This document shows positions 1 to 61,579 of a stretch of DNA of 61,579 nucleotides, piece after piece; positions within the stretch are counted from its first letter, which is position 1; every line of letters starts with the position of its first letter. Under the pieces are notes generated by a model. The model searched no databases and had not been told where the DNA came from. It saw only the letters and a list, made by a program, of their open reading frames with translations. Both the position numbers and the translations under genes were made by a program. Source of the DNA: Oscillospiraceae bacterium (GTDB taxonomy: Bacteria > Bacillota > Clostridia > Oscillospirales > Oscillospiraceae); NCBI GenBank assembly GCA_009785525.1, contig WQWC01000007.1, positions 1 to 61,579 on the forward strand. The letters run 5' to 3'.

Positions 1-1
1 A

Positions 2-1564
2 ATAAATTTAGATGATAATATACCCCTAGATGGTAATATAACCCTGTTTGCCCAGTGGGCACGACATATAGTGACCTTTCTCCTAGACGGCGGTACGTAT
101 GGAGGCAGCAATCAAGCGCTCTTGGTGCAATCGGTACCCCACGGGCAAGATGCAACGGCATTGAGCGCGGTGCCAACACGCAATGGCTATACATTTACCG
201 GTTGGTCGCCTGTGCTGAATCTTATTAATGTGACAGAGAATAGGGAGTTTGTCGCCCAGTGGATTCGGAACCATACAGTAACCTTTGACCTAAACGGTGG
301 CGAGTACGACGGCGATCAGGATCTTTTGATACAAACAGTGCCTCATGAACAAGATGCAACGGCGCTGAGCGAAAATCCAACGCGTCCGGGCTTTACATTT
401 AACGGTTGGACTTCTGTGTTGAATCTTTTGAATGTGACAGAGAATAGAACATTTGTCGCCCGGTGGACGCCTATAGACACCACGGCACTCACAGTAACAT
501 ACGACGTCACCGGCACAAGACCGGCAACATACAGCGGAATGCCGGCATCCCCGCAAACGGCAGCGGCGGGTGACACAGTCACCGTCGCGCCCACCCCAAC
601 AACCACCGAAACAACGCACAACGGCGTAACCGGCACATGGACGTTCAACGGATGGAACCACGCGACGATCACCGGCCCGACATTCACAATGCCAAACGCG
701 CATGTAACGCTCACCGGATTCTGGACGTTTACACCGGCCACCGGCGGAAACGGCGGCATTCCCGGAGGCGGCATCCCTGGCGGGGGAACGCCTGGCAGTG
801 GCACCCCGGGCGGCGGCACGCCGGGACAACCCGGCAATGGCGGCGGCCCCGGCCCGTTCTCTCCATACCATAACTCGTTCATCATCGGGCGGCCCAGCGG
901 GAACATCTATCCCCGCGACAACATGACCCGTGCAGAGGTTACGACCGTGTTCTTCCGCCTGTTAAGCGATGACTTCCGGGCGCAAATGTGGAATCAGCAA
1001 AATCCGTTCTCCGATGTAAACGGCACAGACTGGTTCAACAACGCGGTATCAACGATGGCGAACGCAGGCGTTGTGCAAGGGCGACCGGACGGAACATTCC
1101 AGCCGAACCACCCCATCACCCGTGCCGAGGTAGCGGCGATTACCGCAAGATTCTTCAACGAGACGAGTCAAAATCCGGGCGCGTTTATTGACACCGCCGG
1201 ACACTGGGCAGAGGGGTATATTGATCTGCTGGCTGACTTCGGCTGGGTACAAGGCTCCGGCGACGGAATCTTCAGGCCCAATGACCCGGTGACAAGGGCT
1301 GAGGTAGCGGCGATTGTCAACCGTATGCTGAATCGTGTGCCGGAATCCATAGATAGTCTGCTTGACGGACGGACGCTATGGCCTGACAAGACGAACCAGG
1401 GCGCGTGGTACTATCTGTATCTGCAAGAGGCCAGCCACTCCACGGAGTTTGAGCGTTTGTCGAACAGCTATCTGAATTGGACCGAGCTGCTGTCCCATAT
1501 CGAGTGGCAGTTGCTGGAGTTGCCTGATTCGAGACCCGGCGACGTTCGGACTTCCAGAAGATGA
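2..1564 (+). CDS. InlB-repeat / SLH-domain surface protein, 5'-truncated by window edge
   Basis: The reading frame is open from base 2, so the gene starts upstream of the window; the GTG at 71 is not the start. The N-terminal part has at least two and a half InlB-type (Listeria-Bacteroides) repeats, each with a VTFDLNGG-like strand and ending in a FVAQW/LFAQW motif. A divergent repeat and a Gly/Pro-rich linker follow (bases about 735-860). Three S-layer homology domains come last, with TRAEV motifs near bases 930, 1120 and 1295. SLH domains bind pyruvylated cell-wall polymer, so this is an exported wall-anchored protein, probably an adhesin or coat component. It ends at TGA 1562-1564 and is followed by a terminator. 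The ligand is unknown. Confidence 0.85.
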   Translation: MNLDDNIPLDGNITLFAQWARHIVTFLLDGGTYGGSNQALLVQSVPHGQDATALSAVPTRNGYTFTGWSPVLNLINVTENREFVAQWIRNHTVTFDLNGGEYDGDQDLLIQTVPHEQDATALSENPTRPGFTFNGWTSVLNLLNVTENRTFVARWTPIDTTALTVTYDVTGTRPATYSGMPASPQTAAAGDTVTVAPTPTTTETTHNGVTGTWTFNGWNHATITGPTFTMPNAHVTLTGFWTFTPATGGNGGIPGGGIPGGGTPGSGTPGGGTPGQPGNGGGPGPFSPYHNSFIIGRPSGNIYPRDNMTRAEVTTVFFRLLSDDFRAQMWNQQNPFSDVNGTDWFNNAVSTMANAGVVQGRPDGTFQPNHPITRAEVAAITARFFNETSQNPGAFIDTAGHWAEGYIDLLADFGWVQGSGDGIFRPNDPVTRAEVAAIVNRMLNRVPESIDSLLDGRTLWPDKTNQGAWYYLYLQEASHSTEFERLSNSYLNWTELLSHIEWQLLELPDSRPGDVRTSRR

Positions 1565-1626
1565 GTTAAATTAAATCATGCAGGCAGCGGCTGCAGCCGC
1601 CCTGCCGTAAGAAAAGTTTTGTGACA

Positions 1627-1660
1627 GAAAATCGGCATAGCTTGTGCTATGCCGATTTTC
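1627..1660 (+). terminator. Rho-independent terminator after the SLH protein gene
   Basis: A perfect 15-bp inverted repeat (1627-1641 / 1646-1660) with a TTGT loop is followed by a short T-rich stretch. It separates the surface-protein gene from the peptide-transport operon. Confidence 0.8.
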
Positions 1661-1738
1661 TTTGCCCTCTGACGGGTGTTGTCAAAACGATGAATTAAAC
1701 TTTTTTACCTATTATTAGACAATTTAAAGCATTAACTG

Positions 1739-1767
1739 TTGACACGTTTATGAATACTGTGTATCAT
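1739..1767 (+). promoter_or_regulatory. Predicted sigma-A promoter of the peptide ABC transporter operon
   Basis: TTGACA at 1739-1744 and TATCAT at 1762-1767 are separated by 17 bp, 11 of 12 consensus bases. It lies about 70 bp upstream of the receptor gene, in an AT-rich gap with no other function seen. A second TTGACA at 1767-1772 has a poorly spaced TATATT. Confidence 0.65.
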
Positions 1768-1837
1768 TGACAGGTAAGCGTCACCTTTGACGTATATTTG
1801 TCAATAAAACCCACAAAAATGAAGGAGATGTATAAAA

Positions 1838-3499
1838 ATGAAAAAGAATAAAATCATAGCCCTGATTATCGCTTTAGTGATGGTCATGGCACTGGTGGCG
1901 GCCTGTGGTCCGGCTGCGGATGATGGCGACCGCCCGGCAACTGGGCAGGACACCCAGGACACCCCGCCTGCCGCCGCCCCAGGCGAAGGCGGCGGTATGG
2001 AGCTTGATGCACCGGTTGAAGGGGCGGCACTGGCTGAGCATATTGATGTCATAATCGACAACAATCCGATAGCCGTCGTCAACCCATTCAACCCGGCTTC
2101 AAACCCGACTTCTACCAGCTGGGTGTTTGTCATGGTACATGACCGGCTGATCGAAAGAGATCATTCCACAGGTGAGTTCGTGCCTTCCCTCGCGCATAAC
2201 TGGCGCACGGAAGATTATCAGACTTTCGTCTTCTATCTGCGCGATGACGTCTATTTCCACAACGGGCAGCAGTTCACAGCTGATGATGTTATCTTCACGG
2301 TCGAATACGGCAGGGAAACCGGCGTGGGCTCGCTCGGATTCGCCCGGTGGTCGGCTGTTGACACCATGACGGCGATTGATCCATTTACTCTTGAAATAGT
2401 TTTGAACAATGTCAATGTTGACTTTTATCACGACATAGCGCATCCCCCCGCATCTATTTTAAGCCGCACCGCGCTTGAGGCTGACTCAGCCACAGGTCAC
2501 CATATAGGCACGGGTCCCTATGTCATTCGTGAGCTTATTCCCGGCGACTTCGTCACGATGGATATGAATGAAAACTTCTGGAATGAGAGATTTGACCCGC
2601 AAACCCAAACCGTAACACTGCGCTTTATTCCGGAGCCGGCTGCCCGGACGACAAGACTGTGGACCGGTGACACTCATATAAGCTTCAGCACCAGTGCAGA
2701 CGACATTTATCGATTCCAGGCGTTGCCGAATGAGTTCAACGTCATCGGGCACACGTTCAACACAATGCAGGGATTCTCTATGAACTTAGCCGATCCGGTA
2801 TTGCAATGCTGGCATCTCAGAATGGCCATAATGCACGCGACGAACAGGTCGGACGTAGCCCTCTTCGCTGCAAACGAGTGGGCGGTAAACGTTTTGGAAA
2901 CTGACAGAGGCGGCGGAACAATATGGGGACATTCCATGGACTTCCGCAATAATGATATCCCCGGAGTTGATTTTAACCTCGAAATGGCGGCGTACCATCT
3001 GGCGCAGTCGGATTATAACGGCGAGGAAATCGAAATCGCGGCCGCAATCATTACAAATGTCAGGGCAGCCCAGGCCATGCAGGAGCAATTGAGGGTTGCA
3101 GGCATCACCGCACGTGTGATTGAGTTTGACTCGCCCGGCCTGAATGCCCACATGGCAGATAATCCCACCCAGATTGTTTGGCTTGCGTTAAACAACACGC
3201 TTGCGGCGGGTTCCATCAGGACATTCTTCCACTCTGAATCGGCAATGAACAGGATGAGGATGAACTTCAACAATCCGGCAGTGGACGAAATGCTTGACCG
3301 CGCTGCGACGACGCTTGACATCAACGAGCGCCGCGCTATCTACATGGAGGTCCAAGAACTTCTTGCGGCGGATCCGGCGTTTTGTATAGTCTTCTGGCGC
3401 ATCAACGGAGTTGTTGCCCATGCAGGCATTGGCGGAGTCGTTCTTCCGGCGGACAATGTGTCGGTTGACCTAAGAGAGATTTTCTTCGTTACAGACTAA
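1838..3499 (+). CDS. Peptide ABC transporter substrate-binding lipoprotein (SBP family 5)
   Basis: This is the extracellular receptor of an Opp/Dpp-type importer. A lipoprotein signal peptide ends in the lipobox LVAAC, with Cys23 as the lipidation site, followed by an acidic, Ala/Pro-rich linker. The 553-aa length and the motifs WRTEDYQTFVFYLRDDVYFHNGQ and IGTGPYV are typical of SBP_bac_5 proteins. The start ATG has a good GGAG ribosome site at 1821-1829. It is the first gene of an operon with a fused permease and two ATPases. Peptide is the best guess for the substrate, supported by the neighbouring peptidases, but other family 5 ligands (nickel, sugars) cannot be excluded. Confidence 0.9.
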   Translation: MKKNKIIALIIALVMVMALVAACGPAADDGDRPATGQDTQDTPPAAAPGEGGGMELDAPVEGAALAEHIDVIIDNNPIAVVNPFNPASNPTSTSWVFVMVHDRLIERDHSTGEFVPSLAHNWRTEDYQTFVFYLRDDVYFHNGQQFTADDVIFTVEYGRETGVGSLGFARWSAVDTMTAIDPFTLEIVLNNVNVDFYHDIAHPPASILSRTALEADSATGHHIGTGPYVIRELIPGDFVTMDMNENFWNERFDPQTQTVTLRFIPEPAARTTRLWTGDTHISFSTSADDIYRFQALPNEFNVIGHTFNTMQGFSMNLADPVLQCWHLRMAIMHATNRSDVALFAANEWAVNVLETDRGGGTIWGHSMDFRNNDIPGVDFNLEMAAYHLAQSDYNGEEIEIAAAIITNVRAAQAMQEQLRVAGITARVIEFDSPGLNAHMADNPTQIVWLALNNTLAAGSIRTFFHSESAMNRMRMNFNNPAVDEMLDRAATTLDINERRAIYMEVQELLAADPAFCIVFWRINGVVAHAGIGGVVLPADNVSVDLREIFFVTD

Positions 3500-3527
3500 C
3501 TACATAAAAACCGGAACAGCATATTCG

Positions 3528-3556
3528 GCGGCCGGGGGCGCAGCGTTCCCGGCCGC
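3528..3556 (+). promoter_or_regulatory. GC-rich intercistronic hairpin between receptor and permease genes
   Basis: A perfect 9-bp stem (3528-3536 / 3548-3556), extendable by two G-U pairs, lies in the 76-bp gap and has no T-tract. Such hairpins after binding-protein genes commonly stabilise the upstream mRNA or attenuate downstream expression, so that receptor exceeds permease. That role is inferred from position. Confidence 0.5.
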
Positions 3557-3575
3557 TATATGGGAGGGAAGATCT

Positions 3576-5675
3576 TTGTTACGCTACATATTCATTCGCA
3601 TCTTGTGGTTGATTCCGACTATTATTTTGGTGTCGCTTATTGTATTCAGTCTTATGGAGCTGGCCCCCGGCGATGCTGTGGCCGGCATACTTATGTACGC
3701 TGAAGATATCTCCGACGAGGAAATTGCAGAGCTTAGAAGAATGCATAACCTTGACAGGCCTATGATATACAGGTACGGAGTATATATGCGTAACCTATTA
3801 CGGGGAGACTTGGGGGTTGGCGCCGTCACCAGAACGCCCGTGTGGGATGAGTTTATACGACGATTGCCAAATACGCTGATACTGTCGTTTGTATCCCTTA
3901 TTATCGGGGTAGGTGTTGCCATTCCGCTTGGCATAATAGCGGCAAGGCGCGCCACAACGCTGGTGGACAATTCCGTGACAGTATTTTCCATGATCGGAAT
4001 GTCGATGCCGCTATTTTGGATAGGTATACTGCTAATGCTTATCTTTGCACAGCGCCTTCAATGGTTGCCGGCAGGTAATTTTGACGACGGGTGGCGAAGT
4101 CTTGTATTGCCGGGAATTGTCGGCAGTTTTACGCTGATGGCAAACGCCGCCAGACAAACGCGATCCAATATGCTTGAGGTCTTAAAGTCGGACTACTTAC
4201 GTACCGCGCGGGCTAAGGGAGTGCCGGAAGAAATCGTCATCAGGAAACACGCGCTCAACAACGCTTGGATTCCGATCATAACGGCTATCGGGACCTCTCT
4301 GAGCAATGTAATCGCGGGTGCTGTCGTTGTCGAGATGGTATTCACATGGCCGGGCATAGGGCGTATGGCTGCCGAAGCTGTTGGTTCACGTGACGTGACA
4401 ACCGCCACCGGCGTTATCATAATGACGACGATCATGTACGTTTTGGTGCAGTTGATAGTCGATATACTCTATGCGTTTGTCGATCCCAGAATAAAGGCTC
4501 AGTATAAGAATTACGGCAGAAGAAGAAAGAAAGCCGCAGTGCCGAAAAAGCCGGAGGCTGTCTTAGCCGCGCCTACGGAATCAATAAAACCGGAAGAGGC
4601 GCTGCCGCCGGTGAGTATTGAAACGCCGCCGGAGCCTCAGACTCCGGAACCAGTTATGCCGGCAGCCGCGAAACCGGAGAGGAATCGCGCCGTTGCCACT
4701 GGCAGCAAGGCCGCGCGCGTATCGTTTGCAACACGGACTTTTGATAAAGACGGGCTTAAGTCATCTGACGCGGAGGATGAAAAAGACCTTTCCGCTGATG
4801 ACTCCATACTTGTTTCTAAAAAATATAAGAAGCGCAGCCAAATGGGCGAAATCTTCCATCACATGAGCAAAAACAAAGGCGCAATGGCTGGATTGATTAT
4901 CTTCGGCATAATGATTATTTTGTTCATTGTGTCGCTGTTCATCAGTTGGGACTCCGTCGTTTCAATAAGCGCCCAGAACAGATTAGCTTCCCCCAGTTTG
5001 GCGCTGCCATTCGGCGCTGATAACATGGGCCGCAACGTATTCTTGCGGGTGATTTACGGTACAAGGTATACCTTGGCCATAGGCCTTGGCGCGGTTACTA
5101 TCGCGGCGATTTTCGGAGTTACCGCTGGTTGTATCGCCGGCTTCTACGGTGGAAAGTTAGATAATATAATCCTGCGTATTTCAGACGTTGTCGCCTCAAT
5201 ACCGGGAATGTTGTTGGGGATGGTAATCGTGACAGTGCTGGGGCAAAGCTTTCAGAACTTGATTATTGCAGTTGGCGTCCAGGCAGTACCCATATATTTG
5301 CGAATGACAAGGGCGACGACAATGACGTTGCGGAATAACGAGTTTGTCGAGGCGGCGCAAGCGGTCGGGCTATCCAATGTACGAATAGCGTTCTCTCAGG
5401 TTCTGCCCAACGGATTGGCTCCGATTATCGTCACACTCACCGCCAGCCTTGGTATATCAATTATTGTTGCGTCATCGCTCAGCTTTCTTGGGTTCGGCGT
5501 TCCGATACCGCAGCCTGAATGGGGCGCGATAATTGCGGACGGAAGGGAATTCGCAACCCGTGCGCCATGGCTGATGACTTTCCCGGGTGTGTTTATAATG
5601 CTCACGGTACTTGCATTTAATCTGCTTGGCGATGGTTTGCGCGACGCGCTTGATCCAAAGCTGAAGAAGAGATAG
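3576..5675 (+). CDS. oppBC: Fused OppB-OppC peptide transporter permease
   Basis: A single 699-aa frame carries both permease subunits that are normally separate. Residues 1 to about 310 match OppB/DppB: TM1 near residues 5-27, then the permease domain with its EAA-loop motif [12 protein letters not shown]. About 110 residues of Pro/Glu/Lys-rich linker follow (bases 4505-4840). Residues 423-699 match OppC/DppC, with a TM helix after [14 protein letters not shown] and the EAA loop [15 protein letters not shown]. The internal ATG at 4842 has no ribosome site, so the halves should be made as one chain. The start is TTG with GGGAGGG at 3562-3568. It forms the inner-membrane channel for the receptor and OppD/OppF. 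Confidence 0.9.
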
Positions 5676-5736
5676 CATTTTGCACGCGGCGGATATGAGC
5701 CGCTTGAGATATATACGATTCGAAGGGAGACAAACA

Positions 5737-6786
5737 ATGGAGAATGTTGGTGCGAACGGGGCCACAAGGGATTCTGATTTGCATGACGCCGAAACCGTCC
5801 TTGATGTAAAGGACCTGGTAGTTCATTATGTGCTGGAAGACGAGACTGTCGAGGCAGTCAATGGTATTTCATTCAGCCTGAAGAAAGGGCAAACGCTCGG
5901 CCTGGTGGGTGAGACGGGCGCGGGAAAAACATCGACAGCGCTGGCGATACTCAACCTGGTTCAGATGCCGCCGGGCGTCATAAAAAGCGGCACGATAAAT
6001 GTATGCGGAGCCGAGGTCTTGAAAATGACCCCGAAGCAGCTTGAGAAAATGAGGGGCAAGGATGTATCAATGATCTTTCAGGACCCGATGACGGCGTTAA
6101 ACCCCGTAATGACCGTGGGTGAGCAGATTGCCGAAAGCATAAAATACCATGAAGGCCTGTCGGCGAAAGAGTCGATGATCAAAGCGGAAGAAATGTTGGA
6201 ACTGGTCGGCATTCCGGGCATACGCTCGACGGAGTATCCGCACCAGTTTTCCGGCGGCATGAAGCAGCGCGTGGTCATAGCTATCGCCCTTGCATGTAAC
6301 CCGCAAGTCTTGCTTGCTGATGAGCCGACATCCGCACTGGATGTGACGATACAGGCGCAGGTGCTTGACATGATGAGGGAATTGAAAGATAAACTGGGGA
6401 CAGCGCTTATAATGATTACCCACGATTTGGGCGTTGTGGCAAAAGTGTGCGACAGCGTGGCGGTAATGTATGCCGGCAAGATAGTGGAGCACGGTACGCT
6501 TGAAGATGTTTTCAACACGCCGATGCACCCGTATACGGAGGGCCTGTTTAACTCGCTGCCGAATATCGAGGACAGCGCTGCCGAGCTGATGCCGATACCC
6601 GGTCTTATGCCGGATCCGACAAAGCTCCCGCCCGGATGCGCATTCGAACCGAGGTGCAGATATGCGGTGGAAGCATGTAAAGAGCCCTGCGAAGTGAGGT
6701 CGATAAGCGGCACGCACAAGCTGCTGTGTACCCGGTACAACGAACCCGAATTCAGGATAGATATGGAACGAGGTGAGGCGCAATGA
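5737..6786 (+). CDS. oppD: Oligopeptide ABC transporter ATP-binding protein OppD
   Basis: One of two cytoplasmic ATPases driving the importer. Walker A is GETGAGKT (about residues 58-65), the signature is FSGGMKQR and Walker B is LLADEP. The C-terminal oligopeptide-transporter extension has the Cys-containing motif [10 protein letters not shown]. The frame is open from TTG 5680, but ATG 5737 is the better start because AAGGGAG sits 7 bp upstream (5723-5729). Its stop overlaps the oppF start by 4 bp (ATGA), indicating translational coupling. Confidence 0.93.
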
Positions 6787-7772
6787 CAGAAAACCTGATA
6801 GAGATAAAAAACCTAAAGAAGCACTTTAAAACTCCCAACGGGACGGTGCACGCGGTTGACGGCATCTCGTTCGATATCAAGCGGGGGGAGACGGTAGGCA
6901 TAGTCGGAGAATCCGGGTGCGGAAAAACGACGACCGGCCGTGCCGCAATACGTCTGATAGAACCGACGGCTGGGCAGGTCTTTTTCGAGGGGAAGGATAT
7001 CTTCTCAATGGGCCGCCGCGCCTTAAACAAGGCCCGCAAAGACATGCAGATAATATTCCAAGACCCGTTCTCATCGCTCAATCCTAGGATGACGGTGTTC
7101 GATACTATAGCGCTGCCGCTGAAGTATCACCAAATCATATCCGGCTCCAAGAAAGTGGATATAGAGCGGCGCGTGATTGAGTTGATGGAGACGGTCGGCC
7201 TTGCTGAGCGCCTGATTAACACGTATCCGCACGAGCTGGATGGCGGCCGCAGGCAAAGGATCGGTATAGCCAGGGCGCTGGCTGTCGAACCGAAGTTTAT
7301 TGTGTGCGATGAGCCGGTGTCCGCGCTTGATGTATCAATTCAGGCTCAGATATTGAATCTGCTGAAAAAGCTGCAGAAAGACCGGGGACTGACGTTCATA
7401 TTCATAACGCATGACCTGGCGGTTGTGAAGCATTTTTCTGATACTATCATCGTCATGTATTTGGGGCTGGAGGTTGAAAAGGCGCCTGCTAATGAATTGT
7501 TTGCAAACCCGATGCACCCATATACAAAGGCACTCCTGTCGGCGATCCTCGTCCCCAAAGTCGGGGCGAACAAAGACCGCGTTGCGTTGCGCGGGGAGCT
7601 GTCGATGCCGATTGACCCTCCCGATGAATGCCGATTCGCGCCGCGCTGTAACTACTACAACCCAGCGAAGTGCGACAAAGGCAGACCCCCGCTGATTGAA
7701 GTATCGCCGAACCACTTCGTAGCCTGCCACTGCATAGGCCCCGGCGGCCGAAACGATCTGGTTCTTCAGTAA
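6783..7772 (+). CDS. oppF: Oligopeptide ABC transporter ATP-binding protein OppF
   Basis: The second ATPase of the importer, 329 aa. Walker A is GESGCGKT (residues 42-49), Walker B is FIVCDEP, and the C-terminal oligopeptide-transporter extension has the motif RFAPRC. The ABC signature is unusual: ELDGGRRQR instead of the normal LSGGQRQR, so the Ser that contacts ATP in the partner site is Asp. In a heterodimer this would make one of two ATP sites degenerate, as in other asymmetric ABC transporters. The start overlaps oppD. A bidirectional terminator lies after it. Confidence 0.92.
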
Positions 7773-7804
7773 AGTACAGATTTAAAACTTAACTAAAATG
7801 AAAA

Positions 7805-7842
7805 ACGGAGGTATAGATTTTGTCTATACCTCCGTAAGTTTT
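7805..7842. terminator. Bidirectional terminator between oppF and pepV
   Basis: A perfect 13-bp stem (7805-7817 / 7823-7835) is followed by AAGTTTTT on the plus strand and preceded by a run of A (T on the minus strand). It can therefore end both convergent transcription units. Confidence 0.75.
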
Positions 7843-7843
7843 T

Positions 7844-7909
7844 GTAGGGGAGGATGGCAATCCGCCCGTTTGGTAACCTGTATTCGGGACGATTGCCATC
7901 GTCCCCTAC
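7844..7909. repeat. Intergenic palindromic repeat, copy 1 (GTAGGGG ... CCCCTAC family)
   Basis: The element is bounded by GTAGGGG and CCCCTAC and has two inner hairpin arms (GGATGGCAATCC and GACGATTGCCATCGTC). Related full copies occur at 13270, 23811, 31643, 34973 and 37780. Copy 2 is close to the reverse complement of this one, including the inner spacer. No coding role is seen. From 7910 to 7999 there is a further GGACGGCC/GGCCGTCC-type half repeat. Confidence 0.8.
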
Positions 7910-7999
7910 GAAATACAATGCATTGCGCCGTCCGCGGAAATCCCCGTGGTCTTGCACATACGGACGGCCAAAGGTCGTCTCTACATGGCCAGGTGCATT

Positions 8000-9499
8000 T
8001 TACACACACATTTCCAAAATCACTTCAGTGAACATCTTTGCGCTCATCATCAGGTGATCCAGCTCCATGAACTCGTTCGCGCCGTGGATGTTGTTGTCGG
8101 CCCCGGGGAACCCGCAGCCGAAGGCCACGCCGCCTGGGATATCGTGGACGTAAGTAGACCCGCCGATGGCAAGACACTCGCCCTTTTCGCCGGTGTAATC
8201 TTCGTAAATCCGCAGCAAGGTCTGCACAAACGGTGTATCTTCCGGTGTGTGGTGAGATTTGTAGATTGTCAGATCGTTAACACTGATACCCTCGCGTTTA
8301 AATGCCGCGCGGGTTATGGCTTCTATGTCGATTTCATCCGCGCAAATCGGTGTGCGGCTGTCGAAATTGGCGGAGAATCCGGTTGGCGTCAGCTCCAGCA
8401 CACCGAAGTTTACCGTCAGCTCACCGGAAATCTTGTCGCTCATTTCCAGACCAAGATTCTCCCCGCGTATATCCCCATGAGGGAACAGGCGGTTCAAGGC
8501 TTGGACATGTCGGAATCCGGCAGTATCGGCGAATGACATTGCCGCCAGCATTTCCAGCAGCGCCGTCTGCGCGTTAATTCCCGCTGACGGGTGCGCCGCG
8601 TGCGCCGATTTGCCGTGGGATGTGAGGACAACCCGATTCGGGGCGGGGGCGCTGGTAGGGTTTTCACCTTCAAAACTAAAATCCGCCGGATTAAAGTTTT
8701 CCGGGGTAAACTCGTCCGGCGCGGCAGTGAGCATCGCACCTGTTTTTTCGGAATATTTGCGGCAGAGCAACGCGGCTTCGGCCAACGAAATGCCCTCAAT
8801 CACTGCTTTGCAGAGCGGGGGAACGGCGTTTGCAGTCGCACCGCCGGAGATAGAGATGACTCGCGGCAGGGTGGAATCCGCTTCCCACTCCGCGCCGAAT
8901 ACCGGCACCAGCCTGCCTTTTTCAAGATTCATCACAGGGAAACCCGCGTCCGGCGTGAATACATACGTCGGCGGTGCGGCTTTCTCCAGATACTGCGCGA
9001 TATCCTGGCAGCCGGTTTCCTCGCCGGAGCCGAGAATCAGCCTGAATCCGCGTGTGAACTTCGGGCAAAGCTCCGCCGCGCAGTAGAGTGCGTACATCGC
9101 GGCAACGGATGGGCCTTTATCGTCAGATGTACCCCTGCCGTAAAGCTTTCCGTCCTTGATCAACAACTCAAACGGATCGGAACTCCAACCCGGCCCGGCT
9201 TCAACTATGTCCAGATGCGCCAAGATGCCGAGTTCGGGCAGTTTATCAGCTGTTGGGCCGTAATCGGCGGTAATTATAATGTCTTCAAAGTTTTCCACCG
9301 TGAATCCGCGTTTTTCTAACTGCGCTTGGACAACGTCCAGAACCTCACGTGCGGCCGGGCCGTATGGCTGGCCATCAGCCGGAGCGCTTCTGACACTGTT
9401 TATCGCGACAAGCGCTGATAAATCACTTATCATTTCGTCTGAATGTTGATTGAACCATTCGTCAATTTTCTGCCGTAATTCAACTTTCATCTCGTCCAT
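8000..9499 (-). CDS. pepV: Dipeptidase PepV-like (peptidase M20 family)
   Basis: A cytosolic zinc dipeptidase that would finish the breakdown of imported peptides. The 499-aa length fits PepV. Metal and active-site motifs are visible: LAHLDIVEAGPGW, GRGTSDDKGP (bridging Asp), GSGEETG (catalytic Glu pair) and PDAGFPV. A lid domain follows, with a C-terminal His motif in the last third. Its start lies inside the end of the M18 aminopeptidase gene (20-bp overlap), so the two are translationally coupled. ATG three codons further in (M4) is an alternative start. It is the last gene of the prfA-coaE-M18-pepV unit. Confidence 0.9.
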   Translation of the reverse strand: MDEMKVELRQKIDEWFNQHSDEMISDLSALVAINSVRSAPADGQPYGPAAREVLDVVQAQLEKRGFTVENFEDIIITADYGPTADKLPELGILAHLDIVEAGPGWSSDPFELLIKDGKLYGRGTSDDKGPSVAAMYALYCAAELCPKFTRGFRLILGSGEETGCQDIAQYLEKAAPPTYVFTPDAGFPVMNLEKGRLVPVFGAEWEADSTLPRVISISGGATANAVPPLCKAVIEGISLAEAALLCRKYSEKTGAMLTAAPDEFTPENFNPADFSFEGENPTSAPAPNRVVLTSHGKSAHAAHPSAGINAQTALLEMLAAMSFADTAGFRHVQALNRLFPHGDIRGENLGLEMSDKISGELTVNFGVLELTPTGFSANFDSRTPICADEIDIEAITRAAFKREGISVNDLTIYKSHHTPEDTPFVQTLLRIYEDYTGEKGECLAIGGSTYVHDIPGGVAFGCGFPGADNNIHGANEFMELDHLMMSAKMFTEVILEMCV

Positions 9500-10868
9500 A
9501 AATAGCTAAAATCCCCTTATAAGTCATATAGCAGTCCAGTTTTGAAACAATCTCATACGGCGCGTGCATAGACAGTACCGGCGGACCCGCGTCGATTGTC
9601 GGAATGTTTCTGTTAGCCATGAATTTAGCGATCGTCCCGCCGCCGCCTTGGTCAACTTTACCCAACTGACTCATCTGCCAGATAACGCCCGATTTTTCAA
9701 AGACAGTTCTCAGCGTCGCCACAACCTCGGCAGACGCGTCGCTCGCGCCGCCTTTGCCCCGGGCTCCTGTGTATTTCAAGACGCCGAGGCCGCATCCAAG
9801 CATCGCGGCGTTCTGCTTTTCGCTGACTTCCGGGAAGTTCGGGTCAAACGCGTTGCAGACATCTGACGACAGGCAGAATGAATTGTGGAAGCAATCTCGC
9901 AGTTTCACGTCCTGTGCTTCGCACAAGTCCTCCATAAAATCCTCAAACATCGCCGACTGCATTCCAGAAACACCGTCAGAGCCGACTTCTTCTTTGTCCA
10001 CCAGCACGCAAACGGCAGATTTCGCCGGGGTTTGCGCCATATCCAGAATCGCCCGCAATGCGGCGAACGACGTCGATCTGCTGTCATGTCCGTACGCGCC
10101 GATCATTGACCTGTCGAACCCGACGTCCCGCGCGCGCATTGCCGGGACGGCTTGGAGTTCCGATGATAGGAAATCTTCCTCAATTATGCCGTATTTTTCG
10201 TTCAGCATGGTCATCACGGTGCGTTTGAATCTGTCGGAGTCCTTTTCCTCGCCTGTCGGTGTGCTTCCTACCAGTATATTCAAATTCTCGCCTGTAAAGG
10301 CCTCTCCCAGTGTTTTTTTCTCCTGATCTTTGCCAAGGTGTGGCAGAAGGTCGGTAATCATAAACGTGGGCTCGCTCTCATCCTCGCCTATTACTATGTT
10401 GACTGCCTCGCCGGATTTTTTGATGACAACGCCGTGCAATGCCAGCGGTAAAGCTACCCATTGGTATTTCTTAATCCCGCCGTAATAGTGAGTTTTGAAG
10501 AACGCCATACCGCCGTCCTCGTACAGCGGCATCTGCTTTAAGTCAATACGCGGTGTGTCGATATGCGCACCGACGATGTTGACCCCGTGTGAGAGGTCTT
10601 TCTGCCCGATGTATGCCAGCATAAGCACTTTGCCCCCGGCGGCGGTTGTATATAACTTCTCCCCCGATTTCACTGCCATGCCGCGCTTATACGGCGTGAA
10701 CCCGCGCTCCGCGGCGAGGCGAATCCCCTCGACCACCGATTCCCGCTCCGTCTTTGCTTTGTTCAGAAAATCTTTGTACAGCTCACAGTACGCGTCCGAT
10801 TTTTTCTTCTCATCGTCGCTTATCACGTCGTGGATATTTTTTTTCTTGTAGAACAGCTCATCACTCAT
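9480..10868 (-). CDS. M18 family aminopeptidase
   Basis: A cytosolic dinuclear-zinc aminopeptidase (aspartyl aminopeptidase / aminopeptidase I family), 462 aa. Family motifs include NIVGAHIDTPRIDLK (metal His-x-Asp), DKEEVGSDG (Glu pair), HDSRSTSFAA and a C-terminal SMHAPYE. The frame is open to TTG 10883, but ATG 10868 is preceded by GGAGGA at proper spacing and is the better start. It overlaps the coaE stop by 8 bp and the pepV start by 20 bp. With PepV it makes a peptide-degradation pair opposite a peptide importer. Confidence 0.9.
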   Translation of the reverse strand: MSDELFYKKKNIHDVISDDEKKKSDAYCELYKDFLNKAKTERESVVEGIRLAAERGFTPYKRGMAVKSGEKLYTTAAGGKVLMLAYIGQKDLSHGVNIVGAHIDTPRIDLKQMPLYEDGGMAFFKTHYYGGIKKYQWVALPLALHGVVIKKSGEAVNIVIGEDESEPTFMITDLLPHLGKDQEKKTLGEAFTGENLNILVGSTPTGEEKDSDRFKRTVMTMLNEKYGIIEEDFLSSELQAVPAMRARDVGFDRSMIGAYGHDSRSTSFAALRAILDMAQTPAKSAVCVLVDKEEVGSDGVSGMQSAMFEDFMEDLCEAQDVKLRDCFHNSFCLSSDVCNAFDPNFPEVSEKQNAAMLGCGLGVLKYTGARGKGGASDASAEVVATLRTVFEKSGVIWQMSQLGKVDQGGGGTIAKFMANRNIPTIDAGPPVLSMHAPYEIVSKLDCYMTYKGILAIYGRDES

Positions 10869-11472
10869 TAATATATCCTCCAATCAAATTTATGAAAAAG
10901 GCCTTGCATTCAGCCTCGAATTCTTCATGAGTATTATACACGTTTCGCAGCAGATAATCGCAGTTTTCTTCAAAAAAACGCTCCGGCTTCTGGGCTGATA
11001 TCCTCTGCTCAGCCCCTGCTCGCGTCAGCCCGTCACGGGCGATAATCCGCGCTATCCGTGTCTCAGCGGGGGACACCACGCCAACGACAGCATTGCAAGT
11101 TTTGCCGAGACCGCTTTCAATCAGCGCGATTGCGTCAACTCCCACGATACGTCCGCCCTGGGATTGCCATTGCCGGACTCTGCGCTCCCGCTCCGCCGCT
11201 ATATACTTGTGCGTAATTGCGTTAAGTTCCAGCAGCGCGGCGGGATCGTTGAAAACGATTTCACGCAATGCCTTTCGGTCGATTATACCGTCACTCAACA
11301 CGCCGGGAAATCGCGCGTTAATCTCTTGCTTCATCTCTGTGCATTCTGCTAGCAGTTCGTGATATATCTTGTCGCAATCCAGCGCCAACGCACCGAGGGA
11401 TTCAAGTGCGCGCAACGCGGAGGTTTTGCCCGAACCCGTCGGGCCTGTTATGCCGATTGTGAACATATCCAT
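10861..11472 (-). CDS. coaE: Dephospho-CoA kinase
   Basis: Catalyses the last step of coenzyme A synthesis, ATP-dependent 3'-phosphorylation of dephospho-CoA. The 203-aa protein starts with the P-loop GPTGSGKTS and has the LDCDKIYH substrate motif, the LIESGL helix and the LID region RIARIIARDGLTRAGAEQRI. The start is two bases past the prfA stop; M3 is an alternative. Another CoA pathway gene, coaW, lies 5.5 kb away on the other strand. Confidence 0.95.
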   Translation of the reverse strand: MDMFTIGITGPTGSGKTSALRALESLGALALDCDKIYHELLAECTEMKQEINARFPGVLSDGIIDRKALREIVFNDPAALLELNAITHKYIAAERERRVRQWQSQGGRIVGVDAIALIESGLGKTCNAVVGVVSPAETRIARIIARDGLTRAGAEQRISAQKPERFFEENCDYLLRNVYNTHEEFEAECKAFFINLIGGYINE

Positions 11473-11473
11473 A

Positions 11474-12526
11474 TTAACTGTTCATCTTCGCGGCCTGGTC
11501 GACAATCACAAGCGCATCGATGACCTCATCTATCGCGCCGTTTAATATCTGCTCAAGCTTGTACAGCGTCAGGCCGATGCGATGATCCGTTACGCGGCCT
11601 TGGGGGTAGTTGTACGTTCTGATCCGTTCAGACCTGTCGCCGGTGCCGACTTGGCTTTTCCGCTCCGCCGCGAGTTCCGCCGTTTGGCGGCGCATCTCTT
11701 CCTCATACAATCGCGAGACGAGGATTTTCATCGCCCGGTCGCGATTCTTGTGCTGGCTGCGTTCGTCCTGGCACTCCACAACCGTGCCGGTCGGGACGTG
11801 CGTTATACGGATTGCCGATTCGGTTTTGTTGACATGCTGTCCGCCCGCGCCGCTTGCCCTGAATGTGTCAATCTGCAAGTCAGAGGGGTCGATTTGAAAC
11901 TCCACCTCTTCCACTTCCGGCAAAACGGCCACGGTGACGGTGCTGGTGTGGATTCTGCCCGATGCCTCCGTCTCCGGTACGCGTTGGACTCTGTGGACGC
12001 CGCTTTCAAATTTCAGCCGGGAATACGCGCCGTCGCCTTCTATGATAAAACTGACCTCTTTGATTCCGCCAAGCTCCGTCTCGTTTAAGTTCGCGATTTC
12101 CGATTTCCAGCGTTTTGATTCGGCGTACATTGTATACATGCGGTACAGATTATACGCGAACAGTGCCGCCTCATCCCCGCCCGCGCCGCCGCGGATTTCT
12201 ATGATGACGTTTTTAGAGTCGTTAGGGTCACGCGGCAACAGCAGGATTTTAATCTCCGCTTCCAATCTCTCCATTTCGTCTTGAGCCGCGTCGTATTCTT
12301 CCTGCGCCATCTCTTTAAAATCCGGGTCAGACATAAGCTCTCGCGCGCCTTCTGCGTCGTGTTTGGCTTTTTCATATCGCCTGAACGCGGTGACGACAGC
12401 TTCAATCTCTTTCTGCTCCCGCGCTAATTTAGCGTAAGCGGCAGGGTCAGAATATACCTCCGGATCCTGCATTTTGTTTTCCAGCTCCCGGTATTTTTCC
12501 TCTATTGCGACAAGCTTTTCCAGCAT
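11474..12526 (-). CDS. prfA: Peptide chain release factor 1
   Basis: Recognises UAA and UAG and releases the finished polypeptide. The 350-aa protein has the universal GGQ motif in [14 protein letters not shown] and the RF1 codon-reading tripeptide PxT as PET in [10 protein letters not shown], which separates it from RF2 (SPF). It is the first gene of the minus-strand unit ending in pepV. Confidence 0.97.
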
Positions 12527-12610
12527 GTTTAAAGACCATCCATCCTATAGTTTTGATTTATGGTATAGTACCATATTTTGTTTCGGGGCGCAAGTGTGAT
12601 ATAATGAGGA

Positions 12611-12732
12611 GACATCCCCCTGCCCCCTTCGTGCGCGAAGGGGGCTTAGGACGAGGGACGGGGAGTAGGGAACGGCTTTCTTTCGTCCTTCGTCTCCCGT
12701 CTCAAGCTCCCTTCGTGCACGAAGAGGGATCC
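12611..12732. repeat. Intergenic palindromic repeats (CCCCCTTCGTGCGCGAAGGGGG family)
   Basis: A 24-bp perfect palindrome sits at 12622-12645 and a diverged copy at 12707-12729, separated by a purine/pyrimidine-biased stretch. The same palindrome occurs near 25630, 30300, 30440, 33090, 39945 and 54160, often next to GGGGATG. It fills most of the 223-bp prfA-ruvX gap. A TATAAT at 12600-12605 may belong to a ruvX promoter, but its -35 (TTGTTT) is weak. Confidence 0.7.
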
Positions 12733-12749
12733 AAAAGGAGAACCAAACG

Positions 12750-13157
12750 ATGAGAATACTAGCCATAGATTACGGCGACGCACGCACCGGGCTTGCCGTG
12801 TCTGACGCAACAGGCACAATCGCCGGTGAGGCGTGGGTGGTTTACGAGAAAAACCCCGCAGTGTTAGCGAAGCTGATAGCGCAAGAAGCAGCCGCCCGCG
12901 AAGTGCAGCGCATAGTCGTGGGATACCCCCGGAACATGGACGGCACCAGCGGATTCCGCGCGCAGAAGAGTGAGGATTTGATAGCGTTGCTGAAATCCGA
13001 ATGTGATATAGACATAATTCCCTGGGACGAACGCATGACGACAATGAGCGCGAACAGAATCCTGACAGAGGCGGGCAAGAGAGGCCAGAAACGCAAAAAA
13101 ACAATAGATGCCGTTGCAGCGGCCTTGATATTGGAGAGCTATCTGCTGTCGTTGTAG
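12750..13157 (+). CDS. ruvX: Holliday junction resolvase-like / pre-16S rRNA nuclease YqgF
   Basis: An RNase H-fold protein of 135 aa, the usual size. It begins with ILAIDYGDARTGLAVSD (first catalytic Asp) and has IVVGYPRNMDGT, IPWDERMTT and the final IDAVAAALILESYL (last Asp), all family hallmarks. In E. coli and Mycobacterium the family matures 16S rRNA 5' ends; the Holliday junction role is older and less certain. AAAGGAG lies just upstream of the ATG. Confidence 0.95.
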   Translation: MRILAIDYGDARTGLAVSDATGTIAGEAWVVYEKNPAVLAKLIAQEAAAREVQRIVVGYPRNMDGTSGFRAQKSEDLIALLKSECDIDIIPWDERMTTMSANRILTEAGKRGQKRKKTIDAVAAALILESYLLSL

Positions 13158-13269
13158 GGGCGTGCATTGCGCGTCTGCCGTCCCTGCGCCCTATAGCGCG
13201 ATGTTCCACGGACGGCCAAAGGCCACCCATACAGTATGCAGCAGCCAAGGGTATATGTAATTGTTATTC

Positions 13270-13335
13270 GTAGGGGACGATGGCAATCGTCCCGAATACA
13301 GATTGCCAAATGGGCGGATTGCCATCCGCCTCCAC
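13270..13335. repeat. Intergenic palindromic repeat, copy 2 (inverted)
   Basis: Same family as copy 1 at 7844 but in the opposite orientation; even the inner spacer matches after reverse complementing. A GGACGGCCAAAGGCC half repeat lies at about 13203-13222. The rest of the 342-bp ruvX-pyc gap holds the pyc promoter. Confidence 0.8.
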
Positions 13336-13377
13336 AAAGTCGCGCATTTTTTTGTGCTAAAAACAAAAAATTAACCC

Positions 13378-13406
13378 TTGCGTTTTTTCCGCATATTGCG
13401 TATAAT
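13378..13406 (+). promoter_or_regulatory. Predicted sigma-A promoter of pyc
   Basis: TTGCGT at 13378-13383 and a perfect TATAAT at 13401-13406 are 17 bp apart, leaving a leader of about 85 bp before the pyc ATG. No riboswitch fold was recognised in the leader. Confidence 0.6.
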
Positions 13407-13499
13407 GAAAGTTACGCCAGTGAATCTTGCATTTTTGTCGCGTTTTGCGGGGCGAAACGGTTTAAATATAGCAAATATAAGTAGGAGGACAAATAAAAT

Positions 13500-16400
13500 A
13501 TGCCCGAGTTTCAAAAAATTCTTGCAGCTAACAGAGGGGAGATAGCGATCCGGATTTTCAGAGCCTGCCGTGACCTTGGCCTTTCCACCGTGGCAATGTA
13601 TTCAAACGAGGACACGCTGAGCCTATTCCGCACAGAGGCGGATGAGTCGTATATGATCGGTGAGAACATGAGCCCGCTGGGTGCGTATCTCGACATCCCG
13701 TCTATAATTGACCTCGCCAAAAAGCACGGTGTCAGCGCGATTCACCCGGGATACGGATTTTTATCGGAAAACGCCAATTTTGCCAGAGCGTGTGAAGAGG
13801 CCGGAATTAAATTCATAGGCCCGCCGTCGCATATTCTGGAGAAGATGGGCGATAAACTCAACGCGAAAGCCATCGCCAGAGAGTGCGGAGTGCCGACAAT
13901 TCCAGGGACCACAACTCCGTTGAAAGACGCGGATGAGGCACTGGAGAAAGCGCTTGAATTCGGTCTGCCCATCATGCTGAAAGCAGCCGCCGGCGGCGGC
14001 GGAAAAGGTATGAGAAAGTGCGAAACCCCGGAAGAAATCAAACCCGCGTTTGAGCTTGTGTCCAGTGAGGCACGAAAAGCTTTCGGCAGCGGCGATATCT
14101 TTATTGAAAAGTTCGTGTCAGAGCCGAAACATATAGAAATGCAGATTCTGGCCGACGAACACGGTAATGTAATGCATTTGGGAGAACGCGACTGCTCCCT
14201 CCAGCGCAGATATCAAAAAGTCGTCGAATTCACCCCGGCGTTTTCGGTGCCGGAAGAGACCCGGCAACGGATATATGCCGATGCCTTGAAACTCGCCAGA
14301 AGTGTAAACTACGTCAATGCCGGGACGATCGAGTTCCTGGTGGACGGCAAGACCGGCGAGCATTATTTTATAGAAGTAAACCCGCGCGTTCAGGTGGAGC
14401 ATACGATTACGGAGCTTGTGACCGGAATCGACATCGTGCGGTCGCAAATACTTATAGCCGAGGGTCATCCGCTCTCCCATCCGGAGATTGGTCTTACTTC
14501 GCAGGAAGATGTAAAACTGAACGGCTTTGCGATACAGTGCCGCGTGACAACGGAAGATCCGGCAAATAATTTCGCCCCGGATACGGGGAAGATCACGGCA
14601 TACCGCTCCGGCGGCGGATTCGGCGTACGGCTTGACGGTGGCAACGCCGTGACGGGGGCTGAGATATCGCCGTATTACGATTCGCTTCTGGTCAAGGTCT
14701 GCACATGGGATAACACGTTCGCCGGCGTGTGCCGCAAGGCGCTGCGGGCGATTAATGAACTGCGGATCCGCGGGGTGAAGACAAACATTCCGTTTCTGGC
14801 GAATATCCTGTCGCACCCGGTGTTTAAAGAGGGCGGCTGTGACACTAAGTTTATAGACGACACGGCAGAGCTTTTCGAATTCGTCACCTCCCGAGATAGG
14901 GGGACAAAGGCGTTGAAGTTTATATCCGACATTCAAGTGGCAGACCCCATGGGGGCGCGTCCGCAATATACAGACCCGCGCATCCCGGTGGTGGAGGGCA
15001 CGCCGAAACAGGGCTTGAAGCAAATGCTGGATAAAGAAGGCCCGAAAGCTGTTGCCGACTGGGTTTTGAATCAAAAGAAACTGCTTATTACAGACACCAG
15101 TATGCGTGACGCGCACCAATCGCTGTTCTCGACACGTATGCGCACCCGCGATATGCTGGACGCCGGGGAGGCGACAAGCGACATCTTAGGCGACTGTTTC
15201 TCCCTTGAAATGTGGGGCGGCGCGACTTTCGATGTTGCGTACAGGTTCCTGCATGAAGACCCGTGGGAGCGTGTGGATAAACTGCGCGAGAAAATCCCGA
15301 ACATTCTGTTTCAAATGCTGTTACGCGGGGCGAATACGGTTGGATACGAAAACGCCCCCGATAATCTCGTTCGCGCGTTTATAGCAGAGGCGGCCCGAAC
15401 AGGAATCGACGTGTTCCGCGTGTTCGATTCGCTGAACTGGCTGCCGGGTATGGAGCTGGCCATCGAAGAAGTCATAAAGCACAACAAAATCTGCGAGGGT
15501 ACGATTTGCTATACGGGCAATATCCTCGACCCGACACGGGATAAATATACGCTGCAATACTACGTCAACCTGGCCAAAGCGCTGGAGAAACGCGGCTGTC
15601 ACACACTCGGCATCAAAGACATGTCGGGCCTGTTGAAACCGTATGCCGCCAAAAAGCTTGTCGAAACGCTTAAAGGGGAGCTGAGTATACCAATCCACCT
15701 GCACTCTCACGACACTTCCGGCAGTCAGATAGCCGCCTATATGCTGGCGGCCGAAGCCGGGGTCGATATAGTCGATACCGCGATGTCGCCGCTGTCAGGA
15801 CTTACGTCCCAGCCGACGATGGGCTCAATCGTCTCCGCGCTGGAGGGGACGGAGCGCGATACGGGGTTTGACCTCGACAGAATCCAGCGGCTGGACGACT
15901 ATTGGGCCGATGTGCGGGACCGTTACGCAAAGCTGGACGCCGGGCTTAAATACCCGATGACGGAGATATACCGTTACGAGATCCCCGGCGGGCAGTATAC
16001 CAACCTCAAACCGCAGGTGGAGTCTTTGGGGCTTGGCAACAGGTTTGAGGAAGTCAAAGAAATGTTCAAAACGGTCAACGAAATGCTGGGCGACATTGTT
16101 AAGGTCACCCCGTCGTCAAAAATGGTCGGAGACTTCGCGATATTCATGGTGCAGAATGAACTGACTCCGGAAAACATTGTCGAACGCGGGGATCACTTGG
16201 CGTTTCCGGATTCTGTCGTCAGTTACTTCAAGGGCATGATGGGCCAGCCGGAGGGTGGCTTCCCGCCTGACTTGCAAAAAGTCGTGCTGAAAGGCGAAGC
16301 GCCAATCACGGTCCGCCCGGGTGAGCTTTTGGATCCCGTGGACTTTGATGCGGGCTTTGCGCATATGAAGAAGTTCACGCCGAATCCGACGAACCGAGAC

Positions 16401-16928
16401 GTGATATCTTGGTATTTGTATCCGAAAGTTGTCGAAGAGTACTTCGCGCATAACGAGGAATACGGTGCAGTTTCAAGTTTATCAAGTAGCGTGTTCTTCA
16501 ACGGCATGAATTATGGCGAGACGACGCGGATGGATATAGAAGACGGCAAGATGCTGGTGATCAAATATTTAGGCACCGGTGAGACGAATAACGACGGGAC
16601 AAGAAACTTCCAGTTTGAGCTTAATGGAATGCGGCGTGAAGTTTCGGTCGCTGACCCCACTGTCGTATCCACAGTGAAGCAGGTGGCTATGGCCGAGCCT
16701 GAGAACAAAAGCCACGTCGGCGCGTCTATACCGGGGATGGTGTCGAAACTCCACGTAAAACCCGGTGACAAAGTGGCGGAGAATGACGTCCTGGCCGTGG
16801 TTGAGGCGATGAAGATGGAAATAAACATAGTCGCGCGCGCCGCCGGTGTTGTTGACGAAGTGCTGACCGCCGCGGGCCAGACGGTAAAAGCCGGTGAACT
16901 GATGGCGACAATAAAAACGGACGCGTGA
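13500..16928 (+). CDS. pyc: Pyruvate carboxylase
   Basis: A biotin enzyme that makes oxaloacetate from pyruvate and bicarbonate with ATP. The 1142-aa single chain has the full order: biotin carboxylase with ATP-grasp fold (residues 1 to about 450; AAAGGGGKGM loop, EVNPRVQVEHT), carboxyltransferase TIM barrel (about 525-800; TSMRDAHQSLFSTRM, the metal site IHLHSHDTSG), tetramerisation/allosteric region, and a C-terminal biotin carrier domain. The biotin lysine is Lys1105 in EAMKME. AGGAGG precedes the ATG. coaW overlaps its stop. Pyruvate carboxylase plus the malic enzyme at 57-58 kb allow cycling between pyruvate and C4 acids. Confidence 0.97.
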   Translation: MPEFQKILAANRGEIAIRIFRACRDLGLSTVAMYSNEDTLSLFRTEADESYMIGENMSPLGAYLDIPSIIDLAKKHGVSAIHPGYGFLSENANFARACEEAGIKFIGPPSHILEKMGDKLNAKAIARECGVPTIPGTTTPLKDADEALEKALEFGLPIMLKAAAGGGGKGMRKCETPEEIKPAFELVSSEARKAFGSGDIFIEKFVSEPKHIEMQILADEHGNVMHLGERDCSLQRRYQKVVEFTPAFSVPEETRQRIYADALKLARSVNYVNAGTIEFLVDGKTGEHYFIEVNPRVQVEHTITELVTGIDIVRSQILIAEGHPLSHPEIGLTSQEDVKLNGFAIQCRVTTEDPANNFAPDTGKITAYRSGGGFGVRLDGGNAVTGAEISPYYDSLLVKVCTWDNTFAGVCRKALRAINELRIRGVKTNIPFLANILSHPVFKEGGCDTKFIDDTAELFEFVTSRDRGTKALKFISDIQVADPMGARPQYTDPRIPVVEGTPKQGLKQMLDKEGPKAVADWVLNQKKLLITDTSMRDAHQSLFSTRMRTRDMLDAGEATSDILGDCFSLEMWGGATFDVAYRFLHEDPWERVDKLREKIPNILFQMLLRGANTVGYENAPDNLVRAFIAEAARTGIDVFRVFDSLNWLPGMELAIEEVIKHNKICEGTICYTGNILDPTRDKYTLQYYVNLAKALEKRGCHTLGIKDMSGLLKPYAAKKLVETLKGELSIPIHLHSHDTSGSQIAAYMLAAEAGVDIVDTAMSPLSGLTSQPTMGSIVSALEGTERDTGFDLDRIQRLDDYWADVRDRYAKLDAGLKYPMTEIYRYEIPGGQYTNLKPQVESLGLGNRFEEVKEMFKTVNEMLGDIVKVTPSSKMVGDFAIFMVQNELTPENIVERGDHLAFPDSVVSYFKGMMGQPEGGFPPDLQKVVLKGEAPITVRPGELLDPVDFDAGFAHMKKFTPNPTNRDVISWYLYPKVVEEYFAHNEEYGAVSSLSSSVFFNGMNYGETTRMDIEDGKMLVIKYLGTGETNNDGTRNFQFELNGMRREVSVADPTVVSTVKQVAMAEPENKSHVGASIPGMVSKLHVKPGDKVAENDVLAVVEAMKMEINIVARAAGVVDEVLTAAGQTVKAGELMATIKTDA

Positions 16929-17755
16929 GTAATAATACCGTGAGTATAATATTAGGTGTAGACGTCGGGGGATCGACGACTAAGATTGTCGGCTTCAAGA
17001 ACGGGGAGCTGTTAGGCACGCTTCAGGTCAGGGCAGCTGACCAGATAACGTCCCTTTACGGGGCCATAGGCAACTTTCTGCGAGTTACAGACGTAAAGCT
17101 GACTGATGTATCGAAAATCGCCCTGACCGGTGTCGGCGCTTCGTTCATTGACGAGCCGATATACGGAATTCCGACGCAAAAGGTAGATGAATTTCTGGCG
17201 ATTGGTCACGGGGCGTTGTACTTGACGGGCTTGAGTGAGGCGCTTGTCGTGAGTTTAGGCACCGGCACGGCATTTGTCCGCGCGGAGCCTGATGGGATTG
17301 TCCATATAGGCGGCTCCGGCGTCGGCGGCGGCACGATTGTCGGCTTGGCCTCCCAAATGCTGAATAAAAGCGACGTGGACGCGGTTATCGCCATGGCTGA
17401 AAACGGAAGCCTGGCCAATGTTGACCTCCTGGTCAGAGATATAATCGGCAGCGAAATATCCTCCCTGCCGCCGGATTTGACCGCCGCGAACTTCGGCAAA
17501 ATAAAAAGCACCGCGACCGAGGCGGATATCGCACAGGGCATATTGAATATGGTGTTCCAAACCGCCGGAATGCTCGCCGTATTCGCCGCGCGAAACGACA
17601 CTATTCGCGACGTGGTGCTTATCGGCACGCTGACAACGTTCCCGCAGGCACTGCAGATGCAATCGACTTTTAGCAATCTTTCGGACATGAACTTTGTGAT
17701 CCCGCCGCACGCGGTGTTTGCCACAGCAATCGGCGCGGCGCGGGGGAGTGTGTAA
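16925..17755 (+). CDS. coaW: Type II pantothenate kinase
   Basis: Phosphorylates pantothenate, the first step of CoA synthesis. The 276-aa ASKHA-fold protein has the phosphate-1 motif LGVDVGGSTTKIVG, a phosphate-2 motif LVVSLGTGTAF and the GSGVGGGTIVGL loop characteristic of the eukaryote/Staphylococcus-like type II enzymes. The GTG start overlaps the pyc stop by 4 bp, implying translational coupling. Linking CoaW to pyruvate carboxylase makes sense because Pyc is commonly activated by acetyl-CoA. Two terminators follow. Confidence 0.93.
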   Translation: MSNNTVSIILGVDVGGSTTKIVGFKNGELLGTLQVRAADQITSLYGAIGNFLRVTDVKLTDVSKIALTGVGASFIDEPIYGIPTQKVDEFLAIGHGALYLTGLSEALVVSLGTGTAFVRAEPDGIVHIGGSGVGGGTIVGLASQMLNKSDVDAVIAMAENGSLANVDLLVRDIIGSEISSLPPDLTAANFGKIKSTATEADIAQGILNMVFQTAGMLAVFAARNDTIRDVVLIGTLTTFPQALQMQSTFSNLSDMNFVIPPHAVFATAIGAARGSV

Positions 17756-17786
17756 GGACGGCGCTTACGGTTGAATTACCTTAGCG

Positions 17787-17820
17787 CAAAACACCCGGCT
17801 CCGCAGAGCCGGGTGTTTTG
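17787..17820 (+). terminator. Terminator after coaW
   Basis: A perfect 15-bp stem (17787-17801 / 17806-17820) with loop CGCA ends in TTTTG. The GGCTCCGCAGAGCCGGGTGTTTTG core reappears at 22074, 32968 and elsewhere, so this terminator belongs to a repeat family. Confidence 0.85.
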
Positions 17821-17856
17821 TTGTATCCTTTTATTCCCTCAACAAGCAAAATTTAC

Positions 17857-17884
17857 AATATCGCCTCAGGGCGATATTTTTTTT
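17857..17884 (+). terminator. Second terminator before the germination operon
   Basis: A 9-bp stem (17857-17865 / 17870-17878) with loop TCAG is followed by eight T (17877-17884). It insulates the germination operon from coaW. Confidence 0.8.
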
Positions 17885-17927
17885 ATTTCAGGCAAATAAT
17901 ATCAAAAAGCAACTCAAGGAGGTCGTG

Positions 17928-19397
17928 ATGTCAACCGACAAAATCTCAGCCGGGTATTTTCGTCAAAAGTTCCCCGAAAATCCCGATGTCGTCTTTAACG
18001 AAGTTGTGATAAAAAACAGTTCACTGCGCGTGACGGTCGCGTCAATTGACGGGATGGTCAGCTCTCAGTTGATTGACGACTATGTGTTGAAGCCGCTGTT
18101 TCAAGAAGCGGCGCTCGGCAAAGCGAAGGATGCGCGGGAGTTGGTGAGCCTTATGATGCTCGGCCCTGTGTACCACTGCCAGCGGAAAGTTTGCAACACA
18201 GTCAAAGACGCGATGGGCGAACTGCTACAGGGCAACGCAATCGTAATAGTCGATGAAGCGGAGGCCGCTGTTTCGTTCGACGTAAAAGGATTCGCCAGCC
18301 GCGGGATATCGGAATCCAGCACAGAGGGCGTCCTCAAAGGCTCAAAAGAAGCATTTATCGAAGTTATGCGTACTAACACCGCGCTGGTTCGCAGAAGATT
18401 GCAAACCGATACGCTGAAGATAAACACCACCAGGGTCGGCACACGCAGCCAAACGGCGGTCAGCGTCGTGTACCTGGACGCTGTGGCGAACCCCGAGACT
18501 GTTGCCGCTATCAAAACGCGGCTGGAGGCCATTGACATAGATGGTATAGTCTCTGCCGGGCAGATGGAGGCATTTTTGCTCGGCCGCCGGAACTCGGTGT
18601 TCCCGCAGCTTATATACACTGAGCGCGTGGACAAATTCTGTGCCAATATACTTGAAGGGCGGGTCGGTCTCATCGTTGACGGATTGCCGATAGCATATAT
18701 CATGCCGGTTGACCTCGTGGCATTCTTCCAAGCACCGGAGGACTATGCGCATGGGCATATACTAAGCTCACTCTTGCGGATACTGCGTTTTTCCTGCGCG
18801 TTTATCGCGCTAGTGTTGCCGGCGATCTATGTGGCGATGGTGATGTTCCATCAGGACATGCTGCCGACACAGCTGGCGGTGTCGATAATCTCAAATACCG
18901 TGGCAATCCCATTGCCGTCGTATCTGGAAGTTTTGCTGTTGATTCTGGCGTTTGAGATCTTGCTGGAGGCGGGGCTGAGATTGCCGCAGCCGATTGGGCA
19001 ATCCGTCTCAATCGTCGGCGGACTTGTGGTCGGCCAGGCGGCGATATTCGCGGGGATTTTATCCCCCGGCGTCATCATGGTCGTCGCGACGGCCGGTATC
19101 GCCGGATTTGTCCTGCCGTCACAGGATTTGTCGATCACCATCAGGCTTTTCCGAATTGCGCTCGTCATCCTCTCAATCATCGGCGGATTGTATGCCGTTA
19201 CGCTGGGACTGATTGCCATTCTGTTCCGCTGCTGCGCGCTGGACGCATTCGGAGTACCGTATCTCGCACCATTTGCGGGTGGTGGCGGCAAGCGGATGTT
19301 CAACGACACCGTCGTCAGGGCCGCGTGGAACAAAAGCTCTACCCGCCCGGCTGATATCGGGCCGATAGATTCAGCCAAGCAGGGGAGGCAGACATGA
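17928..19397 (+). CDS. gerKA: Spore germination protein, GerA family A subunit
   Basis: The A subunit of a germinant receptor in the spore inner membrane. About 489 aa: a soluble N-terminal half (motifs VKNSSLRVTVASIDGMV, EGVLKGSKEAFIE, then TNTALVRRRL) and a membrane half with about five helices from bases 18770 to 19240. ATG 17928 has AAGGAGG at 17916-17922 with good spacing; GTG 17925 is too close. It overlaps the C subunit by 4 bp. The germinant (amino acid, sugar or nucleoside) cannot be read from the sequence. The symbol is a family-level label. Confidence 0.92.
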   Translation: MSTDKISAGYFRQKFPENPDVVFNEVVIKNSSLRVTVASIDGMVSSQLIDDYVLKPLFQEAALGKAKDARELVSLMMLGPVYHCQRKVCNTVKDAMGELLQGNAIVIVDEAEAAVSFDVKGFASRGISESSTEGVLKGSKEAFIEVMRTNTALVRRRLQTDTLKINTTRVGTRSQTAVSVVYLDAVANPETVAAIKTRLEAIDIDGIVSAGQMEAFLLGRRNSVFPQLIYTERVDKFCANILEGRVGLIVDGLPIAYIMPVDLVAFFQAPEDYAHGHILSSLLRILRFSCAFIALVLPAIYVAMVMFHQDMLPTQLAVSIISNTVAIPLPSYLEVLLLILAFEILLEAGLRLPQPIGQSVSIVGGLVVGQAAIFAGILSPGVIMVVATAGIAGFVLPSQDLSITIRLFRIALVILSIIGGLYAVTLGLIAILFRCCALDAFGVPYLAPFAGGGGKRMFNDTVVRAAWNKSSTRPADIGPIDSAKQGRQT

Positions 19398-20626
19398 AAC
19401 GCGTTATTACAACCACGCTCACCGCCGTGTTGATTCTACTCTCGCTGGCAGGCTGTGACAAAAACTTCATGCCGACCGGGGCGGAGATAACGACGTTTGA
19501 AATCGTCCGCGTGCTGGGAATTGACAAAAGCGAAGAGAATCCCAATGAGGTGGGGGTAACAATAGTCGCCGAACGCGCCGAACAGGCCGGGGCGGAGGAC
19601 TTTGGCAGCGTAACCTACGAAATAATCACTGCCACAGGCGCGACAGCGTTTGAGGCTGTGACAAAACTGCGGAATAAGTCGGATAAAAAGCACGCTTTCG
19701 GATATGTGGACTATATCATCTTCGGCGAATCGGCGGTGAAGGACGACTTGACAAAATACGTAGACTTCCCGCTGAGAAACCCGGAGTTCCGATTATCGCC
19801 GAATGTCTTCGTCGCGAAGGGAGGCACGGCAAAAGACCTACTGGCGGAAGCCAGTTCCGAAGATGTGCTGATAGTTGACAGCCTGGACAACCTCAGCACC
19901 GGCATTAACCTGCGCAGTGATGTCAAGCGCGTCCGGTTGATTGAGCTTATCAACATGCTCAACCGTGAAGATGTTGCCGCCGTACTCCCCGCCCTCGGCG
20001 GGCGGGAACCGGAGGATGAGAAGCTGCTGGGCGGAGATTTGCCGGAAAAAAGGCTATATGCCGCCGGATATGCCGTCATCCGTGACTTTAAGCTCGCGGG
20101 ATATTTTGATGACGACAGTGCGCGCGGGTATAACTACCTTACCAACCTTTTACGAACAAGCGCGTACAGCGTCAGTGACGGGTGCGGCTCTCACGCGGGG
20201 CTGGACGTTTTAAGCGCCGGGATGGAAATGATACCGCGTTTTGCCGACAACAGGCTAATCGGTGTAACATGCATCGTCCATGTAAATGCGGGATTGACCG
20301 AGCAACGCTCCCAAGTTAACCTCAACACCGAAGCGGGTCTGGAGTATCTCTCCCGCGAACTCTCCCGCACGATTGAAGCGGAGCTGGAGTCCGCCGTGGA
20401 GCAGTCAAAAGATTTCGGAATAGACTGTTTCGGAATAGGCGAGCGAATCAAGCTTCGCCACCCGTACAGATGGCGTCATATTGAGAGTCGCTGGCGGAAG
20501 GTATATCAGGGGCTGGATATAGATGTGGTGGCGGAGGCAACGGTTCGGCGGGCATATGCTCTCAATGAACCGGGCGGATTCCCGTTGTATGAATGGGGCG
20601 CAAAACACCCGCCGAATGGCGCATAG
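19394..20626 (+). CDS. gerKC: Spore germination lipoprotein, Ger(x)C family
   Basis: The C subunit of the germinant receptor, anchored by lipid on the outer face of the spore inner membrane. A signal peptide ends in the lipobox LAGC with Cys21 as the lipidated residue, and the 410-aa length is normal. The conserved start of the mature protein, EIVRVLGIDKSEENPNEV, is typical of GerC proteins. ATG overlaps the end of the A gene (ATGA), so receptor subunits are translationally coupled. Confidence 0.93.
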   Translation: MKRVITTTLTAVLILLSLAGCDKNFMPTGAEITTFEIVRVLGIDKSEENPNEVGVTIVAERAEQAGAEDFGSVTYEIITATGATAFEAVTKLRNKSDKKHAFGYVDYIIFGESAVKDDLTKYVDFPLRNPEFRLSPNVFVAKGGTAKDLLAEASSEDVLIVDSLDNLSTGINLRSDVKRVRLIELINMLNREDVAAVLPALGGREPEDEKLLGGDLPEKRLYAAGYAVIRDFKLAGYFDDDSARGYNYLTNLLRTSAYSVSDGCGSHAGLDVLSAGMEMIPRFADNRLIGVTCIVHVNAGLTEQRSQVNLNTEAGLEYLSRELSRTIEAELESAVEQSKDFGIDCFGIGERIKLRHPYRWRHIESRWRKVYQGLDIDVVAEATVRRAYALNEPGGFPLYEWGAKHPPNGA

Positions 20627-20705
20627 AACGGAATTGCGGCGTGTAAACCCAAACAAGCGAGACGTCGGACGCCGACGCCTACGAACAGACAGGATGGTAT
20701 AATCA

Positions 20706-20897
20706 ATGACAAAATTCGTAATATTCAGCGCAACCTTACTCGCCCTTGGCACGGCTGATATCGCATCTATGCGGCGGGAGCGGTTGGGCCGGGAACTGAT
20801 CCCGTATATTCTTATAGCAATCGCGGCAGGAGTCTTGGCGCTTATGGTCTTCGCCGACAGCCAAAGCTTAATAGGCCATATGATCCACGGAGTGTAG
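20706..20897 (+). CDS. Small two-helix membrane protein inside the germination operon
   Basis: A 63-aa ORF between the C and B receptor genes, with two hydrophobic stretches (about residues 3-20 and 32-50) joined by a basic loop (MRRERLGRE). A weak AGGA precedes the ATG. The B gene starts 4 bp after its stop, so it fits the operon tightly. I do not recognise the family. Small extra membrane proteins are known in some ger operons (GerD- or 2TM-type), so a receptor accessory role is plausible but unproven. Confidence 0.6.
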   Translation: MTKFVIFSATLLALGTADIASMRRERLGRELIPYILIAIAAGVLALMVFADSQSLIGHMIHGV

Positions 20898-20901
20898 TGA
20901 C

Positions 20902-21978
20902 ATGCAAAAAATTAGCACAAGACAAGTTTACATCATGTTTATCCTGACGACGCTATCCCCTGCGATTGCGCTGTTCCCGTCTTTTGTTGCGCGCCACGGA
21001 AGCGCCGCCGGCTGGATTGCGCCGATAGCCGCATCTGTCGGGCTGATTGCCGTTATTGCCGTGTTGCACGGACTCTTCAAAAGCGGCAGATTTGCAGATT
21101 TGCACGGGGTGTTCGGCGGAACTTTCGGCAAATGGTCCGCCAAGCCGCTGTTGACTGTCTATCTGCTGTGGACATTCGCGCTGTTCCTGCTATACGTCAG
21201 ATACTACGCGGAGCGGATTGTCGCGTCAATGTTCACGTCGGTAAACCCGGATTTTTTCATTATCTCGATGCTTATTGTCGTATTCTTCGCCTCGCGTGCT
21301 AAACTCTCAGCGATAGCGCGGTTTTCGGAGGTTGCAATTCTTGTATTTGCCGTCATTTTCGCGGTATTCTTCGTTTCGCTGATTCCAACACTGCGAGCCA
21401 TCCACGTCCTGCCGGTGACGCATTATGACGCCGTGCCGGTTCTCAGGTCGGCGTATCCGATTGTCAGCGTCTGGGGATTTATCACGCTGTTCTTTTTCCT
21501 CGGGGAGCATATAGAAAAGCCGGATTTGAAATCTTTTGCCAAAAAAGCGGTGCTGATCCTTTCGGTTGCAACCGCGCTGATGATCTTCCTTGTTGTGGGT
21601 TCGCTTGGCCCGGATACAGCGGCCAGAATGCCGTGGCCATTCTTCTCCGCGGCGAAATTGATCGACATAATGCAGTCTTTCGACAGATTAGAGGCTGTTT
21701 TGTCGTCCATATGGGTCATCGCGGATTTCATCCTTATAACGGTGTTTGTATTCATAATAACGAACATAGTGAAAAAATTGTTCAATTTACGGGAGTCGCG
21801 GTATCTGACAGGTCCCGTCGCAATGCTGGGCTATGCCGGGTCACTGCTGCTGGCCGCGAACACGCGTGAGCTTGAGCTGTTCGCGGCGAGTTCGACTACA
21901 CACGCGGTGAATCTCGTGCTGTGTGTGGGGGTGCCGGTCCTGGCGCTGGCGATCGGTAAAATGCGGCGGGCGTTGTAG
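20902..21978 (+). CDS. gerKB: Spore germination permease-like protein, GerB family
   Basis: The B subunit of the germinant receptor, an APC-superfamily permease-like integral membrane protein and the likely germinant-binding subunit. The 358 aa form about ten hydrophobic helices; it opens with KISTRQVYIMFILTTLSP, typical of this family. The order A-C-small-B on one strand shows a complete receptor. Confidence 0.92.
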   Translation: MQKISTRQVYIMFILTTLSPAIALFPSFVARHGSAAGWIAPIAASVGLIAVIAVLHGLFKSGRFADLHGVFGGTFGKWSAKPLLTVYLLWTFALFLLYVRYYAERIVASMFTSVNPDFFIISMLIVVFFASRAKLSAIARFSEVAILVFAVIFAVFFVSLIPTLRAIHVLPVTHYDAVPVLRSAYPIVSVWGFITLFFFLGEHIEKPDLKSFAKKAVLILSVATALMIFLVVGSLGPDTAARMPWPFFSAAKLIDIMQSFDRLEAVLSSIWVIADFILITVFVFIITNIVKKLFNLRESRYLTGPVAMLGYAGSLLLAANTRELELFAASSTTHAVNLVLCVGVPVLALAIGKMRRAL

Positions 21979-22050
21979 GGGGGAACACCCGCCGACTGCG
22001 GTCAGCACCCTCTTTACCACAGAGGGATAAGATAATGTACAGCCAACCCC

Positions 22051-22097
22051 ACCCTCTTTAAGTAAAGAGGGTGGCTCCGCAGAGCCAGGTGTTTTGT
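22051..22097. repeat. Intergenic repeat (CCCTCTTTA-GTAAAGAGGG-GGCTCCGCAGAGCC family)
   Basis: Two adjacent hairpins, ACCCTCTTTAAGTAAAGAGGGT and GGCTCCGCAGAGCC, end in GTGTTTTGT. The same arrangement lies at 32945-32990, and an inverted variant at 42489-42536. The 3' half equals the coaW terminator, so it probably also ends the ger operon. Confidence 0.75.
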
Positions 22098-22209
22098 GCT
22101 TGAAGTTCGGAGCCGCCAATGGTATAATTGGGGCATTGGCGGCCGCTGGATGGCAACGCGTCCCGCCGCATCCCGGCTGCGTATTGCGCCGATTATAAGG
22201 AGAAAAATT

Positions 22210-23751
22210 ATGACACCAATAATCAGAATCTACCGCGCGGGCGAATTGATCCGTGAGACGGAAGGTGTTCCGGGTGAGACTCTGCTAAAACAGATAACCG
22301 ACGCCGGGGAGTTTTTGGATGCCCCTTGTGGTGGGAAAGGCCGGTGCGGTAAGTGCTTGGTACATATAGGTTCACCGGACGGACAAGCGGTTCTGGCCTG
22401 CCAAACCCGCGTAGATGGGGATTTGGATGTCCATCTGCCGGATAAAATGGTGATGACGATAGCCGACAGTGGGATAATTGAAAGTGGAAAATTGAAAATT
22501 GAAAATGAGCGGGGGTTGGCCCGCAGACTTGGTGTGGCTGTTGATATTGGGACTACCAGTGTTGTTGCGCATTTGACTGATCTTGAGACATGCGCCAGAA
22601 TTGCGACCGCCAGCGGCGTCAATGCACAGCGGCAGTATGGGGCGGATGTTATCAGCCGTATCCAATATTGCGCGGAGCATGGGCATGAGGCGCTGACAGC
22701 CGCCGTTCAGGATCAATTGGCGTCATTGATACAGGAAACGCTCTCCGCCGCCGGGGCGAAGAGCGATAGCGTGGAATATATATCAATTGCCGCGAATACG
22801 ATAATGCAGCACTTGGCGGCGGGGTATTCCCCAGTCGGGATGGGTACGGCGCCTTTTACCACGGTTAGTCTGTTCGGCGAAGACCTGCCCGCGTGGACGG
22901 GGCTGCCTGTCGCACCCGGTGCGAAGATTTATTACGCGCCCGCGATATCGGCATACGTCGGCGGGGATATCACCGCCGGAATGCTTGCCGCTGGACTTGA
23001 AGACACACAGGGGCCTGTTGTGTTCATTGATGTCGGCACGAACGGCGAGATTGCGTTGAAGCACGATGATACATACTACTGCTGCGCCACTGCCGCGGGG
23101 CCCGCGTTTGAAGGGGCGGAAATCACAATGGGCATGGCGGCCATCCCCGGCGCTATTGATCATGTAAAATGGGATAACGGGCTAAAAGTATCGGTAATAG
23201 GGGACGCGTCCGCACGCGGATTATGCGGCTCCGGATTGCTGGACGCGCTGGCAACTTTGCTTGAAACAGGCGCGGTTGACGAAACAGGGCGGATGCTGGA
23301 TGCCGATGAAATCGAACACGGCATCTCCGCGCATATCGCAACAGGGCATGATGGCAAGAACGTGTTCCGCCTGACCGAGAATGTTATAATGTCGGCCGCC
23401 GATGTCAGAAAATTGCAGCTGGCCAAATCCGCTATCGCCGCCGGGATTCAAGTCCTGCTGCTGCACAGCGGGGTGGCTGAGGCTGATATAGAAGCGTTCA
23501 TCCTGGCAGGCGGATTCGGCAGTTTTATGGACCAAAACAGCGCGGCGAGGATCGGGCTGTTTCCGGAAGCGTTTCTGCCACTCACCAAAACAATGGGAAA
23601 CACCGCAGGGGAAGGTGCGGCAATCGCGCTGTGTTCAGCCGCCGCCCGGCAAACACTATCGAGAATACGCGAGCGGTGCGAGTATATCGAACTATCGACA
23701 AGCCAGGCTTTTAACGACCAGTTTGTAGAGCAGATGATGTTCCCGGAATAG
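22210..23751 (+). CDS. RACo-type corrinoid activation protein ([2Fe-2S] + ASKHA/DUF4445)
   Basis: The family uses ATP and an iron-sulfur cluster to reduce inactive Co(II) corrinoid proteins to Co(I) in methyl transfer. This 513-aa protein has an N-terminal plant-type [2Fe-2S] ferredoxin domain with Cys40, Cys46, Cys49 and Cys64 (C-x5-C-x2-C-x14-C). A linker and a large ASKHA ATPase domain follow, with VAVDIGTTSVVAHL, VVFIDVGTNGEIA and AGGFGSFM. The frame is open from 22096, but ATG 22210 has AAGGAG 7 bp upstream. No corrinoid methyltransferase is adjacent, so its partner must be elsewhere. The linker carries a short AT-rich repeat insertion. Confidence 0.88.
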   Translation: MTPIIRIYRAGELIRETEGVPGETLLKQITDAGEFLDAPCGGKGRCGKCLVHIGSPDGQAVLACQTRVDGDLDVHLPDKMVMTIADSGIIESGKLKIENERGLARRLGVAVDIGTTSVVAHLTDLETCARIATASGVNAQRQYGADVISRIQYCAEHGHEALTAAVQDQLASLIQETLSAAGAKSDSVEYISIAANTIMQHLAAGYSPVGMGTAPFTTVSLFGEDLPAWTGLPVAPGAKIYYAPAISAYVGGDITAGMLAAGLEDTQGPVVFIDVGTNGEIALKHDDTYYCCATAAGPAFEGAEITMGMAAIPGAIDHVKWDNGLKVSVIGDASARGLCGSGLLDALATLLETGAVDETGRMLDADEIEHGISAHIATGHDGKNVFRLTENVIMSAADVRKLQLAKSAIAAGIQVLLLHSGVAEADIEAFILAGGFGSFMDQNSAARIGLFPEAFLPLTKTMGNTAGEGAAIALCSAAARQTLSRIRERCEYIELSTSQAFNDQFVEQMMFPE

Positions 23752-23810
23752 TTGGTTGTAAATTACAGGGGACGCCGGAGACGGCGTCCCTCAGAATATG
23801 CAGGGTAGTC

Positions 23811-23868
23811 GTAGGGGACGATGGCAATCGTCCCGCTAAACCACGGGCGGATTGCCATCCGCCCCTAC
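23811..23868. repeat. Intergenic palindromic repeat, copy 3
   Basis: Copy of the GTAGGGG...CCCCTAC family with both hairpin arms intact and a shorter inner spacer, in the convergent gap between the RACo gene and sigF. A separate GGGACGCCGGAGACGGCGTCCC palindrome lies at about 23769-23790. Confidence 0.8.
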
Positions 23869-23887
23869 AGGGTTGGGTCTCCACGCC

Positions 23888-24598
23888 CTACTCCAACAGC
23901 ACTCGCAATTGGGCGACGGCACGCCGCTCCAGTCGAGATACCTGAACTTGCGATACTTTCAGCACGCGGGAGGCGGCTTCTTGCGTCATGCCTCTGTAAT
24001 AGCGCAGGTTTATCACCATCCGCTCTTTATCCGGCAGGGCTGACACGGCCTCACGCAGTGCCACGTGTTCTATCAGCTTTTCCTCCTGGCTCCAGTCGCC
24101 CAGAACGCTTTCGAGTGAAAACCCATGCTCCCCGGTTTCACGGTGCAATGACTCCGGCGTGGCGGCGGCAGTTTCGGCGATGGCTATGTCCTCAACCGAT
24201 ATGCCGAGCTCGGCCGAGATTTCAGACACCGTCGGCTCCCGCCCGAATTTTTGTTCTAACGTGCTTTTGGCGTTGCGGATCAGCCCCGCGCGTTCTTTCA
24301 AACTGCGGCTTACTTTTATACTGCCGTCATCCCGCAAGAACCTGCGTATCTCACCGGTGATTTTCGGCACGGCATACGTGGAAAACTGCGTGCCGAACTC
24401 GGTATCGAACCCCTGCACGGCTTTCAGGAATCCGACACATCCGAGTTGATATAAGTCATCGGGATCAACCCCGCGCCCGAAATACCGGCGGGCTATGCTC
24501 CAGATCAAACCCGCGTTGCGATCCACCATTTCAGCCAGTGCATTTTGATCCCCGGATTTAGCGGCGAGCAGCAGCGACAGCGCGGCCTCGTCCATCAT
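23888..24598 (-). CDS. sigF: Sporulation sigma factor SigF
   Basis: Forespore-specific RNA polymerase sigma factor, 236 aa. Region 2 has DPDDLYQLGCVGFLKAVQGFD and FSTYAVPKITGEIRRFLRD. Region 4 ends with the HTH TQEAASRVLKVSQVQVSRLERRA. Its place after spoIIAA and spoIIAB identifies it as SigF rather than the similar SigG. Start ATG overlaps the spoIIAB stop (ATGA). Confidence 0.95.
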   Translation of the reverse strand: MMDEAALSLLLAAKSGDQNALAEMVDRNAGLIWSIARRYFGRGVDPDDLYQLGCVGFLKAVQGFDTEFGTQFSTYAVPKITGEIRRFLRDDGSIKVSRSLKERAGLIRNAKSTLEQKFGREPTVSEISAELGISVEDIAIAETAAATPESLHRETGEHGFSLESVLGDWSQEEKLIEHVALREAVSALPDKERMVINLRYYRGMTQEAASRVLKVSQVQVSRLERRAVAQLRVLLE

Positions 24599-25035
24599 TC
24601 CCGCCCCGCGCGCGTAGAAAATCTGCGGTGCATGGTGACGGTGGTGCCCCGCCCGGGAGTGGATTTGACTTTCAGCTTATCTGTGAAGCTTTCCATTATG
24701 GTAAATCCCATACCGCTACGGTCTTCACCGCCTGTTGTGTACAGCGGTTCACGTGCTTTGTCGATATCGTCAATCCCGCGGCCCCAATCGCGGATTGTCA
24801 GATCCAGCGAGTTATTAGGGAAAAGCCGCGCTTTCAGCGTGATTTTACCGATGGTGTCGGGATAGGCATGGACGATGGCGTTAGTCACCGCCTCACTCAC
24901 AGCTGTTTTGATATCGCCCAGCTCGTCCAGCGTTGGATCCAGCTGTGCTGCGAACGCCGCCGCCGCCGACCGGGCAAATCCCTCGTTAGCCGAGTTGCTT
25001 TGAAATTCAATTTTCATACTGTTGACAGCTTTCAT
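24595..25035 (-). CDS. spoIIAB: Anti-sigma F factor SpoIIAB
   Basis: A serine kinase and anti-sigma factor that holds SigF inactive and phosphorylates SpoIIAA. The 146-aa GHKL protein shows TAVSEAVTNAIVHAYP (N box), IRDWGRGIDDI (G1) and GGEDRSGMGFTIMESF (ATP lid/G2). GGAGG lies 12 nt upstream of the first ATG; ATG at codon 7 is an alternative that matches known N-termini better. Confidence 0.95.
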   Translation of the reverse strand: MKAVNSMKIEFQSNSANEGFARSAAAAFAAQLDPTLDELGDIKTAVSEAVTNAIVHAYPDTIGKITLKARLFPNNSLDLTIRDWGRGIDDIDKAREPLYTTGGEDRSGMGFTIMESFTDKLKVKSTPGRGTTVTMHRRFSTRAGRE

Positions 25036-25042
25036 ATGTAAT

Positions 25043-25366
25043 CTACGCCTCCTTCACGCCGGCCGCGATTTTTATCAGCCTGCCCAATCCCGCCATGTCC
25101 AGCACTTTCTGCGGCTGGGCGGGGACGTTATCAACGCTGACGGTGCCCTCCAGCTCATTCATCCGCCGGAATGCCTTTAACACAACGGCAATGCCGCTGG
25201 AATCCATGAACGACAGTCCCTTAAAGTCGAGTATCAGATGTTTAGGCAGATGTGTGTCGATACCGTCCTCAATCACCCTGACGGCCGGTTTTGCCGAGTG
25301 ATGGTCAAGCTCGCCGTCAAATCGTATCGTCAAGAGCCCGTCCTTATAATACGCCCGTGTTTTCAT
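25043..25366 (-). CDS. spoIIAA: Anti-anti-sigma factor SpoIIAA
   Basis: A STAS-domain protein (107 aa) that frees SigF from SpoIIAB in the forespore when dephosphorylated by SpoIIE. The phosphorylated serine is in FMDSSGIAVVL, the conserved site. First gene of the spoIIA operon; a long hairpin lies immediately upstream of its ribosome site. Confidence 0.95.
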   Translation of the reverse strand: MKTRAYYKDGLLTIRFDGELDHHSAKPAVRVIEDGIDTHLPKHLILDFKGLSFMDSSGIAVVLKAFRRMNELEGTVSVDNVPAQPQKVLDMAGLGRLIKIAAGVKEA

Positions 25367-25387
25367 TTTTTATCGCCCTCCAGAAAT

Positions 25388-25422
25388 AGAATACCCATGT
25401 ACAGCATGTACATGGGTATTCT
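25388..25422 (-). promoter_or_regulatory. Perfect 16-bp inverted repeat in the spoIIA leader
   Basis: Arms 25388-25403 and 25407-25422 are perfectly complementary with a 3-base loop. The element ends about 5 nt before the GGAGG of spoIIAA. Neither strand has a T-tract after it, so it is not an ordinary terminator. It could be an operator dyad or an mRNA hairpin controlling spoIIAA translation. A sigma-H promoter is expected in this position by analogy with Bacillus, but I could not place one convincingly. Confidence 0.6.
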
Positions 25423-25499
25423 AATATATTTATTCCGCGTATTTTGTCATTATGCGGCGGGATAGAACACCCGCAATACACAGATAGTCAAGGGTGTTT

Positions 25500-25690
25500 T
25501 TGATTTTACGTTGCAGGGGCGACCGTCCCGGTTGCCCGCGGGACGCGGAGCGCCGCGTCCCCTACAGGGTCAAACGCACGAACCCCAACCTCGGCGCGTC
25601 AGGTTGCCGCGCCCTACAGGCCAAAGCCCCCTTCGCGCACGAAGGGGAAAGGGGGATGCCCCCGCAGACCGGCGAAGACCCCGCCCTCGG
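25500..25690. repeat. Cluster of degenerate intergenic repeats between spoIIA and guaB
   Basis: Contains GGGACGCGGAGCGCCGCGTCCCC (about 25537-25562), a CGCGCCCTACAGG half repeat and a CCCCCTTCGCGCACGAAGGGG palindrome (about 25628-25650). With the hairpin at 25388 this accounts for the 329-bp gap. No gene is seen. Confidence 0.6.
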
Positions 25691-25695
25691 CGCGA

Positions 25696-27189
25696 TTACG
25701 CGTTTTCTTTCAACACAACATTATGTGCTCCGCCTTCGACTATCGATGTCTCAGACACCAGTGTCAGCTTTGCTTTTTCTTGTAACTCCGAGATTGTCAA
25801 CGCGCCGCAATTGCACATGGTAGAGCGGACTTTGCTTAGCGTCTGGCCTATGCCGTCTTTCAGGTTTCCGGCGTACGGGACATAGGAATCAACACCCTCT
25901 TCAAACGACAAATCCGCCGTGCCGCCGTGGTCGTACCGCTGCCAATTACGGGCGCGGGCAGAGCCCTCACCCCAAAATTCTTTCATGTAATTCCCGCTGA
26001 CACGGACTCTGGCGGATGGGGATTCATCGAATCTTGCAAAATATCTGCCCATCATCAGAAAGTCCGCGCCCATTGCCATCGCCAGCGTTACGTGATAATC
26101 ATGCACAATACCGCCGTCTGAACACAGCGGTATGTATATGCCGGTCTCCCGGAAATACTCATCCCGCGCGGCCGATACGTCGATTACCGCAGTGGCTTGT
26201 CCGCGTCCTATACCCTTTTGTTCACGCGTGATGCATATCGCGCCGCCGCCTATGCCGATTTTGACGAAATCCGCACCGCAATCGGCCAGGAAGCGGAAGC
26301 CATCGCCGTCAACAACGTTCCCGGCGCCGATTTTTACTGTGTCGCCGTATTTGTTCCGTACCCATTCCAGCGTACGCTTCTGCCATTCGGTGAACCCCTC
26401 TGATGAGTCGATACATAGGACATCCGCCCCGGCATCTACAAGCGCGGGGATGCGTTCTTCGTAATCATGTGTGTTCACACCCGCACCGACGGCATAGCGT
26501 TTCAAACTGTCATGCAATGCCAGCGGATTCTCTTTATGCGAGTCATAGTCTTTGCGGAACACCATATGAATAAGGCGTCCCTTGTCATCAATTATCGGCA
26601 GACAATTGAGCTTGTGATCCCATATGATATCGTTGGCTTCTTTAAGCGCAGTCCCGTGCGGGGCGGTGACGAGGCGATCAACCGGCGTCATAATATCCCG
26701 GACATATTCGTCCCCTGTCATACGGGATGCCCTGTAGTCGCGGCTGGTGACAAGGCCCAAAAGTCTGCCGTTAGCGGCCCCGTCTTCAGTTATCGCAATT
26801 GTGGAGTGACCCGTTTGTTCTCGCACTCGCAGCATGTCGCGCAGCGTGGCTTCCGGTGGGAGGTTGGAATCGCTGATGACAAATCCAGCTTTGTGAGACT
26901 TCACCCGCGCGACCATAGCGGCCTGCGACTCTATCGATTGCGAGCAGTAGATAAAAGATACTCCGCCCTCGCGAGCGAGCGCGACGGCCATCTTGTCGTC
27001 GGACACAGCTTGCATACTGGCGGATGTAATGGGGATATTCATACTAAGCGCGGGAATTTCTCCGATTCTGTACTTGACGAGAGGCGTCGTCAGGCTGACA
27101 CTGGCGGGAGTACACTCCGCGCCGGAATAGCCCGGTATAAGCAAATACTCGCTAAAAGTGCGCGAAGGTTCCGTGAAATAATATGCCAT
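25696..27189 (-). CDS. guaB: Inosine-5'-monophosphate dehydrogenase
   Basis: Converts IMP to XMP with NAD, the committed step to GMP. The 497-aa TIM barrel is interrupted by a CBS pair ([27 protein letters not shown]). The catalytic cysteine is in [15 protein letters not shown], and the flap and IMP-binding motifs [16 protein letters not shown] are present. AAGGGGAG precedes the ATG. A perfect-consensus promoter lies upstream; no purine riboswitch was recognised in the leader of about 75 bp. Confidence 0.95.
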
Positions 27190-27269
27190 AGGTTAGCGCT
27201 CCCCTTTCGTAAATAATTATATCTCGCGACGGCATCGATAGCAGCCACGATGATGTTGAATAATAGAAT

Positions 27270-27298
27270 ATTATACGACGGGGGAGACGGGTTGTCAA
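27270..27298 (-). promoter_or_regulatory. Perfect-consensus sigma-A promoter of guaB
   Basis: On the minus strand TTGACA (27298-27293) and TATAAT (27275-27270) are exactly 17 bp apart. All 12 consensus bases match. Transcription would start about 75 bp upstream of the guaB ATG. Confidence 0.85.
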
Positions 27299-27417
27299 GG
27301 GTTGATTTGTGAGGTTTGCCAGCCTGTAGGGGCGGCCTTTGGCCGCTCGTTGATGCCTGAGAGACAAAACGCACTCGCCCCTGTAGGGTGCGCATTACAC
27401 GCACCCCTTGCATTCAT

Positions 27418-28479
27418 CTAACCCACTGCCGCCTCATTCAAAAACGACTGGAAGTCAATCAATTTCTCATTCCGGCCTTCCGCCCGGAAATCCCGGCTGT
27501 ACAGGATCGATGCCCAGTTTATCAGCGTGTCCAGAACCTCTGTCTTGATCCCGGCGGCTTGTCCCGCGCAGCTTGTCGGGACGCAGCCGGTCAGGATATC
27601 CTCAAATATATACCGCGTGTCGATATCAACCGGCGCGAGGACGGTTTTATAGGCGTGTGTGTTCTGAATCTGCTCGTACAGCGTGTCCCCGCGGGAGCCA
27701 TAGCTGTCTACCAGCCATTCCCGCGCTGTCGGCACGAAGATGCCGTAAGCCCGCGCCACAGCCACGCGCTCGGCATCCATTTTCTCCAGCATTCCCGCCA
27801 CAAGCGGTGAGATACCCTCCATGTAAAACTTGAAGTTTTCCTTTGCCTCCACCCGCGTTATGTTCATCAGAATCGGCATAGGGTGGAAAATCATCCCGAT
27901 GTTGGAAAACCCTGTGTACAAAATACTCTCTGCAAGGCTGACCATCCCGAACAAGCCGCGCAGGATTCCCAGCAAAGTTTCGCCATAGCTGGTGTCATGC
28001 GCGGCAACGCGGAGGTTGTCTTTGATCTTGTATATCTCCGGTTTGCCGAGATCCGGACAGCGGCAGGTGAACGCGAATGTATCGGTTTCCCCAAGCATGA
28101 CATCGGCTGTGCAGCCGAAATCGGTGAGAACTGCCGCAAACGCCAGTGTGCCGAATGTCCGCCCCGGGTTGAGTATGATAGCCTGCCCGTCCTCAAGATG
28201 CGGGGCCATGGTTCGTGCGACAATCGGATGATACTGCGCAGGGGAGGTCACCATGATCAGGTACGCGCCCTCAATACATTCGCCCATGTCGTAGCTGATG
28301 AGATCAATATCCACTTCGGCGTCCACTTCGCCGCTGATGGTGAAGCGGTTAGTCGTAAACATCATGGCGCGTTCCGGCTCACGGACATACAGTGCGACAC
28401 TGTATCCCAAATACGCAAAATACGCGGCCATAGACTGCCCCCCGTTGCCAGAGCTTATTACGGCGATTTTTTTCTTCAT
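27418..28479 (-). CDS. Octopine/nopaline (opine) dehydrogenase family protein
   Basis: A 353-aa NAD(P)-dependent dehydrogenase of the family that reductively joins or splits amino acids and 2-oxo acids. An N-terminal Rossmann motif is VISSGNGGQSMAAYFA. The C-terminal octopine_DH domain has FSNIGMIFHPMPILMN, with the conserved His of the catalytic dyad, and DSYGSRGDTLYEQIQ. ATG overlaps the stop of the upstream B12-binding gene (28476-28479, ATGA), so the two proteins are coupled and probably act in one pathway. The substrate is unknown; a ketopantoate-reductase-like role is less likely because of the C-terminal domain. Confidence 0.8.
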   Translation of the reverse strand: MKKKIAVISSGNGGQSMAAYFAYLGYSVALYVREPERAMMFTTNRFTISGEVDAEVDIDLISYDMGECIEGAYLIMVTSPAQYHPIVARTMAPHLEDGQAIILNPGRTFGTLAFAAVLTDFGCTADVMLGETDTFAFTCRCPDLGKPEIYKIKDNLRVAAHDTSYGETLLGILRGLFGMVSLAESILYTGFSNIGMIFHPMPILMNITRVEAKENFKFYMEGISPLVAGMLEKMDAERVAVARAYGIFVPTAREWLVDSYGSRGDTLYEQIQNTHAYKTVLAPVDIDTRYIFEDILTGCVPTSCAGQAAGIKTEVLDTLINWASILYSRDFRAEGRNEKLIDFQSFLNEAAVG

Positions 28480-30143
28480 ATCAAAACCTCCCGCATGCGT
28501 GGCTGTGCGCTCGATATCGCAGCCAATCTTTCCCGCTCGCTAATCGGGCGCTTATTCGCTGAATCCCACGCGACGCATTTGCCGTCTATGATCCGCGTTT
28601 GCAGCGTGCCTTTGAACTTGTCGTTCTTGACAATATGCGGCGCGTCCAATATCCCGCGCCTGATGCAATCGGAAATGCACGTGGGGTCGCCCAGAGGATC
28701 GGCACTCACGCCGGAATACTCGTCAACAATAAAGTCCAGCAGATACCGCGCTTCACTTACAAGCTCCGTCCAGCGTTCGATAACAGCGGGGTCGAATGTG
28801 GCTTCCGCCATCCCGTGAAGTTCGGACCGGACAACGCCGCGCACTATCTTTGCGCTTTCAATCACAACTTCCGGCGTTGCGGCGTGGATTGCCTCGCTGT
28901 ATCCCACCACATGAATAATATGCGGCTTGATATTCATTGCCAGCGATGTGGAGGCGGCCAGCTGGCCTTTGGCGACATCACTATCGCCGGAGAGGAACGG
29001 CAAGCCCGCACGGGCCTGTCTGTATACGCGGAAATTCTGATCCGCCAGTGACTCCGTCAGCTCAATCTGCGCCAAAACTTTCGCCAAATCCATCGCGAAG
29101 CTCAGGCCGTTCGGTATGTTGAACATATACTGTGATATATAGTCGCCTGCGCCGTATTTCTTAGCATTGTGCGCGCTGATATACGACATAACGACAGAGA
29201 TCACATCATGCGCGTCACGCAATCCCCAGTGGTGCGGTTCGTTGAGTTCCACCGGGATTCCGAGTTTGCCGTGGTACGCGATAAGCTCCTGCGCTTCTTT
29301 AATTGACGCTTCAATAGGGCGCGTGCCCCTGCCGTCCAGCTCGTTATACCAGCACAGCGGCACGGCGCACCACGCGTTTTGAATCGTTTCGTTCAGGACT
29401 TCGGCAAAGCGCAGGACGTCAGCCGTTCCGCTGTAACAGCGTATCAGCGGGAAGTTGCCGCATTGGGCGACTTGTTTAATCAGCCGGAACCCTTCGGCGT
29501 CATATATCGGTACGCCGCCGGCCCCGTCAAGCTCCGGTCTGCGTAGCTCCGGCCGGAAGAAGAACTCCTGTGTGTTCTGATCTATTCCAAGGGAAATCAC
29601 ATCCAAAACGCGGGATTCCGCGATTTGTGCGACACCCTCCAGCGTTTCGTCATAAAACGGCAGACCGAAATGATGACGCAGCAGTGGATACGGGCTTTTC
29701 TGATTAATCCGCCCTATCAAATCCGTGGCGTAAAGTTCTGCCCCCGCCTTGTCGGGCAGACTGCCTGTACGCAGAAATGTGATACTGTCGTCAATGTCGT
29801 CAGTACCGTCGAAAATTACATCGAAGAAATTAAGCTCCCGCACTTTTTCAGCCACCGGACCGGTTCCGCCGAACAGCCAGACCGGTTTGTGACTCAGGTT
29901 TTTGCTTTTTTCAATCAGCTCCCGCACTATTGTGACACCGTTTTCCGGTGTCAGGCGATAGCCGAGGGTTACAATTGCGGGCTTCAAGGTTTCTATACTT
30001 TCAAGCACGGCATCTACACTGACGGCCGGGCCGAGAAACAGTGTGTCGAACCCCTCATCTTCCGCAAGGTTAAGAAAATGCACCGCACCCGCCACATGCA
30101 CGCAATTGACAAGCGACGCACCTATTACCAGTCTTTTGGACAC
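28476..30143 (-). CDS. B12-binding domain fused to glutamate-mutase-E-like TIM barrel
   Basis: A 555-aa candidate adenosylcobalamin-dependent mutase. Residues 1 to about 130 form a B12-binding Rossmann fold with NCVHVAG near the start: His16 matches the cobalt-ligating His of the DxHxxG motif, but the Asp before it is Cys14. The rest resembles the glutamate mutase E subunit (methylaspartate mutase), with CWYNELDGRGTRPIEASI, NEPHHWGLRDAHDVI, GDYISQYMFN and HIIHVVGYSEAIHAATPE. In known glutamate mutase these two parts are separate proteins. The first GTG (30152) overlaps the ribosome site, so GTG 30143 with AAAGGAGT 7 bp upstream is the better start. No cobalamin riboswitch was seen upstream. 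Coupled to an opine-dehydrogenase-like gene; substrate unknown. Confidence 0.75.
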   Translation of the reverse strand: MSKRLVIGASLVNCVHVAGAVHFLNLAEDEGFDTLFLGPAVSVDAVLESIETLKPAIVTLGYRLTPENGVTIVRELIEKSKNLSHKPVWLFGGTGPVAEKVRELNFFDVIFDGTDDIDDSITFLRTGSLPDKAGAELYATDLIGRINQKSPYPLLRHHFGLPFYDETLEGVAQIAESRVLDVISLGIDQNTQEFFFRPELRRPELDGAGGVPIYDAEGFRLIKQVAQCGNFPLIRCYSGTADVLRFAEVLNETIQNAWCAVPLCWYNELDGRGTRPIEASIKEAQELIAYHGKLGIPVELNEPHHWGLRDAHDVISVVMSYISAHNAKKYGAGDYISQYMFNIPNGLSFAMDLAKVLAQIELTESLADQNFRVYRQARAGLPFLSGDSDVAKGQLAASTSLAMNIKPHIIHVVGYSEAIHAATPEVVIESAKIVRGVVRSELHGMAEATFDPAVIERWTELVSEARYLLDFIVDEYSGVSADPLGDPTCISDCIRRGILDAPHIVKNDKFKGTLQTRIIDGKCVAWDSANKRPISERERLAAISSAQPRMREVLI

Positions 30144-30557
30144 ACCAATCACTCCTTTAATAATTTTAAACTATAATTCTACTATGCAAATGTTATGAAC
30201 TTGTGAAGCTTTTATTATTTTTTGATTACATTAGGTTACATATGCACCCTCTTTGTGAAATGAGGATGGCAAAAAGCGGGAGGGGCATCCCCCTGCCCCC
30301 TTCGTGCGCGAAGGGGGCTTGAGACGAAGGACGAAGGACGAAGGACGGGGGATGACCACCCCGGCGGCTACGTCGCCGTTACCTGAACCCCATGGACGGC
30401 CAATGGCCGCCCCTACGTCCCAAACTCCCGTCCTAAGCCCCCTTTGCGCACGAAGGGGGAAAGGGGATGTCCCCGCACATCATTCAACGGATTCACAAAA
30501 GCGGGCGCACGTGTTAACCATGCACCCGCTTTCTATTGTCGATGTCCTCGGCAGATT
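30144..30557. repeat. Gap with palindromic repeats upstream of the B12-mutase gene
   Basis: An AT-rich leader (30153-30240) is followed by two CCCCCTTCGTGCGCGAAGGGGG-type palindromes (about 30296-30319 and 30437-30459), several tandem ACGAAGG units (30323-30345) and a GGACGGCCAATGGCCGCCCCTAC half repeat (about 30393-30415). An inverted AAGCGGGCGCA/TGCACCCGCTT pair at 30499-30531 may be a terminator. No gene is seen. Confidence 0.6.
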
Positions 30558-30743
30558 TTACGAATTCGAAGACTCCTCTTTCTCATCAAGGCAGGACTCA
30601 ATCATTGATATGACGACATTGTTGAATGATGTGCTGTTGTTTTTTGCAATTTCGTTAATCTTCTCCACTAGGTCGTCAGATATATACAATGTCTTATAAG
30701 AAGACTTTACTTTTTGCTTAGTGTTTTTCAGCGTCCAGTCCAC
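30558..30743 (-). CDS. Small ribbon-helix-helix (CopG/Arc-like) protein
   Basis: A 61-aa protein with a strand KTLYISDDLVEKI, a helix, and a second helix STSFNNVVISMIESCL, the pattern of RHH DNA-binding or antitoxin-type proteins, ending in an acidic tail. TTG 30761 is possible, but GTG 30743 has AGGTGG 7 bp upstream and begins just after the XRE gene ends. The two form an operon. No toxin partner is recognised next to it. Confidence 0.6.
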   Translation of the reverse strand: MDWTLKNTKQKVKSSYKTLYISDDLVEKINEIAKNNSTSFNNVVISMIESCLDEKEESSNS

Positions 30744-30757
30744 AAGCACACCACCTG

Positions 30758-30985
30758 TCAATCTCTGAATTCAAGAAATTTATGAACCGGGACATCTAGA
30801 ACGTCCGATAGCCGGAACAAAACGTCAATCGAAGCGCCTGATTCCGCACGCTCAATAGCGCTCATATGAGTTCTGTCAATATCTAAAAGTTCAGATAACA
30901 CCATCTGAGTGTATCCTCTTTCTTTTCTATAATAGGCTATGTTGAGTCCTAGCTTTCTGTACTCTTTAATATATTTGATGTCCAT
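30758..30985 (-). CDS. XRE-family helix-turn-helix repressor
   Basis: A 75-aa single-domain DNA-binding protein: LGLNIAYYRKERGYTQMVLSELL, then DRTHMSAIERAESGASIDVLFRLSDVL, the classic Cro/CI HTH. ATG 30985 is preceded by GGGGTGAG at good spacing; GTG 30994 lies within that site. A perfect palindrome overlaps its own -10 box, so it is probably autorepressed. It diverges from a 54-aa gene. Confidence 0.85.
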   Translation of the reverse strand: MDIKYIKEYRKLGLNIAYYRKERGYTQMVLSELLDIDRTHMSAIERAESGASIDVLFRLSDVLDVPVHKFLEFRD

Positions 30986-30999
30986 ACTACTCACCCCGT

Positions 31000-31024
31000 A
31001 CTGTAAATTATAGAAATTTACAGT
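31000..31024. promoter_or_regulatory. Palindromic operator ACTGTAAATT-5-AATTTACAGT
   Basis: A perfect inverted repeat with 10-bp arms (31000-31009 / 31015-31024) covers the -10 element of the XRE gene. TTTACAG half-sites recur in the divergent promoter at 31061. The likely binder is the adjacent XRE protein. Confidence 0.7.
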
Positions 31025-31035
31025 GCAATCATAAA
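31007..31035 (-). promoter_or_regulatory. Predicted promoter of the XRE-RHH operon
   Basis: TATAAT (31012-31007) with TTTATG (31035-31030), 17-bp spacer. The -10 is inside the palindromic operator. Confidence 0.55.
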
Positions 31036-31047
31036 CGGGTTTAAATC

Positions 31048-31089
31048 CATATAATTCTGGTTTACAGCCGGAATTATATGATATACAAT
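31048..31089 (+). promoter_or_regulatory. Divergent promoter with second palindrome
   Basis: TTTACA (31061-31066) and TACAAT (31084-31089), 17 bp apart, drive the 54-aa gene. The -35 lies between the arms of a 10-bp inverted repeat (31048-31057 / 31071-31080), a likely second operator. Confidence 0.6.
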
Positions 31090-31107
31090 AGACACGAGGT
31101 GATATTC

Positions 31108-31272
31108 ATGGAATACAAAAACGCTTATTTTTATTTGTTCAATGCAATCACACAGGCAACAAACGAACTCGAAAAGTCTTCTGTTGTTTCAGAAGATAGG
31201 GCTGCTGCCATAAATATCTTGAAAACAGCGCAGCAGGTGATGGAGGAAATGTATATCTCCGCCGATTCGTAA
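31108..31272 (+). CDS. Small helical protein of unknown function (54 aa)
   Basis: ATG 31108 has GAGGTGAT at proper spacing; the upstream in-frame start at 31078 lies inside the promoter. The sequence starts EYKNAYFYLFNAITQATNEL and ends in a charged helix with ILKTAQQVMEEMYI. It resembles short conserved proteins of Clostridial phages and mobile elements, but I cannot name a function. It is divergent from the XRE repressor and probably controlled by it. Confidence 0.65.
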   Translation: MEYKNAYFYLFNAITQATNELEKSSVVSEDRAAAINILKTAQQVMEEMYISADS

Positions 31273-31274
31273 AA

Positions 31275-31547
31275 TTACCGCGCCAGCCATTGTAGCAGCA
31301 GGATCAGTGCAACGCCGGATACGCCGAGTATTCCGACGATGGCGGCGTTAATCCAATTTACGGCGATAGCGACACCAATGAGAGAACCCGCCGCATTAAT
31401 CAACAGCAGTGCAACGAATCCCAGCGCTGTGTTTAGCAGAAGCTTGAAGATGATCTTTATCGGGAACTTGATTATGGCAAGCCCCAGCAGGATAAGTATA
31501 ACTATAATAACCGGACTGCCGATGTCGCCAATTGCGGGCATGTACAT
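31275..31547 (-). CDS. bofA: Pro-sigma-K processing inhibitor BofA family protein
   Basis: A 90-aa membrane protein with three hydrophobic segments. The C-terminal half, NAAGSLIGVAIAVNWINAAI then GILGVSGV, matches the BofA signature. In Bacillus BofA sits in the outer forespore membrane and holds back the SpoIVFB protease until sigma-K is needed. ATG at codon 3 (31541) has better spacing from the G-rich ribosome site and may be the true start. Its stop lies 2 bp from that of the convergent 54-aa gene. Confidence 0.85.
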   Translation of the reverse strand: MYMPAIGDIGSPVIIVILILLGLAIIKFPIKIIFKLLLNTALGFVALLLINAAGSLIGVAIAVNWINAAIVGILGVSGVALILLLQWLAR

Positions 31548-31642
31548 CCCCCCCTTTGTGCAAGTATATTCTGCCTGTCCATAGTATTATATCAGAAAAC
31601 GCGAAAAACTTTCAAGGACATTCCCTTTCATGCGTTCGTCAT

Positions 31643-31706
31643 GCAGGGGCGGATGGCAATCCGCCCGTTTTGCATTCTGTAGGGGATGATTGCCATCGTC
31701 CCCTAC
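31643..31706. repeat. Intergenic palindromic repeat, copy 4
   Basis: Full copy of the GCAGGGGCGGATGGCAATCC ... GATTGCCATCGTCCCCTAC family with both inner hairpins, in the bofA-xpaC gap. Confidence 0.8.
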
Positions 31707-31723
31707 ATGGCAAATGCCCCCTC

Positions 31724-31752
31724 TTTACATCCACCTAGAACTCTGCTATAAT
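31724..31752 (+). promoter_or_regulatory. Predicted sigma-A promoter of the xpaC-like gene
   Basis: TTTACA (31724-31729) and a perfect TATAAT (31747-31752), 17-bp spacer: 11 of 12 consensus bases, 44 bp before the ATG. Confidence 0.75.
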
Positions 31753-31796
31753 AGCTTATGTAAGCCATCAACCCAACTGATAACAGGGTATTTATT

Positions 31797-32867
31797 ATGA
31801 ATCAAAACAGAAACAATTCACCAAATCATGACTCCACCGGCGAGACTATATCCTGGGTTATTATCATCGTTTTGCTGATTGCCGCCTGGCCTATAGGCCT
31901 TGCACTGCTGCTTTGGAGAGGACTTCGGGGCAAAAAGCCCATTGATTTCCCCAATAGAGCGGATTGGGAGGGGACAGCCGCAGATGCCCCGGAATTCCGT
32001 TCGCCGCTGGAGAAGAAAAGCGGCAAGTTTGCGTCTGCCGTGCTTCTGCTTGTCTCTATCGTGCTGTTTATCGCCGGGGCAAGTTTTTTCATTGCGGCGA
32101 TTGAAAGTCTGCGTATTTCGTTCAGATACGTATTGTCCGACCTTTTGCTCAGCGCGTTTTTTATCGTTGGCGGAATCGTCACGTTTTTTTCACGCAGGGT
32201 CGTCACCGGGCGGATTGTGCGGTATAAAAAGCATTACGCTGCCTCAAAAGGCCGTGGCATTGTGCTGATATCCGACCTTGCGCGGACGGCGGGGGTGTCC
32301 GAAAAAGCCGCCGCACGTGACCTTACTGTTATGATAACCGCCGGGTATTTCCCCCGGCACGTGTATATTGATATCGAACTCAGCTGCCTGGTTCTGAACG
32401 CCGAAGAGGCGGAGGCTGCCAGAGACGTTATCAGAGCGGGATTTCGGCCGGAGGATGAAGTCAACGAAAACCAATACATGGCCATTCTCAACGAACTGCG
32501 TGAGTTGCACGGAGCGATTGCAGATTTTGCCATATCCGAAAAAGTCACCGAGATTGAAGATTTGGCGGCCAAAATTTTCCGCATTGTGGAGGAAGAGCCG
32601 TCAAAACTCCCGCAGATACGGCGGTTTATGAGCTATTATCTGCCGACCACGCTTAAACTCCTGCGTTCTTACGCCACGCTGGAGAAGCAGGGGATAAAGG
32701 GCGAGAATATCACCGCCGCGAAAGAGAATATCGGGCGGATTCTTGACACGCTTGTGCAAGGCTATGAAAAACAGCTGGATCAGCTATTTAAATCGGACAT
32801 GATAGACCTGGGCGCCGATATCAGCGTACTGGAGAATATGATGCAGCAAGACGGGTTAGCGAAGTAG
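31797..32867 (+). CDS. xpaC: XpaC-like membrane protein (5-bromo-4-chloroindolyl phosphate hydrolysis family)
   Basis: A 356-aa protein with three N-terminal transmembrane helices (about residues 18-40, 80-103 and 112-130) and a long helical cytosolic region. The middle has a winged-helix-like stretch LISDLARTAGVSEKAAARDL and the end the family motif RRFMSYYLPTTLKLLRSY. The family name comes from an E. coli cloning phenotype and the true role is unknown; relatives are often next to TelA/tellurite-resistance genes, which is not the case here. Confidence 0.75.
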   Translation: MNQNRNNSPNHDSTGETISWVIIIVLLIAAWPIGLALLLWRGLRGKKPIDFPNRADWEGTAADAPEFRSPLEKKSGKFASAVLLLVSIVLFIAGASFFIAAIESLRISFRYVLSDLLLSAFFIVGGIVTFFSRRVVTGRIVRYKKHYAASKGRGIVLISDLARTAGVSEKAAARDLTVMITAGYFPRHVYIDIELSCLVLNAEEAEAARDVIRAGFRPEDEVNENQYMAILNELRELHGAIADFAISEKVTEIEDLAAKIFRIVEEEPSKLPQIRRFMSYYLPTTLKLLRSYATLEKQGIKGENITAAKENIGRILDTLVQGYEKQLDQLFKSDMIDLGADISVLENMMQQDGLAK

Positions 32868-32895
32868 GGCGCACACTGTGCGCCCTCTGTTTTTT
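32866..32895 (+). terminator. Terminator of the xpaC-like gene
   Basis: A perfect 9-bp stem (32866-32874 / 32878-32886), overlapping the stop codon, is followed by CTGTTTTTT. Confidence 0.75.
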
Positions 32896-32944
32896 GAAGG
32901 CATCCCCCGTCCTCGGCGTCCCGTCGTACCCCCCGTCCACCCCT

Positions 32945-32990
32945 GCCCTCTTTAGTAAAGAGGGTGGCTCCGCAGAGCCGGGTGTTTTGT
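32945..32990. repeat. Intergenic repeat (CCCTCTTTAGTAAAGAGGG-GGCTCCGCAGAGCC), second copy
   Basis: Same two-hairpin element as at 22051, again ending in GGTGTTTTGT. A CCCCCTTCACGCATGAAGAGGGGG palindrome follows at about 33088-33111. Together they fill the gap between the convergent xpaC-like and spoVAC genes. Confidence 0.75.
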
Positions 32991-33120
32991 CCGCGGGACG
33001 CGGAGGACTGCAGCTTCAGCAGGGTCGGTGCGTGAATGCAAACACGGCGCGGCAACCTATAGCCAGTCCCTCGTCCTTCGTCTTACGCCCCCTTCACGCA
33101 TGAAGAGGGGGATGTCCAAC

Positions 33121-33558
33121 TCAAACCATAATCCGATATATAATCCCATAGATCACAGACGCCGCTACCCCAAATACAAGTACCGGCCCGGCTATGACGA
33201 ACATTTTCGCTGAAAGTCCGGTGACGACCCCTTCGCTTTTGAATTCCAGCGCCGGGGCGGCGACGGCATTGGCGAATCCGGTGATGGGAACCAGCGTTCC
33301 AGCCCCGGCGAATGTAGCGATTTTATTGTATATATGCGCCGCCGTCAAAACCACACCCAGAAAAATAAGCATAACGGATGTCCCGGCCGCCGAGTTCAAC
33401 TCATCCCAGCCGAGCCGCAGGAATCCGCTGTTGATCACCTGGCCGAAACAGCAGATGACTCCGCCTACTATAAACGCCTTAATCATATTCCCGCCAATCG
33501 GTGACGGCGGAGATTTCCTGTCCACGTATTTGCTGTATTCCTGTTTGGTCATTTTCAT
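33121..33558 (-). CDS. spoVAC: Stage V sporulation protein AC
   Basis: A spore inner-membrane channel subunit for dipicolinic acid; in Bacillus SpoVAC is mechanosensitive. The 145 aa have a polar N-terminus, four hydrophobic segments, and the hallmark FAGAGTLVPITGFANAVAAPALEFKSEG region near residues 83-110. The usual partners spoVAD and spoVAE are not adjacent, which is uncommon in Clostridia. GAGGTG precedes the ATG. Confidence 0.92.
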   Translation of the reverse strand: MKMTKQEYSKYVDRKSPPSPIGGNMIKAFIVGGVICCFGQVINSGFLRLGWDELNSAAGTSVMLIFLGVVLTAAHIYNKIATFAGAGTLVPITGFANAVAAPALEFKSEGVVTGLSAKMFVIAGPVLVFGVAASVIYGIIYRIMV

Positions 33559-33671
33559 TTTGATTGCACCTCATTTCGATGTTAGGTTTATGATTTCCGA
33601 GATGGGGACGGTTATACATGGGGATGGTTGCGTTTTCAGGCATCCGCGGACGCGCACAGCGCGCCCCTACG

Positions 33672-33775
33672 ACCACCCCGCCGCCTGCGGGCGGCACCCC
33701 TCCAAAGGAGGGGAATTTTGGCGCAGCATCTCCATTCCCCTCCCGTGGAGGGGTGCCGCGAAGCGGCGGGGTGGT
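33672..33775. repeat. Long imperfect inverted repeat (MITE-like), about 104 bp
   Basis: Arms 33672-33715 and 33735-33775 pair over about 40 bp, beginning ACCACCCCGCCGC and ending GCGGCGGGGTGGT. Each arm holds its own small hairpin. It sits between spoVAC and the SLH gene, upstream of the latter's promoter. It could be a non-autonomous mobile element or a bidirectional terminator. Confidence 0.75.
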
Positions 33776-33795
33776 TTCCTCTCCGTCCCTGAGAG

Positions 33796-33824
33796 TTGAA
33801 ATCCATTGCAACGTGTGCTATAAT
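33796..33824 (+). promoter_or_regulatory. Predicted sigma-A promoter of the SLH protein gene
   Basis: TTGAAA (33796-33801) and TATAAT (33819-33824) with a 17-bp spacer, 11 of 12 consensus bases, 39 bp before the TTG start. Confidence 0.75.
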
Positions 33825-33863
33825 ATTTTCGACAAATATCCAAAACAGGGAAGGATTGTTAAT

Positions 33864-34937
33864 TTGAAAAGAATATTTGCCGTGAGCATTGTGATTGCCG
33901 CGCTTGCGTCTATGCTTACTGTATCGGCCGGTCCCGGTACGGCTGATAATCCGCTTATCACACAGAGTTTCCTGCGCGGGGAGTTTTCGGACAATTTGCG
34001 GGAAAGCGCCCTTGATTCGATCAACAGATTAGGTGATGAGGCTTTAACGCAGCTGAACGAACTATACATACTCCACGGCGGCTTCAGCTTCGCGCCTAAG
34101 TTCACGCCGGTTACGCTGGCGCCGGGGGAGACGGTGCGGCTGACCATAGGCAGCAGTTTCACGCTGCTATCGGGAGAGGCGGTTATCACTGTCTTGAACG
34201 GAGAAGTCATCAATATCACCGCCGGTGCAGTGGTTGAATCCGGCGCGGCGCTGAGGCAGTTCCAGCGATACTTTGTGACGGAAGAATCTTCCGCGGTTAT
34301 CACAGCGCAGTCCACCGTGACAGGACATGTGGACGGATTCTACACCACCGACGGGGACACGCCCACGCCCCCTCGGCCTCCTGTTACCAACGCGCTGCCG
34401 TTTCGGGATGTGCGGACGGTGGATTGGTTCTTCGCCGCTGTTGAGTTCGTGTTTAACAACGGACTTTTCGCCGGAACTTCGGCCGACACATTTTCGCCCA
34501 ATTCGCCGATGACCCGCGGCATGTTCGTCACCGTTCTGCACAGGCTGGATGGTCTGCCGCAAGCAGGGGAGTCCAGTGATTTCGCCGACGTGCAAGACCC
34601 CGCTCGGTTCTATTACGACGCTGTCGTCTGGGCAGCCATGCACGGAATCGTCACCGGTGTCGGCGGCGGCAGATTTGCCCCGGACAACTCCATCACGCGT
34701 GAACAAATGGCGGCAATCCTGTACAGATACGCCGAATTCAAGAACCTTGATTTAACGGCAGACAGTCCGGCGTTTTATGAATTCGCGGATTACACCGCTG
34801 TTTCGCAATTTGCCGAACAGCCCATGCGCTGGGCGGTAACCCAAGGCGTAATGCAAGGTGCGGATGGTAGGCTGAACCCGCGGAACACCGCCACAAGGGC
34901 GCAGGTAGCGCAAATAATCTACAATTTCACGGGATAA
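33864..34937 (+). CDS. Secreted S-layer homology domain protein
   Basis: A 357-aa wall protein. The frame is open further upstream across the inverted repeat, but the true start is TTG 33864, which has GGAAGGA upstream and begins a signal peptide (KRIFAVSIVIAALASMLTVSAG). A domain of about 140 residues of unknown function with beta-rich character and LAPGETVRLTIGS follows. Three SLH domains finish the protein (from FRDVRTVDWFFAAVEF to the end). It would be anchored on the cell surface. Confidence 0.85.
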   Translation: MKRIFAVSIVIAALASMLTVSAGPGTADNPLITQSFLRGEFSDNLRESALDSINRLGDEALTQLNELYILHGGFSFAPKFTPVTLAPGETVRLTIGSSFTLLSGEAVITVLNGEVINITAGAVVESGAALRQFQRYFVTEESSAVITAQSTVTGHVDGFYTTDGDTPTPPRPPVTNALPFRDVRTVDWFFAAVEFVFNNGLFAGTSADTFSPNSPMTRGMFVTVLHRLDGLPQAGESSDFADVQDPARFYYDAVVWAAMHGIVTGVGGGRFAPDNSITREQMAAILYRYAEFKNLDLTADSPAFYEFADYTAVSQFAEQPMRWAVTQGVMQGADGRLNPRNTATRAQVAQIIYNFTG

Positions 34938-34972
34938 TTGCAGGGCGCGATGCTCTCGACGCGCCGGAACCC

Positions 34973-35029
34973 GCAGGGGACGATGGTAATCGTCTCGCAG
35001 AACACGGGTGGATCATCACCCGCCTCTAC
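34973..35029. repeat. Intergenic palindromic repeat, copy 5 (degenerate)
   Basis: GCAGGGGACGATGGTAATCGTC ... GGGTGGATCATCACCC is a decayed copy with compensating changes that keep both stems. A second short unit, GTAGGGACGGTCGTCCCTAC, is at about 35049-35068. Confidence 0.7.
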
Positions 35030-35180
35030 GATTCACAACCGCATCCCTGTAGGGACGGTCGTCCCTACACGCGCCCTGAACCCTAGTTATCAATTGTCAA
35101 TTACCGTCACCTTTTCCTCCTAAACGAATAGAATGAACTGAGCCCGATACAGGGACGAAAATTTTTAGGAGGATCCCACT

Positions 35181-35294
35181 ATGTGTAATAACGGCTTTTT
35201 TGGCGGCAACAGCTGTCTTTGGATTATCATAATCCTGGTTGTGCTGTTCTGTTGCTGCGGCGACGGATTCGGCGGCGGTTGCGATCGTTGCTAA
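35181..35294 (+). CDS. Small Cys/Gly-rich membrane peptide (YjcZ-like, spore-associated type)
   Basis: A 37-aa gene. AGGAGG lies 8 bp before ATG 35181. The peptide has a Gly/Asn-rich start, one hydrophobic helix (LWIIIILVVLF), a CCC triplet, and a Gly-rich tail ending in CDRC. Short proteins of this design are widespread in spore formers and several are sporulation-controlled. A strong terminator follows 20 bp downstream, so it is a compact stand-alone transcript. Confidence 0.7.
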   Translation: MCNNGFFGGNSCLWIIIILVVLFCCCGDGFGGGCDRC

Positions 35295-35314
35295 ACCGCT
35301 GACAAGTCCTCGCG

Positions 35315-35345
35315 AAAAAGACTCCGCTCCGGCGGAGTCTTTTTT
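35315..35345 (+). terminator. Terminator after the Cys-rich peptide gene
   Basis: A perfect 13-bp stem (35315-35327 / 35332-35344) with A-run on the left and T-run on the right; it can work in both directions. Confidence 0.85.
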
Positions 35346-35483
35346 ATGGGTTGGGGATGTTGATTGCAGGGGCGCACAGTGTGCGCCCGTGGAAATCGCC
35401 GCATTTGCAAAATGCATATGGGGGGATTAGGAACGGCGGGCGAACAATGTTCGCCCCTACAAGGCTGATGCAACAAAATTGCC

Positions 35484-37523
35484 CTACATTTGCTCAAACG
35501 CCTCTTCCAGATTCGCAAATCCCGTGAACGGCATGGAACATGTGTTGTCTCTGCACAGATAAAACGTCGGTTCCCGTTCAATCTGCGTGTAGTCCGCCGC
35601 CGGAGGGATTATCCTGCGCAGAGACTTGCTATTTTCCGGCGTTATCAACACTGTCGTAAGCTCCGGCAGGAACTTACGGGCGCGGGAATCACGCAATTGC
35701 TCTATATCATCCGCAGATGACACTGCGCAGATGAGGTTTATCTGCGGATACAGCGCGGTCATCATCGCGATGTTGGAGAAACTGTGCGAGGCGGGGAAGC
35801 CCCCGGTTTGTGCGGCCATGAATTCTAGTTGGCGCAGGGATACATCCTCCCACTCACGCGAGCCGGTTATCGCGGCGAGTTTCCGCAGATTAAACGCGGC
35901 AACTGAATTTCCCGATGGCACCGCGCCGTCATATGTCTCTTTCGGCCGCGTGATAAGTGACTCCGCGTTGTGCGAGTACATGTAGAATCCGCCGCCTTTT
36001 TCGTCCGCGAACAGCCGCGTCATCGCCTCGGCATGGGCTATCGCGGATTCCAAGTACGGCGCTTCTCCAGAAGCGTCAAACAGCGTCAACAGCGCCCAGG
36101 TGAAATACGCGTAATCATCCAGGAATCCCGAACCTTGTGCCACGCCGTCCCTGTAACTGACTCGCAAGTTTCCGGCGGAATCCGTCAGCTTCTGCCGCAC
36201 GAAAAGTTCTGCGTTTTTCGCCGATTGCAGATACTCCGGTTTGCCGAGGGTCGTATATGCCGTGGCGAATGCCGCGATCATCATCGAGTTCCACGATGTC
36301 AGCGCCTTGTCGTCTTTATGCAGCTTCACGCGGGTGGATCTGTAGGCCAGCAGTTTTTCGTTCAGCTGCCTGATACGCGTGTTTACGTCGGCATAATTCA
36401 GGTTGTTCAGCAGTGTCGGGATGTTATCCCCCTCGAAATTGCCGTGTTTCGTCATGCCGTACCAGCCGCTCCAATACGTGCCGTCATTGCTGCCGAGTAT
36501 CTGCCTTATCTCTTCCGGTTTCCAGACGTAATACAGCCCCTCGCGCCCGTCGCTGTCGGCATCTTGCGCGCTGTAGAACTCGCCGTCCGGCCCTGTCATC
36601 TCCCGCGTGATATATGCCAGCGTGTTTTCGGCGACATGGCGGTAAAGTTCACGCCCGGTCAGCTGATACGCCTCCAGATAAGTGATTGTCAACAGCGCAT
36701 TGTCATACAGCATTTTCTCAAAATGCGGAATTTCCCATCGGGCATCGACCGAATAGCGGGAAAATCCGCCGCCAATATGGTCGTACATACCGCCCCGGAA
36801 CATTTGCTCCAGCGTCTTTTCCGCCATCGCGATCGCCCTCGGCACGTTTTCGTGGATGCCATACCGCAACAGGAACATAAGATTATGCGGTGACGGAAAT
36901 TTCGGCGCACGCCCGAATCCGCCGTCACGCTCGTCGAACGCTTTGTCGAAATATTTATACGCCTGCCGCATCAGGGCGTTTGTCGGTTCGATATTCTCAA
37001 ACTCGTGGGACACGGAAAGCCGCGATATCAATGCGTCGCCTATGGATTCAAGCCCGTCTCTGTCCGCTTTCCAGCGGGAGTTCACCTCACGCAGAATGTC
37101 GATGATCCCATGCCTGCCGTAGCCGGAGGTTTTGGGAAAATACGTCCCGGCGAAAAACGGCTTTTGATCCGGCGTCATAATCACTGTCATCGGCCAGCCG
37201 CCGCCACCGGTCAGCGTCTGTGTGACCTCCATGTACACGGCGTCGATATCGGGCCGCTCTTCTTTATCGACCTTGACGGCGATAAACCCCTCCCGCAATA
37301 CACGCGCGACTTGCTCGTCCTCAAATGATTCGTTCTCCATCACGTGGCACCAATGGCAGGTGGAGTACCCGACCGACAAAAAAACTGGCTTATCTTCCGC
37401 CTGCGCTTTCTTGAACGCCTCATCGCCCCAGGGATACCAATCGACAGGATTATACGCGTGCTGAAGCAAGTACGGGGATTTCTCGTGAATCAGCCTGTTG
37501 GCTGTTTTTTCAACAATGGACAT
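35484..37523 (-). CDS. yyaL: Thioredoxin-domain protein YyaL (DUF255 / SSP411 family)
   Basis: A 679-aa cytosolic protein. The N-terminal thioredoxin-like domain has [18 protein letters not shown] with the CxxC pair, preceded by the family motif [18 protein letters not shown]. The rest is an (alpha/alpha)6 glycosidase-like toroid, with [20 protein letters not shown] and LTSWNSMMI. The frame runs 31 codons further upstream, but ATG 37523 has AGGAG in place. The biochemical function of the family is not settled. Confidence 0.9.
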
Positions 37524-37635
37524 GGGACATCTCCTACAATCTAAAAATTTAGTGTAGTATGTCCGAATGGGCGGGGTAATATTTGCGCAAAAAGGGCGGT
37601 GTATACCTAATGCCATTAAGTCAAGATAAGTCGAA

Positions 37636-37855
37636 ATAATACGGAAAGGGCGCGGGCGGTTAATAACCGCCCCTACGACCGCAATATTGCATGTCTTTTG
37701 TAGGGGCGATTACCAATCGCCCGCGTAACTTAATAACAGAACAGCCCCGCCCAAGAGAGGGCGGGGTTTGCAACCCTGCGTAGGGGCGGATGGCAATCCG
37801 CCCGTGGCATTTGACGTTTTTTCCGTTTATTGGGACGATTGCCATCGTCCCCTAC
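37636..37855. repeat. Repeat cluster including palindromic repeat copy 6
   Basis: The 360-bp gap holds an AT-containing variant (GGTTAATAACCGCCCCTAC with GTAGGGGCGATTACCAATCGCCC, about 37658-37721), a CCCCGCCCAAGAGAGGGCGGGG palindrome at about 37745-37766, and a full copy of the main family at 37780-37855. No gene is seen. Confidence 0.75.
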
Positions 37856-37883
37856 ATGGTCTGTGCCTATAATCCAACATCAC

Positions 37884-38678
37884 TCATATCATTATTTCAC
37901 CTTTGATTTTGGCGTTTTCTATAAACTCCAAAAATGTTTGGGTAATTATTTTTTGCCCCTCGGTGTTTGGGTGCGTGCCGTCTTCGCATAAAAGATGTTC
38001 CGGACTGCTGTGCCGCAGGAACGCGCCGCGCAAATCGACCAAAAGAGTATTGGTCCCGGCAGCGATTTTTTCAATGGCTTTTGAATAACTCTCCTGCCAG
38101 CGGTAGATGACGTCAATATTTTCCGGAGCGTTGGCCCCGCCCGTGATTTTTTCAACGGCTTTTGAGCAACTCCCCTGCCAACGGACTATTAAGTCAATAT
38201 TCCCCAGCCACTTTAACACGTTCGGTTTATTGAGGCCATTGCAGTACCAATTAAAAAACTTATTCGCATCAAGCGGCGGCAGGGTGGTCATAATCGGGCG
38301 GATTCCGTTTTCGCTTAACAGCGCTATAATTTTATGATAAGTGTCCACAAAAACATTAAGCGGGGTGTGGGGGAGATGTTCATCATCCGGGCATTCTGAA
38401 ATCTCTTTCCAATTAAAATCACAGTCATTTCCGCCGAAATCCATTAGAATCGCATCGCAAGAGGGTTTGTTGCCCTTCAGTCGCTTTTCAAGCAACGCAA
38501 GTCCCTTGGTGACCGTGCATCCGAACTTTGAAAAATTGATAATACTTAACAAGTGGCGCTTTTCTATTAACTCGATATCTATATTATTATCAACATGGTA
38601 ACGCATGTTTTTCGGATTGATTTGGATGCCCTTTAATATCGAATCGCCAAAGATTTCTACTCTTTTTTTGATGCTCAT
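37884..38678 (-). CDS. SGNH/GDSL hydrolase with an internal tandem duplication
   Basis: A 264-aa esterase/lipase-type hydrolase without a signal peptide. Catalytic blocks are present: block I IFGDSIL (Ser13), block III GGNDCDF, and block V DGTHPN (Asp and His). A 27-residue segment is duplicated in tandem: NIDLIVRWQGSCSKAVEKI and NIDVIYRWQESYSKAIEKI (bases about 38040-38205, period 81 bp). The substrate is unknown. G-rich ribosome site before ATG. The gene is more AT-rich than its neighbours, hinting at transfer. Confidence 0.82.
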   Translation of the reverse strand: MSIKKRVEIFGDSILKGIQINPKNMRYHVDNNIDIELIEKRHLLSIINFSKFGCTVTKGLALLEKRLKGNKPSCDAILMDFGGNDCDFNWKEISECPDDEHLPHTPLNVFVDTYHKIIALLSENGIRPIMTTLPPLDANKFFNWYCNGLNKPNVLKWLGNIDLIVRWQGSCSKAVEKITGGANAPENIDVIYRWQESYSKAIEKIAAGTNTLLVDLRGAFLRHSSPEHLLCEDGTHPNTEGQKIITQTFLEFIENAKIKGEIMI

Positions 38679-38815
38679 GCTTCAGCCCCCCTTAAACACA
38701 AAACTTCAACACCTGCTTAAAAGCTGTTAATATTTAATTATACCACATAACTTGGTGTAAAAATCCACGTTGGGGAAAATGTTTACATATTAAAATCATG
38801 ATGCCGTTTTAGTGC

Positions 38816-38844
38816 TTAACAGCGCTTTAAAATTATGATAGAAT
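38816..38844 (+). promoter_or_regulatory. Predicted promoter of nfo
   Basis: TTAACA (38816-38821) and TAGAAT (38839-38844), 17-bp spacer. A GTAGGGGCGGCCTGTGGCCGTCC half repeat sits between promoter and gene (about 38859-38881), so it would be part of the leader. Confidence 0.55.
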
Positions 38845-38915
38845 ATTTGCACCTCTTTGTAGGGGCGGCCTGTGGCCGTCCGCAAAAAAGGATTTAACAA
38901 CAAGGACTGATAACC

Positions 38916-39749
38916 ATGCTGAAAATCGGATGCCACTTATCTGTATCGGGCGGATTTCTCAATATGGCCCGCACCGCGCTTGAGATTGACGCGAATACAT
39001 TCCAATTCTTCACGCGCAATCCAAGGGGCGGCAAGGCGAAAGCGTTGAACGAAAAGGACATATCCGCATTTATAGACTTCACGCGGGAGCATAAGATCGC
39101 CGATTTCGTTGCCCACGCGCCGTATACGCTGAACATCTGCTCCGATAAAGAAAATATCCGCCAATTCACGGTTGAGACGTTTGAGGATGATCTTGCCCGG
39201 CTGGAGCATATCCCCGGCTGTATGTACAACTTTCACCCCGGCAGTCACGTGGGGCAAGGATTGGAGGTGGGCATAGACCTCATCGCCTCCGCGTTGAATC
39301 AGCTGTTGCGCCCGGAGTTTGGCACAATAGTTCTGCTGGAGACAATGTCCGGCAAAGGCAGCGAAATTGGCGGCAGATTCGAGGATTTACACGAAATAAT
39401 TGACCGCGTTGAACATTCGGATAAACTCGGCGTTTGTCTGGATACCTGTCACGTTCACGATGCGGGGTACGATATAGTAAACGACCTTGACGGCGTATTG
39501 ACGGAATTCGACCGCGTGGTCGGGCTGAACAGGCTGAAAGCGATACATCTGAATGACAGCAAGAACTCCATCGGCGCACGGAAAGACCGGCACGAAACGA
39601 TAGGCAATGGCTACATCGGGCTGGAGGTGTTCCGGCGGATAATCAACCACCCTGTGCTGCGGGAGCTGCCGTTTATTTTGGAGACGCCAAACGAGCTACC
39701 AGGGTATGCGGAGGAGATAATGCTTCTGCGCGGGATGTGGGTGGGGTAG
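38916..39749 (+). CDS. nfo: Deoxyribonuclease IV (AP endonuclease)
   Basis: Cuts DNA 5' to abasic sites in base excision repair, with three zinc ions. The 277-aa TIM barrel shows the metal ligands in order: [55 protein letters not shown] and FILETPN. Length and motifs are normal. Confidence 0.95.
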
Positions 39750-39983
39750 ACGATCCTATAGGGAGCGCTGTCCCCAGCGTCCCGCCAGTTCCTCGCCCTG
39801 TTATCGCAGGATGGTGAAAATCCAACAGCGGTACGCAGAGGACTGCGTCCCCTACGTGGGGCGATGCGTTAAACCAACTACGGCGCGCTGGGGGCGTCAC
39901 GCCCTACAGGCACAAATCCACGCACCCTCCATCCATCGACCAAAGCCCCCTTCGCGCACGAAGGGGGAAGGGGGATGCCTCCA

Positions 39984-40023
39984 AAAAAAGCGGGCGCACT
40001 TTTTAAAGTGTGCCCGCTTTTTT
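39984..40023. terminator. Bidirectional terminator between nfo and the SleB-like gene
   Basis: GCGGGCGCAC (39990-39999) pairs with GTGTGCCCGC (40008-40017) through one G-U pair, flanked by A7 and T7. The 234 bp before it hold CGCAGAGGACTGCG and CCCCCTTCGCGCACGAAGGGGG repeats. Confidence 0.85.
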
Positions 40024-40032
40024 GTATCTGCT

Positions 40033-40875
40033 TTAATCAAAGAAGTTATGATTCCCGATCCTCGTGTTAAATGGCCGGTTCCGCGATGCCCAGCATGTGA
40101 TTCTTCTGCTGGAGAAGAACAGACTGTCGCCGATGACGTTTGCGCCCTCCAGTGCGAGTTTGGCTGCTATAATATTCGCTCTGTACGGTGTGCGGTTAAT
40201 CGCGCCGGAGTGGGCGGGTGTGAACTGGATTCCGTGCCGCCTGTCGAAGATAACGCCGTGAACAGTATCAGGATACATGTCAGAGGCGACCCTGTTCATC
40301 ACCACGTTGCCAACCGCGATCTGGCCGATAAACGGTTCTCCCCTGGCTTCGGCGCTTATTATGCGCGACATCCAGAAGACATCGGTCTCACAATAGAAGT
40401 AATCTCCGTGTTTGATGGGGTCGCCCAGCTGGACGACCGAAACGGTCGTTGCGTAAGTGTTCCAAACAATACCCGCGCCGAACGCGTAGGCCAGCGGGCG
40501 GACAGGTACATATATCAGCCCGTTGATCTCCCTGCACAGATGCGGCACATGCAGATATCTGCCGTTTGCCGACAGGAAGGAGTCCCCGGCTGTCGCGTAG
40601 ATACGCAGTCCCGGTGCAGATACGGTTGCCGTGCCGTTGTGTTGTGTTACGTAATCTGCGCCCAGCGCCATGCTGAAGTAATATAGCGGCACATATGTCG
40701 TTGCATTAATCAGGAACGAGGGTGCCCCTAACTCCGGGAAGATGCCGTTTATTGAAAGTGCCACGACAGTAAATTCACTTTCACCGGCTTCGGCGCTTGA
40801 CGTCGTTGCAGGCAGCAGAATCCCGCAGAGCAATGCAAGGCAGAGTAAAGTCGGTATAGCTAGTCTAAGTTTCAT
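40033..40875 (-). CDS. SleB/CwlJ-type cell wall hydrolase with copper-amine-oxidase-like domain
   Basis: A secreted 280-aa enzyme. ATG 40875 starts a signal peptide (KLRLAIPTLLCLALLCGILL) and has AAAGGA upstream; the GTG at 40899 has none. Residues about 40-145 form the copper amine oxidase N-terminal-like domain, a wall-associated module. The C-terminal Hydrolase_2 domain has SRIISAEARGEPFIGQIAVGNVVMNRV, whose Glu is the proposed catalytic residue of spore cortex lytic transglycosylases. A role in cortex or wall turnover is likely. Confidence 0.87.
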   Translation of the reverse strand: MKLRLAIPTLLCLALLCGILLPATTSSAEAGESEFTVVALSINGIFPELGAPSFLINATTYVPLYYFSMALGADYVTQHNGTATVSAPGLRIYATAGDSFLSANGRYLHVPHLCREINGLIYVPVRPLAYAFGAGIVWNTYATTVSVVQLGDPIKHGDYFYCETDVFWMSRIISAEARGEPFIGQIAVGNVVMNRVASDMYPDTVHGVIFDRRHGIQFTPAHSGAINRTPYRANIIAAKLALEGANVIGDSLFFSSRRITCWASRNRPFNTRIGNHNFFD

Positions 40876-41383
40876 TATTGAATAGAGTTCCTTTCCCACG
40901 GCTGAAAAGCCATAATATTAGTTACAAATTATTACGATTACAGATACATTATAGCCGATTTAGTTACAAAATGAAACCTTTTTGCGTGGTTGTTGGCAAA
41001 AATCGGTAATTTTGCTATACTTATGGTTGTTTTTGGATGAATAATATGCATTATATCTAGGAAAATTGCACGAAATTTAAAGAAAATATTTCCGGAAATA
41101 ATCATGGAACCCCTTCCGCGCATCAAAAAATCGCACGGTTGTAAAACAGAATACAGCCGTGCGACTTGAAAAATTAGACGTAAATTGTCAAAAAATCATT
41201 AAATATTTTAAAAATCACACAAATGCGACAAAGTTTGACAAACTTCGATACATCTTTTCCTGTTCAATTGTTAGAAACGGGTGGAGATGTAAATGCGTGA
41301 TAAACCGACGCCAAAATGCCGGTCGCCTCCCCGGGCTTTTTTAATTTTGTGAACACTACAGAATTAAGGAGGCCTCTATACTA
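40876..41383. other. 508-bp gap upstream of the sigma-like gene
   Basis: AT-rich and unlike other gaps: it has none of the palindromic repeat families. It contains TTAGTTACAAATTATTAC/TTTAGTTACAAAATG direct repeats (about 40918 and 40960), a minus-strand terminator (41124-41164) and a short GC stem with T6 at 41318-41342 on the plus strand. A 61-codon frame at 41159-41344 has no ribosome site and is probably not a gene. Confidence 0.5.
41124..41164 (-). terminator. Orphan minus-strand terminator
   Basis: A 13-bp stem with one G-U pair (41131-41143 / 41152-41164) is followed on the minus strand by TTTTTTGATG. No minus-strand gene lies directly upstream, so the transcript it ends is unidentified. 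Confidence 0.65.
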
Positions 41384-41791
41384 ATGAACAAATTCATATA
41401 CATTAACGGCGTGGCTGTTTCAGTCACCGAGGAAGTGCATTATACATATCACAAGATGAAACGCCGTGAAAAAACGTTGATCGAAAAGGATACAAGAAAC
41501 CGGCTTGTGCATTACGATGCGTGGAGTGATGAATTTATACGCAAAACCCCGATCAACGGATTGCCTGTGCAAACCCCGGAGGATATAGTGATTTCAAAGC
41601 AGACGCGATTGAGGCTCTATCAAAGTCTCGCCCTGCTTCCTAGCGCGGAGCGGGACTTGATCCACTCTCTTTTTTTTGAAGGCAAGTCCATGTCCGCGTT
41701 GTCAAAGCAACTACAAATCCCGCCGCGGACGATAGGCTATCGCCGCGACAGAACCCTGAAAAAATTGCGGGAGATGATGACTCGCGGGTAA
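41384..41791 (+). CDS. Small sigma-70 region-4-like protein
   Basis: A 135-aa protein with an N-terminal KFIYINGVAVSVTEEV motif and a C-terminal sigma region 4 HTH (SLALLPSAERDLIHSLFF, then KQLQIPPRTIGYRRDRTLKKL). Such ORFs with this N-terminus are typical of Clostridial integrative elements, where they act as small sigma-like or regulatory factors. No other element genes are adjacent. AAGGAGG is at 41366-41372. Confidence 0.75.
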   Translation: MNKFIYINGVAVSVTEEVHYTYHKMKRREKTLIEKDTRNRLVHYDAWSDEFIRKTPINGLPVQTPEDIVISKQTRLRLYQSLALLPSAERDLIHSLFFEGKSMSALSKQLQIPPRTIGYRRDRTLKKLREMMTRG

Positions 41792-41974
41792 TATGCCATG
41801 GCTGTGACCCGTAATTGTGCGTCCGTGAGGTTGTGGGGAACGTGTAAGGGGCGGCATTCTGCCGCCTCGCACCCCCGTCCTGTAGGGGGCGCTGTCTCCA
41901 GCGTCCCGCTGTTTTCTCTGTCCTATCTGCGGGATAGTGAAAATTCAACAACGGGCCGTCGAGGATGCCATTCC

Positions 41975-42424
41975 CTACGGTCGCAGCCCTTTAAAAAATC
42001 CGGACAGCAGTTCCCCGCATTCGTTTGCCAGAATGCCGCCGCGGATTTGCGTTTTGTGGCCGTAAGGCTCCATAAAAAGATTAATAACACTCCCGCAAGA
42101 GCCTGTGATTGGGTCACGTGCGCCGTAGAATACCTTTGCAATTCGCGACATGATTATCGCGCCAGCGCACATCGGACAAGGCTCCAGCGTTACATAGATT
42201 GAACAATCGGCAAGCCGCCAGTTATCCATTGTCTTACAGGCGTCCTCAATTGCCAGAATCTCCGCATGGGCGGTTGCCAGATTCAACCCCTCACGCCTGT
42301 TGCGCCCCCGGCCGATTATGGAGCCATCCGAGCCTGTAATCACACAGCCGACAGGGGCTTCGCCGTCGGCAAGCGCCTGTCGGGCGAGGGTTAGGGCTTC
42401 TGTCATATATAATTCATGGTTCAT
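41975..42424 (-). CDS. tadA: tRNA-specific adenosine deaminase
   Basis: Converts A34 to inosine in tRNA-Arg(ACG). The 149-aa cytidine-deaminase-fold enzyme has the zinc motifs TAHAEILAI (His and catalytic Glu) and LEPCPMCAGAI (two Cys). The frame is open 68 codons further through a repeat region, but homology begins at MNHELYMTEAL, so ATG 42424 is chosen. The ribosome site (AAAGG) is rather far, and ATG six codons later is possible. Confidence 0.93.
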   Translation of the reverse strand: MNHELYMTEALTLARQALADGEAPVGCVITGSDGSIIGRGRNRREGLNLATAHAEILAIEDACKTMDNWRLADCSIYVTLEPCPMCAGAIIMSRIAKVFYGARDPITGSCGSVINLFMEPYGHKTQIRGGILANECGELLSGFFKGLRP

Positions 42425-42488
42425 AATTTGAAAGTGTTGCCTTTCGGTTATGTAGGGGCGAATATTATTCGCCTGTGGGGGGATATGG

Positions 42489-42536
42489 ACAAAACACCCG
42501 CTGCCTGCGGGCGGCACCCTCTTTACTAAAGAGGGC
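42489..42536. repeat. Intergenic repeat, inverted variant of the CCCTCTTTA family
   Basis: ACAAAACACCCGCTGCCTGCGGGCGGCACCCTCTTTACTAAAGAGGG is the reverse arrangement of the elements at 22051 and 32945, with a different GC hairpin. GCGTCCTCAACGTCCCGCC and GTAAGGGCGGCCATTGGCCGTCC units follow up to 42620. Confidence 0.7.
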
Positions 42537-42666
42537 AGGGGGATTTTGGTAGAGGACGGCGTCCTCAACGTCCCGCCGTATTTGAACCGGCCCTGTAAGG
42601 GCGGCCATTGGCCGTCCGTGGACTCCATCGTGGTGAACGTGAGTGGGGTTACGCGGACGCGCGCGC

Positions 42667-43590
42667 CTACTCAAGCCGCGACAGAAGCGCAGTGAAATAT
42701 TCAGGCAAATCGGTTGACAGTTCAACCGACTCGCCTGATCTGGGGTGGATAAACTTCAATCTCCGCGCGTGAAGGCACTGGCCAGACAACCCCAGATCCG
42801 TCGATTTGCGGCCATATACGAGGTCGCCGACAATAGGGTGGCCGATATGCGCCATGTGAACGCGTATTTGATGCGTTCTGCCTGTTTTCAGGCGGCACTT
42901 GACATGCGTATATCCGTTGTACCGCGCCACAACTTCGTAATACGTCACAGCCTCACGCGGATTCTGCCGTGGCTGTGTTGTCACCGCCTGCCGCTTTCTG
43001 TCACGGGGATGGCGGCCGATAGGGGCGTTTATCACGCCTTCGTCAGATTTCAAAGCACCTTTGACAACCGCCTCATACTCACGGGTCATCGTTCTGTCTG
43101 CCAGCTGCTGCGCCAGATTCACGTGTGATAAATCGTTCTTCGCTACCAGAATGAGGCCGGATGTGTCTTTGTCTATCCTGTGGACGATTCCGGGTCGAAG
43201 CTCCCCGCCAATACCGGACAGGCTGTCCCCGCAGTGATGCATCAGCGCGTTGACCAGTGTTGAATCCGCATGGCCGGGGGATGGGTGTACGACCATTCCG
43301 CGCGGTTTGTTCACAACGCAAATGTCGTCATCTTCGTAAACTATATCCAGCGGAATGTTTTGCGGCAATAAATCCGTTTCAACCGGTTCATCAAGAGTTA
43401 CGTGAAATACTTCTCCGGCGGAAGTCTGGTGGCTTTTCCGGACAGTGACAGGTTCGCCGACATCAACGCAAAGCAAGACGCGCTGCTGCTCTATAAGCTT
43501 TTGCGCGCCGCTTCTTGTAATACCGGGCAGACTGTTAGACAGGAACACATCCAGCCGCTGCCCGTCCGTTTCGCAATTAATCTTCGTCAC
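42667..43590 (-). CDS. rluD: RluD-family large-subunit rRNA/tRNA pseudouridine synthase
   Basis: Isomerises uridine to pseudouridine in 23S rRNA or tRNA. About 307 aa: an N-terminal S4-like RNA-binding domain (RLDVFLSNSL, SGAQKLIEQQRV) and the catalytic domain with HRIDKDTSGLILVAK, whose Asp is the catalytic residue. GTG 43590 overlaps the end of lspA by 14 bp, the classic lspA-rluD arrangement. The frame upstream of it is only a shadow of lspA. The exact target base cannot be read. Confidence 0.92.
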   Translation of the reverse strand: MTKINCETDGQRLDVFLSNSLPGITRSGAQKLIEQQRVLLCVDVGEPVTVRKSHQTSAGEVFHVTLDEPVETDLLPQNIPLDIVYEDDDICVVNKPRGMVVHPSPGHADSTLVNALMHHCGDSLSGIGGELRPGIVHRIDKDTSGLILVAKNDLSHVNLAQQLADRTMTREYEAVVKGALKSDEGVINAPIGRHPRDRKRQAVTTQPRQNPREAVTYYEVVARYNGYTHVKCRLKTGRTHQIRVHMAHIGHPIVGDLVYGRKSTDLGLSGQCLHARRLKFIHPRSGESVELSTDLPEYFTALLSRLE

Positions 43591-44395
43591 TTTCAAAGCC
43601 GTATTCACGAAGCATTTTGTCAAGATCATACTCTTCAAGTATCTTTGTCTCGGTGAGATTATCGGTGTCAATAAGCGCTTCCAAATCGAACGATTCAAAC
43701 GCGTCATATCCGTCGAACGAAGCATCGCGGATCTCCTCGACCGCGTCGTAAGTTTGTGATTTTGCCGATTTGTGGTTATGCGTTTCGGGAACTTCAGGCA
43801 TCCCGGACATATCAGGCACATTCGGAATCGGCCGCGTGTCCGCCGAAATGTCGTAAACTTCCAGGTCGTCGTTGTAGTCATCATAGTCGATAGGTATGTC
43901 TATCGACTGCGGGGAACGTACCGGATCGCTGGATGGGGCGTCTTCCTGCTGGTTATCCTTGCCGGATGTGATGATGAAGTGGATGAAGAACGTTATCGCG
44001 CCCAGCGTGATAAAAATATCCGCCACGTTGAAGATTGCGAAATTGACGAACGTGAACTCAAACATATCCACAACGTATCCGCTCCAGACACGGTCTATTA
44101 GATTCCCAACCCCGCCGCCGAGCGCGGCGGCCAGACCCAAACTGCCCCAGAATCCGCGGTCATAGCGTTTTAAGATAAAAACAAGCGCAACAATGGCGAC
44201 GAACATAGCACCGGCTAGCGGCCAGCGCATGTTTGAAAACAAGCCGAACGCCGCGCCGGGATTTTCAGCGTAAACAAGTCTCAGAATGCCCGGGATAAGG
44301 ACGATCGGATCCCCCCCGTACAGCGTCAGCGTTACCCAGTGTTTAAACAGCTGATCGACGATGACAATAAGTGCCGAGAAAATAAAAATCAGCAT
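43577..44395 (-). CDS. lspA: Lipoprotein signal peptidase II with an acidic C-terminal extension
   Basis: Cleaves lipoprotein signal peptides after lipidation, for example those of the receptor at 1838 and the GerC protein. Residues 1 to about 145 are a normal LspA with four TM helices, NPGAAFG, GGGVGNLIDR and FNVADIFITLG (the two catalytic Asp in NLID and NVAD). An extra 125 residues follow, very acidic and rich in Asp/Tyr/Pro (DIPIDYDDYNDDLEVYDI), predicted disordered and cytoplasmic. LspA is usually 150-170 aa, so this tail is unusual. Confidence 0.9.
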   Translation of the reverse strand: MLIFIFSALIVIVDQLFKHWVTLTLYGGDPIVLIPGILRLVYAENPGAAFGLFSNMRWPLAGAMFVAIVALVFILKRYDRGFWGSLGLAAALGGGVGNLIDRVWSGYVVDMFEFTFVNFAIFNVADIFITLGAITFFIHFIITSGKDNQQEDAPSSDPVRSPQSIDIPIDYDDYNDDLEVYDISADTRPIPNVPDMSGMPEVPETHNHKSAKSQTYDAVEEIRDASFDGYDAFESFDLEALIDTDNLTETKILEEYDLDKMLREYGFESDED

Positions 44396-44453
44396 ATGTT
44401 ATCCCCTTTCGGTTTACGATGTGTTTTGTATTCGCCCCTACGGATACCGGGAT

Positions 44454-46160
44454 TTATCCAACCGCTCTCGCACATCTTGGGCATAGCTCTGGGTGGTCTT
44501 GCCCAACGTTTGCGTCATGCGCCCAGCAGCGTGGGCATTTAGGGTCGTTACTCTGCGCGACTGATACAGTGACGCCGGGGAACTCGGTACCCTCGTAACC
44601 GCTGCCGCCGCCTTCGGTGATGTTCACTTTTGAGACGATGAACAGCGTTTTCAAATCCTCACCGTCAATATCTCGCAGGAACGCCGCGCTGTCCGATACG
44701 TACAGCGTGATTTCAGCGTCCAGCGGTTTGCCGATTATCTTATCGGCCCGCGCCAACTCCAGCGCTTTGTTCACGTCCGTCCGCAGACGAAGCAATTTGT
44801 CCCACCGGGCTTCGTCACCGGGGGAGAGCTTATACTCATTCACTGATTGCGGCATCGGATTATACAGCACACTGTCGATATCATCGCCCGTACCGTGCGG
44901 CATGGCGGCCCAGATTTCTTCCGACGTGAATGCCAGAATCGGCGTCAGCATACGTACAAGCGCGTTCAGGATAACATATATAGCCGTCTGCGCCGCGCGT
45001 CTGGATACGCTTTCCGTCTCGTCGCAGTACAGTCTGTCTTTTATGATATCGAGGTAGAAGTTAGACATATCGACCGTGCAGAAATTGTGGATGCCGTGAT
45101 AAATCGTGTGATACTCATACCTCTCATATGCCGCGCTGACGAATTCAATAAGCCTGTTTAAACGCGACATCGCCCAGCGGTCAAGCTCCTGCATATCTGC
45201 AAGCGCGACCGGATTATCGGGGTCAAACCCGTCCAGATTCCCAAGAATGAACCGCGCAGTGTTGCGGATTTTCAAATAACTCTCCGAAAGCTGCTTTAAC
45301 ATATCCTTAGTCAGCCGCACGTCTGATCTGTAATCAGTGGATGAGACCCACAGCCGTAAAATATCGGCGCCATAATCTTTAATCACTTCCTCTGGCGCGA
45401 TGGCGTTGCCGAGGGATTTGTGCATGGCCTTACCCTCTCCATCCAATGTCCAGCCGTTGGTGATAATCCGTTTATACGGCGCAACGCCGTTAACGGCAAT
45501 ACTGGTCAGCATTGACGACTGGAACCAGCCGCGGTATTGGTCACCACCCTCAAGGTAGATATCAGCCGGGAATTGCAGATTTTCAAACTGCCCGCGCAAA
45601 ACCGCCGCGTGGGTCGAGCCGGAGTCAAACCAGCAATCCAGCGAATCCTGCCCGGTTGTGAACTTTTCCGCCCCGCCGCCGCAGTGGGGGCAGGTGAATC
45701 CCTGCGGCAATATCTCAGCCGCTGACATCTCATACCAAATGTTGGAGCCTTTTTGCTCAAACAAACTCGCCACAGCCTCAATACTCTCCGGAGTGCATAC
45801 TGGTTTGTCACACTCGCCGCAATAGAATACAGGGATAGGCAAGCCCCAGTGACGCTGGCGTGAAATACACCAGTCAGACCGCTCAATAATCATTGCGATC
45901 ATCCGATCCTTGCCCCATTCGGGAATCCATTTAATATCCTCACAGGACGCGACCGCCGTGTCTTTCATCGCGTCTACCGAGGCGAACCATTGTTCTGTGG
46001 CGCGGTAAATAATCGGGCTTTTGCACCGCCAGCAGTGCGGGTAGGAGTGTTCTATGTTCTCGGCGGCGAATAACGCACCGGATTTTTCTAAATCTTCGTT
46101 TATCGCGTCCACGACTTTGGAGTAGTGCTGCCCCGCATATTGCAGCGTCGCGTCGGTCAT
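44454..46160 (-). CDS. ileS: Isoleucyl-tRNA synthetase, C-terminal part (split gene)
   Basis: 568 aa holding the rest of the catalytic domain with the KMSKS-type loop AMHKSLGN, the anticodon-binding domain and a C-terminal zinc finger CPRCWAHDANVGQDH...CPRC. Its ATG overlaps the TGA of the upstream ORF (ATGA, 46157-46160). Together the two ORFs make about 933 aa, a normal IleRS. One extra base in GGATTATG would restore a single frame, so this is a -1 frameshift or a real split. Confidence 0.93.
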   Translation of the reverse strand: MTDATLQYAGQHYSKVVDAINEDLEKSGALFAAENIEHSYPHCWRCKSPIIYRATEQWFASVDAMKDTAVASCEDIKWIPEWGKDRMIAMIIERSDWCISRQRHWGLPIPVFYCGECDKPVCTPESIEAVASLFEQKGSNIWYEMSAAEILPQGFTCPHCGGGAEKFTTGQDSLDCWFDSGSTHAAVLRGQFENLQFPADIYLEGGDQYRGWFQSSMLTSIAVNGVAPYKRIITNGWTLDGEGKAMHKSLGNAIAPEEVIKDYGADILRLWVSSTDYRSDVRLTKDMLKQLSESYLKIRNTARFILGNLDGFDPDNPVALADMQELDRWAMSRLNRLIEFVSAAYERYEYHTIYHGIHNFCTVDMSNFYLDIIKDRLYCDETESVSRRAAQTAIYVILNALVRMLTPILAFTSEEIWAAMPHGTGDDIDSVLYNPMPQSVNEYKLSPGDEARWDKLLRLRTDVNKALELARADKIIGKPLDAEITLYVSDSAAFLRDIDGEDLKTLFIVSKVNITEGGGSGYEGTEFPGVTVSVAQSNDPKCPRCWAHDANVGQDHPELCPRCARAVG

Positions 46161-47254
46161 AATCCGCGTGAATCGACCGGCATGAACGCTGACATGACAG
46201 TTTTCAACTCAGGGTATTTCATGCAGACATTGAAGTCGTCAACCCCGTGCGCAGGCGCTGTGTGGACGCAGCCGGTTCCGGCTTCGGTCGTGACATGGTC
46301 ACCGACGACAATCAACGATTCCTTGTCGTAGAACGGGTGCGCTGCCGTCATACGTTCAAACGCTTTGCCGGGGAGTTTTGCCAGCGTCTCAAACTTCTCA
46401 ATCCCCGCTTTGTTGAACACCTCTTCGGCGAGTTTGGTCGCGACAATATACACCTCGCCATTCGCCCGGCAGATGGAGTATTCAATATCCGGCCCAAGCG
46501 AAATCGCCAAATTGCCCGGCAGAGTCCAGGTGGTCGTCGTCCAGATCAGGATATAAGCGTTTTCGGCTCCGGGAATGCCATCCAAAACTCCCTTGGAGTC
46601 TTTCAGCTTGAATTTTACGTAAATCGCCTTGCACGGGTCATTGGCGTATTCGATTTCCGCCTCGGCAAGCGCCGTTTCGTCGGATGTGCACCAGTACACG
46701 GGTTTCAGACCCTTGTAGATGTACCCTTTTTCATACATCTTGCCGAAGACGCGGACTTCCGCCGCCTCGAACGACGGAGCCATCGTGAGATAAGGGTTAT
46801 CCCAGTCGCCGATTATGCCGAGCCTTTTGAATTGCTCACGCTGGCGGTCAACAAAATCGGCGGCGAACGTATGGCACGCAGCGCGGAATTCCGGGATTGA
46901 CATCTTTTTACGGTCAAGCTTGTTCTTTTTGATGATTGCGCTTTCAATCGGCATACCGTGGTTATCCCAGCCGGGTGTATATGGGGACATCCAACCGGTC
47001 ATATTCTTGTGGCGGATGATGATATCTTTCAGAATCTTGTTCAGCGCGTGGCCGAGATGGATGTCGCCGTTTGAAAACGGCGGCCCATCGTGCAACACGA
47101 ATTTCGGCTTCTGAGAGTTCTTTTCCATCAGCCGTTGATATATTTGTTTATCGTAAAAAGCTTTCAGCATTTCCGGCTCACGTTTCGGTAAACCTGCGCG
47201 CATGGGGAAATCGGTTTTAGGCAGGTTAAGCGTTGAGTTGTAGTCCTGAGGCAT
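46157..47254 (-). CDS. ileS: Isoleucyl-tRNA synthetase, N-terminal part (split gene)
   Basis: 365 aa with the HIGH motif in DGPPFSNGDIHLGHAL and the first part of the CP1 editing domain (WTTTTWTLPGN, HTAPAHGVDD). It ends at MPVDSRGL-stop, where intact enzymes continue through the editing domain. ATG 47254 has GGAG upstream and begins PQDYNSTLNLPKTDFPMR, the normal N-terminus. No T-box leader was recognised in the 318-bp gap upstream. Confidence 0.93.
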   Translation of the reverse strand: MPQDYNSTLNLPKTDFPMRAGLPKREPEMLKAFYDKQIYQRLMEKNSQKPKFVLHDGPPFSNGDIHLGHALNKILKDIIIRHKNMTGWMSPYTPGWDNHGMPIESAIIKKNKLDRKKMSIPEFRAACHTFAADFVDRQREQFKRLGIIGDWDNPYLTMAPSFEAAEVRVFGKMYEKGYIYKGLKPVYWCTSDETALAEAEIEYANDPCKAIYVKFKLKDSKGVLDGIPGAENAYILIWTTTTWTLPGNLAISLGPDIEYSICRANGEVYIVATKLAEEVFNKAGIEKFETLAKLPGKAFERMTAAHPFYDKESLIVVGDHVTTEAGTGCVHTAPAHGVDDFNVCMKYPELKTVMSAFMPVDSRGL

Positions 47255-47572
47255 GGGTGTTCTCCTCTCTTGCAAGTAGTCGTTATAGGGGACGCAGTCC
47301 TCTGCGTCCCGTTGTTGCCTGACGCCCGATGTCTGGTTTGCGGTAACAATACCCACGGGACGCTGGGGATAGCGTCCCGTACACAGGCTGTACGTGCACG
47401 ATGCGGGGGGTGGACAGAGGTAACAGCGGATGCGCAATGCGCACCCCTACGTGGTGCGGCGTAGACAACGGGGCGAACCCACAAGGCTCCGCATTCACGG
47501 TAAAAGGGCCGCCCTATGTCGGCCCTGTAATTATTCAGTAGTCAATATATGTGTCAGGCGCCGTTGCATGGT
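47255..47572. repeat. Gap between divIVA and ileS with repeats
   Basis: Holds GGGGACGCAGTCCTCTGCGTCCC (about 47288-47310), GGGACGCTGGGGATAGCGTCCC (about 47358-47379), a TGCGCAATGCGCA dyad, and a weak minus-strand terminator AGGGCCG/CGGCCCT (47505-47526) that would end divIVA transcripts. No gene and no T-box are seen. Confidence 0.55.
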
Positions 47573-48346
47573 CTATTGCTCATTTGAAAAATTCTTCCCG
47601 AATTTCAGATTTTCCAAGTCGAATTTAGTCTGCGATGAATCGTCCTCGTCTATTGTGCCGTACACCTTTGTATCCTCATCATCATAAAAGTCCTCCGGAT
47701 ATTCGGCAGTTTGCACGGGCAGGGCATTCGCGTCATCTTTCAAACTTGCCAGCACTCCGCCGATTATCTGATTGGCGGCGTCCTGAATCGATTCCTCATC
47801 CTGCAATGGTGCGCTTTCACTCTTCGGCGCAGGGGGAGCCGACTTTTTTTCTGCGGCGGGCTTTTCTGCGGGGGGCTTTTGCGGCGATGAGCTTTTTCTT
47901 GTGTTCTCAAGCTTTGACAAAAACTCCGAATGCTTCTGCATTATAGTTTTCGCGAGGTTAACAAATTTCGTCGTCTCTTTAACCGCAGCGGTGAGGCGCA
48001 TCTCTTCCCCGGCCAGTTTGCGCTCCATTTCCGCTATACGGGATTTCTCCTCATTTTCGGCATTTTGCAGGATTTCATCTCGGTGCTTGTTCGCGTCGGC
48101 CAAAAGATCTTCACCCATCCGTTGGGCGGTAAGCAATGCCATTCTCATCGCGTCTTCGGTTGAGCGGTATTCCTCTACCTTCTCAACCAGCACTTTAAGC
48201 TTGCCTTTCAATATGGCGTTTTCCTTATACAGCGCGTTGTAATTTTCGGACACGCTCTCAAGAAATTCGTCAACTCCTGTCATCTCGTATCCGCCGAACA
48301 CGGCTTTTTCAAATACCTTATCGGCAATATCCTGTGGCGATAACAT
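47573..48346 (-). CDS. divIVA: DivIVA-domain cell division/polarity protein
   Basis: A coiled-coil protein that senses curved membrane at septa and poles. The N-terminal DivIVA domain is LSPQDIADKVFEKAVFGGYEMTGVDEFLE. A long coiled coil runs to about residue 150, then a Pro/Lys/Ser-rich linker and an acidic tail. ATG 48346 is preferred; the in-frame TTG at 48352 is closer to the GAGGG site. It sits after sepF in the division cluster. Confidence 0.9.
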   Translation of the reverse strand: MLSPQDIADKVFEKAVFGGYEMTGVDEFLESVSENYNALYKENAILKGKLKVLVEKVEEYRSTEDAMRMALLTAQRMGEDLLADANKHRDEILQNAENEEKSRIAEMERKLAGEEMRLTAAVKETTKFVNLAKTIMQKHSEFLSKLENTRKSSSPQKPPAEKPAAEKKSAPPAPKSESAPLQDEESIQDAANQIIGGVLASLKDDANALPVQTAEYPEDFYDDEDTKVYGTIDEDDSSQTKFDLENLKFGKNFSNEQ

Positions 48347-48414
48347 CGACAATCAACCCTCTTCCGCAATAATTTATCTTGTAAATCTTAAAACTTATCT
48401 CTTAAATCTCGGCG

Positions 48415-48882
48415 CTAAAAGTACATGCCGTTATTTTCAAGCTCGTCAATCAAGTCGCCCAGCAGGTCAACGTTGTACGGGGTGATGATGTACGTATTCA
48501 CTGCGACTTTTTTGATTTTGCCGTCCTGCGCGTAAGCCACGCCGCTAAGAAAATCCACAAGCCTGCGGGCTATGTCCTTGTTCGTCGATTCAAGGTTCAG
48601 GACAACGGTGCGCCGCTCACGCAAGTGATCCGCGATTTCAGCGGCGTTTTCGAATCTCTCTGGCTTGACAAGAACGACCTGAAGCTGTGCTGTGGCGTGG
48701 ATGTTGACAACCTTATTGCTGCCACGCTGTTCCTCAAACCCGCCGTAAGAACTTCTTGCCTGGGACGTGGTTCTGGGGGCAGGTGGCGGTTCTACCGTAC
48801 TGTGCTGCTGAAAATCCTCAAACTCATACTCATCGTCATCATATGGCTTGGTGAGCTTTTTCAATTCACTAAACAATCCCAA
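48415..48882 (-). CDS. sepF: Cell division protein SepF
   Basis: Membrane-tethered FtsZ partner that bundles filaments at the septum, 155 aa. TTG 48882 gives MGLFSELKKL, the expected amphipathic membrane-binding N-terminus, and lies 9 bp after GGAGG; the longer frame has no ribosome site. A variable acidic linker precedes the SepF domain with VVLNLESTNKDIARRLVDFLSG. Confidence 0.93.
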   Translation of the reverse strand: MGLFSELKKLTKPYDDDEYEFEDFQQHSTVEPPPAPRTTSQARSSYGGFEEQRGSNKVVNIHATAQLQVVLVKPERFENAAEIADHLRERRTVVLNLESTNKDIARRLVDFLSGVAYAQDGKIKKVAVNTYIITPYNVDLLGDLIDELENNGMYF

Positions 48883-48950
48883 ATTAAGATACCTCCAATA
48901 ATTTATCATGCTTCGCGGTTACAGCGCAGCCGAGAGTGAAACGATTTTAA

Positions 48951-49634
48951 TCATCTCTCGAAAATCGCGGAGCCTATTCGTACCATGTTTGCCCCGGCGC
49001 GGATAGCTTCAATGTAACTGCCGCTCATCCCCATGGATAAAAACTGCATACAGACATTATCGTATTTTTTCCCCCTAATGTCAACAAAAAGGTTAAACAT
49101 TGTCTCAAAATAGTAACAATTTTCAATAGGATTCCCTAAAATTGGCGGAATTGCCATAAGCCCGCGCACGTTTATGCCGTTTATAGCCGCCGCTGTATCA
49201 AGCATTCGCGGCAATTCTTCGGGAAATATTCCGGATTTTGACGGTTCCCTGCCGATATTGACCTCGATCAGCACGTTTTGGATAATTCCGAGTTCCATGG
49301 CCTTTTTGCCGATCATTTCAAGCAGTTTTACCGAGTCGGCGGATTCTATCAGGTCGCAGACGCCCACGACTTTGCCGACTTTGTTCGACTGCAAGTGGCC
49401 GATAAAATGCAGCGGCGTGCCGGTATATGCGTTTTGGGCGTACTTCTCCGTCATGTCCTGAACTCGGTTTTCACCGACAGCATCCACCCCGGCAATGATT
49501 GCCTGCCTGACCCCATCGGCGTCGGCAGACTTCGCCGCCGCGACAAGGGTTATGTCGGAAGATTCCCTGCCGGATTCAATGGCGGCTTGCGCAATCGCCT
49601 CCCGCACTCTTTTTATTTTATCCGCAATCGTCAC
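48951..49634 (-). CDS. yggS: YggS/YlmE-family PLP homeostasis protein
   Basis: A 227-aa PLP-binding TIM-barrel protein that helps control free PLP and amino-acid pools. The PLP lysine is in LVAAAKSADADGVRQAI; GENRVQDM, FIGHLQSNK and SMGMSGSY are family motifs. GTG 49634 follows AAGGGG at good spacing; the frame upstream of it runs into a repeat. It belongs to the same cluster as sepF, as in many Firmicutes. Confidence 0.93.
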   Translation of the reverse strand: MTIADKIKRVREAIAQAAIESGRESSDITLVAAAKSADADGVRQAIIAGVDAVGENRVQDMTEKYAQNAYTGTPLHFIGHLQSNKVGKVVGVCDLIESADSVKLLEMIGKKAMELGIIQNVLIEVNIGREPSKSGIFPEELPRMLDTAAAINGINVRGLMAIPPILGNPIENCYYFETMFNLFVDIRGKKYDNVCMQFLSMGMSGSYIEAIRAGANMVRIGSAIFER

Positions 49635-49682
49635 ATGAATAACCCCTTGTGTGATTTTTTGGCTGTGGTGGTGTTTTGTTCC

Positions 49683-49714
49683 CATATACCACGGGCGGAT
49701 TGCCACCCGCACCT
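49683..49714. repeat. Half copy of the main palindromic repeat
   Basis: CCACGGGCGGATTGCCACCCGCACCTAC is one arm of the GTAGGGG...CCCCTAC element, lying between the HlyD-like gene and yggS. Confidence 0.6.
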
Positions 49715-49749
49715 ACATGTTGTATGTTGTAGAGTGCAGCCTCCCGCAT

Positions 49750-50919
49750 TCACCCGACAATCTTGCCGTGGAACAAATCGTTCGCCCGCACGATAATTGT
49801 GGCTCCCGGGCGTAGGCCGCTTGTTCTGGCGGAAACGCACCGCACGATATAGCAAGTGCCGTTGAATATCCACAGAATTTCCACAGGCACACGTTCCGCA
49901 CGGACGCCTACTTGGATGAAAATATGCGTCGCGCCGTAATCGTCCAGATGTATCGCCTCTTTCGGTATGCGTATCCCCGTTACCTCGCCGAGAATAACTT
50001 CCGCCGAAAGATGGCGGTGCGGCGCGATATCGCGCATATGCCTGTCGCTTGAAAGCAGCACAAGCGACTCTCCGTTTTCGCTTCTGCTGACATTCTCGAC
50101 CTGCATGTTGACAATCGCATTATAGGCCCCCCGAAATTGCACTGGCACACTGCGACCGACCGGGAGATTGAACGCATCGGCCGAGGGAATGACCACCGCG
50201 TAATACCATGTATGCCCGGTTATCAGCTTACCCAGTCCCTGGATCTGACCCGGAGTCTCAAAAAGCCCTGCCAATTGCGATGGAGGCGTGTCTCTAGTTA
50301 TATCCTGCGGACTGACGCTTTCAAACCCGTCTGTGAACTGAGAGAATATTCCGGCCGCGGGCGCGTAGATTGTCCGCATACCGTGACTTCTTGCTTCCAA
50401 GCTCGCCAGCCGGGTTCGGAGGTACGGCAGCTCCGATTCATCGGAACCGCCGTTTTCAAAGATATACGTCTCAATGCTGAGCGCAAGCTCATCCAGCCGC
50501 TGCAAATCATCTGCCTGTACAGCGCGGGAGAGGTCTACAATGCTTTGAAGACTCATCACAGCCGGATCGCGCCCGGTGGCACCCTCCAGCTGTGCGATTC
50601 TCAGGCGTGTCGCGCGGATCTCACTCGCTGTCTCCAGTGCCGCCAAGCTTGTGTATTCAACGGCCAAAGGTTGTCCCGCGCCGATTCTGACTCCTTCGTC
50701 GACCACGGGCAGAATCATCGCACCGCCGCCGGGCAGCAGCGCCTCGGTACGGATAATATACCCGCTGACATTGACGGAATCTTCAATTGTATAACTAACC
50801 GCCGGCATAGTCACAAAAGTGTCACGGATTCCCCGGAATATATACACCCCTATGTAACTCAAAATCCCAAGAAACAACACACCTGTCGTCAGCTTTATGA
50901 ACAAATCACTCCTGCGCAT
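49750..50919 (-). CDS. HlyD-like membrane fusion/adaptor-type protein of the division cluster
   Basis: A 389-aa protein with one N-terminal TM helix (about residues 9-30) and an extracellular part with a split lipoyl/barrel-sandwich domain (SGYIIRTEALLPGGGAMI and YAPAAGIFSQFTDGFE), a short helical hairpin between them and a C-terminal beta domain. No exporter ABC genes are adjacent. Its position next to hfq, yggS and sepF suggests a wall or division role rather than efflux, but this is inference. Confidence 0.75.
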   Translation of the reverse strand: MRRSDLFIKLTTGVLFLGILSYIGVYIFRGIRDTFVTMPAVSYTIEDSVNVSGYIIRTEALLPGGGAMILPVVDEGVRIGAGQPLAVEYTSLAALETASEIRATRLRIAQLEGATGRDPAVMSLQSIVDLSRAVQADDLQRLDELALSIETYIFENGGSDESELPYLRTRLASLEARSHGMRTIYAPAAGIFSQFTDGFESVSPQDITRDTPPSQLAGLFETPGQIQGLGKLITGHTWYYAVVIPSADAFNLPVGRSVPVQFRGAYNAIVNMQVENVSRSENGESLVLLSSDRHMRDIAPHRHLSAEVILGEVTGIRIPKEAIHLDDYGATHIFIQVGVRAERVPVEILWIFNGTCYIVRCVSARTSGLRPGATIIVRANDLFHGKIVG

Positions 50920-50966
50920 TCTTCGTACCCTTTCGCGTTAATCTCTTAGCTCTTGAAACTTAAATC

Positions 50967-51215
50967 TTATATCTCGGCAAGCTCCGCCTCGCTTGTCTCG
51001 TCCGTCAGGTTTATCTGCCGCGACGGTATGATTGTTGAAATCGCGTGCTTGTATATCAGTTGCTGTTTCCCTTCCGAATCCAGCACAACGGTGAAGTTGT
51101 CGAAACCTGTCACCACGCCTCTCAACTGGAATCCGTTGACGAGAAAAACAGTCACCTGCTGTTTTGCACTCCGCGCCTGATTTAAGAACACATCCTGTAA
51201 ATTTCTGTTTGCCAT
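50967..51215 (-). CDS. hfq: RNA chaperone Hfq
   Basis: A hexameric Sm-like RNA-binding protein of 82 aa. Sm1 is [20 protein letters not shown] and Sm2 has the YKHAISTI motif that lines the RNA-binding pore. It begins NLQDVFLNQ, the standard start. Gene order mutL-miaA-hfq is conserved widely. Confidence 0.97.
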
Positions 51216-51257
51216 TATTTTGTCCGTCCTTTCTTTATTTAGGCTGTACGCCTTTGT

Positions 51258-52211
51258 CTATTGACGGTCATTATTATAGTAATTTTTTTCCAAATATCCT
51301 GTCGAAGCTTGCAGGGCAAAATCTAAATCCGGCGTTTTTTCGTAAAAAATCCATTTTACGTTTTCGTCCCGCCGCAGCCAGGTCAGCTGCCGTTTCGCGT
51401 ATCGGCGGGACTCTGTTTTTATCATGTTTACAGCGTCAACAACGCTGTATTCACCCGTAATCGCGCTGATAAGTTCTTTGTAGCCGATCGCTTGCATTGC
51501 CGTTGTGACGGGGGAAACTCCGGCGGCAAGGAGTTCACGCACCTCCTGCTCCAGCCCGGCGGACATCATCGAATCCACCCTAATGTCGATTCTGTTATAC
51601 AGATCCTGCCTGTCGGTAAAATTCAGCGCGATTTTTACCGCGTCGTATCTGGACGGCAGTTCTTTAGTCTCACGATTGTGCTGCGATATCGTCCTGCCTG
51701 TGGCGCGAAAAACTTCAAACGCCCGGACTATCCGTTTTTTGTCGTTTGTGTGGAGCTTTCCGGCGCTCTCCGGGTCAAACTCCGCGAGCTTTGCCAGCGT
51801 TGCCTCGCCGCCGGATTTATCGTACTCCGCTTCTATCTCGGCTCGGAGAGCGGGGTCAGGTTTGTCGGAAAAACCGCTTCCGCGTATCAGTGAGTCGATA
51901 TAAAGCCCCGTCCCGCCGACTATCACGGGGATTTTGCCGCGGCGCAAAATATCGTCCACGAATGTTGACGCATCTTCAACATATCGGGAGACAGAGTACT
52001 CCTCCCAAGGCTCCGCGATGCTTATCATATGGTGCGGGATACCGAGTTGTTCTTCTGGCGTGGGTTTTGCCGTGCCGATATCCATGCGGCGATACACCTG
52101 CATGGAATCAGCCGAGACGACCTCTCCGCCAAGTTGCTTCGCCAGCCTTGCGCCCAGCGCTGTTTTGCCCGTCGCCGTCGGGCCTGATATCACGACAACC
52201 CGCCCGGTCAC
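51258..52211 (-). CDS. miaA: tRNA dimethylallyltransferase
   Basis: Adds a dimethylallyl group to A37 of tRNAs reading U-starting codons; MiaB, at 55436, then methylthiolates the product. The 317-aa P-loop enzyme has GPTATGKTALGARLA, SADSMQVYRRMDIGTAKP and GGTGLYIDSL. ATG overlaps the mutL stop by 4 bp. Confidence 0.97.
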   Translation of the reverse strand: MTGRVVVISGPTATGKTALGARLAKQLGGEVVSADSMQVYRRMDIGTAKPTPEEQLGIPHHMISIAEPWEEYSVSRYVEDASTFVDDILRRGKIPVIVGGTGLYIDSLIRGSGFSDKPDPALRAEIEAEYDKSGGEATLAKLAEFDPESAGKLHTNDKKRIVRAFEVFRATGRTISQHNRETKELPSRYDAVKIALNFTDRQDLYNRIDIRVDSMMSAGLEQEVRELLAAGVSPVTTAMQAIGYKELISAITGEYSVVDAVNMIKTESRRYAKRQLTWLRRDENVKWIFYEKTPDLDFALQASTGYLEKNYYNNDRQ

Positions 52212-54040
52212 GATCTTTTGAAGCTCCGGTCGAGTGACGCTTTTGTGATTTCAAACGACACAGGCCGCCCGTGCGGGCAGAACCTTATCTCGCCGGAGAC
52301 TACTCTTTTGCACAGCGCCTCCAGTTCGCGGGGTTCAGAGGATTTTCCCGCCTTGATCGCTGCCTTGCAGGCTATGGTACGCAGAATGTTGTCATATTTC
52401 GCGGGAATGGAAAGTTGCCCGCGCGCAAGTTCCGCGCTGATTTCCGACAATGCGGACTCCGCCTCGCCTATATCTATCTCTGCCGGGATTCGCCGCGCGG
52501 CGACCGCGCCGTCGCCAAGCTGTTCGACGAGGAAGCCGAGCTTGTCCAGCAGTTCCGCGTTTTCCAACAACACCGCCGCGTCTTCAGACCCGTGGCGGCA
52601 TATTATAGGTGTTATCAGCGACTGCGACATCGGCTCGAATTCTTCGCTTTTCAGTGCGTTGAAATGTATCCGCTCGTGAGTTGCATGTTTGTCTATCAGC
52701 AAAATGCTGTCCGGCATTTCGACAAGCACATATGTACCCATCGCCTCCCCGATTATGCGGAATGAGGGGAGGTCTTGCTTTGGGGTGAATTTTGTCTCGT
52801 AAGTTCCCGGTTTTTCGTCATGCACCGGGGCGTGGGCTCCGCGTTCTCGGTCTGACGGCGGTTCGGACTTGAACTCACTGAATTTGTAGGTTTTTTTGAA
52901 TTCATCGGCGAGCATGGCTTTGAATTTAACGCTGCCGCCATGGCCGCCGGATTTAAACGTTGGGATGTTTGTTTGAATCGGCGCGTTGTTGACAGTCAGC
53001 GCGGCATGGGTAGTTATATCCGGCGTGCTGGGGGAGCCGCGCCCTGCGGCAGGGCTGGGGTCCACCGCGCCTTTAGCGGCGTAATATACACCGTCGAAGA
53101 CCTGTTTGTCGGAGACGAATTTGATTTCCAGCTTTGACGGATGAACATTGACGTCCACGTCGGACGGGTTCGTCGTTATATACAGCACGCAGGCCGGGTA
53201 TTTCCCCTGAGGCAGAACGTTCTGATACGCCTGTTCCAATGCGGCTTGCAGGGTTTTTGAGCGTATGCTCCGCCCGTTGACGAAGAAGAACTGAAAGCTT
53301 CGGTTCCCCCTGGCGCTCAGCGGGGCGGACACAAAGCCCTGCACTAGGATCGAGTCATTTTCGGACGCTGCCCGGACAAGCCCTTCGGCAAATTCAGTGC
53401 CGAACAGACTATAAATGCAGGAGTCTATCCTGTAGTCCCCCGGGGTGTGAAATTCCGTCTTACCGTCCCTGATGAATCGCACGGAAACTTCCGGACTCCC
53501 TAACGCGCACTTGAGTACGGCGTTGGACACGGCGGCAGATTCGGCGCGGTCGGACTTCATAAATTTCAGTCTTGCCGGGGTGTTGAAAAACAGGTCGCGG
53601 ACTATAATCGTCGTCCCCTCTGGGCATCCGGCGGCGGTTTCTTCGATAACCTCTCCCGCCTCCAGCGACAGATTTACGCCCATCTTTTCACCGGCCACGC
53701 GGGAGTAGAACTCAATCCGCGACACAGCGGCGATGGCCGCCAGTGCCTCACCCCTGAATCCGAGAGTATTTATCGCGCTCAACCCCTCGGCGTCTTTCAG
53801 CTTGCTTGTGGCGTGGCGCAGGAACGCCGTTTTCGCGTCTTCCGATGAAATTCCGCAGCCGTTATCGGTCACGCGCATATACGTCATCCCGCCGGAGCTT
53901 ATCTCCACGGTGATGACGGTCGCGCCCGCGTCTATTGAATTTTCAATCAGCTCTTTTATAACGGAAGCGGGCCGCTCTACAACCTCGCCCGCCGCGATCA
54001 GGTCAGCTATGTGACCGGGTAATTGATGTATTTTTGGCAA
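52208..54040 (-). CDS. mutL: DNA mismatch repair protein MutL
   Basis: A 610-aa GHKL ATPase with a C-terminal nuclease domain. N-terminal motifs: IAAGEVVERPASVIKELIENS, DNGCGI and TLGFRGEALAAI. The C-terminal DQHAx2Ex4E endonuclease motif reads DKHATHERIHFN, so the final Glu is Asn, while the zinc motif CPHGRP is kept. The frame extends 94 codons further into repeats; TTG 54040 with GGAGG 6 bp upstream matches the normal N-terminus PKIHQLPGHIADLIAAGEV. No mutS is in the window. Confidence 0.94.
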   Translation of the reverse strand: MPKIHQLPGHIADLIAAGEVVERPASVIKELIENSIDAGATVITVEISSGGMTYMRVTDNGCGISSEDAKTAFLRHATSKLKDAEGLSAINTLGFRGEALAAIAAVSRIEFYSRVAGEKMGVNLSLEAGEVIEETAAGCPEGTTIIVRDLFFNTPARLKFMKSDRAESAAVSNAVLKCALGSPEVSVRFIRDGKTEFHTPGDYRIDSCIYSLFGTEFAEGLVRAASENDSILVQGFVSAPLSARGNRSFQFFFVNGRSIRSKTLQAALEQAYQNVLPQGKYPACVLYITTNPSDVDVNVHPSKLEIKFVSDKQVFDGVYYAAKGAVDPSPAAGRGSPSTPDITTHAALTVNNAPIQTNIPTFKSGGHGGSVKFKAMLADEFKKTYKFSEFKSEPPSDRERGAHAPVHDEKPGTYETKFTPKQDLPSFRIIGEAMGTYVLVEMPDSILLIDKHATHERIHFNALKSEEFEPMSQSLITPIICRHGSEDAAVLLENAELLDKLGFLVEQLGDGAVAARRIPAEIDIGEAESALSEISAELARGQLSIPAKYDNILRTIACKAAIKAGKSSEPRELEALCKRVVSGEIRFCPHGRPVSFEITKASLDRSFKRS

Positions 54041-54059
54041 TGTAATCCTCCGATGCGTT

Positions 54060-54275
54060 GGTTGGGGGTGTAGGGGCTGACGCCCACATCGGCCTGCGGC
54101 AATGACCCTGTGGGGGCGGCATTCTGCCGCCCGTGGTATGTACGGGGGACATCCCCCTTCCACCTTCGTGCGCGAAGGGGGCTTTGGACGATGGATGCGG
54201 TGGTTGTAGGGGCGACCGTCCCTACGGGGTGCTGTTGTATATCCCGGGACGTCGAGGACGCCGTCCCCTACAAAA
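54060..54275. repeat. Repeat-rich gap between the alr-like gene and mutL
   Basis: Contains GGGGGCGGCATTCTGCCGCCC (about 54112-54132), a CACCTTCGTGCGCGAAGGGGGC palindrome (about 54160-54181), GTAGGGGCGACCGTCCCTAC (about 54207-54226) and GGGACGTCGAGGACGCCGTCCCC (about 54246-54268): four different family members in a row. Confidence 0.65.
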
Positions 54276-55340
54276 TCACCTATACAAAATCGGCAGTCCC
54301 TTGACATTGACGGGATCCACATCCAGCAACGCTATATCTCCTACTGTGCAGTCGATTTTAGTCACATCCACAACCGTGTGCAGCAGACCTACGTTGCCCA
54401 AGACCCGCGCCCGTGCGCCGTTTATTCGCACAAACAGCGACCGGCGGCGGAATTTCAATAGACCCAGCATTCCGCGTTCACTGATATATCTGTCAACGCC
54501 GAAGCCGTGATAATATCCGACTGATAGAATAGCTATCTTTGTCGGTGCCTTGGTGGTGTACCCGCGCTCCGACCCTATGGTGTGTCCCTTTGGATACCAG
54601 CCCACTTCTTCCAGTCCCGCTTCGATATATCCTACTTTGGAAAGCCCCTGAATCGGCTTTCCCGGGATTCTGCCTGAAAGCGCGGTGTCCACGCGGACGG
54701 CGTCCATATGTTCAATGTTGTATTTGAATAAAGCCGCCGAGTCGCAGGCGTGAGCCCAGCCGGGTTCCAGATTCATATCTATCATTCTGTCTAAAACGAT
54801 ATTGAACTTATCCATCTGCGCGAATGTCAGCTTTTTACTGCGCCAGGAAGCAGAGAATGTTGTAAATGTGCCGACGACCGAAAGGCTTGACATATACTTG
54901 TATATTGCCGCGACCTTGTCAAGTTCTGCCGGCTGGAAGCCATACTGCCCCAGCCCTGTGTCAATATTAACCTGCACCTGTGCCGTAATGCCTTGTGATT
55001 CCGCCAATCCGTTGATGGCGACGGCCGCGTCATAAGACCCTGCCGTGCAGATGACGCCGAGTTGCAGGAGTTTTGAAAGCTCAGCCGGGTCGGCGGTACT
55101 TCGTAGCATCATAATTCGTTCTTTCGTAAAGCCTTGTTCACGCAGGATGGCGGCATCGGCAACATCCGACACGGCGAAGTCTTTTATGCCTTCATCGCGC
55201 AAAAACTTTGCCACCGGCAAAAGACCCATTCCCCCGGCGTTGGCGCTGAGATCCGCGTAAACGGCTGCGCCCTCCGCACGCTCTTTTATCGCGCGGAGAT
55301 TATTCCTGACCACACGCAGGTCAATCACGAGGTGTTTCAT
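54276..55340 (-). CDS. Alanine-racemase-like protein lacking the PLP lysine
   Basis: A 354-aa protein colinear with alanine racemase: N-terminal TIM barrel and C-terminal beta domain. The canonical VKANAYGHG that carries the PLP-binding Lys reads LSANAGGMG here: Lys is Ser32, Tyr is Gly36 and His is Met38. The second catalytic region is kept as SVGYYHGFGVD. It therefore should not bind PLP covalently and is probably not a racemase; a binding, regulatory or scaffold role is possible. GGGGGGAG precedes the ATG. It lies upstream of mutL and diverges from miaB. Confidence 0.8.
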   Translation of the reverse strand: MKHLVIDLRVVRNNLRAIKERAEGAAVYADLSANAGGMGLLPVAKFLRDEGIKDFAVSDVADAAILREQGFTKERIMMLRSTADPAELSKLLQLGVICTAGSYDAAVAINGLAESQGITAQVQVNIDTGLGQYGFQPAELDKVAAIYKYMSSLSVVGTFTTFSASWRSKKLTFAQMDKFNIVLDRMIDMNLEPGWAHACDSAALFKYNIEHMDAVRVDTALSGRIPGKPIQGLSKVGYIEAGLEEVGWYPKGHTIGSERGYTTKAPTKIAILSVGYYHGFGVDRYISERGMLGLLKFRRRSLFVRINGARARVLGNVGLLHTVVDVTKIDCTVGDIALLDVDPVNVKGLPILYR

Positions 55341-55400
55341 AGCATTTCTCCCCCCACTGCCCCGGATAATCTGTTTGACAGATATTTTACCACAATTTCA

Positions 55401-55429
55401 TTGTAATTTCCAGAGAAAAATGTTAAAAT
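55401..55429 (+). promoter_or_regulatory. Possible miaB promoter giving a leaderless transcript
   Basis: TTGTAA (55401-55406) and TAAAAT (55424-55429) are 17 bp apart. The first base expected in RNA is at or next to the A of ATG 55436, and no ribosome site lies upstream. Confidence 0.4.
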
Positions 55430-55435
55430 AATCAA

Positions 55436-56863
55436 ATGAAGACAGATAATCGTAAAAGAAATGAAATACAGCCTGATCAAATCGCGAATCAAAAGGCGAT
55501 TATGGCGGAAATCCGGGGGCTTTTTGCCGAAAATTCACAGGCGAAAACCCCGCTTGCTTACGTGGATACTTACGGCTGCCAGCAGAATGAAGCCGACAGT
55601 GAAACGATCCGCGGGATGCTGGACGAAATGGGATACGAGTTCACGGCCGATGAATTTGCGGCCGATTTGATTGTTATCAACACATGCGCAATACGCGAAA
55701 ATGCGGAGAATCGCGTTCTGGGCAACGTTGGTGCGCTGTCCCATACGAAGAAAGCGAAACCATCACAGATCATTGCATTCTGCGGGTGCCTAGCCGCCGT
55801 GCCGGAGACTGTGGAGAAAATTCGGCGGTCGTATCAACAGGTAGACCTCGTTTTCGCGCCTAATCTGCTGTGGATGTTCCCGGAGCTTCTGTGCCGCGTT
55901 CTTACCGAAAAAGGCCGAGTATTCCTGACCGACGGCGGAGACGGTGCTGTGGCGGAGGGATTGCCGGTCAAGCGTGACGGAACAGTCAAAGCATGGTTCC
56001 CTATCATGTACGGCTGTGATAACTTCTGCTCATACTGCATTGTCCCCCATGTTCGGGGGCGGGAGCGTAGCAGAGATTCCGCGATTATCGTGGACGAAGC
56101 GCGGCGGCTTGTCGCGGACGGATACAAAGACATCACTCTGTTGGGGCAGAACGTAAACTCATACGGCGTGGGATTAGATGAAGATATTAACTTCGCAGGG
56201 CTTCTCCGCCGGGCTTGTGAGATTGACGGGCAATTCTTGGTGCGGTTTATGACCAGCCACCCGAAAGACGCGTCGGTTGAGTTGTTTCGCGTCATGGCCG
56301 AGTCCGAGCGGGCGGCGCGGCAGATTCACCTGCCGTTTCAGTCCGGTAGTGACAGGATTCTGAGTGTGATGAACCGTGGATACACGCATGAGGATTACAT
56401 GGCAAAATTGACTCAGGCACGTGAGTTTATGCCGGATATAGCCATCACCAGCGATGTGATAGTCGGCTTCCCCGGGGAGACGGAGGCGGACTTTGAAGAT
56501 ACCTTGCGCCTGATTGAAAAGGCGAGGTTTGACGGACTTTTCACGTTCATATACTCCCGCCGACCCGGCACACCCGCCGCCGATATGGAAGACACCGTGA
56601 CAAGCGAGGAAAAGCATCGCAGATTTGACAGATTGATTGAGCTGCAAAACTCGATTTCAGATGAGCAGCACGGCAAGCATATAGGAAAAACCATGACGGT
56701 ACTTGTTGACGGCGAATCCGGCGATGCCCGGTATCCGCTCCGCGCCCGGACAAACGGCGGGCGGTTGGTGCATCTTAACGGCGGGCTGGAGCTTGTCGGG
56801 AGTTTTGTTGAAGCGAAGATAACGCACTGCAACTCATGGTCGTTGTTTGCGGAGGCTGTGTAG
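55436..56863 (+). CDS. miaB: tRNA-2-methylthio-N6-dimethylallyladenosine synthase
   Basis: A radical-SAM methylthiotransferase acting after MiaA on A37 of tRNA. The 475-aa protein has the N-terminal MTTase domain (YVDTYGCQQNEADSE, then INTCAIRENAENR and CGC, three cluster Cys), the radical SAM motif CDNFCSYC, and a C-terminal TRAM domain. ATG 55436 has no ribosome site; ATG 55502 is preceded by AAAAGG and keeps all domains, so it may be used instead. Confidence 0.95.
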   Translation: MKTDNRKRNEIQPDQIANQKAIMAEIRGLFAENSQAKTPLAYVDTYGCQQNEADSETIRGMLDEMGYEFTADEFAADLIVINTCAIRENAENRVLGNVGALSHTKKAKPSQIIAFCGCLAAVPETVEKIRRSYQQVDLVFAPNLLWMFPELLCRVLTEKGRVFLTDGGDGAVAEGLPVKRDGTVKAWFPIMYGCDNFCSYCIVPHVRGRERSRDSAIIVDEARRLVADGYKDITLLGQNVNSYGVGLDEDINFAGLLRRACEIDGQFLVRFMTSHPKDASVELFRVMAESERAARQIHLPFQSGSDRILSVMNRGYTHEDYMAKLTQAREFMPDIAITSDVIVGFPGETEADFEDTLRLIEKARFDGLFTFIYSRRPGTPAADMEDTVTSEEKHRRFDRLIELQNSISDEQHGKHIGKTMTVLVDGESGDARYPLRARTNGGRLVHLNGGLELVGSFVEAKITHCNSWSLFAEAV

Positions 56864-57101
56864 GCCCCCCCCCCCGGCGTCCCCCCGTAACCCCGTCCAA
56901 ACCTCGTTCCTCGTACCTGGCGATAATCCAAACCACGGGACGCTGAGGACAGGGTCCCATACGGTGCGGCATTTCTCCCCACACATGGACAATGCGAGCA
57001 CCCCGTAGGGGTGTTCGCCCCCACAACTACCCTGTAAAGATCAAAGACAGCCCTTTTTGAGGCTGTCTTTTGACTTTTAAGTATAAATCAGGTTATGCAA
57101 A
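56864..57101. other. Convergent gap miaB / malic enzyme with a bidirectional terminator
   Basis: Begins with a run of about 13 C (56865-56877). Then come GGGACGCTGAGGACAGGGTCCC-type (about 56938-56959) and CCCCGTAGGGGTGTTCGCCCCC (about 57001-57022) repeats. A 10-bp stem at 57043-57052 / 57061-57070 (AAAGACAGCC/GGCTGTCTTT) flanked by A and T runs is the likely terminator for both genes. Confidence 0.65.
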
Positions 57102-58319
57102 TTATCCCCTATTGCGTACATGCTCCACAACTGCGTCAGCAATCACTTGCGCCACGTTTTTGTCCAGCGCTGACGGTATGATGTTTTCAGCGTTTAGCTG
57201 ATTGTCCGGAATATACGAAGCCAACGCTTCCGCCGCCGCCATGTTTATCCCGTCCGTGAAGTCATCCGCCCTTGCCGCCAGCACTCCCTTGAAAATCCCC
57301 GGGAAAACAAGCACATTGTTGACTTGGTTCGGGAAATCCGACCTACCCGTGCCGACGACTGCCGCCCCGCCCGCTTTTGCCTCATCCGGGAATATCTCCG
57401 GCGTGGGGTTTGCCATCGCGAAGATGATCGAATCTTTTGCCATAGTCTGCACCATAGCCTGCGTTAATAATCCAGGTGCCGATACGCCGATAAATACGTC
57501 AGAGTTGCGGACGGCTTCGGCCAGGTCGCCGTTTCTGCCCTTTGCATTGGTCAGTTGAGCTAGTTCCTCGTGGTTCCAATTCAGCATGGTTTCGGGATTA
57601 TCCTTGTTCAGAATGCCGTTCATATCGACAAGGAGCATATCGGCCACGCCCGCTTTTAAAAGCATACGCGCCGTGGCTGAGCCTGCCGAACCAATGCCGT
57701 TTATGACCACCGTTAAATCTTTTAATTGCCTGCCCACAACTTTCGCGGCGTTTATTAGCGCAGCCGTCACAACGATGGCTGTCCCGTGCTGGTCGTCGTG
57801 GAAAATCGGGATATTCGCCTCGGCTTTCAAGCGATTCTCAACCTCAAAGCAACGCGGCGCCTTGATGTCCTCTAAATTTACTCCGCCGAAATTGGGTGAG
57901 ATCAGTTTGACAGTGTTTACGATTTCATCGATTATCAATTTTTCCTTTTCGGCTTCGTCGCAATCCATAGCCTTGATATGCTCTGTATCAAGACATATCG
58001 GAAAAGCGTCAACATCGCCGAACTCTTTGAACAGGATGGCCTTGCCTTCCATAACGGGCAATCCCGCCAGGCCGCCTATGTCGCCCAAACCTAAAACGGC
58101 GGAACCGTCAGACACGACTGCTATCATGTTGCCCTTTGAAGTGTATTTATACGCTTCTTCCGGATCCCTCGCAATCTCCCTGCAAGGCTGAGCCACGCCA
58201 GGGGAGTATGCTAATGACAAATCTTCTTTTGTATTCACCCCCACCTTGCTTTGAATACTGACCTTGCCTTTGTTTTTTGCGTGCAGCTCCAATGATTCTT
58301 GATAAACATCCGTTGCCAT
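57102..58319 (-). CDS. NAD(P)-dependent malic enzyme
   Basis: Decarboxylates malate to pyruvate. The 405-aa short bacterial form has SLAYSPGVAQPCREIA, the catalytic Lys/Tyr region YTSKGNMIAVVSDGSAVLGLGDIGG, the metal site IPIFHDDQHGTA and the Rossmann motif INGIGSAGSATARM. Cofactor preference cannot be judged safely. No acetyltransferase fusion. GGGGG precedes the ATG. Confidence 0.94.
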   Translation of the reverse strand: MATDVYQESLELHAKNKGKVSIQSKVGVNTKEDLSLAYSPGVAQPCREIARDPEEAYKYTSKGNMIAVVSDGSAVLGLGDIGGLAGLPVMEGKAILFKEFGDVDAFPICLDTEHIKAMDCDEAEKEKLIIDEIVNTVKLISPNFGGVNLEDIKAPRCFEVENRLKAEANIPIFHDDQHGTAIVVTAALINAAKVVGRQLKDLTVVINGIGSAGSATARMLLKAGVADMLLVDMNGILNKDNPETMLNWNHEELAQLTNAKGRNGDLAEAVRNSDVFIGVSAPGLLTQAMVQTMAKDSIIFAMANPTPEIFPDEAKAGGAAVVGTGRSDFPNQVNNVLVFPGIFKGVLAARADDFTDGINMAAAEALASYIPDNQLNAENIIPSALDKNVAQVIADAVVEHVRNRG

Positions 58320-58764
58320 TTATATTTTCCCCCATTTATATTTCTCAATTAATCAGTTTCATAACGCGTATGTACTCGGCCCACATCCTTTTCAAAATAT
58401 TGAGCAGGAAAACAGCAGGCCGGTTTTTATACATGTATGCAACTTAAATCAAGTGATCTTGCATTTGTTGTATAAGTCGAAAGTATGCCATATTACGGCC
58501 CGTTATGCAAGCTTTTTCGCAGTTATTAATAGCCAAACATTTGCACAGGCACATGATAAATTGTATTAAAATCGCCAAAAAATGAAAGAAACATTGCACA
58601 AGGATGCAAAATACAAATATGTGCTTTTGCCGATGGCCTATCATAGATATCTGAACTTTTCAACAGATGGATGACGATTGAGTCCCAAGACTTGACAATG
58701 AGATTCTGTGTACGTTATAATTGTCAGGCTGTTCCCCGTGCCTCCCTTTTTCAATTTAATATCT
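58320..58764. other. 445-bp gap upstream of malic enzyme and tRNA-Arg
   Basis: AT-rich region between divergent units. It holds the tRNA promoter (58692-58721) and a GATTTTGCATG/AAGCAT-like stretch with no clear dyad. A 66-codon minus-strand frame at 58444-58644 is Cys/Phe-rich, lacks a ribosome site and is judged spurious. None of the GC palindromic repeats are present. Confidence 0.5.
58692..58721 (+). promoter_or_regulatory. Consensus promoter of tRNA-Arg
   Basis: TTGACA (58692-58697) and TATAAT (58716-58721), both perfect, with an 18-bp spacer, about 44 bp before the mature tRNA 5' end. Confidence 0.8.
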
Positions 58765-58841
58765 GCCCACGTACCTCACCAGGATAGAGGGCCCGCCTCC
58801 TAAGCGGGATGTAGTGAGTTCGAGTCTCGCCGTGGGTGCCA
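58765..58841 (+). tRNA. tRNA-Arg(CCU): tRNA-Arg (anticodon CCU)
   Basis: A 77-nt cloverleaf. The acceptor stem GCCCACG pairs with CGTGGGT (terminal G-U), the anticodon stem is CCCGC/GCGGG with loop CTCCTAA (anticodon CCT, reads AGG), and the T arm is GTGAG-TTCGAGT-CTCGC. Discriminator G, and CCA is encoded. It is a single gene with its own promoter and terminator. Confidence 0.95.
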
Positions 58842-58884
58842 ATTGTCCGTTAGACGAACGTAGAGGTTCGTCTAACGGACAATT
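58841..58884 (+). terminator. 19-bp hairpin directly after the tRNA
   Basis: A perfect 19-bp stem (58841-58859 / 58866-58884) with loop GTAGAG starts at the A of CCA and is followed by TATTGTTTG. It probably ends tRNA transcription; its length and place at the tRNA 3' end also fit a recombination site. Confidence 0.75.
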
Positions 58885-59052
58885 TATTGTTTGAGGGCTG
58901 GCGTTGCAGTATATCTCGATTCGCGCGTCATCGCCGTCGTAGATGAGGAATTTGCTGACGAAAGTGTCGATCAGGGCTGTGCGGCAAGAGATATCGCTGG
59001 CATCGCCGCCTTTGAATCGCTCGAAGAAAAACTTAACCTCATCAAACGCAAT
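58885..59052 (-). pseudogene. C-terminal remnant of a large serine recombinase
   Basis: Translated on the minus strand, this stretch reads AFDEVKFFFERFKGGDASDI then CRTALIDTFVSKFLIYDGDD and IEIYCNAS. It matches the conserved end of large serine integrases (F-x2-F-K-x-GD ... LIDTFV-x5-YDG). There is no start; the frame begins just after the AraC stop TAA and stays open through the antisense strand of the tRNA to a TAA at 58757-58759. The catalytic domain is absent. It marks past integration of a mobile element at tRNA-Arg. Confidence 0.75.
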
Positions 59053-60267
59053 TTAGACATCTTCCTTAATTAGCGGAAACTTAGAATTTCCCTTTCTGAA
59101 CTCCAGCGGCGTTTGATTTTTTGTGGCCTTAAACCGTGTTTGAAAATGGCTTTGTGAGGCATAACCTAAATAATCGGCAATTTCTGTCAAAGATTTGTCG
59201 GTGTGTATCAACAAGCGTTCAGCCCTTCGGATACGTTCTCCGGAAATAAAATCAGCAACTGTTTTACCCATTTCTGCTTTAAACTTTGAGGTTAGAGTCT
59301 TTCTGCTTATGTGGAATTGACCAGCAAGAGTTTGAACATCAAGCGGCGAAGATATATTTTGCTTTATATAAGAAACAACCGATGAAATCAGTGGACTCAA
59401 CTGCTTTGCGTTTTCTAAATCAGCTACTCTTTTTGTATAGTCGATAACCATTCGATCTAATAGGTCGATTACTGCTTCTGCTTTGAAAAGCCCTTCACTT
59501 TGCAAAATATATTTTTCGCACAGGCGAAGCGCTTCTTCCTCAAACAAGCCACCCTCTATTGCTGCCCGGGAGACAAGCGTAACAGCCGTAACAAAAAAGT
59601 TTTGTAAATGCCTCAGCCGATTTGCGGCCAGCATCCCGGTTGTACCGTGCGTATATGTTTTGAAAAGCTGCTTTAACCCTGCGACATCCCCCATGCGGAC
59701 GAAAGCCAGCATCCGCCGTTCAAACGGCATGTGGCTATGTATTGGAACGGACGATTCCTCCGGCGATTTTAGCTGTATTTCCCGGAAATCCAGCGGTATA
59801 GAATCTTCGGGCAGCTGAGACAACGCAGCGATATCATCCAAATATAACATATCTCGGTTGAGGCAAAAGTTCATTAACAGTAGAATATGCAGAAAATTGG
59901 GGACAGAGAAGCTAGGTATTGCCAGCATTTGCTTATATAGACGCTCAAACGCAGCTTGATCAATGCCAAGCGCAAAAGCATAATCTCGCTTTTCCTGCGT
60001 CGTATATTCATTTCGTCCAACAGGGCCGAGAATAATTGAATAACGCTCATGCGCAATTGCCCCATAGTGCTGAGAAAATGGAGTCAGGCAATAGCTGACG
60101 GTGCTCTCATTTTGTATCAGCCCCTCTTCATATGGCAGGACGGGGTCAACCGTTGTATTCATTAGACCAAATGATCGTATATGGCGAGCTTCATCGTATA
60201 GCCTGACCGGGATAAAGAAAACACCCGCGATTTTTTCACATAAGTAGAGAATATGGTCAACATCCAT
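59053..60267 (-). CDS. AraC-family transcriptional regulator
   Basis: A 404-aa regulator with a long N-terminal sensing region that I do not recognise and a C-terminal AraC double HTH: SSPLDVQTLAGQFHISRKTL, then SLTEIADYLGYASQSHFQTRFK. ATG 60267 is preceded by GAGGTG; GTG 60279 lies within that site. It diverges from the hydrolase at 60548, its probable target. It is next to the recombinase remnant, so it may be cargo of a former element. Confidence 0.87.
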   Translation of the reverse strand: MDVDHILYLCEKIAGVFFIPVRLYDEARHIRSFGLMNTTVDPVLPYEEGLIQNESTVSYCLTPFSQHYGAIAHERYSIILGPVGRNEYTTQEKRDYAFALGIDQAAFERLYKQMLAIPSFSVPNFLHILLLMNFCLNRDMLYLDDIAALSQLPEDSIPLDFREIQLKSPEESSVPIHSHMPFERRMLAFVRMGDVAGLKQLFKTYTHGTTGMLAANRLRHLQNFFVTAVTLVSRAAIEGGLFEEEALRLCEKYILQSEGLFKAEAVIDLLDRMVIDYTKRVADLENAKQLSPLISSVVSYIKQNISSPLDVQTLAGQFHISRKTLTSKFKAEMGKTVADFISGERIRRAERLLIHTDKSLTEIADYLGYASQSHFQTRFKATKNQTPLEFRKGNSKFPLIKEDV

Positions 60268-60547
60268 AATATGCGTCACCTCATTACCATTTTAAGTTAT
60301 ATTCCCCAAATTTGCAATAAATTGTTACAAATATTAAATATTTCTTGCGCACAACCCACTATACTTGATCAAAAGAATCTGTATTCATCTGAGGTCGCAT
60401 TCTAGCTGTGACGGTTTTCCGTATAAATTAATCATCTTTCATACTTAATACTTCTCTCCTTAGTAAAATCAAGGCAAGAAGCTGCCACTGTTGCGGTGTC
60501 TCTCAGATAAATACAGACTCTTAATTTAACGATAGGGGATTTTCTGC

Positions 60548-61489
60548 ATGAAAGATTCTGACCTGATACCTGTATATATGGGGTCGCCGGATCAATTCCC
60601 GGCTTCGCCAGAGTTGCCGAACGGCGTGACGGAGGTGAAGTGGGCCGACGAGGGTGGATGTATGATCGAGTTCCATCTCAACGAAGTTTACGACGAGCGC
60701 GACGGCGAAACCCTGCATCTGCAAATCCTGTTGCCGCTTGAGGAAATGCCTATGTTTGGCCTGCCGACGAAGAAGTATCCGCTAATTGTATATGTGCCCG
60801 GCTCCGCATGGCGCAAGCAGATGCCCATGATGGCATTGCCGCGCATGATGCGCCTATGTGAGCAGGGTTATGCCGTCGCCGTCGTGGAATACCGCCCAAG
60901 CGATGCCGCAGGCTTTCCCGCACAGGCGGAGGATTGCAAAACCGCAATCCGGTTCATGCGAAAGCACGCTGACAAGTATCGGATATTGCCTGATAAAATA
61001 GCGCTATATGGCGATTCCAGTGGCGGACATACCGTGGTATTGGCCGGTATAACCGGAGACGGTACGCTTGATAACGGCGTGTACGGTGAGTTTTCGTCAG
61101 AAGTAAAATGCATTGTGGACAGCTTCGGGCCAACAGATGTGTCGAAGATGAACTTTTACCCAAGTATGATGGATCATACTGCCCCGGACAGCCCGGAGGG
61201 TATGCTTCTCGGCGGAGTGAACGTGCTGGAGCATCCGGAGCTTGCTGAAAAAGCATCGCCGATGTACTATCTTTCTCACGAAAAGGCAATCCCGCCTATA
61301 CTTATCATGCACGGAGATCAGGACTGGGCGGTTCCGTTCAACCAATCGGTACGACTTTATGACAAGATGCGGGAGCTTGATAAGGATGTGACGATGTATA
61401 AACTGCTCGGCGGATTTCACGGTTCCGGCGGATTCAACAGCAAGGAAGCGCGGGACACGATTTTAGAATTTATAAATAAACATATATAG
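60548..61489 (+). CDS. Alpha/beta hydrolase (esterase/acetylxylan-esterase-like)
   Basis: A 313-aa cytosolic carboxylesterase-type protein of the BD-FAE/esterase_lipase group. The oxyanion region is VYVPGSAW, the nucleophile Ser is in YGDSSGGHT, the Asp in HGDQDWAVP and the His in GGFHGSGGF. Plausible substrates are acetyl or feruloyl groups on plant polysaccharides, which I infer from the family only. A G-rich ribosome site is present. The 280-bp divergent gap to the AraC gene probably holds the regulated promoter, but no clear -35/-10 pair was placed. Confidence 0.82.
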   Translation: MKDSDLIPVYMGSPDQFPASPELPNGVTEVKWADEGGCMIEFHLNEVYDERDGETLHLQILLPLEEMPMFGLPTKKYPLIVYVPGSAWRKQMPMMALPRMMRLCEQGYAVAVVEYRPSDAAGFPAQAEDCKTAIRFMRKHADKYRILPDKIALYGDSSGGHTVVLAGITGDGTLDNGVYGEFSSEVKCIVDSFGPTDVSKMNFYPSMMDHTAPDSPEGMLLGGVNVLEHPELAEKASPMYYLSHEKAIPPILIMHGDQDWAVPFNQSVRLYDKMRELDKDVTMYKLLGGFHGSGGFNSKEARDTILEFINKHI

Positions 61490-61502
61490 AGGAGATATAA
61501 TT

Positions 61503-61579
61503 ATGCCATATGTAGGAATTATTCCACCAGAACCCGGCGTAGGGTTTGTCTTACCAATGATGGACATATCAACAATCAC
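61503..61579 (+). CDS. Unknown protein, truncated by window end
   Basis: ATG 61503 has GAGGAGAT at 61490-61497 and lies 14 bp after the hydrolase, so it is in the same operon. The first 25 codons (PYVGIIPPEPGVGFVLP...) have no signal peptide and I do not recognise them. Confidence 0.6.
   Translation, partial: MPYVGIIPPEPGVGFVLPMMDISTI

Follow-up and report, generated by a model that had tools for sequence, protein, structure and literature searches.

We propose that two overlapping genes of an Oscillospiraceae gut bacterium form a two-enzyme module, in which a carbon-skeleton mutase dependent on adenosylcobalamin and a dehydrogenase of the opine type would handle a common amino-acid substrate, and we put the probability of this reading at about 60%. 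The homologies, the kept residues and the co-occurrence of the two genes, set out below, are observed.

Zhang, Rodionov, Gelfand and Gladyshev predicted in 2009 a novel B12-dependent family in 11 bacteria, with an N-terminal B12-binding domain, a predicted TIM-barrel-like part, an octopine/nopaline dehydrogenase (pfam02317) always adjoining, and a D-Ala-D-Ala ligase and an asparagine synthase close by in several organisms (BMC Genomics 10:78, PMC2667541). The mutase-like protein studied here, P0001, has the same N-terminal B12 domain and adjacent pfam02317 gene as described in that paper's section on the family, and by all signs the two families are one, judged on architecture and context rather than on alignment. 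The pairing of mutase and dehydrogenase is therefore not a new observation. The preliminary description of this DNA had suggested a new pathway, and this holds in part: the pairing had already been predicted, whereas the section of the 2009 paper devoted to the family assigns the pair no function and mentions neither a relationship to glutamate mutase E (GlmE) nor a link to GlmL. We found no published function for the pair in the open-licence PMC literature, where absence counts weakly. New here are the GlmE homology, the GlmL link, the pocket changes, a dedicated clade of Ddl-like ligases and the counts. The placement with GlmE, the ties to GlmL and the dehydrogenase, and the probable non-glutamate pocket narrow the 2009 prediction to a short list of assays.

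The gene pair and its distribution

The window, by which we mean the whole 61,579-nucleotide stretch analysed, carries on its minus strand the B12-dependent mutase-like protein P0001 (28476..30143, 555 aa, GTG start) and the opine dehydrogenase P0002 of the octopine/nopaline family (27418..28479, 353 aa). The overlap reported earlier is confirmed, the mutase stop and the dehydrogenase start sharing the ATGA at 28476..28479. On our reading of the sequence, a Shine-Dalgarno-like AGGAG lies upstream of the GTG start on the same strand (30152..30156). An IMP dehydrogenase gene (NF005493) follows downstream of the pair on the same strand and, as far as seen, is outside the module. At gathering scores the window contains no cobalamin riboswitch. 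By eye, similar G+C-rich stretches ('ggggcggcc...ggccgc') occur on both sides of the pair (window 27327-27412 and about 30395-30415), possibly an interspersed repeat, and three consecutive ORFs at 23888-25366 on the minus strand resemble a sporulation sigma factor, an anti-sigma factor and an anti-anti-sigma factor. A RACo-like protein with the Fer2, Raco_middle and RACo_C_ter domains of a corrinoid reductive activator is encoded on the opposite strand (22096-23751, plus), 5 kb from the mutase.

The mutase was found in 87 of the 398 phylum genomes sampled and in 5 of 200 genomes of its own family, the own genome counted, and is therefore dispensable in that family. Contig matches came from Actinomycetota, Halanaerobiaceae and Oscillospiraceae, and the copy at L016 shares 91% identity with P0001. 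Plasmid and phage records gave no match at E 1e-5, and an origin from either was rejected on that ground.

Architecture and pocket of the mutase-like protein

P0001 begins with a B12-binding domain of the Rossmann type (about residues 1-130, 29754..30143; PF02310 at residues 6-111, 6.3e-9 in the Pfam search). Residues 136-542 or thereabouts (28518..29738) make up a GlmE-type TIM barrel and a C-terminal part. GlmE is the closest fold to the barrel, and fold and profile homology spans the whole of it. Homology places P0001 in the glutamate-mutase E superfamily, as a single chain that starts with the cobalamin domain, and bears out the earlier view that a GlmE-type barrel and its own B12 domain are joined in one chain. 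The Pfam GlmE model, PF06368, only just detects the family: ten mutase places in the 398-genome search passed its cut-off, and the mutase of L083 matched it at 4.4e-14. In a PDB profile search, GlmE was absent among the matches up to E 10. The sequences nearest to the B12 domain are methyltransferase corrinoid proteins and methionine synthase.

The cobalamin motif of P0001 is CVHVAG (residues 14-19, 30087..30104), a DxHxxG in which Cys replaces Asp and the His ligand stays, just as the preliminary description had stated. Conservation was assessed on an alignment of 96 mutase rows, which leaves out places at or below 350 bits (L116 and both pieces of L117) and the window's own copy (L001). His16 and Gly19 are found in 92/92 rows with letters. 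At the Asp position, where four rows are gapped, Cys stands in 86 of 92 rows and is thus the family norm, and Asp in the other 6, such that the canonical DxHxxG also occurs inside the family. Just two lysines, K355 and K392 of the barrel, are near-invariant at the level of at least 88 of 96 rows, and residues 1-130 of the B12 domain hold none. The Pfam search of P0001 reported no PLP-dimer domain (PF16554). In one divergent member (L117:5466-7369) the mutase follows the dehydrogenase as a pair of overlapping frames of 395 and 244 aa, which may be either a natural split or a broken copy.

For the pocket, GlmE numbering was fixed by aligning the own genome's GlmE with 1cb7_B, and the equivalences are those of a profile alignment rather than of superposed coordinates. 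R66, R100 and R149 of GlmE, which we take to be the substrate arginines, are all kept in 7/7 GlmE rows and are replaced in the mutase family by H158 (95/96 rows), Q192 (96/96) and Y237 (96/96). E171 is replaced by P262 (94/96), and Y181 is aligned with R272. The adenosylcobalamin contacts of the barrel, whose loss would have told against the preliminary description, are partly there: of the two presumed adenosine contacts, E330 is kept as E417 but K326 is replaced by V413. Since R156 and R235, two positions before H158 and Y237 respectively, are invariant in the family and near the pocket, a carboxylate site may persist by other means. Judged from these replacements, the substrate of P0001 is probably not glutamate.

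The dehydrogenase and its tie to the mutase

P0002 is of the octopine/nopaline type (PF02317, 2.9e-43 in Pfam) and consists of a Rossmann domain and the PF02317 helical domain, as in opine dehydrogenases. Its H199 and D294 are kept in 23/23 rows of the dehydrogenase alignment A3, where they align with positions 202 and 297 of N-(1-D-carboxylethyl)-L-norvaline dehydrogenase (CENDH), presumably the catalytic His/Asp pair of that enzyme. Homology and these kept residues mark P0002 as an opine-type dehydrogenase with the predicted catalytic pair His199/Asp294.

The tie between the two genes was followed in two sets of loci, the first of 38 places (37 from the contig search and the window's own copy) and the second of 60 regions from the phylum genomes of the 398-genome search, most of them among the best-scoring. 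ORFs in the fetched loci were picked mechanically, and the 94 loci may contain duplicates. The preliminary description had held that rare adjacency would count against the pair, and adjacency proved to be the rule. The dehydrogenase lies in a same-strand cluster with the mutase in 34 of the 38 first-set places, and in the remaining four the contig ends at most 142 bases from the mutase, on the side expected to hold the dehydrogenase. It stands beside the mutase in 57 of the 60 phylum regions, L106 included; the genomes of the three exceptions, L059, L083 and L108, have a dehydrogenase at another place (G274, G353 and G310). Co-occurrence, the check proposed with the original claim, was strongly positive: a dehydrogenase at E<=1e-30 is found in 86/87 genomes with the mutase versus 31/311 others, and one at E<1e-100 in 83/87 versus 9/311. 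The sole mutase genome lacking it at E<=1e-30 is G166, whose assembly holds just a C-terminal piece of the mutase. Since 9 of the 311 genomes have a close dehydrogenase in the absence of the mutase, the dehydrogenase can work alone.

Among 91 same-strand pairs, 24 have the exact four-base overlap and 77 are at most 50 bases apart. The mutase comes first in 19 of 86 rows and the dehydrogenase in 67, and the 19 mutase-first rows form one group on the FastTree mutase tree (SH-like support 99). The order was reversed once on this tree, with adjacency retained. Two short GlmE-like proteins were also seen (L182:6317-7618, minus strand, 434 aa; L184:5295-6509, minus strand, 405 aa), with PF06368 from position 111 (2.2e-65 for L182). 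Their genomes have a close relative of the dehydrogenase and lack a mutase of the P0001 family, and the L182 protein adjoins an ORF with a GntR domain.

MutL, Ddl-like ligases and other neighbours

Glutamate mutase has an accessory ATPase, MutL/GlmL. A MutL gene is in a run with the pair in 5 of 60 regions (L086 in G362, L100 in G334, L103 in G265, L105 in G024 and L112 in G102), that of L086 exceeding the GlmL equivalog cut-off (597 versus 475 bits). Two genomes encode MutL and mutase as one fused protein (L114 and L115; MutL at residues 694-1209 of L114, E 4.9e-81), and a MutL-dehydrogenase-mutase run occurs in two further genomes (L196 and L197, in G313 and G218). The flanks of the 38 first-set loci, the window clade included, contain no MutL. 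Contig C2 of the own genome groups an ordinary GlmE, MutL (47939-49282) and a B12-binding protein (G000:C2:46464-49697), near which an ORF resembles, by eye, methylaspartate ammonia-lyase. In four genomes of the own family (L054, L055, L056 and L057), a single chain of 639-648 aa joins GlmE to a GlmS-like C-terminal part.

By genome, MutL at E<1e-70 is present in 66/87 with the mutase and 83/311 without. As it is absent at this level from 21 of the 87, MutL is a frequent but not an obligatory partner. GlmE itself shows no co-occurrence with the mutase (15/87 with, 71/311 without, p 0.30). In GlmE-less genomes the MutL figures are 51/72 with the mutase versus 23/240 without, by Fisher tests that ignore kinship. 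This association is confounded, because 32 of the 51 also carry a lysine/ornithine aminomutase that MutL possibly serves; this control covered the 51 mutase genomes. We therefore dropped these statistics as strong proof. Nineteen of the 51 have neither GlmE nor an aminomutase, and among the 10 of these inspected, three have MutL, dehydrogenase and mutase in one run (L195-L197) and in seven (L188-L194) MutL lies without a GlmE, mutase or dehydrogenase match next to it. A 140-aa ORF in L191 flagged by the DxHxxG check was judged to be a chance match, the neighbours being annotated in part.

Thirteen of the 60 regions have a Ddl-like ATP-grasp gene near the pair. Ten of the 13, from five families, form their own tree group apart from the canonical Ddl of the same genomes, with support of 94/93, slightly below the 95 mark. 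As L065 and L070 group with canonical Ddl and L113, whose branch is very long, with a third group of paralogues, the dedicated Ddl-like genes were counted as 10. Five are in a same-strand run with the pair (L090, L094, L095, L098 and L105) and five are divergent from it (L092, L101, L103, L107 and L111). L072 has another ATP-grasp gene with a weak PylC match (53 bits, cut-off 248), and L117 a third ATP-grasp kind. No Ddl-like gene lies within the flanks of the 38 first-set loci, the window clade included; the other two ATP-grasp kinds are likewise absent near the pair in the window clade, and the one strong Ddl of the own genome falls on the canonical side of the tree.

A conserved third gene was sought among flanking genes with Pfam and NCBIfam models, but none held, the neighbours varying by lineage. 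An asparagine synthase is in a same-strand run in L069, L075, L076, L099 and L104, with both models passed by L075 and one of two by L099; this may reflect either a link or chance. A hotdog thioesterase (4HBT) is near the pair in L105 and L065. UvrD, Lgt, FolC (L085), MurD (L107 and L112), LNT, Amidase_3, DapF and SpoIIE neighbours were set aside as ordinary and lineage-variable. In the Actinomycetota locus L021 the pair lies between dnaE and hisZ-hisG-hisB, and the same flanking clusters recur in 9 to 10 loci; in L020, L021, L025, L027-L030, L032 and L038 of this phylum the pair is between dnaE and the histidine operon. We took this flank as a matter of position instead of a functional link.

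Proposed function and alternatives

The scheme we propose extends from these observations to the cofactor form, the radical chemistry, the substrate class and the direction, all of which we infer. P0001 would bind adenosylcobalamin base-off via His16, the use of this cofactor being suggested by the barrel and MutL, and would generate a 5'-deoxyadenosyl radical above the barrel mouth to shift a carbon fragment within an amino-acid substrate, giving a branched or a straight isomer. GlmL/MutL, encoded in the own genome alongside the ordinary glutamate mutase of a different contig, would maintain its activity. P0002 would take the mutase product or precursor, condensing the amino group of that compound and a 2-oxo acid with NAD(P)H as reductant, or would act in reverse. 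A dedicated ATP-grasp enzyme resembling D-Ala-D-Ala ligase is part of the module in some families, as seen only in relatives, such that the product there may be ligated to another amino acid. Counting against the scheme are V413 at the position of K326, the confounded MutL counts and the 21 mutase genomes lacking a strong MutL, the first-set flanks free of MutL and Ddl-like genes, the dispensability of the mutase in its own family and the window's lack of a cobalamin riboswitch. To our knowledge, few adenosylcobalamin carbon-skeleton mutases exist and a new reaction among them is rare.

Could P0001 instead be an ordinary glutamate mutase, fused and rearranged, that turns glutamate into 3-methylaspartate, with methylaspartate or glutamate as the substrate of the dehydrogenase? 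GlmE is its closest fold, GlmL is tied to some members, and the nearby R156 and R235 make a carboxylate site conceivable. However, H158, Q192 and Y237 have taken the place of R66, R100 and R149, and P262 that of E171, and the own genome already has a GlmE, a MutL and a B12 protein on C2. We regard this as quite unlikely. The same low standing is given to a PLP- and adenosylcobalamin-dependent aminomutase resembling lysine 5,6- or ornithine 4,5-aminomutase, acting ahead of an amino-acid dehydrogenase in the manner of the corresponding degradation pathways. In such enzymes the PLP lysine sits in the B12 domain, where the P0001 family lacks any near-invariant lysine, and PF16554 is missing from the domains reported for P0001. 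The amino-group migration that the preliminary description had allowed for is not favoured, given where the kept lysines lie.

A corrinoid methyltransferase or demethylase would have the barrel take a methyl group from an N-methyl or betaine substrate, the B12 domain carry it and the dehydrogenase use the product. This would suit the nearest relatives of the B12 domain and the RACo-like gene 5 kb away, but the barrel is nearest to adenosylcobalamin mutases, relatives have MutL operons and fusions, and the RACo-like gene is on the opposite strand with five ORFs between; we find this reading very improbable. It is unlikely, too, that the two genes travel together while serving separate reactions, with co-regulation as the sole link. 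Close dehydrogenases in nine mutase-free genomes and the separation of the genes in three genomes would fit such an arrangement, yet nearly every mutase genome has the close dehydrogenase and adjacency survived the swap in order. A more specific version of the two-enzyme module, which is speculative and rather doubtful, would be a B12-based route to a non-protein amino acid, in which mutase and opine-type dehydrogenase, with the dedicated Ddl-like ligase in several families, repeat a PylB-PylC-PylD-like design with unrelated enzymes, around a new adenosylcobalamin rearrangement at a cobalamin site where Cys stands in for the Asp that pairs with the cobalt-binding His.

Comparison with known systems

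Glutamate mutase (GlmE/GlmS, methylaspartate mutase; 1cb7 and 6h9e) has the GlmE-type TIM barrel in common with P0001, and its reactivase GlmL/MutL is found in the P0001 genome too and is operonic or fused in nine relatives. Unlike glutamate mutase, P0001 is a single chain that opens with the B12 domain, keeps the His ligand in a motif with Cys for Asp, and, as aligned, appears to have lost both the arginine claw and K326. It differs from the lysine 5,6- and ornithine 4,5-aminomutases in the N-terminal position of its B12 domain as well as in the missing B12-domain lysine for PLP. P0002 has its His/Asp pair at positions that align with those of CENDH (1bg6), for which we know of no coupling to a B12 enzyme. 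Finally, the logic of an amino-acid mutase, an ATP-grasp ligase and a dehydrogenase, as in PylB-PylC-PylD of pyrrolysine, is echoed in L105, L094 and L072; we claim no homology, and PylB is a radical SAM enzyme while PylD belongs to another family.
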